From Pseudomonas kribbensis (GTDB lineage Bacteria > Pseudomonadota > Gammaproteobacteria > Pseudomonadales > Pseudomonadaceae): DNA of 64,000 nucleotides. Under the pieces are notes generated by a model that saw nothing but the letters and a program-made list of their open reading frames with translations, did no database searches and was not told where the DNA came from. Within the stretch, counting starts at the first letter, position 1. The number at the start of each line of letters is the position of its first letter. Position numbers and translations under genes: made by a program. The stretch covers positions 2,852,001 through 2,916,000 of the forward strand of contig NZ_CP029608.1 of assembly GCF_003352185.1 (NCBI RefSeq). The letters are read 5' to 3'. Below are positions 1-64,000 of this stretch, piece by piece.

Positions 1-1
1 C

Positions 2-607
2 TGTATCCACGGTGGCGGAGCCCGCAGCCGAGAGGTGTTTGCAGACCTGCGGCAGATATTGCACGGGCAGGGCATAGGCTCCACCGCGCTGGACTGCATC
101 GGGCATGGTCAAACCGGGGGCGTGTTCGCCGAGTCTTCCCTGCACCGGCGCGACCAACAGTCGCTATCGGTCATCGAGCACAGCGGGACCCGGCCGACCG
201 CTCTGATCGGCATCAGCATGGGTGCCTACAACGCCGTGCGCCTGAGCGAAATCCTGGATGTCCGGATGCTGATCCTGGTCGTGCCCGGGATCTATACCCC
301 GCAGGCATACAAGGTGCCGTTCGGCCCTGAGTTCTCGGCGATCATTCGTCAGCCCCGCAGTTGGCTGGCGAGCGATGCCTGGGACATTCTCGGTCGATTC
401 AAGGGCCGGTTGCTGGTGATTGCGGGGGAGCGGGACGAAGTCATTCCGCTGGAAATTCCCGAGCGTATTCTGGCCGCTGCAACTCAGGCACAGGATCGGC
501 AGTTGTGGGTTGTTCCGGATGCCGGTCATAACGGTTTGTTGCCGCTGGTGTTGCAGAATCCCGAGTGGCTGGCAGCGATCACTGCGGGGCTGGCGTCGAG
601 CGGTTGA
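2..607 (+). CDS. alpha/beta hydrolase (5' end outside window)
   Basis: The reading frame is open from base 2, so the true start lies upstream; a GTG at 35 is internal. The visible part carries the hallmarks of an alpha/beta-hydrolase: an HGGG oxyanion-hole motif right at the window edge, a nucleophile elbow GISMG (Ser codon 215-217), the acid in GERDEV (Asp codon 434-436) and the catalytic His in DAGHN (527-529). Together these give a complete Ser-Asp-His triad. No signal peptide can be judged. The substrate cannot be told from sequence; serine-aminopeptidase-like or esterase activity is the family expectation. Confidence 0.8.
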   Translation, partial: CIHGGGARSREVFADLRQILHGQGIGSTALDCIGHGQTGGVFAESSLHRRDQQSLSVIEHSGTRPTALIGISMGAYNAVRLSEILDVRMLILVVPGIYTPQAYKVPFGPEFSAIIRQPRSWLASDAWDILGRFKGRLLVIAGERDEVIPLEIPERILAAATQAQDRQLWVVPDAGHNGLLPLVLQNPEWLAAITAGLASSG

Positions 608-704
608 GTGCAAGCCTGTGAGGGCCGTCTGATCTTCCATCCGTGCGACAGGAATCGTCTATCGTCATGAAGATCAACACATGGCCACGATCAGGGAGCT
701 GATC

Positions 705-1202
705 ATGAGTCGTCAGGAAGACCTCAACGTTATCTGGAAGCGGATATTCTGGATTTTCATCGCCTTGTTGGTGTTGGCGATAGCCGTAACCTACAGCCTG
801 CCCGACTACAAAGTGCCGTTTATCGTTTGTATCGCCGGCAATGTCGGGGGCTACGTCGGGTTTCATCGGCGACTGTCAATACTTACCGACCCGGAAATCG
901 AAAACCTCTCCCGATCATGGTTCGCTCTGATCCTGCCTTCCTTCATAGGCGGAATACTGGCGGGGCTCTTGTATCTCTTGTTCCTTTCCGGCGTTATCCG
1001 AGGCGATTTGTTTCCGGTCATCGTGCCGGACGACGATCCGCAGTGTTTGAAGCAAATCTTCAATGACATTTTTTGCCAACATGCGGAAGGGTATGCGGCC
1101 TACGCCAAGTTGCTGTTCTGGTCATTCGTGGCGGGCTTCAATCAGGACTATGTCGTTGACCTGATTGAAAACATAAAGGGCAGCGATAAAAAGACCGACT
1201 GA
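705..1202 (+). CDS. small multi-pass membrane protein, function unknown
   Basis: 165 residues from the ATG at 705, chosen because AGGGAG (692-697) sits 7 nt upstream; an in-frame ATG at 681 lacks such a site. Three hydrophobic segments are visible: residues about 14-32 (IFWIFIALLVLAIAVTYSL), about 36-52, and about 72-98. A hydrophilic, acidic C-terminal part with two Cys follows (PDDDPQC...FC). I do not recognise the family. It is a lone gene between a hydrolase and a convergent cytochrome gene. Confidence 0.6.
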   Translation: MSRQEDLNVIWKRIFWIFIALLVLAIAVTYSLPDYKVPFIVCIAGNVGGYVGFHRRLSILTDPEIENLSRSWFALILPSFIGGILAGLLYLLFLSGVIRGDLFPVIVPDDDPQCLKQIFNDIFCQHAEGYAAYAKLLFWSFVAGFNQDYVVDLIENIKGSDKKTD

Positions 1203-1218
1203 AGCAGAAGAGGGCGGC

Positions 1219-1641
1219 TCAGGGCCGTTTCTTTGAAATGACATCGACCATGTACTGATTCAAATCGCGAAAGTCATTAACGCTCCAGGCGTGCGGCAGG
1301 ATCTTTACACCATTTTCGCGCAAGGTTTTTGGAATCAGGTCGCCGTTCGGACGAAGGATGATCGAGGACACGATAACGCCCGGATAATCACTCAATCGTT
1401 TCTTGAAGGCGGACGTTGTCAGGTCGGGAGTTGGAGGATTGCTTTTTCTGGCCAATGGACCTGTGCCTTTGATATCGGGCCCGTGGCACACGGCGCATCG
1501 CTGTGAATAGAGATTCTTTCCGTTGGTGTTGTCTGCGAAGGAGGGTGCTGTTTGAGTGATGAACAACGTGGTCAGTAAAGCCGTGAGCGATGTTTTCATT
1601 TTTATAGGTCGATATTGATGAGTTTTGAAGATGAAACGCAT
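1219..1641 (-). CDS. secreted monohaem c-type cytochrome
   Basis: Exported small cytochrome c with one CAVCH haem-binding motif, shortly after a Sec signal peptide (KTSLTALLTTLFITQTAPSFA). Two starts are possible. The ATG at 1641 has GGAAG 6-8 nt upstream and gives 140 residues. The ATG at 1599 gives a more classical signal peptide (126 residues) but has no Shine-Dalgarno. A Met is available in the C-terminal half (HAWSVNDFRDLNQYM) as possible sixth ligand. The protein looks like a periplasmic electron carrier; its partner is not evident from the neighbours. Confidence 0.7.
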   Translation of the reverse strand: MRFIFKTHQYRPIKMKTSLTALLTTLFITQTAPSFADNTNGKNLYSQRCAVCHGPDIKGTGPLARKSNPPTPDLTTSAFKKRLSDYPGVIVSSIILRPNGDLIPKTLRENGVKILPHAWSVNDFRDLNQYMVDVISKKRP

Positions 1642-1676
1642 CGTGTGCTTCCGAATATGATGCGAGCGACGGACAG

Positions 1677-1874
1677 CTACCCGCCGCTGTAATGAATGAG
1701 CAGGGCGATAAAAACCACAAAAGGTGTGTAAAGCACCAAACCGCCGACGACGAGTGCCCAGCCCCAGGCAAAACCGCTTTCTCCCTTGAAACGGCCGCCA
1801 CTCAGCAATCGCAGCACGAAAACGCCTACCTTGTACGCCAGCAGGTTGAACAAGAAATCCATGATGAAATCCAT
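1677..1874 (-). CDS. small two-TM membrane protein
   Basis: 65 residues with two hydrophobic stretches: LLAYKVGVFVLRLL, and a longer GWALVVGGLVLYTPFVVFIALLI near the C-terminus. They are linked by a short basic Gly-rich loop (SGGRFKGESG). An AGGGAGG sequence lies 12-17 nt upstream of the ATG at 1874; a second Met at 1862 would have GGA at 7 nt. It follows the cytochrome gene's 5' side on the same strand. Function unknown; it is counted as real because of codon use and membrane topology. Confidence 0.5.
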   Translation of the reverse strand: MDFIMDFLFNLLAYKVGVFVLRLLSGGRFKGESGFAWGWALVVGGLVLYTPFVVFIALLIHYSGG

Positions 1875-1949
1875 TTTTGATCCGATGCCTCCCTGGGCGT
1901 GCTGGATCTAAAGTGTCAATGCCTTCGCCAACTAACGCTTTGCAGACAT

Positions 1950-2303
1950 TTAGTCGTCCGACTCGCCAGCGCCATGCCACGGAACTTCCTGGAGCGCCCC
2001 GCTAGCGGTCAGTATTGAGCCGAGCTCTTCAATTATTTGCCTATTGAGAGTGAGATTGTCGGAGCACTGGTCGGCTTCTCCGAAAACGGTCCAAGAGTCG
2101 CTGTCAATTCGGACAGATCCAAACTTGTTTTCTGGATGGGGGTGGGATGCCCATATGCCATGCTCCGTGGTGCTGACCGAGAATCCCAATGGCACCAGTG
2201 CCAGGCGGAGCGCCTCCTGGAACCCGATATCCGATGGCTGTGGATAGAACTCAATCAGCACTTCTTTGCTGCCATAGGCTTCTCTGATCGCGAAAGCGTA
2301 CAT
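1950..2303 (-). CDS. hypothetical cytosolic protein, 117 aa
   Basis: The start at 2303 is fixed by a strong AAGGAG six bases upstream; the frame is open further back to 2363 without a comparable site. The product (MYAFAIREAYGSKEVL...) has no signal peptide or membrane segment. It is acidic and mixed alpha/beta in appearance, with several Trp in its second half. Size and composition are compatible with a small immunity-like or house-keeping orphan protein, but no diagnostic motif is visible and I do not recognise a family. Confidence 0.5.
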   Translation of the reverse strand: MYAFAIREAYGSKEVLIEFYPQPSDIGFQEALRLALVPLGFSVSTTEHGIWASHPHPENKFGSVRIDSDSWTVFGEADQCSDNLTLNRQIIEELGSILTASGALQEVPWHGAGESDD

Positions 2304-2460
2304 GACCGTCTCCTTGAAGTATTTCGAGTTCGTAGCTTGAGGTTTTGTGAAAGGCCGGAACACCCATCGGATGCGTGGGCACTTCCTCGTGTCCCGTCGA
2401 AAACTCGCTTGCTGAAAAGCAAATAGTGAGCGCCTGGGACCAGAAACGCTGCAGCTCCAA

Positions 2461-2655
2461 TCAAGAAAACACCCATATAGATGCTGCTTCCTCAGTATTT
2501 ATCGACGTCCAGTGTGCGCCTTTACCAACTTGAGCAGTCAGCGAGTATCCAGAAAACAATGACGAGATTGGCCAGCACAGAAGCAAATCAAAGCCTTGGT
2601 CGCTCCGCATTACAACGCGTTTTTTCCGCGTCAACTGAACGCACGTTGACACCAT
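2461..2655 (-). CDS. possible small membrane ORF, perhaps half of a frameshifted gene
   Basis: A 64-codon frame opens at an ATG (2655) with AGGAG eight bases upstream, a better site than chance would usually give. It encodes a basic N-terminus followed by one hydrophobic segment (FDLLLCWPISSLFSGYSL). It ends at 2461. An overlapping second frame begins at ATG 2476 with another hydrophobic stretch (GVFLIGAAAFLVPGAHYLLF), as if one two-helix protein had suffered a frameshift near 2470. The rest of 2304-2760 (about 455 bp between genes) holds nothing else I can support. Confidence 0.3.
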   Translation of the reverse strand: MVSTCVQLTRKKRVVMRSDQGFDLLLCWPISSLFSGYSLTAQVGKGAHWTSINTEEAASIWVFS

Positions 2656-2760
2656 AAAGTCATCTCCTATCGTTCTCCGCAGACCGCATCCAGGGACCGG
2701 ATGAGCCGGACAGCCTTTGCGGGCGCGGTCGTTCATGCCAATCCAACAAGGAGCAGCAAA

Positions 2761-3279
2761 ATGTCCAGTGCGACCCAAACCTTTGACGTGCTCGTCAACG
2801 TCGATGCCGATTACCTGCTTGCCCATCCCGATGACGTGCGCGGCTCGATCTCCATGTTGGTGACGCGCTCTGCCATTGATAGCCATGCCAGCGGCGACAC
2901 CGGCGAAGGCGGAAGCGAGCTGTGGTTCGACGTCAATTCCGGCGACAACATCCGCTGGCGTGCCACGACGCTCTCCCGCAATTTCGACCGCATCGCCGTC
3001 ATCAAAAGCATCCAGAGCGGCGGCAGCAATGGTGGCGACTACCCGGGCACCATGTCGCAACCGCAGTCCTATAACCTCCCCGGAGTGGTGGCTTATCTGA
3101 ACAATGTCCCCGGTGGTCTTTCCAAAACCGATGTGGTCTACACCTTGTGGCAGTCCATTGCGCAGAATCCGGGAAAACTCTGGTACACCGTCACCTTCGC
3201 CTTGTACGACCGTGATCTGAACCAGATTGGCCCGGATCGCAACTGGGATCCCTACATCACCGTCAATAAAAGTAACTGA
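2761..3279 (+). CDS. AidA/PixA family inclusion body protein
   Basis: 172 residues starting at ATG 2761, preceded by AAGGAG at 7-nt spacing. The N-terminus (TQTFDVLVNVDADYLL) and the C-terminal pattern (LWYTVTFALYDRDLN followed by G-W-DPYI) are typical of the AidA/PixA family. That family includes the Xenorhabdus methionine-rich crystalline inclusion protein PixA and quorum-controlled AidA of Burkholderia/Ralstonia. No signal peptide; probably a cytoplasmic protein made in late growth. Biochemical role is unknown in the family. Monocistronic: neighbours are on the other strand or more than 200 bp away. Confidence 0.8.
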   Translation: MSSATQTFDVLVNVDADYLLAHPDDVRGSISMLVTRSAIDSHASGDTGEGGSELWFDVNSGDNIRWRATTLSRNFDRIAVIKSIQSGGSNGGDYPGTMSQPQSYNLPGVVAYLNNVPGGLSKTDVVYTLWQSIAQNPGKLWYTVTFALYDRDLNQIGPDRNWDPYITVNKSN

Positions 3280-3508
3280 AATACGCACAGTCCGACCGAT
3301 ACTCCTCGTCAGTGACGAAGGTGTCTGGCCGGGCTTTTTATTGGCTTTATCCGTCTCGTTCAGGGAATGTTGGGGCGTGTAATGCTTGAATAGTCCCCGC
3401 CGTGGGCTAGTCTAAAATTCAACTTTCCGGGAAGCAGGAAGCCAATTCCAGCGTTACCGGACATTCAGGATTCTGGCCAAAAAGAACAACTTCACTAAAG
3501 GGTTACCG

Positions 3509-4918
3509 ATGGATCGATATGATGCCCCGCTTGTTGTAGAGCGCACTTGGCGGGCAGGCATGTTGAAAGGATTGATTGCAAGAAATCCGTGCCTGAGCAT
3601 TTTCTTCATGACACTGGCCGTGTTCATGGTGTTGCAGTACAAACCTGCTGTCCTCAACTACACAACACGCTTTGTCGATTTTGCCGAGTACATGTTGCTG
3701 CACGGCGTCACGCTGTTTCCCATTGCCGACGACCTCAAGCCTTATCCTGACTACACGGTCCTCAATACCTTGTTGGTCTATCTGGTTTCCTTGCCGTTCG
3801 GCCGTGTTTCCATACTTTCAATGGGCCTGCCTTCCTGCATTGCCGCGTCCCTGATGCTGGTGTTCATTTATAGGCTCGGTGCCTTGCACAGCAAGAAGTG
3901 GGGCGCATATGGCGTACTTTTCAGCCTGTTGACCTGGGCCTTTCTGGACGGTGTGAACTCACTGGCACTGGATATCTATCCGGCCCTGTTTACGTTGATC
4001 TGCTTCTATGTGGCCTATTCGGCCGAGTTGAAAAAGGACCCGCGTCGCCTGGTGTTCCTGTTCGTCGCGTTGGCGCTGGGCTTTGCGTTTCGTGGGCCTA
4101 TCGGATTGATCGGGCCCGCCTGTGTCATCGGGGCTTACTACTTTCTGAGCCGCCAATGGCGCATGTTGTTGCTGTTTTCATTTCTCTCGGGCCTGATTCT
4201 GGCCGCCGGGGTTGTGCTGCTGGCCTGGGCGGCCTACCTGCAAGGGGGGCAACCGTTTCTGGAAGAAGTGTTGAACATGCAGGGCATTGGACGCTTCGGT
4301 TCCGATCATGCGCCGCGCTATTACTTCTACTTCTCCGCAGGCCTGTTTACCTACGGCTTCACGGTGTTTTACGCCATCAACGTGATTCTTAAGAAGTACA
4401 AACTGTTCTTCCGTTCGACCCGCGATAAAGACATCGACCTGCTGCTCTATCTGACCGGGTGGCTGTTGGTGCTGCTGGTGCTGTTCACAATCCCGAGCTC
4501 CAAGAAAGCACGTTACATCCTGGCAATTACCCCGGCCATTTCCCTGTTGGCCGCGTACCTCTTCGTCAGCAAGGAAGCCGCCTTTGTACGCGCCAAAAAC
4601 GGCCTGTTGAACTTCTGCCTGAAGTTACCCGTACTGGGGTTGGGCATGCTGGTGTCGGTGCTGGTCTACAACAACTTTGCCGAAGTTGCGTTGCAACCTA
4701 ACTACCTGGGCGCAGGCCTGGGGTTGTTTGCGCTGTTGAGCTTCTACCACGCCAGACGCGAGTACTTCTCCGAGCATCCTTATCGCGAGTTCATGACGCT
4801 GTCGTTTGGGGTAGGGGCGTTTTTGATTCTGGATATGTTTTTCTTCAATCCCATTACGTATCACCTGGAACTGATGATCGAGCCCACGCCAAAGTTCTTG
4901 CCGTATTGGTTTTGGTAA
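3509..4918 (+). CDS. polytopic ArnT/PMT-like glycosyltransferase (GT39/GT83-like)
   Basis: 469 residues with about ten to eleven hydrophobic helices and an acidic first periplasmic loop (FVDFAEYMLLHG, then DDLKPYPDY). A positively charged SSKKARYILAITPAISLL segment precedes the last helices. This architecture and the KxRYxLxxxPxxxLL signature are those of GT-C fold lipid-linked sugar transferases such as ArnT, acting at the periplasmic face of the inner membrane on lipid A, O-antigen or similar acceptors. It is somewhat shorter than ArnT (about 550). It lies just upstream of a prophage remnant carrying an O-acyltransferase, so a surface-glycan role is plausible but inferred. Confidence 0.65.
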   Translation: MDRYDAPLVVERTWRAGMLKGLIARNPCLSIFFMTLAVFMVLQYKPAVLNYTTRFVDFAEYMLLHGVTLFPIADDLKPYPDYTVLNTLLVYLVSLPFGRVSILSMGLPSCIAASLMLVFIYRLGALHSKKWGAYGVLFSLLTWAFLDGVNSLALDIYPALFTLICFYVAYSAELKKDPRRLVFLFVALALGFAFRGPIGLIGPACVIGAYYFLSRQWRMLLLFSFLSGLILAAGVVLLAWAAYLQGGQPFLEEVLNMQGIGRFGSDHAPRYYFYFSAGLFTYGFTVFYAINVILKKYKLFFRSTRDKDIDLLLYLTGWLLVLLVLFTIPSSKKARYILAITPAISLLAAYLFVSKEAAFVRAKNGLLNFCLKLPVLGLGMLVSVLVYNNFAEVALQPNYLGAGLGLFALLSFYHARREYFSEHPYREFMTLSFGVGAFLILDMFFFNPITYHLELMIEPTPKFLPYWFW

Positions 4919-5013
4919 ACGGCTCGGCTGTAGAAGCAGTCATCGACTGCTTCATACAGCAACCGACCGCTTACACCACTTCGACGTGATCCAGCGCCTG
5001 ATTTTGTGCCAAC

Positions 5014-5079
5014 TGGGCTCAGAGCCAGACCGTAGACGAAATCAGAGTAGCAGGGGAAGTTTTCGGTTGGCAGTTCTAG
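5014..5079 (+). pseudogene. possible 3' end of a phage tail-fibre gene
   Basis: A short open stretch reads NWAQSQTVDEIRVAGEVFGW and one more residue before a TAG at 5077. It stops 11 bp before the degraded tail-assembly gene, the place where a tail-fibre gene normally ends in Pseudomonas prophages and pyocins. Nothing upstream (4919-5013) can be read as protein. The only other structure there is a 9-bp inverted repeat at 4933-4953 with no T-run. Weak identification, based mainly on position. Confidence 0.2.
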
Positions 5080-5090
5080 CGAGGCATAAA

Positions 5091-5421
5091 ATGAACTGCT
5101 TTGCATTCAGCAACAATGGATTGTCTTGGCGAGGGGTATTCCTAGAGTGGGATTTGATGAAGGGAGAGATCTTAGCCTACCGATGAGGAAATAATTGCTG
5201 CTTTTCCAAATCCCTGCCACAGGCTTGGCGTGATCTGCAGAAAGCCGCTCGCGCAGCTTTACTCAACACTGATGTGGTAGCTATTCGCTGTTTCAGAGCT
5301 GGTGTAGCTTTCCCGGAGGACTGGTGGGTATGTAGAGGATCTGCGCGCCATCGTTCGCACCTGTTCTGGGGATATCACAGCTATATTGCCGGAGATGCCA
5401 GCCTGTCCAGTAGGGACGTAA
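5091..5421 (+). pseudogene. degraded phage/pyocin tail-fibre assembly (chaperone-like) gene
   Basis: The pieces lie in shifting frames: MNCFAFSNNGLSWRG...WDLMKGEILA from ATG 5091 (GAGG 7 nt upstream), DEEIIAAFPNP from 5182, WRDLQKAARAALLNTDVVAI and RCFRAGVAFPEDW from about 5226, and YVEDLRAIVRT...LPEMPACPVGT ending in TAA at 5419. In order they reproduce the familiar C-terminal organisation of Pseudomonas prophage tail-assembly proteins (ALxxTDVxALRCFxAGVxFPxxW, then a YxxALRAIV block and a P-x-YP-x-GT end). At least three indels separate the pieces, so no functional product is possible. It marks a prophage remnant. Confidence 0.65.
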
Positions 5422-5479
5422 ACGCCGCGCAGGACGGCTCTCAAATTTCCATGGTAGACTCATGCAGTGAAAATACTGC

Positions 5480-6577
5480 GTGAGTGCGTGGATGAGAAGT
5501 TACACTGCTGAATGGTGGCAATATTTAAGTAGTAATAGTAAGTATCAGGGCTTGGACCTTCTTAGGGCTATTGCAATCGTTATGGTTCTGGTTTGGCATA
5601 ATATGCCGACAGTCTTTAGGTTTGGCTGGGCTGGTGTTGATCTGTTTTTCATACTGTCCGGTTTTCTGGTCGGTAAAATAATCTTTTCATCCGTGGATTC
5701 TGGATATTTTTCATATGGAAAATATATATCCAGCCGTTTGTTAAGAATTTATCCGCTTTATATGTTTTCTGTTTTTGTTTATATTTGTGAGCTTTCAAGT
5801 AGGGGGTATTCAGGGTCTGTTGCTGAGTATGTGAGAATATTTTTAGCTCATTCTATTTTCATTCAAACTATCGTTTATGATATTTGGGGTGCTGATCTTC
5901 CTTTTTATCAGATAACCTGGAGTTTGGTCGTCGAGATGCTTTTCTATATGACGGCCCCGTTTTTAATTATTTTACTTGTTCGCTTCAGGGCTGTTTGGGT
6001 TGGTGTTGTAGCGGTATTTGTCTCTTTTATGATTTTGAGGTTCTATTTGTCATCGGGTTACTCACCGGATGATACAAACTGGCAGTTTTTTTTGTTTATA
6101 AAGCCATACTATAGATACGATGAGCTTGTGTTTGGTGTTGCCGTGGCATACGCCGTTTTAAAAGGTGTAAGAGCATTTAAGGGGTTATCTTTAATAGTTG
6201 GGCTATTTGTGGTTCTTTCGGCATTTTTCTACATCTGGAATGTTCCTGGCGCTGATAAATATCCTAGCGTTGGTATGCTGACCAGGGATGGCGTAATTAT
6301 TCCAACAGTCTTGGCCATTGGGTTCTCTCTTGTTGTTTACGCTTTGTATGATAAAAATATTTCATCTGCCTATGTTAATGTGATTGCAAGGTTGGCGTAT
6401 CCATTGTATTTGTTGCATATGTTTGTTTATCATCAATACAATGGACTTGCCGGGTATCTTTTTATTAGCTTGATAGTGGCATTGGCTGCTTCATATGCTA
6501 TCGAGTATCCGTTTATTCGGATGTACAAGGAAAAGAGAGAGAAATCTCAGCCGGAAGCCAATGCTGCTACAACCTAA
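5480..6577 (+). CDS. acyltransferase family 3 (OafA/YrhL-like), AT-rich
   Basis: 365 residues from GTG 5480, with an in-frame ATG at 5492 as alternative. About ten membrane helices. The N-terminus has the family signature (LDLLRAIAIVMVLVWHN with the catalytic His, then GVDLFFILSGFLVG). Such enzymes transfer acetyl or other acyl groups to O-antigen, exopolysaccharide or peptidoglycan sugars across the inner membrane. Base composition is strikingly AT-rich (roughly 40% GC by eye) against 60%+ flanks. The gene sits between a dead tail-assembly gene and a truncated endolysin, the usual place for a phage-borne serotype-converting gene. The frame is intact and ends at a clear terminator. Confidence 0.85.
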   Translation: MSAWMRSYTAEWWQYLSSNSKYQGLDLLRAIAIVMVLVWHNMPTVFRFGWAGVDLFFILSGFLVGKIIFSSVDSGYFSYGKYISSRLLRIYPLYMFSVFVYICELSSRGYSGSVAEYVRIFLAHSIFIQTIVYDIWGADLPFYQITWSLVVEMLFYMTAPFLIILLVRFRAVWVGVVAVFVSFMILRFYLSSGYSPDDTNWQFFLFIKPYYRYDELVFGVAVAYAVLKGVRAFKGLSLIVGLFVVLSAFFYIWNVPGADKYPSVGMLTRDGVIIPTVLAIGFSLVVYALYDKNISSAYVNVIARLAYPLYLLHMFVYHQYNGLAGYLFISLIVALAASYAIEYPFIRMYKEKREKSQPEANAATT

Positions 6578-6594
6578 ATGATCCGTTTGTACGA

Positions 6595-6618
6595 AGCCCG
6601 CCCAGTGCGGGCTTTTTT
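6595..6618 (+). terminator. Rho-independent terminator after acyltransferase
   Basis: Seven-base stem AGCCCGC/GCGGGCT (6595-6601 and 6607-6613) with a 5-nt loop, running into six T residues (6613-6618). It ends the acyltransferase transcript and lies 18 bp before the endolysin remnant's start codon. Confidence 0.8.
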
Positions 6619-6635
6619 GTACCCTGGAGAAAACC

Positions 6636-6923
6636 ATGCCGATCACCCAGCAGCAGTTGCTGCAAATCCTCCCGAACGTCGGCGCCAAAGCCGGCGATTT
6701 TGCACTTGCTCTCGTTACGGCAATGCAGCGGTTCCAAATTGTTGGCGCCAGGCGCGTTGCCGCGTTCATCGCCCAAACCGGTCATGAATCCGGCCAATTG
6801 CGCTGGGTGCGTGAGGTCCGGGGGCCGACGGATGCCCAGCGCGGATACGAAGGCCGCAAAGATCTGGGCAACACCGTGGCGGGTGATGGCAGGAAGCTCT
6901 GCGGCCGGGGACGTCCAGAATAG
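6636..6923 (+). pseudogene. truncated GH19 (chitinase-fold) phage endolysin
   Basis: Start ATG 6636 with GGAG 7 nt upstream. The first about 55 residues (ITQQQLLQILPN...RRVAAFIAQTGHESGQL) match the N-terminus of the GH19 endolysins found in Pseudomonas prophages and pyocin lysis cassettes, including the HESG segment with the catalytic Glu. The next part, up to GYEGRKDLGN and GDGRKLCGRGRP, is still recognisable. The frame then stops at 6923, where the family would continue (GLIQITGR...) for roughly another 100 residues. The lost C-terminal half removes the second catalytic acid region, so it is probably inactive. It is the last phage-derived piece before tRNA-Ser. Confidence 0.7.
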
Positions 6924-6969
6924 TTATGGAACGCTTCCTGAATGACGCGGAATTTTCAGAACGCCAGAA

Positions 6970-7003
6970 ACGACAAAGCCCTGAATAATCAGGGCTTTGT
7001 CGT
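6970..7003 (-). terminator. terminator of tRNA-Ser
   Basis: A perfect 15-bp inverted repeat (ACGACAAAGCCCTGA and its complement) with a 4-nt loop lies 9 bp beyond the CCA end of the tRNA gene. Read on the minus strand it is followed by TTTC. It is a likely intrinsic terminator for the tRNA transcript. Confidence 0.7.
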
Positions 7004-7011
7004 ATCAAATA

Positions 7012-7099
7012 TGGCGGAGGCGATGGGATTCGAACTCATGGACCTGTTACAGTCGACGGTTTTCAAGACCGTTGCCTTAAACCACTCGGCCACACCTCC
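7012..7099 (-). tRNA. tRNA-Ser (anticodon UGA)
   Basis: 88 nt on the minus strand, from GGAGGTGTGGCCGAGTGG to a genomically encoded CCA (plus-strand 7012-7014). The sequence contains the D-loop core GCCGAGTGGTTTAAGGC, the anticodon stem-loop CGGTCTTGAAAACCG with anticodon TGA, a long variable arm characteristic of serine tRNAs, and the T-loop GTTCGAATCC. Its 3' end faces the prophage remnant, consistent with the tRNA having served as the integration site. No second copy of the 3' end was seen in the window. Confidence 0.95.
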
Positions 7100-7221
7100 G
7101 TTGCGTTGCGGGCGCCATAATACCTGAATGAAACACACTGTCAAACTCTGTGCATGGCTTGTTACAGAGCGTCTGTTATCATCTTTGCGACTGAACGTTT
7201 CAAACCAACAGGAGTGTCGCC

Positions 7222-7893
7222 ATGCGCGAACAGGATTACGCAGTTCACAACAGCGTGCAGGCTGAGCAGCTAGAGGTTAGCCGCGTCCTGCGCAACACAT
7301 ACGGCTTGCTGGCGCTCACCCTCGCTTTCAGCGGTGTGATGGCTTTCGTGGCCCAGCAGATGCGCGTCGGCTACCCGAATATTTTCGTGGTGCTGATCGG
7401 TTTCTACGGCTTGTTCTTCCTCACCAACAAACTCCGTGATTCGGCCTGGGGCCTGGTGTCGGCGTTTGCCCTGACCGGTTTCATGGGTTTCCTGCTCGGC
7501 CCGATCCTCAACCGTTACCTGGGCATGCAGGGCGGCGCTGAAGTGGTCAGCTCCGCGTTCGCGATGACTGCACTGGTGTTCGGTGGCCTGTCGGCCTACG
7601 TGCTGATCACCCGCAAGGACATGAGCTTCCTCGGTGGCTTCATCACCGCAGGTTTCTTCGTGTTGCTGGGTGCAACGCTGGCGAGCATGTTCTTCCAGAT
7701 CAGCGGCCTGCAACTGGCGATCAGCGCAGGTTTCGTGCTGTTCTCGTCGGTCTGCATCCTGTTCCAGACCAGCGCCATCATCCACGGCGGCGAGCGCAAC
7801 TACATCATGGCGACCATCAGCCTGTATGTATCGATCTACAACCTGTTCATCAGCCTGTTGCAGATCTTCGGCATCATGAGCCGCGACGACTGA
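7222..7893 (+). CDS. BAX inhibitor-1/YccA family membrane protein
   Basis: 223 residues, seven closely spaced hydrophobic helices and a short acidic N-terminus, ending in LLQIFGIMSRDD. Length, topology and the glycine-rich helices (GLVSAFALTGFMGFLLGPIL; GGERNYIMATISLYVSIYNLF) place it in the BI-1/TMBIM family. This includes E. coli YccA, which binds FtsH and slows its degradation of membrane proteins, and YetJ, a pH-sensitive Ca2+ channel. The exact activity here is not determined. AGGAG lies 8 nt upstream of ATG 7222, and a strong terminator follows. It is an ordinary core gene next to tRNA-Ser. Confidence 0.85.
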   Translation: MREQDYAVHNSVQAEQLEVSRVLRNTYGLLALTLAFSGVMAFVAQQMRVGYPNIFVVLIGFYGLFFLTNKLRDSAWGLVSAFALTGFMGFLLGPILNRYLGMQGGAEVVSSAFAMTALVFGGLSAYVLITRKDMSFLGGFITAGFFVLLGATLASMFFQISGLQLAISAGFVLFSSVCILFQTSAIIHGGERNYIMATISLYVSIYNLFISLLQIFGIMSRDD

Positions 7894-7913
7894 TCGCTAC
7901 ACCGCTATAAACA

Positions 7914-7937
7914 AAAAACCCGCGAGAGCGGGTTTTT
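7914..7937 (+). terminator. Rho-independent terminator
   Basis: A ten-base stem AAAAACCCGC/GCGGGTTTTT with GAGA loop (7914-7937), including a five-T tail, 20 bp after the BI-1 family gene. The inverted repeat that bounds the insertion sequence begins only 4 bp further on. Confidence 0.85.
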
Positions 7938-7940
7938 GAG

Positions 7941-9282
7941 ATGGTCAGCCTGACCGAGAAGCCCTGCAGGTTTACGCTTGCAGGGCTTTTCTCGTTTTCG
8001 GCGGAGGATCTCTCATGAACACGATGACGCTTCTCGGTATCGACATTGGCAAACACAGTTTCCACCTGCATGGCCAGGATGCCAAAGGTCATCAGGTAAT
8101 GCGCAAGAAAACCAATCGTGGCCAATTGCTCAGCACCTTGGCCCAGCTACCGGCCTGCACGGTGGTGATGGAGTCATGCGGCGGCGCTCACTGGCTTGCT
8201 CGACAGATCGGCACTTTGGGCCACGAGGTGAAGCTGATCGCCCCGCAGTACGTCAAACCGTTCGTCAAAGGCAACAAAAACGACTTCATTGATGCCGAAG
8301 CGATTTGCGAGGCGGCAAGCCGCCCCGCGATGCGCTTCTGCTCGATCAAAACCGCAGAGCAACAACGCTTTCAGCGCTGCATCGTGTCCGAGATTCCCTG
8401 ATTGGCCATCGCACCGTCGCGATCAACCAGATTCATGGGTTTCTGCTGGAGTTCGGGATCAGCCTGCCTATTGGAACCGCTGCGCTGCATCATGTGCCGA
8501 TGTTGCTCGACAACCCGCAACACTCGGTGCCGTTGCGCCTCAAGGGTTTGGTGATGCGTCTCTACCGGCAGATTCAGCAACTGGACCAAGAGATCAAGGA
8601 CATCGAGTCCGACCTCAAGCAACAGTTGAAAGAGGACGACGCCGGAAGCCGTTTGCAGAGCATCCCTGGCATCGGCCCGATCACTGCCAGCGCCTTGCTG
8701 GCAGATATAGGGGATGTCTCGAACTATCGCAGCGCACGTGATTTCTCGGCTTCGTTGGGGTTGGTACCGAAACAGCATTCAACCGGCGGAAAGACAGTGC
8801 TGCTGGGGATCACAAAACGCGGCGACAAGCACATACGCCGGCTGCTGGTGCAGGGCGCACGAGCCATCATGCAGCATATCGACGGTAGGGATGATGCGTT
8901 GGGGCCTTGGGTTCGAGAGCTGCTGACGCGTCGGCACTCCAATATCGTCGCCTGCGCGCTGGCGAACAAACTGGCACGAATCGTGTGGGCGGTACTGGCG
9001 AAAGGCGGCCAGTACGACCCACATCCGAACGCTTGAACGTACAGCTTTAACACCGGCTTTTGCGACGTCACTGACTGATGACAGTAAACGGCAAACGGCC
9101 CGACTGAGAACCTGGCAACAAAATCAGCTTCAGAAGCTGAGGGTTTTTTCAGGACAGTCGGGAGCGGCTACTCATCGAGGGTCGAGCGTTGTGGCGCAAC
9201 GCTCACAATGAGCCCGGATACATTAGCGCAAGCCAGCTTTACCGAAAACAGCCCATGAGGTTGCAGGAGATGGGCTGACCAT
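7941..9282 (+). mobile_element. IS110 family (IS1111-type) insertion sequence
   Basis: The boundaries are set by a 10-bp inverted repeat, ATGGTCAGCC at 7941-7950 and GGCTGACCAT at 9273-9282. IS1111-group elements, unlike other IS110 members, carry short subterminal inverted repeats, so the true ends may be a few bases outside. Inside are the frameshifted DEDD transposase gene and a long 3' non-coding part (9037-9272), as is usual for the group. That part contains hairpins at 9184-9204 and 9250-9276. A stem-loop at about 7958-7992 (AGCCCTGCA...TGCAGGGCT) precedes the gene. No target duplication was recognised; the group usually makes none. Confidence 0.75.
8015..9036 (+). pseudogene. IS110/IS1111 family transposase, frameshifted
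   Basis: Start ATG 8015 (GGAGG upstream). The first frame runs to 8401 and holds the complete RuvC-like DEDD set: Asp10 in GIDIGK, Glu53 in VMESCGG, Asp90 and Asp93 in NDFIDAEAI. The protein then continues in another frame (to 9036). This part has the transposase_20 C-terminal domain with IPGIGPITASALLADIGD, the SLGLVPKQHSTGGK segment and GITKRGDKHIRRLL. The frames join near 8362-8375 (after KTAEQQ), where one base appears to be missing. Without programmed frameshifting the enzyme is inactive; the two domains are otherwise well preserved, so the break is recent. Confidence 0.8.
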
Positions 9283-9316
9283 ACATTTTGTTGTCTGCGA
9301 AAAAGAGAGCAGGCGA

Positions 9317-9643
9317 TCAATTGATCACGATGCTGCCATCGGCCTGTTGCTTATAGATCGTGTAGGGCAACAGCAATGTATCGAGCACTCCCGACACGGC
9401 CGCATCGACCAGCAGGCCCGGCGTCGCGTTCTTGTAGTTGAACGCATCGACATCATCCGGCTTTTCGGCGTGCAGCAAGCAGAAGTCGTAAGTCACGCCG
9501 CTGTAAATGCGTGGCACGGCGCCGCAGTAGGATTTGTTCGCTTTCAACTGCTCAGTGGAGTGCTTGTCACTGAACGCCACGGTCTGCACCGTCCCGCACC
9601 CAGCCAGCATCAACACCGCCAGCATCATTGCCTGAATTTTCAT
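9317..9643 (-). CDS. YceK/YidQ family lipoprotein
   Basis: 108 residues from ATG 9643 (AAGGA 9 nt upstream). A lipoprotein signal peptide ends in LMLAGC, with Cys16 as lipidation site. The mature part has the family's pattern GTVQT, then Y-C-G-A-V-P-RIYSGVTYDFC, and PLLVDAAVSGVLDTLLLPYTIYKQ-like C-terminus. It is therefore an outer-membrane or periplasmic DUF1375/YceK-type lipoprotein. Function is unknown in the family. It lies just inside the conserved chromosome beyond the insertion sequence. Confidence 0.75.
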   Translation of the reverse strand: MKIQAMMLAVLMLAGCGTVQTVAFSDKHSTEQLKANKSYCGAVPRIYSGVTYDFCLLHAEKPDDVDAFNYKNATPGLLVDAAVSGVLDTLLLPYTIYKQQADGSIVIN

Positions 9644-9683
9644 GCCGCCAATCCTTCGCCGGAAAAAACTCAATCTACGCCGC

Positions 9684-10121
9684 TTACGCCATCGGCGGCA
9701 ATCGTCGTTTGACCGGAGTCTTCTTGACGATCGCGGTGTTGGTTTCGGCCAGGGTATTGAGGCGGTCGAGCAAGGTATCCAGCTGCTCCATCGACCGCAC
9801 ATGCAGGCGGGCGATGAAGCAGTCTTCGCCGGTAACCTTGTCGCACTCGGTGAACTCGGGAATCGACATAATCTGCCGCTCCACTTCCTGCAACTGTCCC
9901 GGCAATGGCCGCACGCGAACGATGGCCTGCAACTGGTAGCCGAAGCATTTCGGATCGATCTCCAGGGTGTAGCCCTTGAGCACGCCGCGCTCTTCCAGTC
10001 GGCGCAAGCGCTCGGCCACACTCGGCGAGGACAGCCCGCTGATCTGCGCCAGGGCCTTGAGCGAACGCCGGGAGTCTTCCATCAAGGCCCCGATCAGGAT
10101 CTGGTCAATATCGTCGGTCAT
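9684..10121 (-). CDS. Lrp/AsnC family transcriptional regulator
   Basis: 145 residues, start ATG 10121 with GGGAG 8 nt upstream. N-terminal winged helix-turn-helix (MTDDIDQILIGALMEDSRRS; SGLSSPSVAERLRRLEERG) and a C-terminal RAM effector-binding domain (residues about 65-135, VRVRPLPGQLQEVERQI...GEDCFIARLHV). Such proteins form octamers that bind amino acids and control amino-acid metabolism or export genes. It is transcribed divergently from the DMT-type exporter at 10261, which is its most likely target. Confidence 0.9.
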   Translation of the reverse strand: MTDDIDQILIGALMEDSRRSLKALAQISGLSSPSVAERLRRLEERGVLKGYTLEIDPKCFGYQLQAIVRVRPLPGQLQEVERQIMSIPEFTECDKVTGEDCFIARLHVRSMEQLDTLLDRLNTLAETNTAIVKKTPVKRRLPPMA

Positions 10122-10260
10122 ACAAATAACTCCCGCATTAGGCGAGTGACGCAAACCACCCTTGATAAAAAAGGCGGAAATCGAGTTTAGCCTGCTTTTT
10201 GCGCTGGAGAAGCCCCGGTCTCGCTTGGCATACTTTTGCCACACATTAAGGAGATTGATG

Positions 10261-11154
10261 ATGGACAAAACAATCCGTCGCGGCTCATTTGAAATGACCG
10301 CTGCCATGCTGATATCCGGGACGATCGGCTGGTTTGTGCTGGTGTCCGGGCAACCGGTGCTGGACGTGGTGTTCTGGCGCTGCGTATTCGGCGCCGGAAC
10401 CTTGCTGCTGATCTGCGCCGCCTTCGGCTTTTTGCGGCCGGGCATTCTGACCAGCACCACGTTCCTGCTGGCCGTGCTCAGCGGTGTGGCGATCGTCGGC
10501 AACTGGGTGCTGTTGTTCGCCTCCTATTCACGGGCCTCGATTGCCATCGGTACGGCGGTGTACAACGTGCAGCCGTTCATGCTGGTGGGATTGGCGGCGC
10601 TGTTTCTGGGCGAGAAAATCACCCTGCAAAAGCTGTTCTGGCTGGCGATTTCGTTTATGGGCATGCTGGCCATCGTCAGTGCCCACGGCGGGCAGGGCGA
10701 GGGTGGCAATGATTACCTGATGGGCATCGCGCTGGCGCTGGGGGCGGCGTTTCTGTACGCCATCGCCGCGTTGATCATCAAGCGACTGACCGGCACGCCG
10801 CCACACCTGATCGCACTGATCCAGGTCTGCACTGGTGTGTTGCTGCTGGCACCGTTCGCCCACCTGAACGCGCTGCCACAGGCGCCGAGTGCCTGGGCCA
10901 GTCTGGTGACGCTGGGCATCGTCCACACCGGTCTGATGTACGTGTTGCTCTACGGCGCGATCCAGAAACTGCCGACGGCACTGACCGGCGCACTGTCGTT
11001 CATCTATCCGATTGCAGCGATTTTTGTCGACTGGTTTGCCTTCGGCCATCAACTGCAGACCCTGCAATGGGTTGGCGTGGCGGCAATCCTGCTGGCCGCC
11101 GCCGGGATGCAACAGGGCTGGGGCTTCAAGTCGCGACGCCTGGCGGCGCAGTAA
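10261..11154 (+). CDS. EamA/DMT superfamily exporter
   Basis: 297 residues with ten predicted transmembrane helices arranged as two EamA repeats (residues about 10-140 and 155-290). Each repeat ends in the usual helix with a short loop (GTAVYNVQPFMLVGLAALFLGEKITLQ; LTGALSFIYPIAAIFVDW). ATGATG at 10258/10261 follows AAGGAG (10248-10253); the second ATG has the better 7-nt spacing. The family exports amino acids, metabolites or drugs by proton exchange. The divergent Lrp-type regulator suggests amino-acid-related export, but the substrate is not shown. Confidence 0.85.
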   Translation: MDKTIRRGSFEMTAAMLISGTIGWFVLVSGQPVLDVVFWRCVFGAGTLLLICAAFGFLRPGILTSTTFLLAVLSGVAIVGNWVLLFASYSRASIAIGTAVYNVQPFMLVGLAALFLGEKITLQKLFWLAISFMGMLAIVSAHGGQGEGGNDYLMGIALALGAAFLYAIAALIIKRLTGTPPHLIALIQVCTGVLLLAPFAHLNALPQAPSAWASLVTLGIVHTGLMYVLLYGAIQKLPTALTGALSFIYPIAAIFVDWFAFGHQLQTLQWVGVAAILLAAAGMQQGWGFKSRRLAAQ

Positions 11155-11157
11155 TCC

Positions 11158-12231
11158 TCAGATGTTCCAGCGTGGTGCGGTCTTCGCCAGGCGCTGGCGC
11201 ATTTCGCCGATGTTGGACGCCAGTTGCCGGGTCAGCAGACGGTAACCGTCCAGCGGGCTGTAAACCGGTGCGTCGAGGCTGGCGTCCGGCAATTCCACCG
11301 GGCGCCCGAGGCGCTGAGTCGAACCGGTTTTCAGGGCCCGGGCCATGCCGATCAGTTGCACACGGATCTGCCGATGCTCGGCCTTCAAGGCCGATTGCAG
11401 ATGGGCCATGGCTTCAGGGTCGTTGGTGTCCGGCCGGGTATTGCCGAGGATTTCCAGGGTGCTGATGCACATGCGCAGGTTGCGCTGGATCGCGTCTAGT
11501 TCGGTCATCGAGACCTTCACTTCCTTGGACACTGACGGCATCAGCGAACGCAGTTGCACCATCACCGTGTTCAAGCGGCCCATCAGTTTAAGATGTTCAT
11601 CGGCGGAAACCGGCTCGCCGCTGATGATCCGCCCGTACACGGTTGCGCAGTCGCGCAACGCGTCGGCCAGGTTGTAGCGCCATGAGTACACCGCGTACAG
11701 CGGCAGGGCGAAGGAAAAGGCCAGGGCCAGGGCGATACCGATCAGGATATCGACCCCGCGCCACAGCCCGTCGGTGATCGGGTTGTCGCCATGTCCGGCG
11801 ACGATAAAAACGGTAATGGCCGAGAGCAGGGCGGTGTAGCCGCCCTTGCCGATGGCGTGATACGAGAAGAATCCGCACACCACCGCCATTGCAAAATACG
11901 TCAGCCACGGCAGGCCGAGCCAGGCCTGTTGCGCCACCAATAACAGACCGACGCCGGCACCGATCAAGGTGCCGGTAGCGCGCTCGGCGGCTTTCTTGCC
12001 GATGTTGCCGTGATGCTGCAAACCGCCGATGACCACCAGCATGGTCACCGACGCCCATTCGCCGTGGGGCAGGCTGATGCCGGTGGTCAGCAGGATTGTC
12101 GCCAGCAGTCCCAGTGCTACCCGCACCGCATGAATCAGCCGCGCATGCCGGTAGCGACGGTACGGGTCCAGCAACGGCCGCAGAATCCGCCGCAACAGCG
12201 GCGGCCAGCGGTGAGGGCTGAAAGTGCTCAG
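11158..12231 (-). CDS. FUSC family inner-membrane transporter (AaeB/YccS-like), probable CTG start
   Basis: A basic N-terminus (RRILRPLLDPYRRYRHARL) is followed by six hydrophobic helices (residues about 35-190) and a long cytoplasmic helical C-terminus. This is the half-size architecture of fusaric-acid-resistance/aromatic-acid-efflux proteins. The first conventional start in frame is a TTG at 12267, overlapping the upstream dehydrogenase by 23 bp with no ribosome site. A GGAGGA (12239-12244) directly after that gene's stop is placed 7 nt before a CTG at 12231, so I take CTG as the start (357 aa). It is probably co-transcribed with the GapN-like gene. Substrate unknown. Confidence 0.8.
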   Translation of the reverse strand: MSTFSPHRWPPLLRRILRPLLDPYRRYRHARLIHAVRVALGLLATILLTTGISLPHGEWASVTMLVVIGGLQHHGNIGKKAAERATGTLIGAGVGLLLVAQQAWLGLPWLTYFAMAVVCGFFSYHAIGKGGYTALLSAITVFIVAGHGDNPITDGLWRGVDILIGIALALAFSFALPLYAVYSWRYNLADALRDCATVYGRIISGEPVSADEHLKLMGRLNTVMVQLRSLMPSVSKEVKVSMTELDAIQRNLRMCISTLEILGNTRPDTNDPEAMAHLQSALKAEHRQIRVQLIGMARALKTGSTQRLGRPVELPDASLDAPVYSPLDGYRLLTRQLASNIGEMRQRLAKTAPRWNI

Positions 12232-12238
12232 CGGTGAT

Positions 12239-12244
12239 TCCTCC
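12239..12244 (-). promoter_or_regulatory. ribosome binding site implying a CTG start
   Basis: GGAGGA on the minus strand begins right after the TGA (12247-12245) of the dehydrogenase gene and lies exactly 7 nt before CTG 12231. No ATG, GTG or TTG lies at a usable distance. The site decides the FUSC start and suggests translational coupling. Confidence 0.55.
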
Positions 12245-13870
12245 TCAGAAGATGTAATCGGTGGCAATGAAGTTCGAATCGCGCCCGCGAATGATTTCGC
12301 TGATCAGATCCTTGTTGGGTTCCTGGAATTTGGTCGCCACCAGCGTACGGATCGAAAACACCCGCAGCGCATCGTGTACCGACAGCGTGCCTTCGGCGGA
12401 GTTCTTGCGCCCGTTGAACGGGTAGGTGTCCGGGCCGCGCTGGCACTGAGCGTTGAGGTTGATCCGCCCGACCTGGTTGGCGAAGGTGTCGACCAAACGG
12501 CCGACCGCCACCGGGTTGGTGCCAAAGATGCTCAGTTGCTGGCCGAAGTCCGACTCCAGCACGTAGTCGATCACGGTATCGAGGTGACGGTACGGCACGA
12601 TCGGCACTACCGGGCCGAACTGCTCTTCCTGATACACGCGCATCTGCGGCGTCACCGGGTACAGCACCGCCGGATAGAAGAACGATTCCCGCGACTCGCC
12701 GCCATTCGGGTTGACCAACTGGGCGCCCTTGCTTTGCGCATCGGCGACCAGGCCGTGCAAGTAATCGACCTTGCCCGACTCCGGCAGCGGCGTCAGCGAC
12801 ACGCCGCTGTCCCACGGCATGCCCGGTTTCAGGCTGGCCAGTTTGGCGTTGAATTTCTCGATGAAGCTTTCGACCACGTCTTCATGCACGAACAGGATTT
12901 TCAATGCGGTGCAGCGCTGGCCGTTGAACGACAGGGAGCCGGTGACCGCTTCGCTGACGGCGTTGTCCAGATCCACTTCCGGCAGGACGATGCCGGGGTT
13001 CTTTGCATCCAGCCCCAGCGCGGCGCGCAAACGGTGCGGTTTCGGGTGCAGCTTCTTCAGGTCGCTGGCGGCCTTGTTGGTGCCAATGAACGCGAAGATG
13101 TCGATCTTGCCGCTGGCCATCAGCGCGCTGACGGTCTCGCGGCCGCTGCCGTAGATCACGTTGATCACGCCGGTCGGGAAGCTGTCGCGGAAGGCTTCGA
13201 GCAGCGGCCGGATCAGCAGCACCCCGAGCTTGGCCGGTTTGAACACCACGGTGTTGCCCATGATCAGCGCCGGAATCAGCGTGGTGAACGTTTCGTTCAA
13301 CGGATAGTTGTAAGGCCCCATGCACAGCGCCACGCCAAGCGGTACGCGGCGGATCTGGCCGAGGGTGTCCTGTTCCAGCTCGAAGCGGCTGGAGCGGCGG
13401 TCGAGTTCTTTCAGCGCGTTGATGGTGTCGACGATGTAGTCGCAGGTGCGGTCGAACTCTTTTTCCGAGTCCTTGAGATTCTTGCCGATTTCCCACATCA
13501 GCAGTTTCACCACGGCTTCGCGCTGCTGGCGCATGCGTCCGAGGAAGGCTTCGACATGCTGGATTCGTTCGGCCACACGCATGGTCGGCCACAGGCCCTG
13601 GCCCCGGTCGTAGGCGCGGACGGCGGCGTCGAGGGCAGTCAGGGCGGTGTCGGCGTCCAGCAGCGGCGTGCTGCCGAGGATCACTTGTTCATCGCCGTTT
13701 TCACCGTGCAGATAGACCGGGCTGAGCACGGTGGCGAGGGGGCCGTCCCAGCGGCGCAACTGGCCATCGACCAGGTATTCACGTTGTTCGACCTGACCGT
13801 CGAGGCGGTATTTTTCCGGGATGTCGCTGACAGAAGGGAACAGATTGCCAAGGATGTTTGCTGTGGTCAT
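12245..13870 (-). CDS. GapN-like NAD(P)-dependent aldehyde dehydrogenase
   Basis: 541 residues from ATG 13870 (AGGG 7 nt upstream). ALDH superfamily with the GapN-type thiol site FNGQRCTALK (Cys320), the Asn site PYNYP (Asn188), the nucleotide-binding KPAK (residues 211-214) and the FIGTNKAASD turn. GapN enzymes oxidise glyceraldehyde-3-phosphate irreversibly to 3-phosphoglycerate with NADP+. One oddity is that the conserved LELGGK segment carrying the general-base Glu reads LGLDAK (Gly286). Hydrolysis of the thioester may therefore differ, for example acyl transfer to another acceptor. It is followed immediately by the FUSC gene. Confidence 0.8.
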   Translation of the reverse strand: MTTANILGNLFPSVSDIPEKYRLDGQVEQREYLVDGQLRRWDGPLATVLSPVYLHGENGDEQVILGSTPLLDADTALTALDAAVRAYDRGQGLWPTMRVAERIQHVEAFLGRMRQQREAVVKLLMWEIGKNLKDSEKEFDRTCDYIVDTINALKELDRRSSRFELEQDTLGQIRRVPLGVALCMGPYNYPLNETFTTLIPALIMGNTVVFKPAKLGVLLIRPLLEAFRDSFPTGVINVIYGSGRETVSALMASGKIDIFAFIGTNKAASDLKKLHPKPHRLRAALGLDAKNPGIVLPEVDLDNAVSEAVTGSLSFNGQRCTALKILFVHEDVVESFIEKFNAKLASLKPGMPWDSGVSLTPLPESGKVDYLHGLVADAQSKGAQLVNPNGGESRESFFYPAVLYPVTPQMRVYQEEQFGPVVPIVPYRHLDTVIDYVLESDFGQQLSIFGTNPVAVGRLVDTFANQVGRINLNAQCQRGPDTYPFNGRKNSAEGTLSVHDALRVFSIRTLVATKFQEPNKDLISEIIRGRDSNFIATDYIF

Positions 13871-13943
13871 GTCGCTACCCTGCTTGCCAATTGAAAAGTC
13901 TGTACAGGTTATACGCCTGAACGCGCTGCAATTTAAACCCGCA

Positions 13944-13963
13944 AATGTCACGCGAATGTCACG
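13944..13963 (+). repeat. tandem 11-nt direct repeat (possible operator)
   Basis: AATGTCACGC occurs twice with an 11-bp period (13944-13953 and 13955-13964, sharing GCGA between cores). It lies in the 266-bp divergent region between the GapN-like gene and the cytochrome lipoprotein. The ATGTCAC-N4-ATGTCAC layout resembles a PhoB box (CTGTCAY-N4-CTGTCAY, 12 of 14 positions), but such a match is not rare by chance. It is best read as a candidate regulator site of unknown owner. Confidence 0.4.
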
Positions 13964-14136
13964 CAAAGGCGCAGGGCAGAGGGCTCAGCATAATATCCGT
14001 CGTTTAGACGATGTCGAGCTGCGTCCTGGCTGTCCCCGGATGCCCCCTTCGCTGGCCCGCAATGCCCTCAACGTGCTGGCGTCGCTGCCTTAAGGTGTGA
14101 TCACAACAATAAGTGGCACCCCACGCGAGGATCGTT

Positions 14137-14490
14137 ATGCGGGCATCCCGAATCACGTTGCTGCTGATGCTGGTCGCTGCACTGACCGGCTGCGGCGAAG
14201 ACCCCAAACCCCCGGCCAGCACCAACAACGCCATTCCCAAAGACCCGGCGCTGGCGCAGATCTACGCCAACAGTTGCCAGCTCTGCCATGCCAACCCTGC
14301 CGCGAATGCGCCGCTGACCGGTGACCGCAAGGCCTGGGAGCCGCGCATCCAGCAGGGCGCCGACACGCTGCTCGACCACGCCATCAACGGCTACAACGGC
14401 ATGCCGCCGATGGGCCAGTGCGTCGAATGCTCGGAAGAACAATTCCTCCAGTTGATCGGCTTCATGGCCGATCAGCCGCTGCCACAATAA
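14137..14490 (+). CDS. c-type cytochrome lipoprotein (cytochrome c5-like)
   Basis: 117 residues, start ATG 14137 (GAGG 7 nt upstream). The lipoprotein signal peptide ends in LTGC (Cys19), so the protein is probably tethered to a periplasmic membrane face. The haem motif CQLCH (Cys47, Cys50, His51) and the later GYNGMPPMGQCVEC segment, with the axial Met and a Cys95/Cys98 pair, are typical of the cytochrome c5/c555 group. It is the first gene of a run with a Tat-exported FAD oxidase 10 bp downstream and a Tat-exported PLP enzyme. It is the natural electron acceptor for that oxidase. Confidence 0.85.
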   Translation: MRASRITLLLMLVAALTGCGEDPKPPASTNNAIPKDPALAQIYANSCQLCHANPAANAPLTGDRKAWEPRIQQGADTLLDHAINGYNGMPPMGQCVECSEEQFLQLIGFMADQPLPQ

Positions 14491-14500
14491 GGGTGCGCGC

Positions 14501-15895
14501 ATGACGATGGATCTGACTCGACGTCAGCTGTTGCAACGGGCAAGCATCGTCGGCGCTTTCAGTGCGCTGGCGACGAATCCGGCCTTGGGCCAATTGATGC
14601 GCGCACCCCGGTTGATCCCGTGGCGCAACTGGTCGGGCGGCCAGAGCTGCCTGCCGGCGGCGCGGGTGGCGCCGAAGAATCTGGATGAACTGACGGCGGT
14701 GATCCGGCAGGCACCGGGCAAGATTCGTCCGGTCGGCTCGGCACATTCCTTCAGCGCCTTGGTGCCCACCGACGGCACGTTGCTGTCGCTGAGCTACTTC
14801 AACGGCCTGCTCGATCACGACCCGAAAACCCTGCAAGCCGAATTCGCCGCCGGCACGCCGATGTCGCGCATGGGCACGCCGCTCAAGGACGTCGGCCAGG
14901 CCCTGCAAAACATGGCCGACATCGACTACCAGACCCTCGCCGGGGCGATTTCCACATCCACCCACGGCACCGGCAAAACCTTCCAGTCCTATTCCGCCCA
15001 CGTCTGCGGCATGCAACTGGTAACCGCCAGCGGCGAGGTGCTGGACTGCGACAGCCAGCGTCATCCCGAAGTGTTCAACGCCGCCCGGGTGTCCCTCGGC
15101 GCATTGGGTGTGGCCACCAAAATCCGCCTGCAAAACCGCCCGGCCTACCGCCTGCGCGAACGCCAGTGGATCGCCAAGACCGAAGAGTTGCTGGAAGACA
15201 TCGACAAGAACACGTCGGAAAACCAGCACTGGGAAATGCTCGTCGTCACCCATTCCGACTACGCCTTGTCCATCGCCCTCAACGAAACCACCGACCCGCC
15301 CACGCCGCCGATCCCGCCCGAAGAGGAGGGCGGCAACGAGTTCGTGACCCTGATCGAGAAGATCGACAAGTACGGCAGCGACTTCCCGGGTCTGCGCAGT
15401 TCGCTGCTCAACAGCCTGCGGCATCTGGCGAGTTTCGAGGATCGGGTGGGCGACTCGTTCGACATTTACGCCAACGTGCGCACCGTGCGCTTCAATGAGA
15501 TGGAATACTCGGTGCCGGCCGAACATGGTCCGGCGTGCCTGCGCGAGATTCTCAAGCTGATCCGCGACAAGGACCTGCGCACCTGGTTTCCCATCGAGTA
15601 CCGGTACGTCAAGGCCGACGACATTCCTTTGAGCATGTTCGAAGGTCGCGACAGCTGTTCGATCTCGGTCCACCAGCATTACCAGATGGACCATCACAAC
15701 TTCTTCGCCGCCGTCGAACCGATCTTCTGGAAGTACAACGGCCGCCCGCACTGGGGAAAATTGCACACGCTCAACGCGCGCACGTTGCAGACGTTGTACC
15801 CGCGCTGGCAGGAATTCATTCAGGTACGCCAGGCGCTGGACCCGAGCGGCAAGTTTCTCAACGGGCATCTGTCGTCGATTCTGGGGGTGAGCTGA
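14501..15895 (+). CDS. Tat-exported FAD-linked sugar-lactone oxidase (D-arabinono-lactone oxidase family)
   Basis: 464 residues. A twin-arginine signal (TRRQLLQRASIVGAFSALA, residues 6-24) exports the folded flavoprotein. Residues about 45-220 form the FAD-binding PCMH domain (RPVGSAHSFSALVPTDGTLLSLSYF; GAISTSTHGTG), and the rest is the ALO domain ending with PHWGKLHTL near the C-terminus. The family oxidises aldonolactones or alditols (L-gulono-, D-arabinono-lactone) with O2 or cytochrome c as acceptor. Location between a cytochrome lipoprotein and a Tat PLP enzyme (TGATG overlap) suggests a periplasmic dehydrogenase feeding the cytochrome. Substrate unknown. Confidence 0.85.
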   Translation: MTMDLTRRQLLQRASIVGAFSALATNPALGQLMRAPRLIPWRNWSGGQSCLPAARVAPKNLDELTAVIRQAPGKIRPVGSAHSFSALVPTDGTLLSLSYFNGLLDHDPKTLQAEFAAGTPMSRMGTPLKDVGQALQNMADIDYQTLAGAISTSTHGTGKTFQSYSAHVCGMQLVTASGEVLDCDSQRHPEVFNAARVSLGALGVATKIRLQNRPAYRLRERQWIAKTEELLEDIDKNTSENQHWEMLVVTHSDYALSIALNETTDPPTPPIPPEEEGGNEFVTLIEKIDKYGSDFPGLRSSLLNSLRHLASFEDRVGDSFDIYANVRTVRFNEMEYSVPAEHGPACLREILKLIRDKDLRTWFPIEYRYVKADDIPLSMFEGRDSCSISVHQHYQMDHHNFFAAVEPIFWKYNGRPHWGKLHTLNARTLQTLYPRWQEFIQVRQALDPSGKFLNGHLSSILGVS

Positions 15896-17178
15896 TGGCG
15901 GTCAATCGACGTAATTTCGTGCTCGGAACTTTGGGCGTCGGCGCCTTGCTCGTGGGCGTAGGGGCGTGGCTGCGGCCGGGGGATCGCGGCGGGCCTTACA
16001 GCGAGTATTTCCGGGCGCTGAACAACGAGCTCAAGACCAAAGGTCCGATGCGCCCGGTGTTGTTGATCGATCTGGATCGCCTCGACCACAACATCGACGT
16101 GGTGATGGGTTCAGTGAAACGCAGCGGCAAGCACCTGCGACTGGTGGAGAAATCGCTGCCGTCGCCGGGGCTGCTCAGTTACATCGGCCAACGGGCCGGG
16201 ACGCAACGGTTGATGTCGTTTCATCAGCCGTTTCTCAATCACGATGCGCTGGTCTATCCGCAGTCCGACATCCTGCTCGGCAAGCCGTTGCCGGTCCGTT
16301 CTGCCGAGCTGTTCTACCAGACCCACAAAGGCCCGTTCGACCCGGCGAAGCAACTGCAATGGCTGATCGACAACCCCGAACGTCTGCAGCAATACCTCGC
16401 GCTGGCCCAAGGGCTGGGCACCCGGATGCGGATCAACATCGAACTGGACGTCGGACTGCACCGGGGCGGCGTCAGTGACGTGAGCGTGCTCGGGCAGATG
16501 CTCGCGCTGATCGCCGCCAACCCGCAGCACCTGGAATTCGCCGGCTTCATGGGTTACGACCCGTTCGTGGGCATGGGCGTGCCGGGGATTCTCGGTTCAC
16601 CCGAGGAATTGTTCGCCAAAGTGATGGTGATTTATCAGCGCTGCGTCGACTTCACCCGGCAGCAATATCCGGCGCTGTGGCATGACGGCTTGTGCCTGAA
16701 CACTGCCGGAAGCCCAAGTTATCGCATGCACGAAAACGAAAGCCTGAGCAGCGAAGTCTCGGTGGGCACGGCGATGCTCAAGCCGACGCACTACGATCTG
16801 CCGTCACTGGTGGAGCATGTACCTGCCACGTACATCGCCACGCCGGTATTGAAAAGCACCGGCGCGGTGAACATCCCGGCACTGGATGACAAGTCGAAAC
16901 TGTTTTCGTGGTGGGACGCCAACCAGCGCCAGACTTTCTTTATCTATGGCGGCAACTGGATGTCCGAATTCGAGTCGCCGCCGGGACTTCAGAGCAATGG
17001 TGTTTACGGGCGCAGCTCGAATCAGGAGATGGTCAATGGTTCGAATGCCGTGGGGCTGACGGTGGAAGATCAGGTGTTCCTGCGGCCGACGCAGACCGAA
17101 GCCGTCCTTCTGCAATTCGGTGACTTGCTGGCGGTGCGTGGTGGCAAGATCGTCGATACCTGGCCGGTTTATTCCTGA
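15895..17178 (+). CDS. Tat-exported DSD1-family PLP enzyme (alanine racemase-like fold)
   Basis: 427 residues. The start ATG 15895 overlaps the preceding stop (TGATG). RR at residues 5-6 followed by a hydrophobic stretch (GTLGVGALLVGVGAW) suggests Tat export, which would let a PLP-loaded enzyme reach the periplasm. An alanine-racemase N-terminal barrel follows. LLIDLDRLDHNI at residues 57-68 is the usual entry, with Lys86 (LVEKSLPSP) the likely Schiff-base lysine. INIELDVGLHRGG and a C-terminal dehydratase-like domain with HVPATYIATPVLKS and DQVFLRP lie beyond it. The family holds D-threonine aldolases and D-serine dehydratases; the real substrate is unknown. A strong terminator follows. Confidence 0.75.
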   Translation: MAVNRRNFVLGTLGVGALLVGVGAWLRPGDRGGPYSEYFRALNNELKTKGPMRPVLLIDLDRLDHNIDVVMGSVKRSGKHLRLVEKSLPSPGLLSYIGQRAGTQRLMSFHQPFLNHDALVYPQSDILLGKPLPVRSAELFYQTHKGPFDPAKQLQWLIDNPERLQQYLALAQGLGTRMRINIELDVGLHRGGVSDVSVLGQMLALIAANPQHLEFAGFMGYDPFVGMGVPGILGSPEELFAKVMVIYQRCVDFTRQQYPALWHDGLCLNTAGSPSYRMHENESLSSEVSVGTAMLKPTHYDLPSLVEHVPATYIATPVLKSTGAVNIPALDDKSKLFSWWDANQRQTFFIYGGNWMSEFESPPGLQSNGVYGRSSNQEMVNGSNAVGLTVEDQVFLRPTQTEAVLLQFGDLLAVRGGKIVDTWPVYS

Positions 17179-17193
17179 CGTTAAATCACGACG

Positions 17194-17232
17194 AAAACCT
17201 GTGGGAACCAGCCAGTTCCCACAGGTTTTTTT
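17194..17232 (+). terminator. strong Rho-independent terminator
   Basis: A perfect 15-bp stem AAAACCTGTGGGAAC/GTTCCCACAGGTTTT (17194-17208, 17215-17229) with a 6-nt loop and seven T residues. It closes the cytochrome-oxidase-PLP operon and isolates it from the next cluster. Confidence 0.9.
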
Positions 17233-17383
17233 ATGCCCGCCGTTTCCCGATCAAATTCTGTAATGAAGCTTTTATGACAAAAGTTCGGTAGCACATCGCC
17301 AGTCCGGTCATGCCTATGTAACGCGCTTGAGGGGCCCTTTGGGCGCTTTTCACAAGCCGAGGCGGGACGCCGGGAGTGAGGCA

Positions 17384-17995
17384 ATGGGGACTATGGAACG
17401 CTACTCGAAAGTGGGCATGCAGGAACTCGATCAACGCCTGTCGAAGATCGTCGAAGCCGCGCGCAAGAAGCCGGTTTCGGTGTATCGCTACGGCGCGCCG
17501 TGGGTCTGGATCGTGTCGCAGGATGACTGGCAGGGCGCCTTGAAAGAGGTTTCCAGCTACATTCCGCCGGGTCATTCGCTGGTGCTGTTGCGCCCGCAGA
17601 TCGACGACCTGTTTGACGCCCACGCCGATCTCCTGCACGAACTCAACGCCCAGCCCGGCATGCTGATCCCGGCGCAAACAGTCATGCATATCCTGCTCCT
17701 GCAACTGTTGTATTCGGTGCCGAGCGAGCAGCAGTTGTTCGAGCAACTCAATTACAACCTGCTGTTCCGCTGGTTCGTCGGTCTGGGCCTGAACCAGAAA
17801 GTCTGGAGCTACAACGTCCTCAGTCGCGACATCGCCACGCTGCTCAACGAGCCCCGTGCGGTGCTGCTCATTCAGAAAATCATTGGCGAAGTGTTCTGCG
17901 GTGCCTTGCTGCAAATGCCCGAGTTCTCCTTGAACTTCGCGCTGCTGCACACCTGGCTCGGCAAGCACGCCTGCGCCCCGCACGTCAGCAACTGA
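17384..17995 (+). CDS. phdA: PhdA-like protein: Phd-type N-terminus fused to transposase DUF772 domain
   Basis: 203 residues from ATG 17384 (GGGAG at 7 nt; a TTG at 17327 is unsupported). Residues 4-50 (ERYSKVGMQELDQRLSKIVEAARKKPVSV, then a YGAPWVWIVSQDDW strand) look like a prevent-host-death antitoxin fold. Residues about 95-165 (PAQTVMHILLLQLLYSVPSEQQLFEQLNYNLLFRWFVGLGL) are the IS5/InsH N-terminal DUF772 helices. No catalytic DDE part and no terminal repeats are present, so this is a domesticated fragment, not a transposase. It resembles P. aeruginosa PA0691 (PhdA), also next to the TpsB gene. It probably leads the operon that follows 73 bp on. Confidence 0.6.
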   Translation: MGTMERYSKVGMQELDQRLSKIVEAARKKPVSVYRYGAPWVWIVSQDDWQGALKEVSSYIPPGHSLVLLRPQIDDLFDAHADLLHELNAQPGMLIPAQTVMHILLLQLLYSVPSEQQLFEQLNYNLLFRWFVGLGLNQKVWSYNVLSRDIATLLNEPRAVLLIQKIIGEVFCGALLQMPEFSLNFALLHTWLGKHACAPHVSN

Positions 17996-18068
17996 CGGCG
18001 GCCAGCAACCGACGCAATACACAGGGCGCCGAGACGCCAACAGGTCATCGCGAATTTCAGGGGGTAGT

Positions 18069-19664
18069 GTGGAGCAGATTTTCACGTCACGGCTGGCGCT
18101 GTGGGGCTGGCTGCTGGTGACGGCCGGCGTGCAGCCGGCGTTCGCCGAGGAGGCCGCAAACGCAGGTGCGCAGCGTCTAGTGGACGTCAACGAATACTTC
18201 GTGCGCGGCAACACCGTGCTCGATGCCCGGGCCATCGAAGAAGCGGTGTACCCGTTCCTCGGCCCGCAAAAAGCCCTGAGCGACATCGAAGGCGCGCGGG
18301 ACGCCTTGCAGAAGGTCTATCAGGAACGCGGCTATCAATCGGTGTTCGTCGAACTGCCGGAGCAGGCGGTGGCCGACGGCATCGTCTACCTGCAAGTCAG
18401 CGAGACCAAGGTCGGCCGGGTGCGGGTGGTCGGCGCCAAACACTATTCGCCACTGGACATCCGTGACAACGTCCCGGCGCTGAAGGAAGGCGAAGTGCCG
18501 GACTTCGCCAAGGTCCAGGGCGAACTGGCGCAACTCAACAAGACCCCGGGCCGGCAGGTGATGCCGCTGGTGCGCGAAGGTCAGCGCCCCGGCACCATGG
18601 ACGTCGATCTGCAAGTCGAAGACCAGAACCCGTGGACCGCCAGCGTGGGTCTGAACAACGACTACAGCGCCGACACCGAAAAGCTGCGCGCCGTAACCAG
18701 CCTCGGTTACAACAACCTCTGGCAGCTCGGCCACAGCATTAACCTGACCTACTTCACCGCACCGCAGGACACCGACAACGCCAAGGTCTGGTCCGGCTCC
18801 TACACCGCGCCGCTGACCGACCGCTGGAGCGTGCAGTTCTCCGGTTACCAGTCCGACAGTAACGTCGCCACCATCGGCGGCAGCAATGTGCTCGGCAAGG
18901 GCCATTCCTACGGCGTGTCGGCGATCTACACCATCCCGTCCAGCGGCAGTTGGTCGAACTCGCTGTCGGCCGGCATCGACTTCAAGGACTTCGACGAACG
19001 CCTGACCCTGTCCGGTGAGAGCGACAAGGTGCCGCTGAAATACGCGCCGTTCACCTTCGCCTACAACGGCTATCGCTACACCGAAAAAAGCCAGCTCGGC
19101 CTCGGCCTCAGCCTGGTCGCGGCCACTCGCAGCATTTTCGGCTACGGCAGCTCCGACGAAGAGTTCGACTACAAGCGCTACCGCGCCAAGCCGAGTTTTG
19201 CCGTGCTCAAGGGCGATACCAGTTTCACCTGGACCTTCGACAACGACTGGCAGAGCGCGAGCAAAGCCGCATTCCAGCTGGCGTCGGGGCCACTGGTTTC
19301 CAACGAACAATTCTCTGCCGGCGGCGCGACCTCGGTACGCGGCTATCTGGCCGCCGAGCGCACCGGCGATGACGGTGTGCTGCTCAGCCAGGAAGTCCGC
19401 ACACCGTCCCTGGCCAAGTACGCCGGCACCTGGATGCAGGACTGGCGCTTCTACGCCTTCGCCGAAGGCGCGCAACTCTACCTGCGCGACGAACTGCCGG
19501 ACCAGGACGCCAGTTACGCCCTGGCCAGTGTCGGCCTCGGCACCCGCGCCAGCCTGAGCAAATGGCTGTCCGGCAGCGTCGACTGGGGCTATCCGCTACT
19601 CGAAGGGCCGAACACCTCGAAACAGGAATCGCGCCTGCACTTCAACCTACAGGCCACTTTCTAA
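18069..19664 (+). CDS. pdtB: TpsB outer-membrane transporter (ShlB/FhaC/HecB family; PdtB-like)
   Basis: 531 residues from GTG 18069 (AGGGGG 4 nt before). Signal peptide residues 1-27 (LALWGWLLVTAGVQPAFA). A POTRA-type ShlB_2 domain spans about 35-115 (VNEYFVRGNTVLDARAIEEAVYPFLG; GYQSVFVELPEQ), with a second POTRA-like region to about 190. A 16-strand barrel then ends in LHFNLQATF with terminal Phe. The conserved VRGY (FSAGGATSVRGYLAAE, around residue 425) is the L6 tip motif that controls secretion. TpsB proteins secrete one large TpsA partner, usually encoded beside them; none is present here. Downstream come ExbB/ExbD/TonB and a porin. Confidence 0.9.
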   Translation: MEQIFTSRLALWGWLLVTAGVQPAFAEEAANAGAQRLVDVNEYFVRGNTVLDARAIEEAVYPFLGPQKALSDIEGARDALQKVYQERGYQSVFVELPEQAVADGIVYLQVSETKVGRVRVVGAKHYSPLDIRDNVPALKEGEVPDFAKVQGELAQLNKTPGRQVMPLVREGQRPGTMDVDLQVEDQNPWTASVGLNNDYSADTEKLRAVTSLGYNNLWQLGHSINLTYFTAPQDTDNAKVWSGSYTAPLTDRWSVQFSGYQSDSNVATIGGSNVLGKGHSYGVSAIYTIPSSGSWSNSLSAGIDFKDFDERLTLSGESDKVPLKYAPFTFAYNGYRYTEKSQLGLGLSLVAATRSIFGYGSSDEEFDYKRYRAKPSFAVLKGDTSFTWTFDNDWQSASKAAFQLASGPLVSNEQFSAGGATSVRGYLAAERTGDDGVLLSQEVRTPSLAKYAGTWMQDWRFYAFAEGAQLYLRDELPDQDASYALASVGLGTRASLSKWLSGSVDWGYPLLEGPNTSKQESRLHFNLQATF

Positions 19665-19679
19665 CAAGGAGCACTTTCC

Positions 19680-21479
19680 ATGCAGCGCCTATTCCTTTCG
19701 TTGTTGATCTGCCTGGGCTTCGTGCTCCCGGCCACGGCTCAGGCCTGGTGGCAGGACGACTGGCATTACCGCAAACAGATCGCCGTCGACACCACGCCAC
19801 AAGGTGCCGGAATCAATCAGGCCTTGGGTCGCACTGCGCTGCTGGTGCGCCTGCACACCGGCAACTTCACCTTTGATGGCGTGAAAGAGGACGGCTCGGA
19901 CCTGCGCTTCGTCGCAGCCGACGACAAGACCGTGCTCAACCACCAGATCGAAAGCTTCGACGCGTTGATGGGCATGGCGCTGATCTGGGTCGATGTGCCG
20001 AATGTCGAGGGCGGTCAGCGCCAGGACATCTGGATGTATTACGGCAACCAGAAAGCCCCGGCCACCAGTAACGGTCAGCTCACATTCGATCCGAATTACA
20101 CCGCGCTCTATCACTTCGATGGCGCCACCGGCACCCCGGCCAAAGACACCACCGCCTACGGCAACACCGCGCAGAGCGCGACCGGCGCCGCGATTGACGG
20201 CGTGGTAGGGCGGGCCCTGCAGTTCAGCGGCCAGCCGTTGCTGCTGCCGGCCAGTCCGTCGTTGCAGCACAACGCTGGCAGCGCCTTCACCTTCAGTGCC
20301 TGGCTGCGACTGGATCAGGCCAATGGCGAGCAACTGATCCTGGCCCGCCGCGAAGGCACCAACAGCCTGCTGGTCGGTGTGAATCAGGGCGTACCGTTCG
20401 TGGAGATCGACGGCCAGCGCGCCGTGGCCACGCAACCGCTGAATCCGGGTCAATGGCAACACGTCGCACTGACCGCGGAAGGTTCGAAAGTGACGCTGTA
20501 CATCAACGGTCGCGAAGGTGCGACGCTGGCTCAAGCGATGCCGGCGTTCAACTCGGTCATGGCCATCGGCGCCGACCTGCACGAAGGTCCTTTCCAGCCG
20601 TTCGTGGGCGCCATCGACGAACTGCGCCTGTCGAAAGTCGCCCGTCCGGCACCGCTGCTGCTGGCCGACGCTACCTCCCAGGGTGCCGAGTCGAAACTGG
20701 TCTCCTATGGCGTCGATGAAGAACAGTCCGGTTTCGGTTTCGGCAGCCTCGGCTTCCTGCTCAACGCGGTACCGGTGGACGCCTGGGTGATCATCGCGGT
20801 GCTGGTGCTGATGATGTTCCAGTCGTGGATCATCATGCTGCGCAAGAACCGCACCCTGAGCCGTGTCACCGCTGCCAACGAAGACTTCCGCGTGCAGTTC
20901 GCCAAGGTCGGCACGCGCCTGGAAATGTTCGCCGACGACACGCAACTCGCCCAGCGCCTGCAGCACTCGCCGCTGTGGCGCCTGTACCAGGTGGCGGTGA
21001 AAGAGATCCGCACCCGCCGCGAGCAGGGCGCCGATACCTCGTCCGTCTCCGCCGCGACCATCGAAGCCATCCGCTGCTCCATGGACGGCGTGCGCACCCG
21101 GGAAAACCAGCAACTGAGCTCGAAACTCTCGACCCTGTCCAACGCCATCGCCGGCGGCCCGTACATCGGCCTGCTCGGCACCGTGCTGGGGATCATGGTG
21201 GTGTTCCTCGGCACCGCCATGGCCGGTGACGTCAACATCAACGCCATTGCGCCGGGTATGGCGGCCGCGTTGCTCGCCACGGCCATGGGCCTGTTCGTCG
21301 CAATCCCGGCGCTGTTTGGCTACAACCGTCTGATCACCCGCAACAAGGAAGTCAGCGCCGACATGCGCGTGTTCGTCGACGAGTTCATCACCCGTCTGGC
21401 GGAGATGCACGGCGAAGGTCAGTCCAGTGAAGCGGCGCATCAGCGCGGTCATCACGCCAACCACTCCGTACCGGCCTGA
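19680..21479 (+). CDS. exbB: ExbB/TolQ-type proton channel with DUF2341-LamG periplasmic domain
   Basis: 599 residues, far longer than ExbB (about 240). Signal peptide 1-22; DUF2341 at about 23-130 (WWQDDWHYRKQIAVDTT, NHQIESFD, DIWMYYGN); LamG/concanavalin-like jelly roll at about 140-320 (FTFSAWLRLDQ; GQWQHVALT; VTLYINGREGATL). TM1 is near 363-387, TM2 near 490-514 and TM3 near 520-547 (GLLGTVLGIMVVFLGTAM; GMAAALLATAMGLFVAIPA), carrying the MotA/TolQ/ExbB signature. The energising motor is thus fused to an extracytoplasmic lectin-like module that could bind carbohydrate or envelope polymer. GGAG precedes ATG 19680, and the gene is 15 bp after the TpsB stop. Confidence 0.9.
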   Translation: MQRLFLSLLICLGFVLPATAQAWWQDDWHYRKQIAVDTTPQGAGINQALGRTALLVRLHTGNFTFDGVKEDGSDLRFVAADDKTVLNHQIESFDALMGMALIWVDVPNVEGGQRQDIWMYYGNQKAPATSNGQLTFDPNYTALYHFDGATGTPAKDTTAYGNTAQSATGAAIDGVVGRALQFSGQPLLLPASPSLQHNAGSAFTFSAWLRLDQANGEQLILARREGTNSLLVGVNQGVPFVEIDGQRAVATQPLNPGQWQHVALTAEGSKVTLYINGREGATLAQAMPAFNSVMAIGADLHEGPFQPFVGAIDELRLSKVARPAPLLLADATSQGAESKLVSYGVDEEQSGFGFGSLGFLLNAVPVDAWVIIAVLVLMMFQSWIIMLRKNRTLSRVTAANEDFRVQFAKVGTRLEMFADDTQLAQRLQHSPLWRLYQVAVKEIRTRREQGADTSSVSAATIEAIRCSMDGVRTRENQQLSSKLSTLSNAIAGGPYIGLLGTVLGIMVVFLGTAMAGDVNINAIAPGMAAALLATAMGLFVAIPALFGYNRLITRNKEVSADMRVFVDEFITRLAEMHGEGQSSEAAHQRGHHANHSVPA

Positions 21480-21490
21480 GGAGCACTGAC

Positions 21491-21916
21491 ATGGCGTCCG
21501 TAAATGCCTCCCACGACGATGATGAAGATGCAGCGGTAGACAGCATCAACATCACGCCACTGGTGGACGTGCTGATGGTGGTGCTGGTGATGTTCATCCT
21601 CACCGCCACCGCACAGGTCTCCGGGATCCAGATCAACCTGCCCAAGGCCAGCGCCGCGGTGTCGCTGTCCGAGGCCAAGACCAAGGCGATTTCGGTCAAC
21701 GACGGCGGCCAGGTGTTCCTCGACGCCTACCCGGTGACCCTGCCGGAGCTGGAAGAGCGCCTGCGCATCGAGAAGGCGCAGAACCCGGACTTCCCGGTGA
21801 TCGTGCGCGGCGACGCCACGGTGCAGTACCAGAAGGTCATCGAAGTGCTGGATCTGTTGCGCCGGCTCGAACTGTCCCAGGTCGGTCTCGTCACCGGCAA
21901 ACCGACGCAGGGCTGA
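21491..21916 (+). CDS. exbD: ExbD/TolR family biopolymer transport protein
   Basis: 141 residues: a short acidic cytoplasmic tail (DDDEDAAVDS), one transmembrane helix (ITPLVDVLMVVLVMFILTATA) with the essential proton-carrying Asp26, and a periplasmic domain ending about residue 137. It forms the stator complex with the neighbouring ExbB-type protein, coupling proton flow to the TonB protein encoded 3 bp downstream. GAGGAG lies 9 nt before ATG 21491. Confidence 0.95.
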   Translation: MASVNASHDDDEDAAVDSINITPLVDVLMVVLVMFILTATAQVSGIQINLPKASAAVSLSEAKTKAISVNDGGQVFLDAYPVTLPELEERLRIEKAQNPDFPVIVRGDATVQYQKVIEVLDLLRRLELSQVGLVTGKPTQG

Positions 21917-21919
21917 GTC

Positions 21920-22624
21920 ATGACTGCACAGATGCCAATCGAACCGCTGCCGGTGAAGAAGTCGCCAGTGCGCTACGTGAAGTGGGGCGCCGGGCTGATC
22001 CTCGGCGCACTCGCCGCGTGGTTCCTGTGGCAGTGGGCCAACGACATGAGCGGCATCCGCCGGGAAGCACCGAAGGTGCCGACGATCATTCCGTTGCCGC
22101 CACCGCCACCTCCGCCGCCGGAAAAACCGCCGGAGCCGGAAACCCCGGTGGAAGAAAAAGTCGTCGAGCCGGAGCCGACACCCGAGCCACAGGAAGTGAA
22201 ACCCGAGGAAGAAGCGCCGCCATCGCCGGCGGACGACCTGGCCAACCCGATGCAAATGGACGGCGACGCCCAGAGCGGCAACGACGCCTTCAACATCGGC
22301 GCGGGCAAGGGCGGCGGCATGGCCGGCGCCGGTGGTGGGCGTGTGGGCAACGGTACTTACAGCCAGTTCCTCGCGTTCACCTTCCAGAAGCTGCTGCGCG
22401 AGAACCCGGACCTGCGCAACCTCGCGTTCTCGCTGCAGGCCGATGTCTGGCTGAGCGGAGTCGGCGAGATCACCCGGGTCGAACTGGTCAAGTCCAGCGG
22501 CAACCCCGAGATCGACACGCAGGTGCTGGCCGCGTTGCGTAACGCGCCCCATCTGAGCGAACGGCCACCGGCCTCCATCACCTTGCCTGTGCGCATGTCC
22601 CTGCAAGGGCGGCGTCCGGGTTAA
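21920..22624 (+). CDS. tonB: TonB-like energy transducer
   Basis: 234 residues. Cytoplasmic 1-20, membrane anchor about 21-41 (WGAGLILGALAAWFLWQW), Pro/Glu-rich periplasm-spanning stretch 50-105 (PLPPPPPPPPEKPPEPETP), a Gly-rich segment (GAGKGGGMAGAGGG) and a TonB C-terminal domain (145-234; VWLSGVGEITRVELVKSSGNPEIDTQVL). It delivers energy from ExbB-ExbD to an outer-membrane partner. In this operon the candidates are the TpsB barrel or the downstream porin; no TonB-dependent receptor gene is nearby. Start ATG 21920 is 3 bp after the exbD stop. Confidence 0.9.
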   Translation: MTAQMPIEPLPVKKSPVRYVKWGAGLILGALAAWFLWQWANDMSGIRREAPKVPTIIPLPPPPPPPPEKPPEPETPVEEKVVEPEPTPEPQEVKPEEEAPPSPADDLANPMQMDGDAQSGNDAFNIGAGKGGGMAGAGGGRVGNGTYSQFLAFTFQKLLRENPDLRNLAFSLQADVWLSGVGEITRVELVKSSGNPEIDTQVLAALRNAPHLSERPPASITLPVRMSLQGRRPG

Positions 22625-22663
22625 CCGAATTCATAAAGTTGTATGAAAAGGAGTTGTGTGCAG

Positions 22664-24361
22664 ATGATTTCCAACGTGAATCGATTGTCCCTGGCGGTCG
22701 GCATGGTCATCGCGACCCTGGTCGGTCAGGCCGCGGCAGCGCCTGCGCCCTCGGAGAACGCCACGATCAATCTGATCCGCTTGCTGGTCGAGCAGGGCAT
22801 TCTGAAACAGGACAAGGCCGACGCTTTGATCGCCCAGGCCCAGAACGAAGCGGCCCAGGCCAAGCAGGCTGCGGCGTCTACCGCCGTGGCGGCCGGGCCG
22901 GTCGCCGCACCGGGCGATGTGCGGGTGCAATACGTGCCGGCCGCGGTGCGCGACCAGATCCGTGATCAGGTCAAGGCTGAAGTCATGGCCACCGCCAAGC
23001 AGGAAAACTGGGCCGCGCCCAACACCTTTCCGGACTGGGCGTCGCGCATCAGCTTCGACGGCGATATTCGCCTGCGTGACGAATCGCGCTACTACTCGGG
23101 CAGCAACAGCAACGAAATCGTCGACTTCGCCCGACTCAACAACAACGGCCCGTACGACGTGAACCCCAACAGCAGCACCGCGTTGCCGCCGTTGCTCAAC
23201 ACCCGTGAAGACCGCACCAACCTGTTCCGCCTGCGCGCGCGGCTGGGCATGAAGGCGGAAATTTCGCCGGAATGGACCGCCGGCATCCGCATCGGCACCG
23301 GCTCGGACAACAACCCGGTGTCGACCACCCAGAACCTCGGCGGCGGTTTTGCCAAAAAGGACATCTGGCTCGATCAGGGCTACCTGACCTGGAAGCCGTC
23401 GGATGAACTGACCCTGACCGGTGGCCGCTTCGGCAACCCGTTCATGTCCACCGACATGCTGTATTCCAACGACCTGAATTTCGACGGTGTGGCGGCAATT
23501 TTCGACCACAAACTGAACCGCGACTGGGGCGTGTTCGGCACCGTCGGCGCGTTCCCGGTGGATTACACCAGCGACACCACCACCAGCAACGGCTTCGACA
23601 AGGAAGAAAGCGACAACAAATGGCTGTACGGCGCGCAGGTCGGCGCCAAGTGGGCGATCAACAGCAACAACCGCTTGAAAGGTGCGTTGGCCTACTACCG
23701 CTTCGAAGACATTCAGGGCCAGCGCTCCAGCCCTTGCGAGCCGTGGGCCGGCGCGCCGGGCTGCGACAGCGACGGCACCCGCGCGGCGTTCATGCAGAAG
23801 GGCAACAGCGTGTTTCTGCTGCGCGACATCACGCCGAACCCGCTCAACCCGACCACCACGCCGCAGCCGCAATTTGTTGGCCTGGCGTCGGAGTTCAACC
23901 TGCTGGACCTGAACCTGGTCTGGGACGCCGACCTGCCTGCGGACTTCAAACTGCGCAGCCAGGGCAACTACATCCACAACCTCGGCTACGACGAAGGCGA
24001 CATGCGCAAGCGTTCGGCCGGGCAACTGGTCAACAACCTCGACAGCAGCGGCAACATCGAAAGCGGCGCCAATGCGTGGATGGTGCAGTTCACCCTCGGC
24101 AACGCGCTGGACCTGAAGAAGCAGGGCGACTGGAACCTGTTCGCCGGCTACAAGTACATCCAGCCGGATGCCTTGCCGGACGGCTTCAACGACTCGTCGT
24201 TCCACCTCGGCGGCACCAACGCCAAGGGTTACATCCTCGGGGGCAACTACGGTCTGGCGAAGAACGTCTACGCCACCGGTCGCTGGATGAGCACCGAGGC
24301 GGTGTATGGCGCGCCGTTCGACATCGACGTCTTGCAGCTCGAGATCAACACGCGCTTCTAA
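22664..24361 (+). CDS. putative outer-membrane porin, 565 aa
   Basis: Start ATG 22664 (AAGGAG 10 nt upstream) rather than 22643, which has no ribosome site. Signal peptide 1-27, then an Ala/Gln-rich helical segment with a predicted coiled coil (residues about 40-90, LVEQGILKQDKADALIAQAQ). The rest is an aromatic-rich beta barrel of alternating strands ending FDIDVLQLEINTRF with the C-terminal Phe expected of BAM substrates. Matches the Pseudomonas 'putative porin' family; the substrate is unknown. Being inside the ExbBD-TonB operon suggests functional linkage. Confidence 0.8.
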   Translation: MISNVNRLSLAVGMVIATLVGQAAAAPAPSENATINLIRLLVEQGILKQDKADALIAQAQNEAAQAKQAAASTAVAAGPVAAPGDVRVQYVPAAVRDQIRDQVKAEVMATAKQENWAAPNTFPDWASRISFDGDIRLRDESRYYSGSNSNEIVDFARLNNNGPYDVNPNSSTALPPLLNTREDRTNLFRLRARLGMKAEISPEWTAGIRIGTGSDNNPVSTTQNLGGGFAKKDIWLDQGYLTWKPSDELTLTGGRFGNPFMSTDMLYSNDLNFDGVAAIFDHKLNRDWGVFGTVGAFPVDYTSDTTTSNGFDKEESDNKWLYGAQVGAKWAINSNNRLKGALAYYRFEDIQGQRSSPCEPWAGAPGCDSDGTRAAFMQKGNSVFLLRDITPNPLNPTTTPQPQFVGLASEFNLLDLNLVWDADLPADFKLRSQGNYIHNLGYDEGDMRKRSAGQLVNNLDSSGNIESGANAWMVQFTLGNALDLKKQGDWNLFAGYKYIQPDALPDGFNDSSFHLGGTNAKGYILGGNYGLAKNVYATGRWMSTEAVYGAPFDIDVLQLEINTRF

Positions 24362-24378
24362 GGCGCCGGGAGAGGCAA

Positions 24379-25008
24379 ATGCACACGCGAATCTTGTTGT
24401 TGGGTCTGGGTTTGATTGTTGCCAGCGGGGCCAGCGCCGAAGGCATGGAGGAACGTCTGCGCACCCAGTTGCGCAGCACCACCCAGCAGCTGCAAACCCT
24501 GCAAAGTCAGCAAGCCCAGGCCAGCGCCGCGCAACTGGCGGCGCAGAACGAAGCCAAGGCAGCGCAGGCGCAAATCAAGCAATTGACTGCCGAACTGGCC
24601 AAAGCCAAAGGCCTCGCCGAGCAACTGGCCGGGCAGCAACAGAGCCTGCACAGCCAGGCCCAGGCGCAGGTGGCGGCCAGCAACGAGCAGACCGGCAAGT
24701 TCAAGAAGGCCTATGACGAGCTGTTGGTCATGGCCCGTGCCAAAGAGGCAGAACGGTCTAAGCTTCAAGCGCAATTGGCCGAACGTGACACACAAGTGCA
24801 GCAATGTTCGGTCAAGAATCAACAAATGTACGGCGTGGCCAAGCAGATCCTTACCGCCTACGAAAACATCGATGTGGCCGAGGTGATGAAGATCCGCCAG
24901 CCCTTCGCCGGCAGCGCCCGGGTCAAGTTCGATGAACTGGCTCAGGGCTTCGGCGATGACCTGTACAAGACACAATTCGATGCGCCGCAAGCCGCGATCG
25001 CGCACTGA
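24379..25008 (+). CDS. periplasmic coiled-coil protein
   Basis: 209 residues, GGAG 7 nt before ATG 24379, 17 bp after the porin stop. Signal peptide 1-20 (LLLGLGLIVASGASA). A long Gln/Ala-rich coiled coil (about 24-140, with repeated QLQTLQSQQ, AELAKAKGLAEQLAG and KLQAQLAERD) is followed by a small globular end with one Cys (VQQCSVKNQQ). It could span the periplasm or scaffold the transporter complex. No enzymatic motif. Identity beyond the cluster is unknown. Confidence 0.75.
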   Translation: MHTRILLLGLGLIVASGASAEGMEERLRTQLRSTTQQLQTLQSQQAQASAAQLAAQNEAKAAQAQIKQLTAELAKAKGLAEQLAGQQQSLHSQAQAQVAASNEQTGKFKKAYDELLVMARAKEAERSKLQAQLAERDTQVQQCSVKNQQMYGVAKQILTAYENIDVAEVMKIRQPFAGSARVKFDELAQGFGDDLYKTQFDAPQAAIAH

Positions 25009-25037
25009 TTAAAAGACTCATAGACAAGGAAGAAGTA

Positions 25038-25502
25038 ATGACTCAATTGATCTCCCACGTATCTCCACAATCCCTGACCGAAGTGCTGCAAGCCGCCGGT
25101 TACCGCGTCAACCAGACCGAACAGAACGGCATCGTTCAACTGCTGAGCGCCAGTCAGGGCATCGGTTACGCGGTGCGTTTCGGCAACCCGGCGGTGGTAG
25201 AGCAGGGCAGCTACGTCGACTTCACCTTCAGCTGCGCACTGCGCGTACAGGGTGAATTGCCGTCGGGTGTGGCCGAGCAGTGGAACGCGACCCGTCGCTT
25301 TGCCCGGTTGTCGTTGCAGGGCGAGTTTCTGGTGATGGAAATGGACGTGGTGGTGGCCGCTGGCGTCAGCAGCGATTACCTGCGCGGCAATCTGGAACTG
25401 TGGGATCGCCTGCTGCAGGAATTCATCGTGTACCTGCGTGACTTCACCCAGAACGCCGCCGCCCAGGCTCCAAAGGTTGAGCAAGAGGAAGTCGCGCTGT
25501 GA
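25038..25502 (+). CDS. YbjN-domain protein
   Basis: 154 residues, AAGGAAG 6-9 nt before ATG 25038. No signal peptide. The layout SPQSLTEVLQAAGYRV, QLLSASQGIGYAVRFGNP, and RRFARLSLQGEFLVMEMDVVVAAGVS is that of the YbjN/type III-chaperone-like fold. E. coli YbjN influences stress responses and motility; here a chaperone-like cytoplasmic role for the cluster is conceivable. The stop overlaps the next start by 4 nt (GTGA). Confidence 0.75.
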   Translation: MTQLISHVSPQSLTEVLQAAGYRVNQTEQNGIVQLLSASQGIGYAVRFGNPAVVEQGSYVDFTFSCALRVQGELPSGVAEQWNATRRFARLSLQGEFLVMEMDVVVAAGVSSDYLRGNLELWDRLLQEFIVYLRDFTQNAAAQAPKVEQEEVAL

Positions 25503-26446
25503 CGAAACCTGCCATGGTGATCAGCGCCGCTGCGGTGGCGCTGTTGGTGGTGGCCGTGGCGCTGGTGGTGCGGCCGGGCAATGACCCGGTCGCCGCCCAG
25601 CAACCGGCGCCGGTCGTGGGTGCCAGTGCCGGGCCGGCGGTGGCGCGGTTGGGCAATCAGCAAGTCACACCGGAGGAATTGCAGGCGCTGCTGGCGGCTG
25701 TTCCACCGCAGACCCGCGAGCAACTGCGCGGCAATCGTGAGGCGCTGGAGCGCTGGATACGTTCACGCCTGGCCGAAAAAGCCGTGCTGGAACAGGCCGA
25801 CGCCCAGGGCTGGGCGCAGCGTCCGGACGTGGTTCGGCAGACCCGCGCCGCCACTGAGCAGATCGTGTTCCGCGACTATTTGCAGTCGGTGAGCAAAGTG
25901 CCGGCGGATTATCCGAGCGCCGTCGAATTGCAGCAGGCCTATGACGCGGGCAAGGCCAACTGGCAGACGCCGACGCTGTATCGGGTCAGCCAGATTTTCC
26001 TTGGGGTGAACGAGCCGCAGAACCTTGAGACCGTGCGCAAGCAGGCGGCGGACTTGAGCAAGAAGGCGCAAGCATCTCCGACGGACTTTGCAGCGATGGC
26101 CAAGGAGTTTTCTCAGGATCGGCTCACTGCCGAGCGCGGTGGTGACACCGGCCTGCAACCGTTGCAGCAACTGGTGCCGGAAGTGCGTGGCGCCGTGGCG
26201 CGACTCAAGGTCGGCGCGGTGTCCGATCCCGTTCAAAGCAGCGCTGGCTTCCACGTGATCAAACTCACCGAGCAACAACCGGCCCGTACCGCGACCCTCG
26301 ACGAATTGCGTGACCAACTGACTCAGGCCTTGCGGGCACAACGTCAGGAACAGATCGCCCAGGCGTATCTGGACGGCATGCTCAACACCGCGACGCTGAG
26401 CATCGATGGGGCCGAGCTCAACAAGGTGCTGGAGGAAAAACTGTAA
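25499..26446 (+). CDS. parvulin-type peptidyl-prolyl isomerase (PpiC/SurA-like), membrane-anchored
   Basis: 315 residues from GTG 25499, overlapping the YbjN gene by 4 nt. An N-terminal hydrophobic segment (VISAAAVALLVVAVALVV) without an obvious cleavage site anchors it in the inner membrane. A SurA-like helical N-domain follows (VARLGNQQVTPEEL, EQLRGNREALERWIRSRLAEKAVLEQAD). One rotamase domain sits at about 155-265 (YRVSQIFLGV, GDTGLQPLQQLVPEVRGAV, PVQSSAGFHVIKLTEQ). It probably assists folding of the barrel proteins encoded upstream. Confidence 0.9.
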   Translation: MTKPAMVISAAAVALLVVAVALVVRPGNDPVAAQQPAPVVGASAGPAVARLGNQQVTPEELQALLAAVPPQTREQLRGNREALERWIRSRLAEKAVLEQADAQGWAQRPDVVRQTRAATEQIVFRDYLQSVSKVPADYPSAVELQQAYDAGKANWQTPTLYRVSQIFLGVNEPQNLETVRKQAADLSKKAQASPTDFAAMAKEFSQDRLTAERGGDTGLQPLQQLVPEVRGAVARLKVGAVSDPVQSSAGFHVIKLTEQQPARTATLDELRDQLTQALRAQRQEQIAQAYLDGMLNTATLSIDGAELNKVLEEKL

Positions 26447-26517
26447 TTCGGACTCACCGCAGCTCCCACAGGAGATGTGTGCAAAGGCAAACAACAAAGA
26501 TCGACAGGGAGTCATCG

Positions 26518-27495
26518 ATGTCATTCACCGAACCCGCAGGACGACAGGGCAGCCCCGATTTTCGCTGGCCGCAGGAAAAGGCCGAACCCTGGCTGGCGCA
26601 GGTTGCGAAGATCGAGGGCGAAATCGCGCAATACTTTCTGGTCAGCGCCCGCTGCGGCTGCTTCATGCAGGCCGCCCGCAGCCTCAACGTGCGCTCGACC
26701 CTGCTGCGCAAACAACTGGCGCAGCTTGAACAGCAACTGCAATGCGCGCTGTTCAGCTTCCAGGGCAGCGCCTTGACCCTGACCCGCGAAGGCCAGCAAT
26801 TGCAGGCGCAACTGGTGGCCCTGGCCCACGAACGCAAACTGCCCGTGATCGAGCAACCCCTGATCAGGCTGGCCGTCGCCGAATCGATCCTGCACGACAT
26901 CCTCGGCCGCGACCTCATCGCACTGCTGCGCCGCAACGCCAGCGTACGCCTCGAGATCATCGCCCTCGACAGCGAACTCGCCCTGCGCGCGGTCAGCGCC
27001 GACATCGTCCTGTGGCTCGCCCACGGCGAAACGCCGCACCCCGGCCCGACCTTCGCCACCAGCGAACCGCAACGCCTCGCGCAACTGGAATACCAGCCTC
27101 ACATCGCCAAGCGCTACTCCCGCGTGACTGCACGCCCGGAAAGTCCCGATGATCTTGCCGATTTCATGCTGGTGCAATGGCAGCATGATCGGCAGATCGA
27201 CAGCTTCCGGCCATGGAACAATCTGGTCGAGCAACGTCTGGCCGGGGTGGTGCAGATGCAGTCTTATGAACTGATGCTGGAGATGATCCGGTGCAGCGCT
27301 TGCATTGGTTTGTTGCCGATGTACATGAGCCGGTTTGATCGCGGGTTGGTGGCGTTGCCGGGGTTGTTTGACGAGGCGATGAGGTTGCAGGCGTGGTTGG
27401 CGGTGAACAGTGACTCGCAGAGTGTCGGGGAAGTGCAGGTATTGGTGGAGTTGATTCAACGCACGTTCAATGAACGACAGGAGTGGTTTGAATAA
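26518..27495 (+). CDS. divergent LysR-type transcriptional regulator
   Basis: 325 residues from ATG 26518 (GGGAG 7 nt upstream). Winged HTH at about residues 30-95 (QYFLVSARCGCFMQAARSLNVRSTLLRKQLAQLEQQL; LFSFQGSALTLTREG), the LysR pattern with an unusual Cys-rich helix (RCGCF). A periplasmic-binding-like effector domain follows (IRLAVAESIL...IEIIALD; YELMLEMIRCSACIGLLPMYM). As the last gene of the TpsB-ExbBD-TonB block it is a candidate local regulator. P. aeruginosa carries a regulator at the same place (PA0701, from memory). Confidence 0.75.
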   Translation: MSFTEPAGRQGSPDFRWPQEKAEPWLAQVAKIEGEIAQYFLVSARCGCFMQAARSLNVRSTLLRKQLAQLEQQLQCALFSFQGSALTLTREGQQLQAQLVALAHERKLPVIEQPLIRLAVAESILHDILGRDLIALLRRNASVRLEIIALDSELALRAVSADIVLWLAHGETPHPGPTFATSEPQRLAQLEYQPHIAKRYSRVTARPESPDDLADFMLVQWQHDRQIDSFRPWNNLVEQRLAGVVQMQSYELMLEMIRCSACIGLLPMYMSRFDRGLVALPGLFDEAMRLQAWLAVNSDSQSVGEVQVLVELIQRTFNERQEWFE

Positions 27496-27506
27496 TCGCG
27501 TAAAAA

Positions 27507-27543
27507 GGACGGACTTAATTTAATAAATCCGTCCCCTTTTTTT
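27507..27543 (+). terminator. Rho-independent terminator
   Basis: Stem GGACGGA/TCCGTCC (27507-27513, 27528-27534) with an AT-rich 14-nt loop and seven T residues (27537-27543), 9 bp after the LysR-type gene. A second short T-tract follows at 27553-27558. It closes the 10-kb TpsB/ExbBD/TonB block. Confidence 0.8.
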
Positions 27544-27573
27544 ACAGTCCCCTTTTTTACACTGCAGATGCAA

Positions 27574-27598
27574 AAACGGCCCCGTAAAGGGGCCGTTT
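27574..27598 (-). terminator. Rho-independent terminator of DUF6124 gene
   Basis: Stem AAACGGCCCC/GGGGCCGTTT with a 5-nt loop. On the minus strand it ends in a run of five T residues, 12 bp after the stop of the DUF6124 gene. It faces the plus-strand terminator, so the two clusters are insulated from each other. Confidence 0.8.
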
Positions 27599-27610
27599 CG
27601 GATTCAGCAC

Positions 27611-27982
27611 TCAGGGCCGAGGTTCAGCCGCCACATCCAGATTATCCAGCACCCGATTCACCGCCAGTTCCGCCAGCATGATCAGTTGCCCGATGCCCAG
27701 CAGCACATGCCGCTGCGGCGCATCGATCATCCCGGCGAAATCGCTGGCCATGGTTTTGGCCGAGGTCAGGGTTTCGCAGGCGTCGGCTAATAGTTCTTCG
27801 CTTGGGATGCCGGGGGCGATGAGGTAGCGGGTATTGGGTTTGAGCAGCGGCTTTCTGGGGTGGAACGGGTTGAGGTAGTGGTCGAGGGCGCGTTCGGCGG
27901 CTTCGTGGAATTTCTTTGAATCGAGGGTTTCGTAGGGCGAGCTCGGGTCGGTCTCGGGTGGGTTTGGTGTTGGTTTGATCAT
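27611..27982 (-). CDS. DUF6124 family protein
   Basis: 123 residues, GGAGG 7 nt before ATG 27982. The pattern SKKFHEAAERALDHYL, then SEELLADACETLTSAKTMASDFAG and RHVLLGIGQLIMLAELAVNRVLD, is that of the small, Pseudomonas-restricted DUF6124 (formerly DUF3077) proteins. These often occur in several copies per genome. Mostly helical, soluble; function unknown. Its upstream region is long and GC-rich with short inverted repeats (see next entry). Confidence 0.8.
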   Translation of the reverse strand: MIKPTPNPPETDPSSPYETLDSKKFHEAAERALDHYLNPFHPRKPLLKPNTRYLIAPGIPSEELLADACETLTSAKTMASDFAGMIDAPQRHVLLGIGQLIMLAELAVNRVLDNLDVAAEPRP

Positions 27983-28362
27983 GATTGAACCTCCAGAGTC
28001 ATGGAGCCGCCACGATTCGCTGCGATACGAAGAGGTGGCAGCTATACGCGGGTCGCAGACCGGGACTCTAGAACCGGCAGACCCGAGGGTCTCCCACGTA
28101 CAGCCGCCATAAAACTGGAGGGTGTTGTGCGTCTAGAGATCGCGGGCTGCGAGACCCGATCACTGATTCATCAGCGACCCGGAAACGATAGAGCCGGCCC
28201 TCAAGGCGCACAAGCCGGCGGATTCTGGCGGATGCGTAGGCAATGGCGCAAGGCGTTGTGGCTTGCCGGAAGTTTCGGTCAACGGCATTAAACAGGCATG
28301 GCGAATCCGTGAAGAAGCGGTTTACAGTGACCGGCCACGCACTGATCCAGGAGGGATCGTTC
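27983..28362 (-). other. 380-bp non-coding region, probable long 5' leader of the DUF6124 gene
   Basis: No supportable gene. The region has short inverted repeats, such as AGACCC-GA-GGGTCT at about 28078-28092 and CTGAT-TC-ATCAG near 28162-28173, and repeated CAGACC/GACCCG words. Similar leaders precede other DUF6124 genes in my recollection of Pseudomonas genomes. It may be a structured 5' UTR, but no known riboswitch class is recognisable. The plus-strand part nearest 28362 holds the promoter and GGAGG of the acetyltransferase gene. Confidence 0.3.
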
Positions 28363-28881
28363 ATGCCTGAGCACAACCCCGCCATTCACCTCGAACGCTT
28401 CAGCGAATCCCACGTCGAAGGCGTCACCGCGCTGTACAACGACCCGGCCGTGACCCGGCAGGTGTTGCAGATGCCGTTTCAGTCTGCCGAGATCTGGCGT
28501 CAACGACTGATGCCGGAAAACGAACGCATGGTGAAACTGGTGGCGCTGCATCAGGGCGCGGTGATCGGGCATCTCGGTCTGGAGGCTTTTTCGCGGATTC
28601 GTCGCAGCCATGCCGGCAGTGTCGGCATGGCCGTTGCGGTGGCGTGGCAGGGCAAGGGCGTGGGTTCGATGCTGTTGTCGGCGGCGCTGGATGTCGCCGA
28701 CAACTGGATGAACCTGCACCGCGTCGAGCTTTCGGTATACGCCGACAACGAGGCGGCGATTGGTCTTTACCGCAAGTTCGGCTTCGAGACCGAGGGTCTG
28801 TTCCGCGATTACGCCGTACGCGACGGACAATGGGTCGATACCCTGAGCATGGCGCGGTTGCGCCGCAGAGCTACGGTTTGA
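28363..28881 (+). CDS. GNAT N-acetyltransferase (AaaT/YhhY-like)
   Basis: 172 residues from ATG 28363 (GGAGGG upstream). GNAT fold with acetyl-CoA motif VAWQGKGVGSMLLSAALDVADNW (Q-x-x-G-x-G) and the C-terminal IGLYRKFGFETEGLFRDYAVRDGQWVD block. The whole layout (ALYNDPAVTRQVLQMPF, GHLGLEAFSRIRRSHAGSVGMAV) parallels E. coli AaaT (YhhY). That enzyme N-acetylates L-amino acids such as Phe and Met and amino-acid analogues. Cytoplasmic, monocistronic. Its 3' end overlaps the convergent next gene by 11 bp. Confidence 0.8.
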   Translation: MPEHNPAIHLERFSESHVEGVTALYNDPAVTRQVLQMPFQSAEIWRQRLMPENERMVKLVALHQGAVIGHLGLEAFSRIRRSHAGSVGMAVAVAWQGKGVGSMLLSAALDVADNWMNLHRVELSVYADNEAAIGLYRKFGFETEGLFRDYAVRDGQWVDTLSMARLRRRATV

Positions 28882-29830
28882 CCAATTGATCGGAGTCGAC
28901 GTACTGGAATGTTGCCTCACCTGCGGGCGTCGACGGCGGAAACAAGCGGATCACCGGCACCCAGATTCTGGCGGTCGTGGAATCGTAAAAGTCCTTTTGA
29001 TTGCCCTGTGCCTCTGCAAGTCCGGCATTGGTACCGCCAGCTATGAAGAAGAACGCCATGAGCGGGAATGTGTCTTGCAGGTTTTGTGGCCAGGTCTTGA
29101 TCACGATTTCATTCTGTTCGGAGAAATGCGCAGGCATCTGGCTCAACATTCCCCTTGCGCGTACCGATTGATAGAAGGGCACTCCCGCCGGTTTGCCGGT
29201 GGGTTCGGAAACGTCAAACCCGCATTGCCGCAGGTGGTGACTGTCAGGTGAGGTGTCCCATACTTTTTTCCATTGTTCGGCAGTGGCAACCCCGGCGCTC
29301 TGGCAGCGCTGACTCGTAGCAGGAAACGAGGGGTAAGGACCGCAGGGTGATGTTCGGTTCCAGGTCCAGCCATCTATCGGAAACGAGCAAAGCACATCGA
29401 GATCGACCTTGTCCCAGGGGGCGCCGAAGATCGGGTACAGCATGAAACCGTTGCCTTTGCCCCAGGCCAGTCGCCCGAATTTTGAGTCGGCCCTGAGGTA
29501 GGAAAACGAAACCCCTCCATTCCTGACTGACGTCGGACTGGGGTTCCAGACATGATGGGTGTCGCCGGGATTCTTGTCCGTGACCCGAAAAATGATGCCG
29601 GAACATAGAAACGCAGGTCGATTGTTGTTCTTGTCGCAGTTCGGAAACTGGCGGTTGTAGAGCGTGTTCAACAATTCGACCACTTGGGGGCCGGTCATCG
29701 CAGCGTGCGGGTTGTTGCTGGCAATCCTTGGGAGCGTTGACTGGGTGTCGACCTGGGTACATCCGAGAACTATTGCAATCAGTAGCGCTTGAACGATGTG
29801 CTTCACGCTGATTGTTTTCAGGCTGCTCAC
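28871..29830 (-). CDS. halovibrin-like (HvnA family) secreted protein
   Basis: 319 residues from GTG 29830, chosen because AAGGAG lies 7 nt upstream (a TTG at 29854 has none). N-terminal hydrophobic segment IVQALLIAIVLGC, a possible lipobox. The mature part has several Cys and the pattern FLCSGIIFRVT, HVWNPSPTSVRNGGVSFSYLR, KFGRLAWGKGNGFM, VLCSFPIDGWTWNR and HLRQCGFDV. I associate this with proteins annotated as halovibrin HvnA in Pseudomonas (Vibrio fischeri halovibrins are secreted NAD+-glycohydrolases). Assignment is from memory, not alignment. It is in an operon with a DUF2599 lipoprotein 20 bp upstream. Confidence 0.6.
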   Translation of the reverse strand: MSSLKTISVKHIVQALLIAIVLGCTQVDTQSTLPRIASNNPHAAMTGPQVVELLNTLYNRQFPNCDKNNNRPAFLCSGIIFRVTDKNPGDTHHVWNPSPTSVRNGGVSFSYLRADSKFGRLAWGKGNGFMLYPIFGAPWDKVDLDVLCSFPIDGWTWNRTSPCGPYPSFPATSQRCQSAGVATAEQWKKVWDTSPDSHHLRQCGFDVSEPTGKPAGVPFYQSVRARGMLSQMPAHFSEQNEIVIKTWPQNLQDTFPLMAFFFIAGGTNAGLAEAQGNQKDFYDSTTARIWVPVIRLFPPSTPAGEATFQYVDSDQLVKP

Positions 29831-29850
29831 CTTGAATCTCCTTATGCTGT

Positions 29851-30297
29851 TCAAGGGGCCACTTCAGGCAATGGCTCCTCATGGTTGCAGCCTGCTGCCA
29901 CGGTTTGGGTAAGCCCTACATCCGGGCGCCAGGGCTCCAGGTTCCACTCCGGTTTGTCCCGCGCAACCATCAGATGGCAAATCAATTGGTGACGCAGGCC
30001 GTGGGTGTTCGTCCAGTAACGGCTGTTGGAATAATCACGGGTGAGTTCATCCCACAAATAGGCCGTGCCTTCCGGAGGTGTTCGTCGGGCGCAGTCGGTT
30101 GGCTTGATGGAAATCGCCCACTCGTAGTTCCGGTATATCCACCGCGCGCTGGCGACGTAACTCGTACAACGCTCCACCGTCTGGATGTAGCTGTCCGCTG
30201 CGGAGCGGGGGGATGTGTGAACCTCGACTGGCTGAGTTGCCACTTGCGCGCAACCGACGAGCAGCGCCAGGGGCAGTGTGCAGATTATTTTGCGCAT
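29851..30297 (-). CDS. DUF2599 family lipoprotein
   Basis: 148 residues with a lipoprotein signal peptide (PLALLVGC, Cys16). The mature domain fits DUF2599: a Trp/Tyr-rich start (RWIYRNYEWAISIKPTDCARR), then AYLWDELTRDY, LRHQLICHLMVARDKPEWNLEPWRPDVG, and TVAAGCN at the end. Function unknown, periplasmic or outer membrane. Members are found next to halovibrin-like genes, as here. A 6-bp GC hairpin (GGCCCG/CGGGCC, 30310-30326) sits in the 5' leader 12 nt before the start and could affect translation. Confidence 0.7.
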   Translation of the reverse strand: MRKIICTLPLALLVGCAQVATQPVEVHTSPRSAADSYIQTVERCTSYVASARWIYRNYEWAISIKPTDCARRTPPEGTAYLWDELTRDYSNSRYWTNTHGLRHQLICHLMVARDKPEWNLEPWRPDVGLTQTVAAGCNHEEPLPEVAP

Positions 30298-30363
30298 GAC
30301 TGGATCCTCGGCCCGTTTAACGGGCCAGCGGGTTCTTGGCGTTGTTATTGAAGATGAGCCTTC

Positions 30364-31749
30364 TTAGAGGAATACCTTCAAATACGGCGAAAAAATGATG
30401 GGGTCCGTGCTACCCGTACGCCTGATGGAGTAGTTGAAATAGGCTGTCTTGCCTGGGTTGCTGCTTATCCAGCTTTGCGGAATCGGGAAGTCCATGTATG
30501 GGGCTGAGGGGTAAGGGTAAGGGAGCTCGATGCTGTCGAGACGTGACTGACCATCGATGGTGCACGAGATGCGTGCCGTATATTGCGCTTCGAGGGGATT
30601 TGGGGCGTAAAGCCTGAGGTTGTTTCTGGCAGCGTTGATCGTGGGTACGCCGCATATGTGCCGCTGTGGGAGGATGTTGACATCCCGATCAAACGACGGG
30701 AGATCCTGCGTTGTGTTCGGTAGCCTGACGTAGTACCTGAACTGAATCTTGTGGCCGATCGAGTCGATAATCACTCGGCGAGGAATCAAAACAAGCAATT
30801 CCTGCCCGGCGGCAGGACCTGGCTGGGGTTGAGTAGTATAGGTTTCTGCGCGTCCCATGCATTCAACGTAGACTCTTTGTGCTGGATCAGAGCCCGTGTA
30901 CTTCACCCTCACCGTAGCGTGTGTCGCGGTGTAAAAGTCATTGTTGAAATCCAGGACATTACCGTTAGATAACCTGGCTTCCAGTACATCGGGCTTTGTC
31001 AGGTTCAGGGGAGGCTGTTTCACATGCACATCAATGTAGATGGGTGCTGACCAGATGGCCAGCGGGCCCGAGGTGTTGCCGAGACTGTCGGTCACTCGGA
31101 AACGAATGGCGAACCGTTGATTGTCCTGCCAGAAATCCTTGGCGAAGAGCTTTATCACGACTCGACCCAATTGCGCCTCTGTTGCACTCACTTTATGCGG
31201 ATAGGTTCGACCGTCCAGATCAAGGTTGATGTCGTCGCCTTCTCGCATGTAGGGGTAGGTGAGTTTGGCGTCGACTCCGTTTGCAGCCTCTGTGGGGCCC
31301 ACGTTTGTGTGGGACATGGACAGGATCAGGTTCGGATTGTCCCCGGAACCTGCGACCTCTCCTCCCGGGCGAGGTGTGTGGACGAGGACCAGAAGGTCAA
31401 TTGAATCCGTTCCTCCGGGCTGGACAGTGTTTATGACTCGCACTACCAGCGTGTTGATGCCATCAGTCAAAAAAGCTTTAGGCACGGAATAGTCGAAAGG
31501 CCTGCCTACGTCCCCCGGTTGAATGGTTTTCATGAATTGGGGGGAGCCGTTGTTGACGATCAAATATGCAGAATCGTTTGTCGCTTGCGCGTCCCAGGGG
31601 ACAATCTCAAGACGCAGCAGGTCGCCGGGCAAGGTGAAGAGTGCAAGCGGTACGCCGTAGTGAGGCTTCACGTTGGGGTTGGGGTAGTAAACGGGATTCA
31701 GAATCCCCCCGACAACTTTGGCGGGATACACCACAAACGGACTGTTCAT
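30364..31749 (-). CDS. hypothetical beta-sandwich-rich protein, 461 aa
   Basis: The start ATG 31749 has GGAG 8 nt upstream; an ATG at 31806 adds 19 residues but lacks a good site. No signal peptide or helix-rich region is visible. The sequence is rich in Pro, Val, Thr and Asn with recurring strand patterns typical of Ig-like repeats (LRLEIVPWDAQATNDSAYL; FAIRFRVTDSLGNTSGPLAIWSAPIYIDVHV; VRVKYTGSDPAQRVYVECMG). Similar large, repeat-like proteins of unknown function occur in fluorescent pseudomonads. The gene lies 67 bp upstream of the DUF2599/halovibrin-like pair on the same strand and may belong with it. Confidence 0.6.
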   Translation of the reverse strand: MNSPFVVYPAKVVGGILNPVYYPNPNVKPHYGVPLALFTLPGDLLRLEIVPWDAQATNDSAYLIVNNGSPQFMKTIQPGDVGRPFDYSVPKAFLTDGINTLVVRVINTVQPGGTDSIDLLVLVHTPRPGGEVAGSGDNPNLILSMSHTNVGPTEAANGVDAKLTYPYMREGDDINLDLDGRTYPHKVSATEAQLGRVVIKLFAKDFWQDNQRFAIRFRVTDSLGNTSGPLAIWSAPIYIDVHVKQPPLNLTKPDVLEARLSNGNVLDFNNDFYTATHATVRVKYTGSDPAQRVYVECMGRAETYTTQPQPGPAAGQELLVLIPRRVIIDSIGHKIQFRYYVRLPNTTQDLPSFDRDVNILPQRHICGVPTINAARNNLRLYAPNPLEAQYTARISCTIDGQSRLDSIELPYPYPSAPYMDFPIPQSWISSNPGKTAYFNYSIRRTGSTDPIIFSPYLKVFL

Positions 31750-31916
31750 CTTCTGCACTCCGGTTTCCGTGACGGTGGTTGCATGCGTTGCAACGGGTAC
31801 CGTCATCAAACACCGCCCATCCGTGCCTGCCTACTGTCAGATCTGACAGGTGAAGCGTGAAAAGACCTGCCGTTCGTCTTTTTTCTGCTGAAACGTTGTC
31901 CAACACACCGGGGTCC

Positions 31917-31948
31917 TGAGGCGTTCCCACACAGCGTAGGAACGCCTC
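31917..31948. repeat. imperfect palindrome of the GTTCCCACGC family
   Basis: TGAGGCGTTCC...GGAACGCCTCA forms an 11-bp inverted repeat downstream of the ccoN4-associated small gene (minus strand). It has no T-run but may act as a 3' stem-loop. The core GTTCCCAC-x-GCGTAGGAAC is a degenerate relative of the palindromes at 48875 and 51990. Confidence 0.5.
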
Positions 31949-31962
31949 AAGGCTGAAGCACT

Positions 31963-32184
31963 TTACATCTCGAGATTGACCCACCCCGGCTTCGCCACCT
32001 CCGGCGCCACCGCTTTCACGGTTTTACCGATGGCCAGCTCAACCCGCCGAGCCACCTCCGGATCATCCGCAAACGGCGTCAGGCTCGCATCATCCAGACT
32101 TTCAGCCGTTTCATGGCGCAAGCAATACTCCACCGACAACCACAAAAACAGCACGCCCAACACATTCAAAACGATATCGAACAT
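31963..32184 (-). CDS. small membrane protein associated with CcoN4
   Basis: 73 residues: one N-terminal transmembrane helix (FDIVLNVLGVLFLWLSVEYCL) and an acidic-then-basic soluble tail (DDPEVARRVELAIGKTVKAVAPEV). It starts 15 bp after the ccoN4 stop, clearly in the same transcript. Position and size match PA4134 beside ccoN4 of P. aeruginosa (from memory); it may be a CcoQ-like accessory of the oxidase. Confidence 0.7.
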   Translation of the reverse strand: MFDIVLNVLGVLFLWLSVEYCLRHETAESLDDASLTPFADDPEVARRVELAIGKTVKAVAPEVAKPGWVNLEM

Positions 32185-32199
32185 GACCGGCTCCCTTGA

Positions 32200-33627
32200 T
32201 CAGGCGATCTGCGCTTCACGGTGGGCAATCGCAACGTCCGCCACCCGCACCGTGCGCCATACGTTGTAGGCCATCAGCAACATGCCCGTCAGGAAGAACA
32301 CCCCGCCGGCAAACCGTACGACGAATCCCGGATGACTGGCCTGCAGCGCCTCGACGAACGAGTAGGTCAGCGTGCCGTCTTCGTTGATCGCCCGCCACAT
32401 CAGGCCCTGTGTTATCCCGTTGACCCACATCGAAGCGATGTACAACACGGTGCCGATGGTCGCCAGCCAGAAGTGCAGGTTGATCAACGGCGTGCTGTGC
32501 ATCCGCTCGCGCCCGAAGACCTTGGGCACCATGTGGTAAGTCGCGCCGAAGGTGATCATCGCCACCCAGCCGAGGGCACCGGCGTGTACGTGGCCGATGG
32601 TCCAGTCGGTGTAGTGGGAGAGGGCGTTGACGGTCTTGATCGCCATCATCGGGCCTTCGAAGGTCGACATGCCGTAGAACGCCAGCGACAGCACGAGGAA
32701 GCGCAGGATCGGGTCGGTGCGCAACTGATGCCAGGCGCCGGACAGGGTCATCATCCCGTTGATCATCCCGCCCCAGCTCGGCGCCAGCAGGATCAGCGAC
32801 ATCGCCATGCCCAACGACTGCGCCCAGTCCGGCAGCGCGGTGTAGTGCAAGTGGTGGGGGCCGGCCCAGATGTACAGGGTGATCAGCGCCCAGAAGTGCA
32901 CGATCGACAACCGGTACGAATACACCGGCCGATTCACTTGCTTGGGCACAAAGTAATACATCATCCCGAGGAAGCCGGTAGTCAGGAAGAACCCCACCGC
33001 GTTGTGCCCGTACCACCACTGCACCATGGCATCGGTGGCGCCGGAATACACCGGATAGGACTTGAACCAGTCCACCGGAATCGACAGGTGATTGACCACG
33101 TGCAGCATGGCGATCACCAGGATGAACGCGCCGAAAAACCAGTTGCCGACGTAGATGTGCTTGGTCTTGCGCTGCACCACGGTGGTGAAGAACACCACGG
33201 CATACGCGACCCAGACCACCGCCATCCACACCGCGCCAGAGAATTCGATCTCGGCGTATTCCTTGGTGGTGGTGTAGCCCATCGGCAGGGTGACCAGCAT
33301 GATCACGATCACCGATTGCCAGCCCCAGAAGGTGAAGGCGGCGAGTTTGTCCGAGTACAGTCGTACCTGGCAGGTACGCTGCACCGCGTAGTAGCTGGCG
33401 GCGAATTGCGCGCTGCCGGCGAAGCCGAAAATCACCAGGCTGGTGTGTAACGGTCGCAAGCGGCCGAAGGTGGTCCACGGCAGGTCCAGATTCATGTCCG
33501 GCCATACCAGTTGCGAGGCGATCCATACCCCCATCGCCATGCCCACGACACCCCAGAAAACCGTCGCGATGACGAATTGGCGGACGACCTTGTAGTTATA
33601 AGCCTGTCCGATTGTTGCTGTGCTCAT
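32200..33627 (-). CDS. ccoN4: orphan cbb3-type cytochrome c oxidase subunit I (CcoN4-like)
   Basis: 475 residues from ATG 33627 (GGAAG 8 nt upstream). About 12 transmembrane helices with the haem-copper ligands: His in [20 protein letters not shown] for CuB, the [10 protein letters not shown] pair and the [12 protein letters not shown] haem pair. The catalytic subunit stands without ccoO or ccoP, so it must replace CcoN1/N2 in a complex built from ccoOP genes elsewhere. In P. aeruginosa, CcoN4-containing isoforms are linked to tolerance of respiratory inhibitors such as cyanide. The divergent siroheme reductase gene and the small partner gene have the same arrangement as PA4130-PA4134. Confidence 0.85.
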
Positions 33628-33952
33628 GGTCAATTCTTCCACGGTCAAAGTCTTGCCAGGCCACCCGGTCTGGCACGAGCTGCACTGTAGAAACCCCGCC
33701 AGAAACAAAACAGGCTCAGGAAATGTTCATTTATGCGGATCAGATCGAAGCGCTGCCTGCGGCCATCTGCCGCGCCCTGATACGGTTTTTATGCGTTCAG
33801 GTGAATCTGTTGTGCACTGCGCCGTTCGTCCATAGTCAGGGAAAATACTGTGGGAGCGAGGCTGCTCGCGAATGCGGTGTGTCAGGGAGCACACCGCATT
33901 CGCGAGCAGCCTCGCTCCCACAGGAGTCTTTGCATTCCTGATGAGGTAGCCG
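33628..33952. promoter_or_regulatory. divergent ccoN4 / siroheme reductase intergenic region
   Basis: 325 bp between two divergent genes, expected to hold both promoters. I found no exact Anr/Dnr box (TTGAT-N4-ATCAA). The only strong structure is the REPIN at 33849-33922, which ends 30 bp before the reductase start; the promoter for that gene would have to lie upstream of or within it. Confidence 0.4.
33849..33922. repeat. REPIN (two inverted REP sequences)
   Basis: Two perfect 33-bp arms, starting TGTGGGAGCGAGGCTGCTCG and its complement, surround an 8-nt loop (33882-33889). The GTGGGAGCGAGGC...CTCGCGAA core is the common REP family of fluorescent pseudomonads, mobilised by RAYT transposases. 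In RNA it would form a very stable hairpin in the 5' region of the siroheme reductase gene. Confidence 0.85.
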
Positions 33953-35626
33953 ATGTACCAGTACGATGATTACGACCGGGCGCTGGTGTTCGAGCGCGTT
34001 GCGCAGTTTCGCGATCAGGTCGAGCGTTTCATGGCCGGGGAGTTGAGCGAAGAAGAGTTCCTGCCGCTGCGCCTGCAGAACGGCCTGTACATGCAAAAGC
34101 ACGCCTACATGCTGCGGGTGGCGATTCCCTACGGCACCCTGAGCGCCGGGCAGATGCGCACGTTGGCGAGCATTGCCAGTGACTACGACCGTGGTTACGG
34201 CCACTTCACCACGCGGCAGAACATGCAGTTCAACTGGATCGAACTGCATGAAGTGCCGGACATCCTCGAACGTCTGGCGCAGGTCAACATGCATGCGATC
34301 CAGACCTCGGGCAACTGCGTGCGCAACATCACCACCGAAGCCTTCGCCGGGGTCGCGGCGGACGAGTTGATCGACCCGCGTCCGCTGGCCGAAATCCTGC
34401 GGCAATGGTCGACGATCAATCCGGAATTCCTGTTCCTGCCGCGCAAGTTCAAGATCGCCATCTGCTCGGCGAAGCAGGATCGCGCGGCGATCATGATGCA
34501 CGACATCGGCCTCTATCTTTACCCCGGTCGGGACGGGCAGATGCTGCTGCGGGTGATCGTCGGCGGCGGTCTGGGGCGTACGCCGATTCTCGGTCTGCAG
34601 ATTCGCGACGGCCTGCCGTGGCAGCATTTGCTGTCCTATGTCGAGGCGGTGCTGCGGGTCTACAACCGCCACGGTCGGCGCGACAACAAGTACAAGGCGC
34701 GGATCAAGATTCTGGTCAAGGCGCTGGGCATCGAAGCGTTCGCCAAGGAAGTCGAAGAGGAATGGCAGCACATCAAGGACGGCCCGGCACAACTGACCGA
34801 GGATGAGTACCTGCGGGTTGCCAACGCCTTTGTGCCGCCGAACTACCGCACGCTGGCCGGCACCGATCTGGATTTCGGCACGCACCTGGCCGACAACCCG
34901 GCGTTCGCCCGCTGGGTCGCGCGCAATGTGCAGCCGCACAAGGTTCCGGGCTACACCAGTGTGGTGCTGTCGACCAAGCCGGGCGTTGCGGCCGCACCGG
35001 GTGATGTCACTGGTTTGCAGATGCTGGCGGTGGCCGACTGGTCCGAGCGCTTCGGTTTCGGCGAAATCCGCATCGCCCACGAGCAGAACATCGTCCTGCC
35101 TGACGTGCCCAAGTCCGAGCTGTATGCGCTGTGGCAACTGGCGAAAGAGCAGGGACTGGGCGCCGCCAACGTCGGCCTGCTGACCGACATCATTGCCTGC
35201 CCCGGCGGTGATTTCTGTGCGCTGGCCAACGCCAAGTCGATCCCGATTGCCCAGGCGATTCAGGCGCGTTTCGACAACCTCGATTACCTGCATGATCTGG
35301 GCGACATCAGCCTGAACATCTCCGGCTGCATGAACGCCTGCGGCCATCACCACATCGGCAACATCGGGATCCTCGGCGTCGATAAAAACGGCAGCGAGTG
35401 GTACCAGATCACCCTCGGCGGGGCGCAGGGCAAGAACAGCGCACTGGGCAAAGTCATCGGCCCGTCGTTCAGTGCCGCCGAAGTGCCGCAGGTGATCGAG
35501 CGGATCATCGGCACCTTCGTGCGCTATCGCGAGGCGGAAGAGCTGTTCGTCGATACCGTGGCACGCATCGGCCTGGAGCCGTTCAAGGAACGGGTCTACC
35601 CGAAAGCGCTGGAGGTGTCGGCATGA
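33953..35626 (+). CDS. siroheme sulfite/nitrite reductase haemoprotein (CysI-like)
   Basis: 557 residues. Two ferredoxin-like half domains and siroheme-binding repeats (GHFTTRQNMQFNWIELHEV; QTSGNCVRNITTEAFAG). The 4Fe-4S/siroheme cysteines lie in ACPGGDFCALA (about residues 415-422) and SGCMNACGHHHIG (about 458-463). Catalyses six-electron reduction of sulfite to sulfide, or nitrite to ammonia, in the cytoplasm. A DUF934 gene overlaps by 4 nt (ATGA), the standard partner in proteobacterial assimilatory operons. Divergent from ccoN4 as in P. aeruginosa PA4130, where the region is reported to respond to cyanide. Confidence 0.9.
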   Translation: MYQYDDYDRALVFERVAQFRDQVERFMAGELSEEEFLPLRLQNGLYMQKHAYMLRVAIPYGTLSAGQMRTLASIASDYDRGYGHFTTRQNMQFNWIELHEVPDILERLAQVNMHAIQTSGNCVRNITTEAFAGVAADELIDPRPLAEILRQWSTINPEFLFLPRKFKIAICSAKQDRAAIMMHDIGLYLYPGRDGQMLLRVIVGGGLGRTPILGLQIRDGLPWQHLLSYVEAVLRVYNRHGRRDNKYKARIKILVKALGIEAFAKEVEEEWQHIKDGPAQLTEDEYLRVANAFVPPNYRTLAGTDLDFGTHLADNPAFARWVARNVQPHKVPGYTSVVLSTKPGVAAAPGDVTGLQMLAVADWSERFGFGEIRIAHEQNIVLPDVPKSELYALWQLAKEQGLGAANVGLLTDIIACPGGDFCALANAKSIPIAQAIQARFDNLDYLHDLGDISLNISGCMNACGHHHIGNIGILGVDKNGSEWYQITLGGAQGKNSALGKVIGPSFSAAEVPQVIERIIGTFVRYREAEELFVDTVARIGLEPFKERVYPKALEVSA

Positions 35627-36102
35627 ACAATCTGCTGCGGATGGACGAGAGCGGGGCGCGGATCGTGCTCGATGATCCGTGGACGCTGATCCGTTCACCT
35701 GAAACAGCGTCCGGTTCCGGGATGCTGATTCTGCCGCTGGCCCACTGGCTCGAATCGCCCTCGACCCACGCAGTCTGGCTGGGTCCGGACGATAGCGTCG
35801 AAAGCCTGCTGCCATGGTTGACCTCGCTGCCACTGATCGCCCTCGACTTCCCGAGTTTCCGTGACGGTCGCGCCTATAGCCAGGCCTACCTGCTGCGTAG
35901 CCGCTTCGGCTGGAAAGGCGAGTTACGGGCGATTGGCGATGTGCTGCGCGACCAGCTCAGCCACATGCGCCAGTGTGGTTTCGACAGCTTCGCCGTGCGT
36001 GAGGACAAATCCGCCGAGGATGCGCTCAAGGGGCTGGCGGGGATGAGCGTGTTGTACGGGCGTTCGGTGATCGAGCCGCGGCCGTTGTTTCGGCGCAGGT
36101 GA
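35623..36102 (+). CDS. DUF934 family protein (sulfite reductase partner)
   Basis: 159 residues, ATGA overlap with the reductase gene. Contains the family segments LPLAHWLE, VWLGPDDSVESLLPWL, IALDFPSFRDGRAYSQAYLLRSRFGWKGELRAIGDVLRDQ and RQCGFDSFAV. DUF934 proteins are encoded with siroheme sulfite reductases; the biochemical role is unsettled but is thought to support electron delivery or assembly. Soluble, cytoplasmic. Confidence 0.85.
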   Translation: MNNLLRMDESGARIVLDDPWTLIRSPETASGSGMLILPLAHWLESPSTHAVWLGPDDSVESLLPWLTSLPLIALDFPSFRDGRAYSQAYLLRSRFGWKGELRAIGDVLRDQLSHMRQCGFDSFAVREDKSAEDALKGLAGMSVLYGRSVIEPRPLFRRR

Positions 36103-36122
36103 TGCAGGGGAAACCCTTAGAA

Positions 36123-36144
36123 CCCTGATGAATCGGGGATTTTT
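36123..36144 (+). terminator. weak Rho-independent terminator
   Basis: Short stem CCCTGA/TCGGGG with one T-G wobble and a 4-nt loop, followed by ATTTTT (36139-36144), 20 bp after the DUF934 stop. Confidence 0.5.
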
Positions 36145-36231
36145 CCTTGGGTCGATGCTGGCCTTTTGGTAGAGTCCCCGTCGCCAGCGGGTTTTCGGCT
36201 GGACGACGGAACGAAGAAGGGAGTCTGATCA

Positions 36232-37206
36232 GTGGGTCCGGGCAAAAAGATTCTGGGCCTCACCGCGTTGCTTTTGATGCTGACGCTGTGGGCCGGTTAC
36301 ATCTACGTATTCAACGAAAACCGTGGCGGTCAGCTCGGCGGTGTCGGCGAAAGCACCGCCTGGTGCGGCACGCCGCCGTCCTCGGATGCAGCGCTGCTGG
36401 GCAAGGATCAGCTGACCTTGCGCATCACCAACAACCTGCGCGGCGAGTTCATGCTCAGCGGCGCGGTGGTGGTCTCCGAGCGCACCTTCAACCGCTATGA
36501 CCTGGGCCGCAACGAACTGCGTCTGCGCCTGGAACCGTTGCAGTGGTCCTACGGCGTTACGCCGATCTTCCTTGAGCAAGTGAAGGTTCTGCCCCTGAGC
36601 CGCAACCTCGCCTCGACCGACAAGAGTGCTTTCGCCCAGCTCGAATCGCGCCCGATCGGCGTTCAGGGCCGGGTCACCGAGTTTCCTTTCGACACCTATC
36701 GCTACGGCTACAAACCGGTGCTGTATTACGTCAAGGGCAACGAGCGCGTCGACCTGCGCTTCAAGAACATCACCACGCTGATGGAAATGTCGAACACCTT
36801 CACGCCGATCCAGAAGTACAACCGCGCCGACTACATCAACGAGAAAAACGTGATGGTTCGCGACGAGGACTACAAAGCCTACGGCCACCACGAATGCGCG
36901 TTCAGCGTCGAGCGCAAAGGCGCGTTCAAGGTTGTGGTGCTGTTGATGCTGCTGGTGTTGTGCCTGCCGTTGCTGCTGGTGTTCTACCGCGACGAGCCGG
37001 GAATCGACTTCCTCGCCACCCTGGTGGGGATCGGCGTGGTGCGTACAGTGCTGGTGGGGCCGGTGCAGGACTTCCAGCTGTACAACATCGACTTCCTGTT
37101 TGGCGCGGCGTTGCTGCTGGTGGGCACGGTGTCGCTGATCAAGGCGATGCGGCTTCACAGTCGGCGGGAGATGGCGTTGCGCAGCGGGGAGACGTCGACC
37201 TGGTGA
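36232..37206 (+). CDS. membrane protein with large periplasmic domain, unknown
   Basis: 324 residues from GTG 36232 (AGGGAG 9 nt upstream). One N-terminal helix (ILGLTALLLMLTLWAGYIYVF), then a periplasmic domain of about 200 residues with a Cys near each end (TAWCGTPP; HHECAFSVERKG) that may form a disulfide. Three C-terminal helices follow (VVVLLMLLVLCLPLLLVFY; FLATLVGIGVVRTVLVG; FLFGAALLLVGTVSLI). The overall plan resembles DUF4436-type proteins, but I do not claim the family. Alone on its transcript. Confidence 0.6.
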   Translation: MGPGKKILGLTALLLMLTLWAGYIYVFNENRGGQLGGVGESTAWCGTPPSSDAALLGKDQLTLRITNNLRGEFMLSGAVVVSERTFNRYDLGRNELRLRLEPLQWSYGVTPIFLEQVKVLPLSRNLASTDKSAFAQLESRPIGVQGRVTEFPFDTYRYGYKPVLYYVKGNERVDLRFKNITTLMEMSNTFTPIQKYNRADYINEKNVMVRDEDYKAYGHHECAFSVERKGAFKVVVLLMLLVLCLPLLLVFYRDEPGIDFLATLVGIGVVRTVLVGPVQDFQLYNIDFLFGAALLLVGTVSLIKAMRLHSRREMALRSGETSTW

Positions 37207-37347
37207 ATCTGATCTGAGTCGGGTTCTATCGTGCTTCAGTCCGGGGGCGGGATTCATTTCCCGTCCGGCAAGCGCAAAGGCTGTGGTTTTAGCTATACCT
37301 GTAACTCCCCGATGCAATAAATCAGGCCTTCTGACAGGAGTTACAGC

Positions 37348-38019
37348 ATGAAGCTAGCCCTAATGATGAGCACCCTGTGCATTGCCACGCTTGGCGTGGT
37401 GGGTTGCTCCAGCAAGACCGTCGCTCCGGATGAGTATTCAGGCTTCCTCAAGGACTACAGCCAGCTCAAGGAGGCCAAGTCACCGTCCGGTGCCGAGGTG
37501 ATGCGCTGGGTCGATCCCAAACTCGATATCAACAAGTTCACCAGCGTCTACATCGAACCGACCCAGCTCTATCCCAAGCCTCAGCCAACGGTAAAAATCC
37601 CGCAGCAGACCCTCAACGGCATCACGGCTTACTATGATCAGGCGCTCAAGCGTGAAGTGGGCAAATCCCTGCCGTTGGCCAGCGGGCCAGGCCCGGGCGT
37701 GATCGTGGTGCGCGCGGCCATCACCGCCGTCAGCAGCAAGACCGAAGGCCTGCATGCCTATGAAGTGATCCCGATTGCCCTGGTGGCGGCAGCGGTCACG
37801 ACCGCCAGCGGCAGTCGCGATCAGGAAACCACCTTGGCCACCGAGGCGGTGTTCATCGATGGCGGCAACAACAAGGTGGTGGCGCAGGTCGTGCGCAAGG
37901 GCACCGGCAAACCTCTGGAAAACGACTCCCAAGTGATGAAGGCCGATGACGTGAAAGCCGTGATCGATGGCTGGGCGTCGGACATGCACCAGTCCTATCT
38001 GAAAATGAAGTCCAGATAA
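37348..38019 (+). CDS. DUF3313 family lipoprotein
   Basis: 223 residues, AGGAG 8 nt before ATG 37348. Lipoprotein signal peptide ending LGVVGC (Cys20). The mature protein shows the DUF3313 pattern: YSGFLKDYSQLKEA, WVDPKLDINKFTSVYIEPTQLYP, then VIVVRAAITAVSSKTEGLHAYEVIPIALV and a conserved Gly-Ser-Arg-Asp-x-Glu stretch. Probably anchored in the outer membrane facing the periplasm. Function unknown. Confidence 0.85.
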   Translation: MKLALMMSTLCIATLGVVGCSSKTVAPDEYSGFLKDYSQLKEAKSPSGAEVMRWVDPKLDINKFTSVYIEPTQLYPKPQPTVKIPQQTLNGITAYYDQALKREVGKSLPLASGPGPGVIVVRAAITAVSSKTEGLHAYEVIPIALVAAAVTTASGSRDQETTLATEAVFIDGGNNKVVAQVVRKGTGKPLENDSQVMKADDVKAVIDGWASDMHQSYLKMKSR

Positions 38020-38079
38020 GACGGGCCTGATGGCCTCCACGGCGTGAGTCGTGGAGGCCGGTTTACGAGAACGGGGCTG

Positions 38080-38505
38080 TCAGTGCTTTTTCGCCTGTTC
38101 GCGAATCCGTTCTTCCTGCTCGCGCAGTTCCGGGGTGAACTCGGCGCCAAAGTCTTCCGGGCAGAATATCTGGCGAATCTCGATCTCGGCCTCGGTGCCC
38201 GGCATGGGATTAGGGCAGCGCTTGACCCACTCGATAGCTTCCTCCTTCGATTTCACGTCCCAGATCCAGTAACCGGCGATCAGCTCCTTGGTTTCGGCGA
38301 ACGGGCCGTCGATCACGCTGCGTTTTTCGCCGCTGAACCGTACCCGGGCGCCTTTGCTGCTCGGGTGCAGGCCATCGGCGGACACCAGGATGCCGGCCTT
38401 GGACAGTTCTTCGTTGTAGTTGCCCATGTCGGTCAGCAACTGTTCGCTGGGCATCACGCCGGCTTCGGAATCCTGGCTGGCTTTGACAATGATCATGAAG
38501 CGCAT
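38080..38505 (-). CDS. YciI/DGPF family protein
   Basis: 141 residues. Starts MRFMIIVKASQDSEAG and contains the diagnostic DGPFAETKELIAGYWIWDVKS segment and the EIEIRQIF strand of the YciI-like (DGPF, PhnB-associated) dimeric alpha/beta barrel fold. Many family members are encoded beside ECF sigma factors; none is adjacent here. Enzymatic role is unknown. GGAGAAAC upstream of ATG 38505 serves as ribosome site. Confidence 0.85.
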   Translation of the reverse strand: MRFMIIVKASQDSEAGVMPSEQLLTDMGNYNEELSKAGILVSADGLHPSSKGARVRFSGEKRSVIDGPFAETKELIAGYWIWDVKSKEEAIEWVKRCPNPMPGTEAEIEIRQIFCPEDFGAEFTPELREQEERIREQAKKH

Positions 38506-38636
38506 GGTGTTTCTCCGTGAGAAATGGGGGGGTCACTGCTTTGTCGAACGGCCAGGGCTTGAATCGACAGCTCGTTAAATAAAAGATGCAGACTCGCGTT
38601 TTAACAAGCATCGCCTTCATACGGAATGTGTCCGCC

Positions 38637-39080
38637 ATGCCCACCCTGGAACTCACCACGCTGATCCCCGACCGCACCTCAAAAGAAGTGCTCGATTTCT
38701 GTCTGGAGGGCGTCAATTTCCCGAAGATCTTCCCCGAACGCGTTACGCCGCTGGGAGACATCGACCTGAGCAACTTGCGCATCGAGGCCGGCCGGCAATT
38801 TCGTTTCCGGCACTGGATGTTCAACCTGATTCCGTCGAACTGGACGGTGACGATCCGCGAAGTCGGCGACACGCATTTCGTCGATGAAATGCTCAAGGGG
38901 CCGTTGCGTGCCTTTCGTCATGAACATCGGGTGGCAGCGGGTGAGGGCGGTACGCTGTACACCGACCGCGTGACGTATTCGGCGATTGGCGGGGCGTTCA
39001 GCGAAGGACTGCTGGTGAACGGTTACATGCGCCGCATCTTCGAGGCCCGGCATCGCAACATGCTGCAATTGCTCAGTTAG
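38637..39080 (+). CDS. SRPBCC/START-like ligand-binding protein
   Basis: 147 residues from ATG 38637; an in-frame ATG at 38586 adds 17 residues and cannot be excluded. Fold signs: N-terminal strand LELTTLIPDRT, the helix KEVLDFCLEGVNFPKIFPERV, alternating strands (FRFRHWMFNLIPSNWTVTIREV; RAFRHEHRVAAGEGGTLYTDRVTYSA) and a long C-terminal helix. This is the polyketide-cyclase/START-like superfamily (COG4276 type). Ligand unknown. Confidence 0.7.
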   Translation: MPTLELTTLIPDRTSKEVLDFCLEGVNFPKIFPERVTPLGDIDLSNLRIEAGRQFRFRHWMFNLIPSNWTVTIREVGDTHFVDEMLKGPLRAFRHEHRVAAGEGGTLYTDRVTYSAIGGAFSEGLLVNGYMRRIFEARHRNMLQLLS

Positions 39081-39212
39081 CGCTCAGGGTTGTATCCAAT
39101 CTTGAGTGATGGCACATGACAATTTCGGTTCAGGCATAGGTCGTCGGACAATTTCGTGGTTAACTTCCGCCTCTTGCATGCTTTCCCAACAACGTTAAGA
39201 AGGACTCCGTTC

Positions 39213-39713
39213 ATGGCTCAAGTCACTCTCAAAGGCAACCCGGTTCAAGTCAACGGCCAACTGCCACAAGCCGGTTCCAAGGCGCCAGCCTTTTCCCTGG
39301 TAGCCGGCAATCTGTCCGACGTCACCCTGAAAGACTTCGCCGGCAAGCGCAAAGTGCTGAACATCTTCCCAAGCGTCGACACCCCGACCTGCGCCACTTC
39401 CGTGCGCAAGTTCAACGCTCAGGCCAACGAACTGGCCAACACCGTGGTGCTGTGCATCTCGGCTGACCTGCCATTCGCCCAGGCTCGCTTCTGCGGCGCC
39501 GAAGGCCTGGAAAACGTACAGAACCTGTCGACTCTGCGTGGCGCCGAATTCATTCAGAACTACGGCGTGGCCATCGCTGACGGCCCGCTGAAAGGCCTGA
39601 CTGCCCGTGCGGTGGTTGTTCTGGACGAAAACGACAACGTCCTGCACAGCGAACTGGTCAAGGAAATCGCTGAAGAGCCGAACTACGATGCAGCGCTCGC
39701 CGTATTGAAATAA
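39213..39713 (+). CDS. tpx: thiol peroxidase Tpx
   Basis: 166 residues, AAGGA 8-10 nt before ATG 39213. Atypical 2-Cys peroxiredoxin with peroxidatic Cys60 in [14 protein letters not shown] and resolving Cys94 in [13 protein letters not shown], the Tpx-specific spacing. Reduces H2O2 and alkyl hydroperoxides in the periplasm/cytoplasm with thioredoxin as donor; no signal peptide here. Length and both motifs are standard. Followed by a clear terminator. In PAO1 tpx also lies close to the mux operon (from memory). Confidence 0.95.
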
Positions 39714-39730
39714 GCGCTTTTACAATTGTT

Positions 39731-39760
39731 AACGGCCTGGCCCTGTCCAGGCCGTTTTCA
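39731..39760 (+). terminator. Rho-independent terminator of tpx
   Basis: Perfect 10-bp stem AACGGCCTGG/CCAGGCCGTT (39731-39740, 39747-39756) with a 6-nt loop and a TTTT tail extending into ATTTG, 18 bp after the tpx stop. Confidence 0.8.
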
Positions 39761-39888
39761 TTTGTGTATCAGTGTTTTGGCTCACACCTTGAAACGTAAG
39801 TTGAAGGTAAATTGCCGGTAAAGCTGCTTTGCTTTACCCCCACCAGTGCTTATCGTTCAGCCTCCCGTAAAAGAAGCCCACGCGCCCA

Positions 39889-41196
39889 ATGGTTAATCAA
39901 TCCATGCAATCGTCTTCCCGAAACTCCCGTCGCTGGCTGCTGAGCCTGCTTGTCCTGCTGGTCATCGCCGGCCTGTGCTGGAAATTCTGGCCCGCCGGAT
40001 CGACCCACAAGGAGGGCGGCGAGAAAGCCGCGGCCGGTCATACCGGTCGTTCGGGGATGATGCGTCCGGGCTTCGGCGGGGCGGCAGGTCCCATCCCGGT
40101 GCGCGTGGCGCCGGCGGTGACCGGTGACTTCCCGCTGTACTACAAGGCGCTCGGCACCGTTACCGCGCTCAACACCATCAATGTGCGCAGCCGGGTTGGC
40201 GGCGAGCTGGTGAAGATCTATTTCGAAGAGGGGCAGATGGTCAAGGCCGGCGACCTGCTGGCGGAGATCGACCCGCGCCCGTACCAGAACGCCTTGCTTC
40301 AGGCTGAAGGCACCTTGCTGCAGAACCAGGCACAGCTGAAAAACGCCCAGGTCGATGTCGAGCGCTATCGTGGCCTGTATAAAGAGGACAGCATCGCCAA
40401 GCAGACCCTGGACACCGCCGAAGCACAGGTCGGCCAGTTCCTCGGCACCGTGAAGACCAATCAGGCGGCGGTCAACGACGCCAAGCTCAATCTCGAATTC
40501 ACCAAGATCCGCGCACCGATTGCCGGTCGCGTCGGTCTGCGCCAGCTCGACGTCGGCAACCTGGTAGCCGCGAACGACACCACATTCCTCGCGGTCATCA
40601 CCCAGACCCAACCTATCAGCGTGGTCTTCACGCTGCCGGAAAACACCCTCGAAACCGTACTCGCCCGTTATCACAGCGGCGCCAAACTGCCGGCCGAAGC
40701 CTGGGACCGTGGTGACACGAAAATTCAGGCCACGGGCGTACTGCAAAGCCTCGACAACCAGATCGACGTGACCACCGGCACCCTGAAGTTCAAGGCACGC
40801 TACGAAAACCGCGATCAGTCGCTGTTCCCCAACCAGTTCGTCAACGTCCACTTGCTGGCCGATACCCTCAAGGGCGTGGTGCTGGCACCGTCGGCAGCGA
40901 TTCAGTTCGGTACCAACGGTACCTTCGTCTACGCACTGGACGGCGACAAGAAAGTCACCATCCGCCAGTTGAAGATCGGCGCCAGCGACGGGCAAAACAC
41001 CGTGATTACCGAAGGCCTGGCCGCCGGCGACCGCGTGGTGCTGGAAGGCACCGACCGCTTGAAGGAAGGTAGTGAAGTGGAAGTGGTCAACGACAGTCAG
41101 GATGTACCGACCACCCCGACCGGGCACCTGCAAGGCAAATCTGCCGCCAGTGCTCCTGATGCTGCCGTCACCGACAAGGCCAAGAAGGGCGCATGA
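39889..41196 (+). CDS. muxA: RND efflux periplasmic adaptor MuxA (MdtA-like)
   Basis: 435 residues. N-terminal anchor helix ([19 protein letters not shown]), an HlyD-type adaptor with lipoyl halves around a coiled-coil hairpin ([54 protein letters not shown]), a beta barrel and a membrane-proximal domain. First of four genes with 4-nt overlaps, encoding a two-pump tripartite system (MuxABC-OpmB). In P. aeruginosa it exports novobiocin, aztreonam, macrolides and tetracycline. The stop overlaps muxB by ATGA. Confidence 0.9.
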
Positions 41197-44100
41197 ACAT
41201 TTCGCGCCTGTTCATCCTCCGCCCGGTCGCCACCACGCTGAGCATGCTGGCCATCGTGCTGGCCGGCCTGATCGCCTATCGCCTGCTGCCGGTCTCGGCC
41301 TTGCCGCAGGTGGATTACCCGACCATCCGGGTCATGACCTTGTACCCGGGCGCCAGTCCGGACGTGATGACCAGCGCCGTCACCGCACCGCTTGAACGCC
41401 AGTTCGGGCAAATGCCGGGCCTGACGCAAATGGCCTCGACCAGTTCCGGCGGCGCCTCGGTGTTGACCCTGCGTTTCAGCCTCGACATCAACATGGATGT
41501 CGCCGAACAGCAGGTGCAGGCCGCGATCAACGCCGCCACCAACCTGCTGCCGACCGACTTGCCGGCGCCACCGGTGTACAACAAGGTCAACCCGGCGGAC
41601 ACCCCGGTACTGACCCTGGCCATCACCTCCAAAACCATGCTGCTGCCCAAGCTCAACGATCTGGTCGATACGCGCATGGCGCAGAAGATCGCCCAGATCA
41701 GCGGCGTCGGCATGGTCAGCATCGCCGGCGGCCAGCGTCAGGCGGTGCGGATCAAGGTCAACCCGGAGGCACTGGCGGCCAACGGCCTGAACCTGTCGGA
41801 CGTGCGCACGCTGATCGGTGCGTCCAACGTCAACCAGCCCAAGGGTAACTTTGACGGCCCGACGCGGGTGTCGATGCTCGATGCCAACGACCAGCTGACT
41901 TCGCCCAAGGACTACGCCAACCTGATCCTGGCCTACAAGAACGGCGCGCCGCTGCGGCTCAAGGATGTCGCGCAGATCGTCGATGGCGCCGAGAACGAGC
42001 GTCTGGCAGCGTGGGCCAACCAGAATCAGGCGGTGTTGCTGAACATCCAGCGTCAGCCGGGTGCCAACGTGATCGAGGTGGTCGACCGGATCAAGGCGTT
42101 GCTGCCGAGCATTACCGACAACCTGCCGGCCGGCCTCGAAGTGACCGTGCTGACCGACCGCACCCAGACCATCCGTGCCTCGGTCACCGATGTGCAGCAC
42201 GAACTGCTGATCGCCATCGCGCTGGTGGTGATGGTGACGTTCCTGTTCCTGCGTCGGGCCAGTGCGACCATTATTCCGTCGGTGGCGGTTCCGCTGTCGC
42301 TGATCGGTACGTTCGGCGTGATGTATCTGGCCGGGTTCTCGGTCAACAACCTGACCCTGATGGCCCTGACCATCGCCACCGGTTTCGTGGTCGACGATGC
42401 GATCGTGATGCTGGAGAACATTGCCCGCTTCATCGAAGAAGGCGACAGCCCGATGCAGGCTGCGCTCAAGGGCGCGAAGCAGATCGGCTTCACCCTGATT
42501 TCCCTGACCCTGTCGCTGATTGCGGTACTGATTCCGCTGCTGTTCATGGCCGATGTAGTGGGGCGGCTGTTCCGCGAGTTCGCCATCACCCTGGCAGTGG
42601 CGATCCTGATTTCCCTGGTGGTCTCGCTGACCCTGACGCCGATGATGTGCGCGCGTCTGCTCAAGCGTGAGCCTGAGGAACATGAGCAGGGCCGTTTCTA
42701 CCGGGTCAGTGGCGCGTTCATCGACTGGATGATCGCCGCCTACGGGCGCAAGTTGCAGTGGGTGCTCAAGCACCAGCCGCTGACCCTGCTGGTGGCCATC
42801 GGCACCCTGGCGCTGACCGTGTTCCTTTACATGGTGGTGCCCAAGGGCTTCTTCCCGGTGCAGGACACCGGGGTGATCCAGGGCATTTCCGAAGCGCCGC
42901 AGTCGATTTCCTTTGCCGCCATGGGCGAGCGTCAACAGGCGCTGGCCAAGGTAATTCTCGAAGATCCGGCGGTGGAAAGCCTGTCGTCCTACATTGGCGT
43001 CGACGGTGACAACGCCACTCTCAACAGCGGTCGTCTGCTGATCAACCTCAAACCCCACGGTCAGCGTGATCTGACCGCCGCCGAGGTGATCACCCGCCTG
43101 CAACCGCAACTGGACAAACTGGTGGGCATCCGTCTGTTCATGCAGCCGGTGCAGGACCTGACCATCGAAGACCGTGTCAGCCGCACCCAATACCAGTTCA
43201 GCATGTCTTCGCCGGACGCCGAACTGCTCAGCCTGTGGAGCGGACGTCTGGTGGAGGCACTGGCCCAGCGCCCTGAGCTGACCGACGTCGCCAGCGATTT
43301 GCAGGACAAGGGGTTGCAGGTGTTTCTGGTGATCGACCGTGACGCGGCCTCGCGCCTTGGCGTGTCGGTGGCGAACATCACCGACGCACTGTACGACGCC
43401 TTCGGCCAGCGGCAGATCTCGACCATTTACACCCAGGCCAGCCAGTACCGCGTGGTGCTGCAGGCCCAGGCCGGGGAGAAGATCGGGCCGCAGGCGCTGG
43501 ATCAGATTCACGTCAAGACCACCGATGGCGGACAGGTGCGGTTGTCGAGCCTGGCCCATGTCGAGGAGCGTCAGGCGCAACTGGCGATCACTCACATTGG
43601 CCAATTCCCGGCGGTGATGATGTCCTTCAACCTGGCCCAAGGCGTGGCGCTGGGGCATGCGGTGGACATCATCGAGCAGGTGCAGAAGGACATCGGCATG
43701 CCGATTGGTGTGCAGACCCAGTTCCAGGGTGCAGCCGAAGCGTTCCAGGCTTCGCTGTCGAGCACCTTGCTGCTGATCCTGGCGGCGGTGGTGACCATGT
43801 ACATCGTGCTGGGCGTGCTCTACGAGAGCTACATCCATCCGATCACCATTCTTTCGACGTTGCCGTCGGCAGCGGTCGGTGCCTTGCTGGCATTGCTGCT
43901 CAGCGGCAATGACCTGGGCATGATCGCGATCATCGGCATCATCCTGCTGATCGGTATCGTCAAGAAGAACGCGATCATGATGATCGACTTCGCTCTTGAC
44001 GCCGAGCGCAACCAGGGCATGGCGCCGGAACAGGCGATCTATCAGGCGGCGCTGCTGCGCTTCCGCCCGATCCTGATGACCACGCTGGCGGCGCTGTTCG

Positions 44101-44297
44101 GTGCAGTGCCGCTGATGCTGGCCACCGGTTCCGGTGCTGAATTGCGTCAGCCGCTGGGTCTGGTGATGGTCGGCGGATTGCTGCTGAGCCAGATCCTGAC
44201 GCTGTTCACCACGCCGGTGATCTACCTGTACTTCGACCGCCTCGGTCGGCGCTGGGGCCGCGCGCCTTCGGCCGTGGAGCCGGTAGAACAGCCATGA
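41193..44297 (+). CDS. muxB: RND efflux pump MuxB (MdtB-like)
   Basis: 1034 residues with the full RND plan: 12 transmembrane helices, two large periplasmic porter/docking loops (after TM1 and TM7), start [19 protein letters not shown]4 region: [21 protein letters not shown], with the proton-relay Asp pair. [13 protein letters not shown] lies near the C-terminus. Works as a hetero-oligomer with MuxC, as MdtB-MdtC do in E. coli, where one of the two subunits drives proton flow. Overlaps muxC by 4 nt. Confidence 0.93.
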
Positions 44298-47200
44298 ACC
44301 TGTCCGGTCCTTTCATCAAGCGCCCGGTGGCGACCATGCTCCTGAGCCTGGCGATCATGCTGCTGGGCGGCGTGAGCTTCGGCCTGCTGCCGGTGTCGCC
44401 GCTGCCACAAATGGACTTCCCGGTGATCGTGGTGCAGGCGAGCCTGCCCGGCGCAAGCCCGGAGGTCATGGCGTCCACCGTGGCCACGCCGCTGGAGCGC
44501 TCGTTCGGCGCCATCGCCGGCGTCAACACCATGAGCAGCCGTTCCAGCCAGGGTTCGACCCGGGTCATTCTGCAATTCGACCTCGACCGCGACATCAATG
44601 GCGCGGCGCGGGAAGTGCAGGCGGCGATCAATGCTTCGCGCAATCTGTTGCCGAGCGGGATGCGCAGCATGCCGACCTACAAGAAGGTCAACCCGTCGCA
44701 AGCGCCGATCATGGTGCTGTCGCTGACCTCGGACGTGCTGGAAAAAGGCCAGCTCTACGACCTGGCCTCGACCATCCTGTCCCAGAGCCTGTCCCAGGTG
44801 CAGGGCGTCGGCGAAGTGCAGATCGGCGGCAGCTCCCTGCCGGCGGTACGCATCGAGCTCGAACCCCAGGCACTGAACCAGTACGGCGTGGCGCTGGACG
44901 ATGTGCGCAAGACCATCGCCGGCGCCAACGTCCGCCGGCCGAAGGGCTCGGTCGAGGACGACCAGCGCCTGTGGCAGATCCAGGCCAACGACCAGCTGGA
45001 GAAAGCCAAGGACTACGAATCGCTGATCATCCACTACAACGGCGGTGCAGCCCTGCGTCTGAAGGACGTGGCCAAGGTCACCGACGGCGTGGAGGACCGC
45101 TACAACAGCGGTTTCTTCAACGATGACGCAGCGGTGCTGCTGGTGATCAACCGGCAGGCCGGCGCCAACATCATCGAGACGGTCAACGAGATCAAGGCGC
45201 AGTTGCCGGCATTGCAGGCCGTGCTGCCGGCCAGTGTGAAGCTGAACCTGGCGATGGACCGTTCGCCGGTGATCAAGGCCACGCTGCACGAAGCGGAGAT
45301 GACCCTGCTGATCGCCGTGGCGCTGGTGATCCTGGTGGTGTTCCTGTTCCTCGGCAATTTCCGAGCTTCGCTGATTCCGACCCTGGCGGTGCCGGTGTCG
45401 CTGGTCGGTACCTTTGCGGTGATGTACCTCTACGGCTTCTCGCTGAACAACCTGTCGCTGATGGCGCTGATTCTCGCCACCGGGCTGGTGGTGGACGATG
45501 CCATCGTGGTGCTGGAGAACATTTCCCGGCACATCGACGAAGGCGTCAAACCGATGAAGGCCGCGTACCTCGGGGCCAAGGAAGTCGGGTTCACCTTGCT
45601 GTCGATGAACGTGTCGCTGGTGGCGGTGTTCCTGTCGATCCTGTTCATGGGCGGGATCATCGAGAGCCTGTTCCGCGAGTTTTCCATCACCCTGGCCGCT
45701 GCCATCGTGGTGTCGCTGGTGGTTTCCCTGACCCTGACACCGATGCTCTGCGCCCGCTGGCTCAAGCCGCACACGCCAGGCCAGGAAAACCGTCTGCAAC
45801 GCTGGAGCCGTCGTACCAACGACTGGATGGTCGGCAAGTACGCCACCAGCCTCGACTGGGTGTTGCGTCACCGACGCCTGACATTGTTGAGTCTGATCAT
45901 CACGGTCGGTGTCAACGTCGCGCTGTACGTGGTGGTGCCGAAGACCTTCCTGCCGCAACAGGACACCGGCCAGTTGATCGGTTTCGTGCGCGGTGACGAC
46001 GGCCTGTCGTTCAGTGTGATGCAGCCGAAAATGGAGACCTTCCGCCGCGCCGTGCTCAAGGACGAAGCGGTCGAGAGCGTTGCCGGGTTCATCGGCGGCA
46101 ACAACGGCACCAACAACGCTTTCATGCTGGTGCGCCTGAAGCCGATCAAGGACCGCAATATTTCGGCGCAAAAAGTCATCGAGCGCCTGCGAAAGGAAAT
46201 GCCCAAGGTGCCCGGCGCGCAATTGATGCTGATGGCCGACCAGGACCTGCAATTCGGCGGTGGTCGCGAGCAGACTACCTCGCAGTACAGCTACATCCTG
46301 CAAAGCGGTGATCTGGGCGCCTTGCGCGAGTGGTACCCGAAAGTGGTCACCGCGTTGCGCGCCTTGCCGGAACTGACCGCCATCGACGCCCGTGAGGGGC
46401 GCGGTGCGCAGCAGGTGACGCTGATCGTCGACCGCGATCAGGCCAAGCGCCTGGGCGTGGACATGAACATGGTCACCGCCGTGCTCAACAACGCCTATAG
46501 CCAGCGGCAGATTTCGACGATCTACGACAGCCTCAACCAGTACCAGGTGGTGATGGAGGTCAATCCGAAATACGCCCAGGACCCGGTCACCCTCAATCAG
46601 GTGCAGGTCATCACGGCCGATGGTGCGCGGATTCCGCTGTCGACCATCGCTCACTACGAAAGCAGTCTGGAAGACGACCGGGTCAGCCACGAAGGCCAGT
46701 TCGCTTCCGAAAGCATCTCGTTCGACATGGCCGAAGGCGTAACGGTCGAGAAGGGCAGCGCGGCCATCGAGCGGGCGATTGCCAAGGTCGGCCTGCCGGA
46801 AGACGTGATTGCGAAAATGGCCGGCACCGCCGACGCCTTCGCGGCCACCCAGAAGAGCCAGCCGTTCATGATCCTCGGCGCGCTGCTGGCGGTGTATCTG
46901 GTGTTGGGCGTGCTGTATGAAAGCTACATTCATCCGTTGACGATTCTATCGACATTGCCGTCGGCCGGGGTCGGTGCGTTGCTGTCGATCTATGTGCTGG
47001 GCGGCGAGTTCAGCCTGATTTCGCTGCTCGGGCTGTTCCTGCTGATCGGTGTGGTGAAGAAGAACGCGATCCTGATGATCGACCTGGCGCTGCAACTGGA
47101 ACGTCATCAGGGCATGGCGCCGCTGGAGTCGATTCGCAGTGCCTGTCTGCAACGTCTGCGGCCGATCCTGATGACCACGCTGGCAGCGATTCTCGGTGCC

Positions 47201-47401
47201 TTGCCGTTGCTGCTCAGCCGGGCCGAAGGCGCGGAAATGCGCCAGCCGCTGGGCCTGACCATCATCGGCGGGCTGATCTTCAGCCAGATCCTGACCCTTT
47301 ACACCACGCCTGTGGTTTACCTCTATCTCGACAAGGCCCGCCATCGCTTCAATAAATGGCGTGGCGTACGTACCGATGCCGCACTGGAAACTCCGCTATG
47401 A
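44294..47401 (+). CDS. muxC: RND efflux pump MuxC (MdtC-like)
   Basis: 1035 residues, paralogous to MuxB: start [23 protein letters not shown]4 segment [21 protein letters not shown] with the two Asp, Lys-containing TM10 region ([21 protein letters not shown]) and [15 protein letters not shown]. Second inner-membrane pump subunit of the tripartite complex. The stop overlaps opmB (ATGA). Confidence 0.93.
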
Positions 47402-48867
47402 ATGACCGTTCGCTTATCCAACTGGCCAGTGTTCGCGGCTCGCGTCTGCTGAGCCTGTCGCTGTGTGTGGCGATGCTCAGTGCGTGCGCCGTCGGCCCGG
47501 ACTACCAGCGCCCGCAGACCGCCGAAGTCGCCCAATACAAGGAGGCCGAAGGGTGGCGTCAAGCCAGTCCGGCCGACTCTCTGGCCCGTGGCGCGTGGTG
47601 GGAACTGTACGGCGACCGTCAGCTCAACGAGTTGATCGAGAAACTCAACAGTTCCAACCAGACCGTCGCCCAGTCCGAGGCGCAGTACCGTCAGGCCCAG
47701 GCCCTGGTGCGCGATGCCCGTGGAGCGTTTTACCCGACGCTCGACCTGAGCCTGGGCAAGACCCGCTCCAGCCAGGGCACCGGCAGCAGCAGTTCGAGCC
47801 TGAGCAGTTCTTCCAGCGGTATTCGTGACACCTACAACGCCCAGTTGGGCGTGAGCTGGGAAGCCGATGTCTGGGGCAAGTTGCGTCGTGGCCTGGAAGC
47901 CAATGAGGCCAGCGCCCAGGCCAGCTTCGCCGATCTGGCCGCGATGCGTCTGAGCCAGCAATCGGAACTGGTGCAGAACTACCTGCAATTGCGCGTGATC
48001 GATCAGCAGAAGCGTTTGCTCGAGTCGACGGTGGAGGCCTACGAGCGTTCGCTGAAAATGACCCAGAACCAGTACAACGCCGGAATCTCCGGCCGTGATG
48101 CGGTGGCACAGGCACAGACGCAGCTCAAATCCACTCAGGGCGATCTGGTGGACCTCATCTGGCAGCGGGCACAGTTCGAAAACGCCATCGCGGTACTCAT
48201 CGGCCAGCCGCCGGCACAGTTCAAGCTCGCCGAAACCCAGGACATCCCGAAGCTGCCGCAGATTCCGTTGAGCCTGCCGTCGCAATTGCTGGAACGTCGC
48301 CCGGACATCGCCTCGGCGGAACGCTCGGTCATCGCAGCGAACGCCAATATCGGTGTTGCCAAAGCGGCGTATTACCCGGATTTCAGCCTGAGCATGAGCG
48401 GCGGCTATAGCAGCAGTACTTCGCGAGATCTGATCAGCCTGCCGAACCGTTTCTGGTCGGTCGGGCCGAAAATGAGCCTGCCGCTGTTCGACGGTGGCCG
48501 TCGCTCGGCGGAAGTCGACCGCACCGAGGCGAAGTACGACGAGACCGTGGCCAAATACCGGCAGACCGTGCTCGACGGCTTCCGCGAGGTGGAAAACTAC
48601 CTGGTGCAGTTGAAGGTGTACGAGGACGAAGCGGCGGTGCGTCAGGAAGCGCTGGATGCCGCGCGGGACTCCCTGCGTCTGACTCAGAACCAGTACAAGG
48701 CCGGGCTGATTGCCTACATCGACGTGGTGGTGGTGCAGGCGACAGCGCTGAGCAACGAGCGGACGGTGCTCAACATCCTGCAAAGTCGACTGATCGCCAG
48801 CGTGCAGTTGATTGCGGCGCTGGGCGGTGGCTGGGACGGGCAACTGGAAACCAGCCAGAATCCGTAG
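47398..48867 (+). CDS. opmB: outer-membrane efflux channel OpmB (NodT family lipoprotein)
   Basis: 489 residues from ATG 47398. Lipoprotein signal ending AMLSAC (Cys30), then AVGPDYQRP, the usual start of OprM-type factors. Two OEP repeats of long helices and strands (NELIEKLNSSNQTVAQSEAQYRQAQALV; LPSQLLERRPDIASAERSVIAANANIGVAKAAYYPDFSLS; LRLTQNQYKAGLIAYIDVVVVQ). A Ser-rich insert (GTGSSSSSLSSSSSG) occurs at about 120-135. Forms the TolC-like trimeric exit duct for MuxABC. Last gene of the operon. Confidence 0.92.
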   Translation: MNDRSLIQLASVRGSRLLSLSLCVAMLSACAVGPDYQRPQTAEVAQYKEAEGWRQASPADSLARGAWWELYGDRQLNELIEKLNSSNQTVAQSEAQYRQAQALVRDARGAFYPTLDLSLGKTRSSQGTGSSSSSLSSSSSGIRDTYNAQLGVSWEADVWGKLRRGLEANEASAQASFADLAAMRLSQQSELVQNYLQLRVIDQQKRLLESTVEAYERSLKMTQNQYNAGISGRDAVAQAQTQLKSTQGDLVDLIWQRAQFENAIAVLIGQPPAQFKLAETQDIPKLPQIPLSLPSQLLERRPDIASAERSVIAANANIGVAKAAYYPDFSLSMSGGYSSSTSRDLISLPNRFWSVGPKMSLPLFDGGRRSAEVDRTEAKYDETVAKYRQTVLDGFREVENYLVQLKVYEDEAAVRQEALDAARDSLRLTQNQYKAGLIAYIDVVVVQATALSNERTVLNILQSRLIASVQLIAALGGGWDGQLETSQNP

Positions 48868-48874
48868 CCCTGAA

Positions 48875-48895
48875 TTCCCACGCAAAGCGTGGGAA
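48875..48895. repeat. TTCCCACGC palindrome
   Basis: Nine-base arms TTCCCACGC/GCGTGGGAA with an AAA loop, followed by CGATC, 8 bp after the opmB stop. Same family as the copy at 51990-52020. May act as a stem-loop at the operon's 3' end; there is no T-run. Confidence 0.6.
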
Positions 48896-49072
48896 CGATC
48901 AGTGCCGTGACTGCCGGTCTAGAGCCTTGTCGAACGATCAAACAAGCGTTTCATCGGCTTGATGGCCATTTGATTACTTTGTCAGTGCGTTCTTCTGTGC
49001 AATCAGTACAATCGGCGCATTTGGCCCCGCCGAGAACGGAAGCAGTACGGCGGGGTGGTCACGAGAATTCCC

Positions 49073-51154
49073 ATGCTCATCGGTAGTTATTCCTTCACGC
49101 TGGTTTTCATTTCGCTGTGTGTGGCGATCCTCGCGTCTTACACCGCGCTCGACCTCACCGGGCGCATCGCCACCGCCAAGGGTCGCGCCGTGCATTTATG
49201 GACGGCCGGCGGCGCCTTTGCCATGGGGGTTGGCGTCTGGTCGATGCACTTCATCGGCATGCTGGCCTTCAAACTGCCGATCAACCTGGGCTATGACATT
49301 CCGATCACCGCGCTGTCGCTGTTAATCGCGGTGCTGTCCTGCGGTTTTGCCTTGTGGCTGGTCAGCCAGCCGAAACTGCCGGCCTGGCAACTGGCCTTCG
49401 GTGCCTTGATCATGGGCGCCGGCATCAGCGCCATGCATTACACCGGCATGGCCGCGATGCGCATGCAGCCGGGCATCGATTACGACCCGACCCTGTTTGG
49501 CGCTTCACTGTTGATCGCGGTTGGCGCTTCGGCGGCGGCATTGTGGATTGCCTTCCGCCTGCGGCAGCAATCGCCTTATGTGCGCCTGTTCCGTGCCGGC
49601 GCTGCCATCGTCATGGGCATCGCGATTGTCGGCATGCACTACACCGGTATGGCGGCGGCGCGGTTTCCCGATGGCAGTTTCTGCGGTGCGGCGCTCAGCG
49701 GTCTGAACGGCAATGGCCTGGACAACCTGGTGCTGATCACCACGCTGGCGGTGCTGACCATTGCGCTACTGACCTCGATTCTCGATGCCCGCCTCGAAGC
49801 GCGCACCGCCGATCTGGCCCATTCGTTGACCGTGGCCAACCGCGAACTCACCCAATTGGCCTTGCACGACACCCTGACCGGCCTGCCGAACCGCATGCTG
49901 CTGGACGACCGGATCAATCAGGCGATGAAAAAGGTCAACGAGCAGGGCGGCTGTTTCGCGCTGATGTTCATCGATCTGGACGGCTTCAAACCGGTCAACG
50001 ACGCGTTCGGTCACCACATGGGTGATCAGTTGCTGCGTGAAGTGGCGGTGCGTCTGCGCGAAGATCTGCGCAGCCTCGACACCCTGGCGCGGATCGGCGG
50101 CGATGAATTTGTGCTGCTGGTGCGTCTGAGCGAGCCCGACGATGCGCTGGGTCTGGCGGCGCGTCAGGTCGGTTTGATCGCGCAGTCGTTCCGGGTCGCC
50201 GAGCATGAGCTGCAGATCTCTGCCAGTGTCGGCATCGCGGTGTATCCGGGCAACGGCCAGAACGCCCAGGAATTGCTGATGAATGCCGACGCTGCGATGT
50301 ACCACGCCAAGGGCGGCGGCAAGAACGGCTACAGCTTCTTCGACGCCTCGATGAACAGCAACGCCCGCAAGCAACTGCAACTGTTGCAGGACCTGCGCGC
50401 GGCGCTCGAACACAATCAGTTCAGCCTGCATTACCAGCCCAAGTTCCATGCCGCCGATGGTCACCCGGTCGGTGCCGAGGCGTTGCTGCGCTGGGAGCAC
50501 CCGCTCCACGGCATGCTGATGCCGGACAAGTTCATCGACCTGGCGGAGAAAACCGGGTTGATCATTCCAATCGGCGAATGGGTGCTCAACGAAGCCTGCC
50601 GGCAGATGCGCGAATGGTACGTGCTGGGGTACACCGACTGGCGCATCGCGGTGAACCTCTCGGCCTTGCAGTTCTGTCACACCGGACTGGTGCGCAGCGT
50701 GGCCAAGGCGTTGGCCATGCACCACTTGCCGGCCAACAGCCTGACCCTGGAAATCACCGAAACCACCGCCATGAGCGATGCCGACGCGAGCATGACGGTG
50801 CTGCAGGAACTCTCCGACATGGGCGTCGACCTGTCCATCGACGACTTCGGCACCGGTTATTCGAGCCTGATGTACCTCAAGCGTCTGCCGGCCAACGAAC
50901 TGAAGATCGATCGTGGTTTCGTTCGTGACCTAGAGCATGACAGCGATGACGCGGCCATCGTCTCGGCGATAGTCGCCCTGGGTCAGGCACTGGGCCTGCG
51001 CATTGTCGCCGAAGGTGTGGAGACCGGCGTGCAGCAGGACTTCCTGACGCAACTGGGCTGTGATTCGCTGCAAGGTTATCTGCTGGGCCATCCGATGCCG
51101 GCCGATCGCTTCCTGCAGGATATCGAGCGCGGCAAACAGTTGGCGGCGAGCTGA
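49073..51154 (+). CDS. mucR: MHYT-GGDEF-EAL cyclic-di-GMP protein (MucR-like)
   Basis: 693 residues from ATG 49073; a GTG at 49055 adds six residues. Seven-helix MHYT sensor (about 1-240) with three M-H-x-x-G-M motifs (MHFIGM, MHYTGM twice), thought to bind copper, O2, CO or NO. GGDEF domain with intact active site ARIGGDEFVLL, then an EAL domain with intact GAEALLRW, ITETTAMSD, IDDFGTGYSS and AEGVET. Both synthase and phosphodiesterase motifs are intact. The architecture and start MLIGSY match P. aeruginosa MucR (alginate, biofilm dispersal); NbdA is the other candidate. Confidence 0.88.
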   Translation: MLIGSYSFTLVFISLCVAILASYTALDLTGRIATAKGRAVHLWTAGGAFAMGVGVWSMHFIGMLAFKLPINLGYDIPITALSLLIAVLSCGFALWLVSQPKLPAWQLAFGALIMGAGISAMHYTGMAAMRMQPGIDYDPTLFGASLLIAVGASAAALWIAFRLRQQSPYVRLFRAGAAIVMGIAIVGMHYTGMAAARFPDGSFCGAALSGLNGNGLDNLVLITTLAVLTIALLTSILDARLEARTADLAHSLTVANRELTQLALHDTLTGLPNRMLLDDRINQAMKKVNEQGGCFALMFIDLDGFKPVNDAFGHHMGDQLLREVAVRLREDLRSLDTLARIGGDEFVLLVRLSEPDDALGLAARQVGLIAQSFRVAEHELQISASVGIAVYPGNGQNAQELLMNADAAMYHAKGGGKNGYSFFDASMNSNARKQLQLLQDLRAALEHNQFSLHYQPKFHAADGHPVGAEALLRWEHPLHGMLMPDKFIDLAEKTGLIIPIGEWVLNEACRQMREWYVLGYTDWRIAVNLSALQFCHTGLVRSVAKALAMHHLPANSLTLEITETTAMSDADASMTVLQELSDMGVDLSIDDFGTGYSSLMYLKRLPANELKIDRGFVRDLEHDSDDAAIVSAIVALGQALGLRIVAEGVETGVQQDFLTQLGCDSLQGYLLGHPMPADRFLQDIERGKQLAAS

Positions 51155-51237
51155 ACGGCTGACGCAGGCCATGCAAAACCCCGCAATGACGGTTATTCTT
51201 GCCCCGACTGTTACGTGTGCATTGGGGGAAGGCCAGC

Positions 51238-51984
51238 ATGGATAAAGTCATTGTGATCACTGGCGGCGGGCGCGGAATCGGGGCCGCCACGGCGCTGTTG
51301 GCTGCCGAGCAAGGCTATCGGATCTGCATCAATTATCAGTCTGACGAACAGGCGGCCCACCACGTACTCGACCAGGTACGCGAGCGCGGCGCCACCGCCA
51401 TTGCCGTTCGCGCCGATGTCAGCATCGAAGACGAAGTGATCGGCCTGTTTCACCGGGTCGACACCGAGCTGGGCCGGGTCACCGCACTGGTGAACAACGC
51501 CGGCACCGTCGGGCACAAATCGCGGGTCGACGAAATGTCCGAATTCCGCATCCTCAAAATCATGAAAACCAACGTCCTGGCGCCGATCCTCTGCGCCAAG
51601 CACGCGATCCTGCGCATGTCGCCCAAACACGGCGGGCAGGGCGGCAGCATCGTCAACGTGTCTTCGGTCGCCGCGCGTCTGGGCTCGCCGAACGAGTACG
51701 TCGACTACGCCGCGTCCAAAGGCGCCCTCGACACGTTCACCATCGGTCTGTCCAAGGAAGTGGCGGGCGAGGGGATTCGGGTCAATGCGGTGCGGCCGGG
51801 CTATATCTACACCGATTTCCACGCGTTGAGCGGCGATCCGGATCGGGTCAGCAAGCTGGAGTCGGCGATTCCGATGGCCCGTGGCGGGCGGCCGGATGAA
51901 GTGGCGGAGGCGATTGTGTGGTTGCTGTCGGACAAGGCGTCGTATGCGACCGGGACTTTCGTCGATCTTGGCGGCGGACGTTAG
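51238..51984 (+). CDS. short-chain dehydrogenase/reductase (SDR)
   Basis: 248 residues from ATG 51238 (GGAAGG upstream). Classical SDR: cofactor site TGGGRGIG (residues 8-15), ADVS, NNAGTVG (about 86-92), catalytic Ser in VNVSSVAARLGS and YxxxK in VDYAASKGALD. The end GTFVDLGGGR completes the FabG-like length. Substrate unknown; the closest general description is a glucose/3-oxoacyl-type oxidoreductase. Separate transcript 83 bp after the mucR-like gene; a palindrome follows. Confidence 0.9.
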   Translation: MDKVIVITGGGRGIGAATALLAAEQGYRICINYQSDEQAAHHVLDQVRERGATAIAVRADVSIEDEVIGLFHRVDTELGRVTALVNNAGTVGHKSRVDEMSEFRILKIMKTNVLAPILCAKHAILRMSPKHGGQGGSIVNVSSVAARLGSPNEYVDYAASKGALDTFTIGLSKEVAGEGIRVNAVRPGYIYTDFHALSGDPDRVSKLESAIPMARGGRPDEVAEAIVWLLSDKASYATGTFVDLGGGR

Positions 51985-51989
51985 TGAAG

Positions 51990-52020
51990 GATCGTTCCCA
52001 CGCGTTGCGTGGGAACGATC
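51990..52020. repeat. GATCGTTCCCACGC palindrome
   Basis: Perfect 14-bp arms GATCGTTCCCACGC/GCGTGGGAACGATC with a GTT loop between the convergent SDR and MocR genes. A typical fluorescent-pseudomonad intergenic palindrome that could serve as a bidirectional 3' stem-loop. Confidence 0.75.
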
Positions 52021-52023
52021 GCA

Positions 52024-53433
52024 TCAGAACGACCGCACAATCCGCCCCAACGTCTCCATCGCCTTCTCCGAAGCCTCGGTCCACGGGCTACCGTAGTTCA
52101 ACCGGATGCAATTCCTGAAGCGCTGGGTCGGCGAGAAGATCGGCCCCGGCGCAATGCTGATCCCCTGCGCCAGCGCCATCTGAAACAACTTCAACGAATC
52201 CATCTGCGGTGGCAGTTCCAGCCACAGGAAATAGCCGCCGGCCGGTTGGCTCACGCGGGTCTGCGCCGGAAAGTAGCGGGCGATGGCCGCGAGCATCGCG
52301 CTTTGTTGTTCTTCGAGGGCGTAGCGCAGTTTGCGCAAGTGCCGGTCGTAGCCGCCGTGTTGCAGGTAGTCGGCAATGGCCGCCTGGGCCGGCATCGAGG
52401 CGCACAGCGAGGTCATCAGTTTCAGGCGCTCGATTTTCTGCGCGTAGCGCCCGGCAGCCACCCAGCCGATGCGGTAGCCGGGGGCCAGGCTTTTGGCGAA
52501 CGAGCCGCAATGCATCACCAGGCCTTCGGTGTCGAAAGCCTTGGCCGGTTTCGGTGCTTGTTGGCCGTAATAGAGTTCGGCGTAGACATCGTCTTCGATC
52601 AGCGGCACCTGATGCCGCTTCAGCAATTCCACCAGTTCCTGTTTTTTGGTTTCGGGCATGGTTGCGCCCATCGGGTTCTGGAAGCTGGTCATGCACCAGC
52701 AGGCCTTGATCGGATGGCGCTCCAGGGTCTGGGCGAGCACGCCGAGGTCGATGCCGTCGCGCGGGTGCACGGGGATTTCCACGGCTTTGAGTTTCAGCCG
52801 CTCCAGCACTTGCAGGCTGGCGTAGAACGCCGGGGCCTCGATGGCCACCAGATCGCCGGGTTCGGTCACCGCTTGCAGGCACAGGTTCAGCGCTTCCAGG
52901 GCGCCGTTGGTGATCAGCAGTTCTTCCATCGGCAGCATCAGTCCGCCGACCATGTAGCGCAGGGCGATCTGTCGGCGCAATTGCGGATTGCCCGGCGACA
53001 TGTCGGTGACCACCATGCGCGGGTCCATCTCCCGGGCGGCGCTGGCCAGCGAGCGTGACAGGCGTTGCAACGGGAACAGTTCCGGGCTCGGGAAGGCCGA
53101 GCCGAACGGCACGGTGCTCGGGTCCTTGATCGATTCCAGCACCGAGAACACCAGTTCGCTGACGTCGACCTTGGTGGATTCGTTGACCTGGCTGCTGATC
53201 ACCGGTTCCGAGAACGGGCTCGGGGCGTGGGTGTTGACGAAGTAGCCGGAGCGTGGCCGGGCGCGGATCAGGCCGCGACGTTCCAGCAGGTAATAGGCCT
53301 GGAACACCGTGGACGGGCTGACGCCATAGGTCTGGCTCGCGTAGCGCACCGACGGCACCCGCTGGCCGGGGCCGAGGACGCCGGAGCGGATCAGTTCAGC
53401 GATGTCGTCGGCGAATTTTTCGTAGCGTTTCAT
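52024..53433 (-). CDS. MocR-type (GntR-aminotransferase) transcriptional regulator
   Basis: 469 residues from ATG 53433 (AGGA 6 nt upstream). N-terminal GntR winged helix (YEKFADDIAELIRSGVLGPGQRVPSVRYASQTYGVSPSTVFQAY), a linker, then a fold-type I aminotransferase domain. The PLP lysine is in GSFAKSLAPGYRIGW, with ITNGALEALNLCL and SFQNPMGATMP as cofactor-site segments. MocR proteins sense PLP or amino-acid adducts and control metabolism genes. The target is not identifiable here. A perfect dyad 35-66 bp upstream may be its operator. Confidence 0.9.
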   Translation of the reverse strand: MKRYEKFADDIAELIRSGVLGPGQRVPSVRYASQTYGVSPSTVFQAYYLLERRGLIRARPRSGYFVNTHAPSPFSEPVISSQVNESTKVDVSELVFSVLESIKDPSTVPFGSAFPSPELFPLQRLSRSLASAAREMDPRMVVTDMSPGNPQLRRQIALRYMVGGLMLPMEELLITNGALEALNLCLQAVTEPGDLVAIEAPAFYASLQVLERLKLKAVEIPVHPRDGIDLGVLAQTLERHPIKACWCMTSFQNPMGATMPETKKQELVELLKRHQVPLIEDDVYAELYYGQQAPKPAKAFDTEGLVMHCGSFAKSLAPGYRIGWVAAGRYAQKIERLKLMTSLCASMPAQAAIADYLQHGGYDRHLRKLRYALEEQQSAMLAAIARYFPAQTRVSQPAGGYFLWLELPPQMDSLKLFQMALAQGISIAPGPIFSPTQRFRNCIRLNYGSPWTEASEKAMETLGRIVRSF

Positions 53434-53467
53434 CGGTGTCCTGCATTGAGTGGGATTCGGAAAACGG

Positions 53468-53499
53468 TTGTGCCAATGGACGCAGCGCCATTGGCACAA
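53468..53499. promoter_or_regulatory. 12-bp dyad between ccoG and the MocR gene
   Basis: TTGTGCCAATGG and its exact complement flank an 8-nt spacer (ACGCAGCG). It lies 19 bp beyond the ccoG stop and 35 bp before the MocR start, both on the minus strand, without a T-run. It can be read as an operator for autoregulation or as a simple stem-loop ending ccoG mRNA. Confidence 0.45.
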
Positions 53500-53518
53500 A
53501 GGGTTGCATCTTAAAGGT

Positions 53519-54949
53519 TCAACGATTCATCGGCGCAACAAACCGGCTCTTCGCCACGCTATAAACCTCGGGCTCATCGCTGTCGGCAATTTTGAAGCTC
53601 AAGGTCTGCGAGCTGCTGGCCGGGCGTTCCGTGGTCATGGCCACCGACACCGGTACATCGACGATCTCGCCCGGGGCCAGGCTCAGTTCGGTCTTGCCTT
53701 GCAGCTGGAAGCCGTCGCCGTCCACCAGGCTCAGGTTGTAGTCCTGGCGCTGTTGGGTCTTGTTGATGACTTTGAGGGTGTAGATGTTTTCGATCTGGCC
53801 CTGACCGTTTTCACGGAACAGGCCACGGTCCTTGGTCACGTCCAGCGACACCATTGGCCGCTCGACCAGGGCCAGGGCGAGAGCGCCGATCATCACCACC
53901 AGCACTGCGACGTAACCAATCAGTCGCGGACGCAGCAGATGCGTCTTGCCACCCTGCAATTCACGCTCGGAGGTGTAGCGGATCAGGCCCCGCGCATAGT
54001 TCATCTTGTCCATGATCGAATCGCAGGCGTCGATGCACGCCGCGCAGCCGATGCATTCCATTTGCAGGCCGTCGCGGATGTCGATACCGGTCGGGCAGAC
54101 CTGCACGCACAGCTGACAATCGATGCAATCGCCGAGGCCGGCTTCGGCGGGTTTCACGTCGCGTTTGCGGGGGCCACGGTTTTCGCCACGGGCTGCGTCG
54201 TAGGAAATCGCCAGGGTGTCCTTGTCGAACATCACGCTCTGGAACCGCGCATACGGGCACATGTGCATGCACACCGCTTCGCGCAGCCAGCCAGCGTTGA
54301 TGTAGGTGGCGGCGGTGAAGAACAGCACCCAGAACAGGCTGACACCGCCGATCTGCAAGGTCAGCAGCTCTTCGGCCAACGGTCGGATCGGGGTGAAGTA
54401 GCCGACGAAGGTCAGACCGGTCAGTACGCTGATCGCCAGCCACAACGTGTGCTTGGCCGCACGCCGCGCCAGTTTGTTCAGGCTCCAGGGCGCGGCTTGC
54501 AGCTTGATCCGCTGGTTGCGTTCACCTTCGGTGATCTTCTCGCACCACATGAAGATCCACGTCCACGAACTCTGCGGGCAGGTGTAGCCACACCAGACCC
54601 GGCCGGCGAATACGGTAATGGCGAACAGGCCGAACGCGGCGATGATCAGCAGCGCCGACAGCAGAATGAAATCCTGCGGCCAGAAGGTCGCACCAAAGAT
54701 GTGGAACTTGCTTTCGGAAAGGTCCCACAGCACCGCCTGACGCCCGCCCCAGTTCAGCCACACGGTGCCGAAAAACAGCAGAAACAGAAATCCCGCGCCG
54801 CTCATGCGCAAGGTGCGGAACAGGCCGGTGAAGCTGCGGGTGAAAATCTGGTTGTCGCTGGTGGCGTGTTTCGCCTTCATCGGGCGCGCCGGTACTTTTT
54901 TTATCTGGGGAGATGCTTCTACGGTTCGGACGGGGATTCGTTCGCTCAT
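53519..54949 (-). CDS. ccoG: cbb3 oxidase accessory protein CcoG (FixG/RdxA)
   Basis: 476 residues from ATG 54949 (start MSERIPV as usual; an ATG at 54973 adds eight residues). Five transmembrane helices, GRVWCGYTCPQSSWTWIFMW and the CMHMCPYARFQ motif, two 4Fe-4S clusters (DCIDCQLCVQVCPTGID; ECIGCAACIDACDS), and a C-terminal Ig-like periplasmic domain. CcoG reduces Cu(II) to Cu(I) for cbb3 oxidase CuB assembly. It is separate from the ccoNOPQ-ccoGHIS locus in this window. It would support maturation of the CcoN4 encoded 20 kb away. Confidence 0.93.
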   Translation of the reverse strand: MSERIPVRTVEASPQIKKVPARPMKAKHATSDNQIFTRSFTGLFRTLRMSGAGFLFLLFFGTVWLNWGGRQAVLWDLSESKFHIFGATFWPQDFILLSALLIIAAFGLFAITVFAGRVWCGYTCPQSSWTWIFMWCEKITEGERNQRIKLQAAPWSLNKLARRAAKHTLWLAISVLTGLTFVGYFTPIRPLAEELLTLQIGGVSLFWVLFFTAATYINAGWLREAVCMHMCPYARFQSVMFDKDTLAISYDAARGENRGPRKRDVKPAEAGLGDCIDCQLCVQVCPTGIDIRDGLQMECIGCAACIDACDSIMDKMNYARGLIRYTSERELQGGKTHLLRPRLIGYVAVLVVMIGALALALVERPMVSLDVTKDRGLFRENGQGQIENIYTLKVINKTQQRQDYNLSLVDGDGFQLQGKTELSLAPGEIVDVPVSVAMTTERPASSSQTLSFKIADSDEPEVYSVAKSRFVAPMNR

Positions 54950-55144
54950 GGTCGTTCGCTCATCAGCCTCCATCAGGCCAGTGAACTATGAGCGCCGATC
55001 TGTTTGCATAACAGACTCAGGTATTTCAATAAAAAGCGTATCAGATGGGTTTTGCGCCCGGCCCTGCGACAACTTGAAGCAGTTGGCAGAGCGGGGCGCA
55101 GACGCCTATCCCGGACGGCTGCGCGGGATATTGACCGGGGTCAG

Positions 55145-55378
55145 TCAAATCACCGAATCACTGTCGGTGGCCTTGAGGTGTTTGCGTCCGTCGGTGGCGC
55201 CTGCGACGGTCAGCGCATCGGCTTCAGCCTCGGTGATGTAAATGCGCCGGCCTTCGATTTCCACGGCCGACATCGATTTGTCGCTGTCGGTGATGACCGT
55301 CAGGTCGCCGCACAGGCGAATCTGTTCACCGTTTTCGGTGGCGAAAAAACAGGTCTGGTTTTCGATGCGCACGGTCAT
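55145..55378 (-). CDS. DUF3203 family protein
   Basis: 77 residues, AAGGA 7-8 nt before ATG 55378. Small soluble beta-rich protein (RIENQTCFFATENGEQIRLCGDLTVITDSD, then AVEIEGRRIYITEAEADALTVAGA), the pattern of the DUF3203 proteins found in Pseudomonas. Function unknown. The 195 bp separating it from ccoG hold no further gene. Confidence 0.75.
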   Translation of the reverse strand: MTVRIENQTCFFATENGEQIRLCGDLTVITDSDKSMSAVEIEGRRIYITEAEADALTVAGATDGRKHLKATDSDSVI

Positions 55379-55467
55379 GGGGCTGTCCTTTTTCCAAGGG
55401 GTGTTGAAAGGTTAGGGCGCAGCCCCGGGGGATCGTTCTGTGCAACCGATTAATGGTCACCGGGCGA

Positions 55468-55626
55468 TCAGACAATCACCGGCGGCATGGTCGACGGTGG
55501 CTCTTCCTTGGGCGGTGGCGTGGTGCCCGGTGGCTCCTGTTCCGGGATCGGTTGCGGCTCGGTTTCGGGCAGCACCGGTTTGTCGATGTTCGGATCGGGC
55601 GTTTCAGCGGGGATCGGAATCGTCAT
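55468..55626 (-). CDS. small Pro/Glu-rich protein, 52 aa
   Basis: A GGAGG eight bases before ATG 55626 marks a real start. 52 residues, nearly all Pro, Glu, Thr (IPAETPDPNIDKPVLPETEPQ...PPPKEEPPSTMPPVIV), with no hydrophobic segment; intrinsically disordered. Similar Pro-rich mini-proteins are common in pseudomonads. No function known. Divergent from glgE. Confidence 0.65.
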   Translation of the reverse strand: MTIPIPAETPDPNIDKPVLPETEPQPIPEQEPPGTTPPPKEEPPSTMPPVIV

Positions 55627-55844
55627 CAGATGAACCTCCGTGTGGCACATGGCGTGAGAAGTGCTTAAGTGGGTTGACCACTTCTGCGCGAAATCGATCC
55701 GATTTTGTGACGGGGCAAATCCCTGTGAACTTTTGTCGCCGAGGTTCGCTCGGAACCTGAGAGCGTTCATGGTTGGGCACAGGTCCGGCCGTGAGTATCG
55801 AACAGGCAAACGAGCGTCCTTGGGGCGTTAAGGAGAGATGCTCA

Positions 55845-57851
55845 ATGACTGCTGAAAAACCCTCCGAACAGAGCTACAACCCGCACATTCCGCTGTCGCA
55901 GGCGTTGCTGCTGCCGCGCATTGTCATTGAAAACACCCGGCCGACCCTCGATGGCGGCCAATTTGCCGTCAAGGCTGTGGTCGGGCGCGAGATCGTGGTC
56001 ACCAGCAAGATCTTCGCCGACGGTCACGACAAACTGGCGGTGCGCATCCGCTGGCGCGAGGAAGGCGAGGAAGGCGAGGAAGTCTGGCAAAGCGAAGTCA
56101 TGAACGATCAGGGCAACAACGGCTGGGAAGGCCGGTTCCGGCCCCAGCGCATGGGCCGCTATCTGTACCTGATCGAAGCCTGGATCGACCAGTTCGCCAG
56201 TTTTCAGTACGAACTGGAGAAGAAACACCTGGCCGCCGTCCCGGTCAGCCTGGAGCTGCAGGAAGGCCGCACCATGGTGCAACAAGCGGCCGAACGCAGC
56301 GAAGGCCAACTCAGCGAACGGCTGGCGGCGCTGCACCACGAATTGTCCGGCCTGCTCGAAACCGAGCAGGTCGCGTTGTTTCTGCACCCGCAAAGTGCGC
56401 AATTGATGGCCGAGGCCGATCACCGCCCGTATCTGAGCATCAGCCCGGAGTTTCCGCTGGATGTTGAACGGGAACTGGCCGAGTTCGCCAGTTGGTACGA
56501 GCTGTTTCCCCGCTCGATCACCGACGATCCCGCCCGTCACGGCACCTTCAACGATGTGCACTCGCGGTTGCCGATGATTCAGGACATGGGCTTCGACGTG
56601 TTGTATTTCACGCCGATTCACCCCATCGGTCGCAGCCATCGCAAGGGCCGCAACAATTCTCTGACGGCTGGCCCGGACGATCCTGGCAGCCCTTATGCGA
56701 TCGGAAGCGAAGAGGGCGGCCACGAAGCGATTCACTCGCAGCTTGGTACCCGCGAAGACTTCCGTCGCCTGGTGGCGGCGGCCGCTGATCATGGTCTGGA
56801 AATCGCCCTCGATTTCGCCATCCAGTGTTCCCAGGATCATCCATGGCTCAAGCAGCATCCCGGCTGGTTCAACTGGCGGCCAGACGGCACGATCAAGTAC
56901 GCGGAGAACCCGCCGAAGAAATACCAGGACATCGTCAACGTCGACTTCTATGCGCCGGAAGCGATTCCGAGCCTGTGGGTCGAACTGCGGGACATCGTTG
57001 TCGGGTGGGTCGAGGAGGGCGTGAAGATCTTTCGCGTCGACAACCCGCACACCAAACCGCTGCCGTTCTGGCAATGGTTGATCGCCGATGTGCGCACGCT
57101 ACATCCCGAAGTGATCTTCCTCGCCGAGGCGTTCACCACCCCGGCGATGATGGCGCGGCTGGGCAAGGTCGGTTACACCCAGAGCTACACCTATTTCACC
57201 TGGCGCAATACCAAGGCCGAACTGGCGAGTTACTTCAGCGAACTCAATGAATCGCCCTGGCGCGAGTGCTACCGGCCGAATTTTTTCGTCAACACGCCGG
57301 ACATCAACCCGGCGTTCCTGCATCAATCGGGGCGCCCGGGATTTCTCATCCGGGCGGCGCTGGCGACCATGGGCTCGGGCCTGTGGGGCATGTATTCGGG
57401 GTTCGAACTGTGCGAATCGGCGCCGGTGCCGGGCAAGGAGGAATACCTCGATTCGGAGAAGTACGAGATCCGCGTCCGCGACTTCAACCAGCCCGGCAAC
57501 ATCATCGCCGAGATCGCCCAGCTCAACCGTATCCGCCGGCAGAACCCGGCGCTGCACAGTCATCTGGGCCTGAAGATCTACAACGCCTGGAACGACAACA
57601 TTCTGTATTTCGGCAAGCGCAGCGCCGATGGCAGCAATTTCATCCTGGTGGCCGTCAGCCTCGACCCGCATCACCCGCAGGAGGCGAATTTCGAATTGCC
57701 GCTGTGGGAAATGGGCCTGCCGGACGACGCCACCACCCACGGCGAGGACCTGATGAACGGCCATCGCTGGGACTGGCACGGCAAGTACCAGTTCATGCGG
57801 ATCGACCCGGCTTATCAGCCGTTCGGGATCTGGCGCATCACCGCGTCTTGA
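55845..57851 (+). CDS. glgE: alpha-1,4-glucan:maltose-1-phosphate maltosyltransferase GlgE
   Basis: 668 residues from ATG 55845 (AAGGAG 10 nt upstream). GH13_3 enzyme that adds maltosyl units from maltose-1-phosphate to alpha-glucan. An N-terminal beta-sandwich (about 15-130) precedes a helical insert. The (beta/alpha)8 barrel has the nucleophile Asp near residue 397 in KIFRVDNPHTKPLPFW, the acid/base Glu near 427 in IFLAEAFTTPAM and DINPAFLHQSGRPGF. A C-terminal beta domain follows. First gene of glgE-treS/mak-glgB, the complete GlgE route from trehalose to branched glucan. Confidence 0.95.
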   Translation: MTAEKPSEQSYNPHIPLSQALLLPRIVIENTRPTLDGGQFAVKAVVGREIVVTSKIFADGHDKLAVRIRWREEGEEGEEVWQSEVMNDQGNNGWEGRFRPQRMGRYLYLIEAWIDQFASFQYELEKKHLAAVPVSLELQEGRTMVQQAAERSEGQLSERLAALHHELSGLLETEQVALFLHPQSAQLMAEADHRPYLSISPEFPLDVERELAEFASWYELFPRSITDDPARHGTFNDVHSRLPMIQDMGFDVLYFTPIHPIGRSHRKGRNNSLTAGPDDPGSPYAIGSEEGGHEAIHSQLGTREDFRRLVAAAADHGLEIALDFAIQCSQDHPWLKQHPGWFNWRPDGTIKYAENPPKKYQDIVNVDFYAPEAIPSLWVELRDIVVGWVEEGVKIFRVDNPHTKPLPFWQWLIADVRTLHPEVIFLAEAFTTPAMMARLGKVGYTQSYTYFTWRNTKAELASYFSELNESPWRECYRPNFFVNTPDINPAFLHQSGRPGFLIRAALATMGSGLWGMYSGFELCESAPVPGKEEYLDSEKYEIRVRDFNQPGNIIAEIAQLNRIRRQNPALHSHLGLKIYNAWNDNILYFGKRSADGSNFILVAVSLDPHHPQEANFELPLWEMGLPDDATTHGEDLMNGHRWDWHGKYQFMRIDPAYQPFGIWRITAS

Positions 57852-57890
57852 TCCGGGCCGACGCATTCATGCATTGAACAGGAGTTTCAC

Positions 57891-60800
57891 ATGGCGAAGA
57901 AACCCAAGTCAGCCACCTTCATCAAGGACCCGCTCTGGTACAAGGACGCGGTGATCTATCAGGTTCACGTCAAATCCTTTTTCGACTCCAACAATGACGG
58001 AATCGGCGATTTTCCCGGCCTGATCGCCAAACTCGATTACATTGCCGAGCTGGGCGTCAACACCATCTGGCTGTTGCCGTTCTATCCCTCGCCACGCCGT
58101 GACGACGGTTACGACATCGCCGAATACCGTGGCGTACACAGCGATTACGGGACCATGGCCGACGCCAAACGCTTCATCGCCGAGGCGCACAAACGGGGTT
58201 TGCGGGTCATTACCGAGCTGGTCATCAACCACACTTCGGATCAGCACCCGTGGTTCCAGCGGGCGCGCAAGGCCAAGCCCGGTTCAGCGGCCCGCGACTT
58301 CTATGTGTGGTCGGATGACGACCAGAAATACGACGGCACGCGGATCATTTTCCTCGACACCGAAAAGTCCAACTGGACCTGGGACCCGGTGGCCGGCCAG
58401 TACTTCTGGCACCGTTTCTATTCGCACCAGCCGGACCTCAATTTCGACAACCCGCAAGTCATGAAAGCCGTGCTGTCGGTGATGCGTTATTGGCTGGACA
58501 TGGGCATCGACGGTCTGCGCCTGGACGCGATTCCGTACCTGATCGAACGCGACGGCACCAACAACGAAAACCTGCCGGAGACTCACGACGTTCTCAAGCA
58601 GATCCGTGCCGAAATCGACGCCAACTACCCGGATCGCATGCTGCTGGCTGAGGCCAACCAATGGCCGGAAGACACCCAGTTGTACTTCGGCGATACCGAC
58701 GCCGAGGGCGTCAATGGCGACGAATGCCACATGGCGTTCCACTTCCCGCTGATGCCGCGCATGTACATGGCGCTGGCCCAGGAAGATCGCTTCCCGATCA
58801 CCGACATCCTGCGCCAGACCCCGGAGATCCCGGCCAATTGCCAATGGGCGATCTTCCTGCGCAACCACGATGAATTGACGCTGGAGATGGTCACCGACAA
58901 GGAGCGCGACTACCTCTGGAATTACTACGCCGCCGACCGTCGTGCGCGGATCAACCTCGGCATCCGCCGGCGTCTGGCGCCGCTGATGGAGCGCGACCGT
59001 CGGCGCATCGAACTGCTCAACAGTCTGCTGTTGTCGATGCCCGGCACGCCGACCCTGTATTACGGCGATGAAATCGGCATGGGCGACAACATCTACCTCG
59101 GCGACCGTGACGGCGTGCGCACGCCGATGCAGTGGTCAATCGACCGCAACGGTGGATTCTCCCGGGCCGATCCGGCCAGTCTGGTGCTGCCGCCGATCAT
59201 GGACCCGCAGTACGGCTTTCAGTCGGTCAACGTCGAAACCCAGGCCGGCGATCCGCATTCGTTGTTGAACTGGACTCGTCGCCTGCTGACGGTACGCAAG
59301 CAATCCAAGGCGTTCGGTCGCGGCACCCTGAAAATGCTGTCGCCGGCCAACCGCCGCGTGCTGGCCTACACCCGCGAATACACCGGGCCGGACGGCAAAC
59401 ACGAAATCATCCTGTGCGTGGCCAACGTTTCGCGCAGCGCCCAGGCGGTGGAGCTGGACCTGTCGGCCTACGTCGGCATGGTGCCGGTGGAGATGCTCGG
59501 CGGTAACGCCTTTCCGCCCATCGGCCAGCTCAACTTTCTGCTGACCCTCGCGCCATATGGTTTCTACTGGTTCGGCCTGGCGGCGGAAAACCAGATGCCG
59601 AGCTGGCACGTCGAGCCGGCGCAGAGCCTGCCGGACTTCACCACGCTGGTGCTGAAAAAACGCATGGAAGAACTGCTGGAGGCGCCGTCCCGGGCCACAC
59701 TCGAACAGGGCATCCTGCCGAACTGGTTGCAGAACCGCCGCTGGTTCGCCGGCAAGGATGCGGCCATCGAGCACGTCCGGCTGGCCTACGGTGTGCGCTT
59801 CGGCGACGCACAGCATCCGGTGTTGCTCAGCGAAATCGAAGTCAGCAGCGGCGGGCAGACCAGCCGTTACCAACTGCCGTTCGGCTTTATCTCGGAAGAT
59901 CAGGTCGGGCCCGCGTTGCCGCAGCAACTGGCGTTGTCCCGTGTGCGTCGGGTCCGGCAGGTCGGTCTGATTACCGATGCGTTCAGCCTCGAAGCGTTTA
60001 TCCGTGCGGTTTTACAAGGCATGCAAAGTGGCACGGTGCTGGACTCCAGCGATGGTGAAATCCGTTTCGAAGCCACGCCGCAGCTCGACAAACTTGGCCT
60101 CGGTGCCGAATCCGAAGTGCGCTACCTGTCCGCCGAGCAATCCAACAGTTCGGTGGTAATCGGCAACAGTCTGGTGCTCAAGCTGATCCGTAAAGTCGCT
60201 TCTGGCGTACACCCGGAACTGGAAATGAGCGCTTATCTGACCGCCGCCGGATTTGCCAATATTTCCCCGCTGTTGGGCTCGGTGATTCGCCGCGACGGGC
60301 AGGGCGAAGACAATCTGCTGATGATTGCCCAGGGCTACCTGAGCAATCAGGGCGACGCCTGGGAATGGACGCAGAACAACCTCGAGCGAGCATTGCGCGA
60401 TGAGCTGGCGGACGCCGTGTCCGAACAGTCGCAGCACTACAACGCCCTCGGCGAACTGAAGGATTTTGCCGGCATGCTGGGGCAGCGACTGGGGGAAATG
60501 CATCAGGTAATGGCGGCGCCCACCGACAACCCGGACTTCGCGCCGCAGGTCAGTTCGGCCAAGGATGCGCAAGCCACTGGCAAGGATGTCGGCGCTCAGG
60601 TCGAGCACGCGCTCAAGCTGCTCAAGCAGCATCAGGGCGAACTGGATGTGGCGGATCAGAAGCTTGTCGCTCGTCTGCTCGACCACAAAAAAACCATCCT
60701 CGCCCATGTGCAGGAACTGGCGAAGAAATCCGCCGGCGGTTTGCGCATTCGGGTGCACGGCGACCTGCATCTGGGGCAGGTGCTGGTGATCAAGGGCGAT

Positions 60801-61232
60801 GCGTACCTGATCGATTTCGAAGGCGAACCGGCGCGGCCACTGGCCGAGCGTCGCGGCAGGCACAGTCCGTACAAGGATGTCAGCGGTGTGCTGCGTTCCT
60901 TCGATTACGCCGCCGCGATGACCATCAACGTGCACAACGTCGACAACAGTCCCGAGGCCGAAGCGGCGCGTCGGCGGGTGGCCGAGCGTTATCTGCGTGA
61001 GGCCCGCGAGGCATTTGTCGAGGCATATCAGCGAGCGGCAGCTAGTCTTGATCATGCCTGGCAGGATCCTGAAGGTGCCGACGCCGCACTGGCGTTGTTC
61101 GGTCTGGAGAAAGCGGCCTACGAAGTGGCCTATGAAGCCGAAAATCGCCCCACCTGGCTGCCCGTGCCGTTGCACGGTCTGTATGGGTTATTGACGGGGC
61201 TGGAACCCTTTTCCGATCTTGGTGGAGAGTAG
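57891..61232 (+). CDS. treS: trehalose synthase-maltokinase fusion (TreS-Mak/Pep2)
   Basis: 1113 residues, AGGAG upstream of ATG 57891. Residues about 1-545: GH13_16 trehalose synthase with [17 protein letters not shown] (Asp near 211), [11 protein letters not shown] (Glu near 253) and [12 protein letters not shown] (Asp near 325), interconverting trehalose and maltose. Residues about 590-1113: maltokinase with an N-terminal cap ([15 protein letters not shown]), then [14 protein letters not shown] and YLIDFEGEP as the kinase catalytic and metal motifs, making maltose-1-phosphate for GlgE. The fusion channels the two steps in one chain. It ends 2 bp before glgB. Confidence 0.95.
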
Positions 61233-61234
61233 TC

Positions 61235-63466
61235 ATGAGTTTCTCGAACAAGGAACAGGGTCAGGTTAAAGAGCGTTTGCTGCCCGGGGCCAGGGACATC
61301 GATGCCCTGGTGCGCGCAGAACATCAGGACCCGTTTTCCATTCTCGGGCCCCACGGCGATGGTGCCGGCGGGCAGTTCATCCGGGCGTACCTGCCCGGCG
61401 CATTGAGTGTCAGCGTGCTGGACAAGGACAGCGGCGAGGAGCGCGGCCCGCTGGAGGCGACCGAGACGCCGGGGCTGTTTGTCGGGCATTTCGAATCGGC
61501 GCGGCCTTATCTGTTGCGTACGCGTTGGGCCGGTGGCGAGCAGGTTGCGGAAGATCCCTACAGCTTTGGCCAGTTGCTCGGTGAAATGGATTTGTATCTG
61601 TTCGCCGAAGGCAATCATCGCGACCTCAGCAGGTGCCTCGGTGCGCAACTGAAAACCGTGGATGGCGTCGACGGTGTGCGCTTCGCCGTGTGGGCGCCGA
61701 ATGCCCGGCGGGTGTCGGTGGTCGGCGACTTCAACGTCTGGGACGGGCGCCGGCATCCGATGCGGCTGCGCCATCCGTCCGGGGTCTGGGAGCTGTTCAT
61801 TCCGCGTCTGCAGGCGGGGGACCTGTACAAATACGAAATCCTTGGCGCCCACGGCATCCTGCCGCTCAAGGCCGACCCGATGGCGCTGGCCACCAGCCTG
61901 CCGCCGGACACCGCGTCCAAAGTCGCCTCGCCGTTGCAGATCGACTGGCAGGATCAGGACTGGATGACCGGCCGCCGCGAGCGCCAGCAACACAATGCGC
62001 CGCTGTCGATCTATGAGCTGCATGCCGGATCCTGGCAATGCGAATTGGACGATCTGGGTGAAGTGGCCCGTCAGTACACCTGGCCGGAGCTGGCCGAGCG
62101 GTTGATTCCCTACGTCAAGGAGCTGGGCTTCACCCACATCGAACTGATGCCGATCATGGAGCACCCGTTCGGTGGCTCCTGGGGTTACCAGTTGCTGTCG
62201 CAATTCGCCCCGAGCGCCCGTTACGGCACACCGGACGAGTTCGCGGCGTTCGTCAACGCCTGCCATCAGGCCGATATCGGGGTGATTCTCGACTGGGTGC
62301 CCGCGCATTTTCCAACCGATACCCATGGCTTGGCGCAATTCGACGGTACGGCGCTGTACGAGTACGGCAACCCGCTGGAAGGCTTCCATCAGGACTGGGA
62401 CACGCTGATCTACAACCTCGGCCGCACCGAAGTGCACGGCTACATGCTGGCGTCGGCACTGCACTGGCTGAAGCATTTCCACGTCGACGGGCTGCGGGTC
62501 GATGCGGTGGCGTCGATGCTCTATCGCGACTATTCACGCAAGGCCGGGGAGTGGGTGCCCAATCGCCATGGCGGACGGGAGAATCTGGAAGCCATCGACT
62601 TCCTTCGCCACCTCAACGATGTGGTGGCGCTGGAAGCACCGGGCGCGCTGGTGATCGCCGAGGAATCCACGGCCTGGCCGGGCGTCAGTCAGAGCACCCA
62701 GCAGGGCGGCCTCGGCTTTGCCTACAAATGGAACATGGGCTGGATGCACGATTCGCTGCATTACATCCAGCAGGATCCGGTGTACCGCGCCCATCATCAC
62801 AACGAGTTGAGTTTTGGTCTGGTGTACGCCTGGTCAGAGCGCTTCATCCTGCCGATCTCCCACGACGAAGTGGTGCACGGCAAGCATTCGCTGATCGACA
62901 AGATGCCCGGCGACCGCTGGCAGAAATTCGCCAACCTGCGGGCCTATCTGAGCTTCATGTGGACCCATCCGGGCAAGAAGCTGCTGTTCATGGGTTGCGA
63001 GTTCGGCCAGTGGCGCGAGTGGAATCACGATCAGCAGCTGGACTGGTATCTGCTGCAGTATTCCGAGCACAAAGGCGTGCAGAAACTGGTTGGCGATCTG
63101 AATCGGTTGTACCGCGAAGAGCCGGCACTGCACGAGCAGGATGATGCACCGCAAGGGTTCCAGTGGTTGATCGGTGACGATGCGATCAACAGCGTCTATG
63201 CGTGGCTGCGCTGGAGCAAGGAGGGGACGCCGGTGCTGGTGGTGGCCAACTTCACGCCGGTGCCGCGTCAGTCGTACCGGGTGGGCGTGCCGTTTGCCGG
63301 GCGCTGGAAGGAGCTGCTCAACAGTGATGCCGACACCTATGCCGGTTCCAACTATGGCAACGGCGGCGGGGCGTTCACCGAAGACGTGGCCAGTCATGGT
63401 CAGGCGTTGTCGCTGGAGCTGAATCTGCCGCCGCTGGCGGTGTTAATCCTCAAGCCCGAGGGTTGA
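61235..63466 (+). CDS. glgB: 1,4-alpha-glucan branching enzyme GlgB
   Basis: 743 residues, GGAGAG upstream of ATG 61235. An N-terminal CBM48-like pair ([37 protein letters not shown]) leads into the GH13_9 barrel ([19 protein letters not shown]). The nucleophile Asp is near residue 421 in [17 protein letters not shown], the acid/base Glu near 475 in [11 protein letters not shown], and the third Asp in [16 protein letters not shown]-terminal beta domain follows. Introduces alpha-1,6 branches in the glucan made by GlgE. Two bp after treS, so translationally coupled. Confidence 0.96.
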
Positions 63467-63473
63467 GGATGAA

Positions 63474-63504
63474 CCTGCGGGAGCAAACGGCTTGCTCCCG
63501 CAGG
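63474..63504. repeat. REP-like palindrome CCTGCGGGAGCAA
   Basis: Perfect 13-bp arms CCTGCGGGAGCAA/TTGCTCCCGCAGG with a 5-nt loop, 7 bp after the glgB stop and 8 bp before the stop of the convergent autotransporter remnant. Typical of pseudomonad intergenic repeats; could end both transcripts. Confidence 0.7.
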
Positions 63505-63511
63505 AACGTCG

Positions 63512-64000
63512 TTACCACCGCATCCGCACCCCCAGACTGCCGATCAGCCCGTTCAGATCATTGTCATCCACATCACTGCTGTAGTCGGCGCTCACGTACA
63601 GGCTCACGCTCGGCGTGACCTTCGCCACCAGACCCAGACCAAGTTCCACCGTCGACGACTTGCGGCTGCTGCTGATCCTGTCCACTTGATCGAGCGTCAC
63701 GGCGTTGCCGGTGTACACGGTGTGCAGTTTTCACTCAGGCCGATCGGGAAACCGCCTTCCACCGAAAGGGTCATCGCGCTGCCTTCCGTGGCCAGGCGCG
63801 CGCCCTGTTCATTGCGGCTGAAACCACTGACCCGGCCACCGCTGGCCGACAGATCCACGTGCCAGCCTGCGGAACCCGTGAGGCTGTAATAGGCGCCGAG
63901 GCTCTGGCCCTGCAGATTGAGGGTGTCGGTGGTTGGGTCGGCGAGGGCACGGTTGACGATCAGGCCGCTGCCGTTGGCCTGGATCTGATTCAGGCCGCCA
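63512..64000 (-). pseudogene. broken autotransporter (beta-barrel C-terminus), runs off the window
   Basis: From the edge the minus strand encodes a passenger/barrel junction (LNQIQANGSGLIVNRALADP...LNLQGQSLGAYYSLTG, then GWHVDLSASGGRVSGFS, EGSAMTLSVEGGFPIGLSEN), which hits a stop at about 63712. A different frame then carries the last strands (VELGLGLVAKVTPSVSLYVSADYSSD, LIGSLGVRMRW) to the stop at 63512, with the terminal Trp normal for an outer-membrane barrel. Compared with Pseudomonas type Va autotransporters, roughly 100-150 barrel residues are missing between SEN and the last strands. It is therefore a deletion with frameshift near 63720, not a single-base error. Confidence 0.6.

Follow-up and report, generated by a model that had tools for sequence, protein, structure and literature searches.

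Two-partner secretion (TPS, type Vb) systems such as FhaB/FhaC and CdiA/CdiB consist of a TPS-domain exoprotein and a POTRA-barrel outer-membrane transporter, which in FhaC carries a plug helix and a linker, and, unlike the system described here, they have no motor. In the part of a 2017 review drawn on here, type V secretion is described as driven by folding and independent of any energy source, and its energetics are called an "apparent conundrum". TPS is joined to TonB-powered machinery in the HxuC-HxuB-HxuA haem-piracy operon, which includes the TonB-dependent transporter HxuC (PMC5422565, in part).

The closest described relative is the Pdt system of Pseudomonas aeruginosa (PA0691-PA0701), in which phdA, the TpsB gene, exbB, exbD, tonB and genes for a porin, PA0697, a YbjN protein, a PPIase and a LysR regulator follow one another. 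The kinds of genes flanking pdtA are phosphate-binding-protein, type II secretion (T2SS) and VreA/I/R genes (PMC2729926, in part). The pdt genes are reported to be controlled by VreI and VreR and by phosphate starvation, jointly with the alkaline-phosphatase-exporting Hxc system, and when VreI was overexpressed, insertions in tonB4 (PA0695), tpsA or tpsB left zebrafish virulence as in the wild type. In the portions of PMC2729926, PMC7035377 and PMC4971064 used here we found no established role for the motor, the porin or PA0697. An association of PUMA3, TPS and ExbBD genes has been known since 2009, when it was noted in P. fluorescens Pf5 and Pf01, P. entomophila, B. vietnamiensis, R. palustris and Janthinobacterium (Llamas 2009, in part); tpsB lay with exbBD and PA0696 homologues and tpsA sometimes in another cluster, as here, in what was a discussion remark on six bacteria, without a census, promoter comparison or tree.

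Results

The window, a 64,000-nucleotide stretch of the Pseudomonas kribbensis chromosome, contains, as the initial annotation stated, ten co-oriented open reading frames on the + strand at 17384-27495 (Table 1), and the nine put through a Pfam profile scan, all but the coiled-coil protein, have support there. The Porin_5 product scores 693 bits, the Phd match of the phdA-like product 19.1 bits (under its cut-off of 29.8), and for the coiled-coil protein NCBIfam yields only a 17-bit SMC match, far under cut-off. As had been annotated, the gene upstream encodes an unrelated PLP-type enzyme (Pfam Ala_racemase_N) and is followed by a stem and T-run. The resemblance to P. aeruginosa pdt is borne out: the gene order agrees with PA0691-PA0701, the comparison being with the published gene list (PMC7035377, in part). 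Among the block genes the Pfam scan revealed neither a TonB-dependent receptor with plug and TonB box nor an inner-membrane importer; where the HxuCBA operon has HxuC (PMC5422565, in part), this block has a motor of its own and a Porin_5 modelled without a plug.

Table 1. Features of the block and its flanks, in window coordinates
Feature	Position	Strand	Description
Probable terminator of upstream PLP-enzyme gene	17198..17232	+	Stem (CCTGTGGGAAC / GTTCCCACAGG) and T-run, read from sequence
Composite promoter element	17263..17318	+	ATGAAG...TGACA half-sites (Pho-box-like), GTTCGGT, GCCTATG; common to distant TpsA gene
phdA-like gene	17384..17995	+	Sub-threshold Phd/YefM N-terminus and transposase-like domain DUF772; alternative starts 17384 and 17393
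pdtB-like TpsB outer-membrane transporter	18069..19664	+	POTRA_2 and ShlB
ExbB/TolQ-type proton channel	19680..21479	+	MotA_ExbB; N-terminal half DUF2341 and laminin-G-like (Laminin_G)
ExbD/TolR	21491..21916	+	Pfam ExbD; Asp26 conserved
TonB	21920..22624	+	Pro-rich linker, TonB_2 C-terminus
Porin_5 outer-membrane barrel	22643..24361	+	Periplasmic N-terminal helices; conserved VRVxYVP-like segment
Coiled-coil protein, 209 aa	24379..25008	+	Signal-peptide-like start; PA0697 position
YbjN family protein	25038..25502	+	Pfam
PPIC-type prolyl isomerase (PPIase)	25499..26446	+	Pfam PPIC; hydrophobic N-terminal anchor
LysR-type regulator	26479..27495	+	Pfam LysR; start GTG 26479 or ATG 26518
Probable block terminator	27508..27543	+	Stem and T-run, read from sequence

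With POTRA_2 at 61.6 bits and ShlB at 75 bits, the transporter is a TpsB of the type Vb kind, and the solved structures nearest to it by sequence are CdiB 6wim (1e-11), BamA 8xnb and FhaC 4qky. Its POTRA region starts ∼12 residues past the likely signal peptide, and CdiB aligns to it only from chain residue 53. The same short N-terminus is found in the non-motor sisters L098, L099, L160, L161, L163 and L164; it is therefore no marker of energisation, and the idea that the plug helix was lost because of the motor was dropped. No TonB-box-like conserved stretch was seen by eye at the N-terminus of the aligned TpsBs, and a TonB box at this place is further contradicted by L132, which has only ∼5 residues ahead of POTRA (by eye).

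The motor parts of a TonB system are all present, namely ExbB, ExbD with its membrane Asp, and the TonB C-terminal domain, and the motor residues are conserved as in TolQ-TolR-TolA and ExbB-ExbD-TonB: Asp26 of ExbD in 24 of 24 rows and T501 and T534 of ExbB invariantly in 24. We take these to be the counterparts of E. coli ExbD D25 and ExbB T148/T181. The channel half of ExbB finds TolQ as its best structure match (E 9e-10), followed by ExbB structures; it differs from both families in its additional N-terminal half of ∼330 residues (DUF2341/laminin-G-like). DUF2341 is listed among the function-unknown N-terminal appendages of non-flagellar stator relatives (PMC12505986, in part). The description of the system as one without a mechanistic account agrees with a 2020 paper that, in the part used here, labels exbB2-exbD2-tonB4 "still uncharacterized" (PMC7035377).

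The usual, though not defining, adjacency of TpsA and TpsB genes is absent for the window TpsB, and the initial annotation had seen no substrate, leaving a TpsA gene elsewhere or another cargo as the choices. The whole-genome search settles the first point, since the lack of a TpsA is only local: a 4175-residue TpsA with an N-terminal TPS domain (101 bits) and a C-terminal DUF3739 is encoded on the minus strand of the same chromosome (G000:C1:3525410-3537937) with no TpsB adjoining, the 5' end of the match lying 667,865 bp (∼0.67 Mb) from the window TpsB start, a separation by which the genome differs from P. aeruginosa. The genome encodes three TPS-domain and four ShlB-type proteins, among which two TpsA/TpsB pairs are adjacent; left over are the orphan TpsA, the window TpsB and a second TpsB, which adjoins a gene for a collagen-like protein. 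Around the distant TpsA gene, in what resembles an hxc/lap locus, lie phosphate-binding-protein genes (for two PBP_like_2 proteins), T2SS genes (interrupted by ∼10 kb of unrelated genes in this genome) and VreA/I/R-like genes, the VreA-like protein having STN and TonB_2 domains, so that the TpsA side shares the vre-, T2SS- and phosphate-linked neighbours of the P. aeruginosa PUMA3/VreI regulon. By elimination and co-occurrence (below), this TpsA is very probably the cognate of the window TpsB.

The two loci also have an upstream element in common. The pattern GTTCGGTNGC-N13-24-GCCTATG, which was derived from the two upstream regions themselves, has just two matches in 6.32 Mb, one upstream of each locus, and its reversed control has none. 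Allowing at most three mismatches, the composite element stands ahead of both genes in every one of 20 further genomes and in 0 of 400 shuffled regions, these genomes being related rather than independent and picked from the 28 others whose TpsA and TpsB genes are not adjacent. In four of the 20 the two genes are on different contigs; in one of these (G083) the TpsA gene must reach the end of its 41.6-kb contig and TpsB sits 1.7 kb into a second contig, and the two genes may be neighbours that a contig break has parted. Aligned locally, the upstream regions of the two loci (score 42, with a maximum of 47 in 1000 shuffles) are, taken alone, only suggestive of a common element. The spacing from GTTCGGT to GCCTATG measures 22 bases upstream of phdA and 17 upstream of the TpsA gene, so the two motifs cannot be a -35/-10 pair at both loci, and what we describe is a shared element rather than mapped promoter boxes. 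Pho-box-like and ECF-like elements are likewise reported for P. aeruginosa pdt (PMC2729926, PMC7035377, PMC4971064, each in part), and the element found here is similar to both, which suggests putative control by PhoB and sigma-VreI.

In a draw of 119 Pseudomonas genomes (TpsB counted at at least 70% identity), TpsB, DUF2341-ExbB and TpsA occur in the identical 39. ExbB directly follows TpsB in 39 of 39, with 226-273 bp between the TpsB and DUF2341 matches, while TpsA neighbours TpsB in just 10. Among named Pseudomonas loci (the best 80 of 142 confirmed), the order pdtB-exbB-exbD-tonB is kept in 80 of 80 and pdtA is within the fetched flank in 22, the upstream flank being below 2 kb in 10 of the 80 and 9 kb in one; these loci were counted apart from the twelve G loci L101-L112, of which L108 is the same as L071 and L109 the same as L057. 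The linkage of the TpsB and motor genes exceeds chance, and the proposed tie between TpsB and a private ExbB/ExbD/TonB set, like that of P. aeruginosa pdt, is thus upheld.

Across a draw of 369 genomes of the class (DUF3739 counted above cut-off), the motor module, DUF3739 and full-length Porin_5 are found in nearly the same 22-24 genomes: module and DUF3739 occur together in 21 and alone in one and two, respectively, and module and full-length Porin_5 together in 22 and alone in none and two (nominal Fisher p ≤ 1e-30, kinship ignored). The module count of 22 includes the window genome and G188, whose 3.7-kb motor contig carries no ExbD. Regular separation of motor and TpsB, which the initial annotation had named as evidence against its reading, is not seen in Pseudomonas; elsewhere the two are mostly not next-door, yet they share a cluster, in which the ∼10-kb TpsA gene often stands between the two. 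In 17 of 21 such class genomes the motor has both TpsA and TpsB no more than 40 kb away, the motor contig being 3.7-21.7 kb in the other four, and the apparent lack of TpsB with most motors outside Pseudomonas proved to be an artefact of ∼9-kb flanks, which the intervening TpsA gene often exceeds. Some DUF2341-ExbBD-TonB sets have no TPS genes in the fetched flanks (L125, L138 and L139); L125 adjoins V-type ATPase genes and L138 lies in a T2SS cluster, with a weak 216-residue TpsA-like match (9e-7) on the other strand.

Motor-linked TpsBs (25 of the 38 tree rows, labeled by linkage) fall on one side of a branch with support 100/99 and, as judged from this sequence tree, the 25 tested are one clade. 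The rows comprise 24 of the 31 TpsB genes from 21 genomes, eight of the 93 pdtB-family members and six others (L011-L013, L098-L100), L098-L100 being also part of the pdtB HMM used in the class survey; left out were two TpsBs in G428, two in G222, G331:C61:57381, G237:C15 and G357:C4. Motor-linked TpsAs have open frames of 3399-4193 residues, and giant TpsAs with no DUF2341 motor alongside reach 3542 residues in the window genome and 4083 and 6172 residues (open frames) elsewhere, so that TpsA size alone demands no motor, and size was discarded as its cause.

The predicted structure of Porin_5 is a 16-strand barrel with no plug domain (mean pLDDT 75.2). A VRVxYVP-like periplasmic segment, in which V/I, R/K and Y/F exchanges are allowed, is present in 20 of 20 Porin_5 rows, and in the model it belongs to a linker that may be able to touch TonB. 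Among the 369 class genomes, full-length Porin_5 (466-696 bits) is confined to 24, each of which also carries the module and/or DUF3739; the next-best matches are partial (at most 122 bits). Full-length copies in this draw are thus limited to genomes of this Pdt-type system, contrary to a role as a general TonB client.

Discussion

Judged by gene content, elimination, co-occurrence and the shared promoter element, the block very probably supplies one half, the machinery, of a two-partner secretion system of the Pdt type whose substrate gene lies far off on the same chromosome. We consider it likely, with some reserve, that in this split system the motor energises an outer-membrane step for the distant TpsA. 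Under phosphate shortage, PhoB would act with a VreI-type sigma factor on the shared element and activate the two loci; the giant TpsA would pass the inner membrane via Sec and be held open in the periplasm by the anchored PPIase and the coiled-coil protein as putative chaperones. Its TPS domain would then dock on the POTRA domains of TpsB, which would conduct it across the outer membrane, while ExbB-ExbD-TonB would turn the proton gradient into work done at the outer membrane. Its target there would be TpsB or, with greater likelihood, the co-conserved Porin_5, and the motor may so help the ∼4000-residue TpsA to pass, finish or be released. That type V translocation can run without external energy in vitro (PMC5422565, in part) counts against such a powered step, as do the giant TpsAs with no DUF2341 motor alongside, the motor sets whose fetched flanks hold no TPS genes, the TpsB N-terminus in which no TonB-box-like stretch was seen, and the zebrafish virulence reported for the P. 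aeruginosa tonB4 insertion, which was that of the wild type, as it was for tpsA and tpsB insertions.

Export could instead be energy-free, with motor and TPS cooperating in nutrition: the motor would energise Porin_5, or a different barrel, to take up a phosphate-rich ligand caught by surface TpsA, as HxuA/HxuB do with the TonB-dependent HxuC in HxuCBA, which joins TPS and TonB (PMC5422565, in part). The joint phosphate-starvation control of P. aeruginosa pdt and Hxc (reported in the sources as seen), the two PBP_like_2 proteins beside TpsA, the confinement of full-length Porin_5 to genomes with the module and/or DUF3739, and its conserved segment in a possible TonB-contacting linker are all consistent with this. 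We nevertheless regard it as rather unlikely: the Porin_5 model is plugless, unlike TonB-dependent transporters, the block has no inner-membrane importer, and the motor lies directly behind TpsB in every one of the 39 Pseudomonas genomes. The same linkage, together with the distance between motor and vreA-like gene in the window genome, makes it very improbable that the motor serves cell-surface signalling, in which VreA (STN and a TonB-like C-terminus) would sense envelope load and the motor would provide feedback to the regulon instead of to transport, even though a VreA-like protein is encoded at the distant locus and P. aeruginosa pdt genes are, in the sources as seen, controlled by VreI and VreR.

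Equally little credence goes to the suggestion of a TpsB that lacks any TpsA partner and, together with the motor, carries some other cargo out of or into the cell. It draws on the lack of a TpsA beside the block and on the minority of named loci (22 of the best 80 of 142 confirmed) with pdtA in the fetched flank; one TpsA family, however, co-occurs in all 39 genomes, and the promoter element is common to both loci in 20 of 20. The initial annotation's other cargo is thus very probably wrong, and what it had named as telling against it, a pdtA-like gene elsewhere under matching control, is present as the orphan TpsA, the control matching at the level of sequence. Returning to the powered secretion of TpsA, we propose tentatively, and with more doubt than for the window system, that a distinct, proton-motive-force-powered branch of type Vb extends across the class, in which one TpsB clade, giant DUF3739-ended TpsAs, the motor with its laminin-G-bearing ExbB and a dedicated Porin_5 would be a single trans-envelope machine, with TonB pulling outer-membrane parts so that translocation or release is completed.

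The probable cargo gene of a seemingly orphan TpsB can thus be hundreds of kilobases distant, and here it came to light through co-occurrence and a shared promoter element; a TPS lineage that keeps its own proton-driven motor class-wide would make the energy-free rule of type V secretion directly testable.

The TpsB-motor block and its probable substrate gene

The ten co-oriented genes at positions 17384-27495 of the window are borne out by gene calls, and all nine of the block proteins that we scanned for domains carry those expected of them. As the initial annotation had it, the block resembles P. aeruginosa PA0691-PA0701, and the gene order is the same as that listed in the accessible portion of PMC7035377. 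Among the matches listed, the closest named relatives are fluorescens-group species, the TpsB of P. bananamidigenes having 98% best-segment identity to that of the window. The phdA-like protein encoded by the first gene differs from a plain antitoxin in its domain matches. A relative of the PLP gene lies upstream of the block in 30 of 80 named Pseudomonas loci (best 80 of 142), in one case at just 58% identity.

Features of the block, its upstream neighbours and TPS genes elsewhere on the chromosome (window positions unless contig C1 is named)
Feature	Position	Strand	Size	Domains or remarks
ALO-type FAD oxidase	14501-15895			upstream of block
PLP-type enzyme	15910-17178			upstream of block
phdA-like protein	17384-17995			DUF772 (transposase domain) good match; Phd/YefM sub-threshold
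TpsB	block gene			POTRA_2 + ShlB
ExbB	block gene			with DUF2341 and laminin-G-like domains
ExbD, TonB	block genes			expected domains
Porin_5, YbjN, PPIC isomerase, LysR regulator	block genes			expected domains
Coiled-coil protein	tenth block gene		209 aa	
Orphan TpsA	C1:3525410-3537937	(-)	4175 aa	without TpsB beside it
TpsA/TpsB pair, conventional (L012)	G000:C1:3634000-3650000		TpsA 3542 aa	Fil_haemagg_2 repeats
TpsA/TpsB pair, conventional (L013)	G000:C1:4168000-4178000		TpsA 1489 aa	Fil_haemagg_2 repeats

The block had been described as having no TpsA substrate. Searching the P. kribbensis genome (6.32 Mb, one contig) for TPS parts revealed three TPS-domain proteins and four ShlB-type proteins genome-wide. 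Two of the three TpsAs adjoin their own TpsBs, and the third, the 4175-residue orphan, is encoded on the same chromosome as the block; the genome-wide search for a TpsA without its own TpsB is thus positive, and at the level of sequence the "no substrate" reading is refuted. The orphan combines a TPS domain with a C-terminal DUF3739, which is absent from the other two TpsAs. Its 5' flank encodes two PBP_like_2 proteins, followed by T2SSF, GspE-type, GspD-type and more T2SS genes, and beyond these by FecR, sigma-factor and STN + TonB_2 proteins. The same gene kinds, matched by kind and order, flank P. aeruginosa pdtA in the available parts of PMC2729926 and PMC7035377, and the STN plus TonB/TolA-like make-up that the 2009 paper (PMC2729926, in excerpt) reports for VreA is that of the protein near the orphan TpsA.

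A stretch of ∼10 kb inside the T2SS cluster, at L014:1500-11390 (G000:C1:3549400-3559290; G000 is the window's own genome), holds genes unrelated to it, by eye PAAR-like, ATPase-like and others. Elsewhere, a further TpsB-like protein of 562 residues (L011:4067-7425, within G000:C1:790000-798000; POTRA_2 66.5 bits, ShlB 33.7 bits) is not accompanied by a TPS-domain protein and adjoins a 517-residue Collagen_mid protein. An unusual cargo is more plausible for this TpsB than for the one in the block.

A shared promoter element

A local alignment of the regions preceding phdA and the TpsA gene scores 42, which is suggestive only when taken alone because 1000 base shuffles reach 47 (99th percentile 38). 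A pattern derived from this pair has just two matches genome-wide, one before each gene (reversed pattern, 0); because of this derivation, other genomes provide the better test. An ATGAAG..TGACA..GTTCGGT element (at most three mismatches) precedes both genes in 20/20 other genomes, picked from 28 others in which the TpsA and TpsB genes are not neighbours, compared with 0/400 shuffled regions, although these genomes are related and hence do not amount to 20 independent trials. In P. aeruginosa, according to the accessible text of PMC4971064, a pho box and sigma-VreI elements are present in the two promoters, each of which is bound by PhoB.

Co-inheritance of motor, porin and TpsA/TpsB pair

In one draw of 119 Pseudomonas genomes, DUF2341, TpsA (first 500 residues as query) and TpsB (at least 70% identity) were found in the same 39 genomes; TpsB-like matches of at most 31% identity occur in three further genomes of the draw. 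The gap between the TpsB and DUF2341 matches is 226-273 bp in 39/39. Of these genomes, 10 have the TpsA and TpsB genes as neighbours (on one strand, with the TpsA 5' end no more than 15 kb away), 19 have them apart on a single contig and 10 have them on separate contigs, in the case of G083 apparently through a contig break. Among the named loci (best 80 of 142), exbB, exbD and tonB follow pdtB in 80/80, Porin_5 is present in 79 (the remaining contig stops before it) and 22 show pdtA inside the fetched flank. Two genomes that have retained the machinery block carry a TpsA gene that seems to be interrupted, as two frames or an 829-residue open frame (G034:C1:4293595-4295078 and G108:C1:3150974-3152374).

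Among 369 genomes of the class, DUF2341 is found in 30 and DUF3739 in 24, of which 23 have a match above cut-off; Porin_5 is found in 54, 24 of them with a full-length match (at least 466 bits). ExbB-ExbD-TonB modules are seen in the 32 DUF2341 neighbourhoods, in most cases accompanied by Porin_5 and frequently by a coiled-coil protein; the module is absent at the place fetched in 8/30 DUF2341 genomes. Full Porin_5 is present in all 22 module genomes, a count that includes the window's genome and G188 (cut contig), and DUF3739 in 21, the exception (G222) being 85% complete. DUF3739 without the module is seen in G318 (64% complete) and G219 (match at contig edge), both with full Porin_5. Fisher p values for module co-occurrence, which ignore kinship, are 1e-30 and below. 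In the 21 module genomes besides the window's, TpsB and TpsA are each matched in 19, and 17 have the two genes no further than 40 kb from the motor; the motor contigs of the other four span 3.7-21.7 kb. G339 and G188 have no PF03865/PF05860 matches, and in both the distance from DUF3739 to the DUF2341 match is at most 2 kb. Motor-linked TpsAs have open frames of 3399-4193 residues, and in a TpsB tree of 38 rows all 25 motor-linked TpsBs group on the same side of a branch supported at 100/99.

Other results speak against an exclusive link between the motor and TPS. Three second DUF2341-ExbBD-TonB sets have no TpsB and no full TpsA in the fetched flanks: one (L138, in G237) sits inside a T2SS cluster (Secretin, T2SSE), one (L125, in G254) beside V/A-type ATPase genes, and one (L139, in G268) next to a V-ATPase-E-like gene matched below cut-off only. 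Giant TpsAs also occur away from the DUF2341 motor, and a short TpsB N-terminus is not specific to motor-linked TpsBs.

Predicted structures

In the ExbB model (mean pLDDT 85.7, pTM 0.58) the N-terminal half is rich in beta structure and matches lectin-like folds, and the C-terminal half is TolQ/ExbB-like; among solved structures the best match is TolQ of TolAQR and the next is ExbB. Porin_5 is modeled (mean pLDDT 75.2) as a barrel of 16 strands, counted by eye, with periplasmic helices and no plug, and is best matched by the attachment porin OmpM1, a likeness at fold level only because TMq is 0.42. Its linker has a segment, VRVQYVP in the window, that is conserved in 20/20 rows with V/I, R/K and Y/F exchanges and is a candidate contact for TonB.

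Discussion

The ten-gene TpsB-motor block is a real observation. A literature search excluding preprints and most subscription journals returned no description of energised TPS among the matches listed and no papers on DUF3739. The tpsB-exbBD association is not new, because Llamas 2009 (PMC2729926, available portion) already reports tpsB-exbBD-PA0696 in other bacteria, sometimes away from tpsA; the accessible part of PMC7035377 terms the P. aeruginosa TonB set still uncharacterised and, for the function of PdtA/PdtB, cites Faure 2014. The question of the motor is real, and it is sharper than first stated because the motor and Porin_5 are inherited together with this TpsA/TpsB pair across the class.
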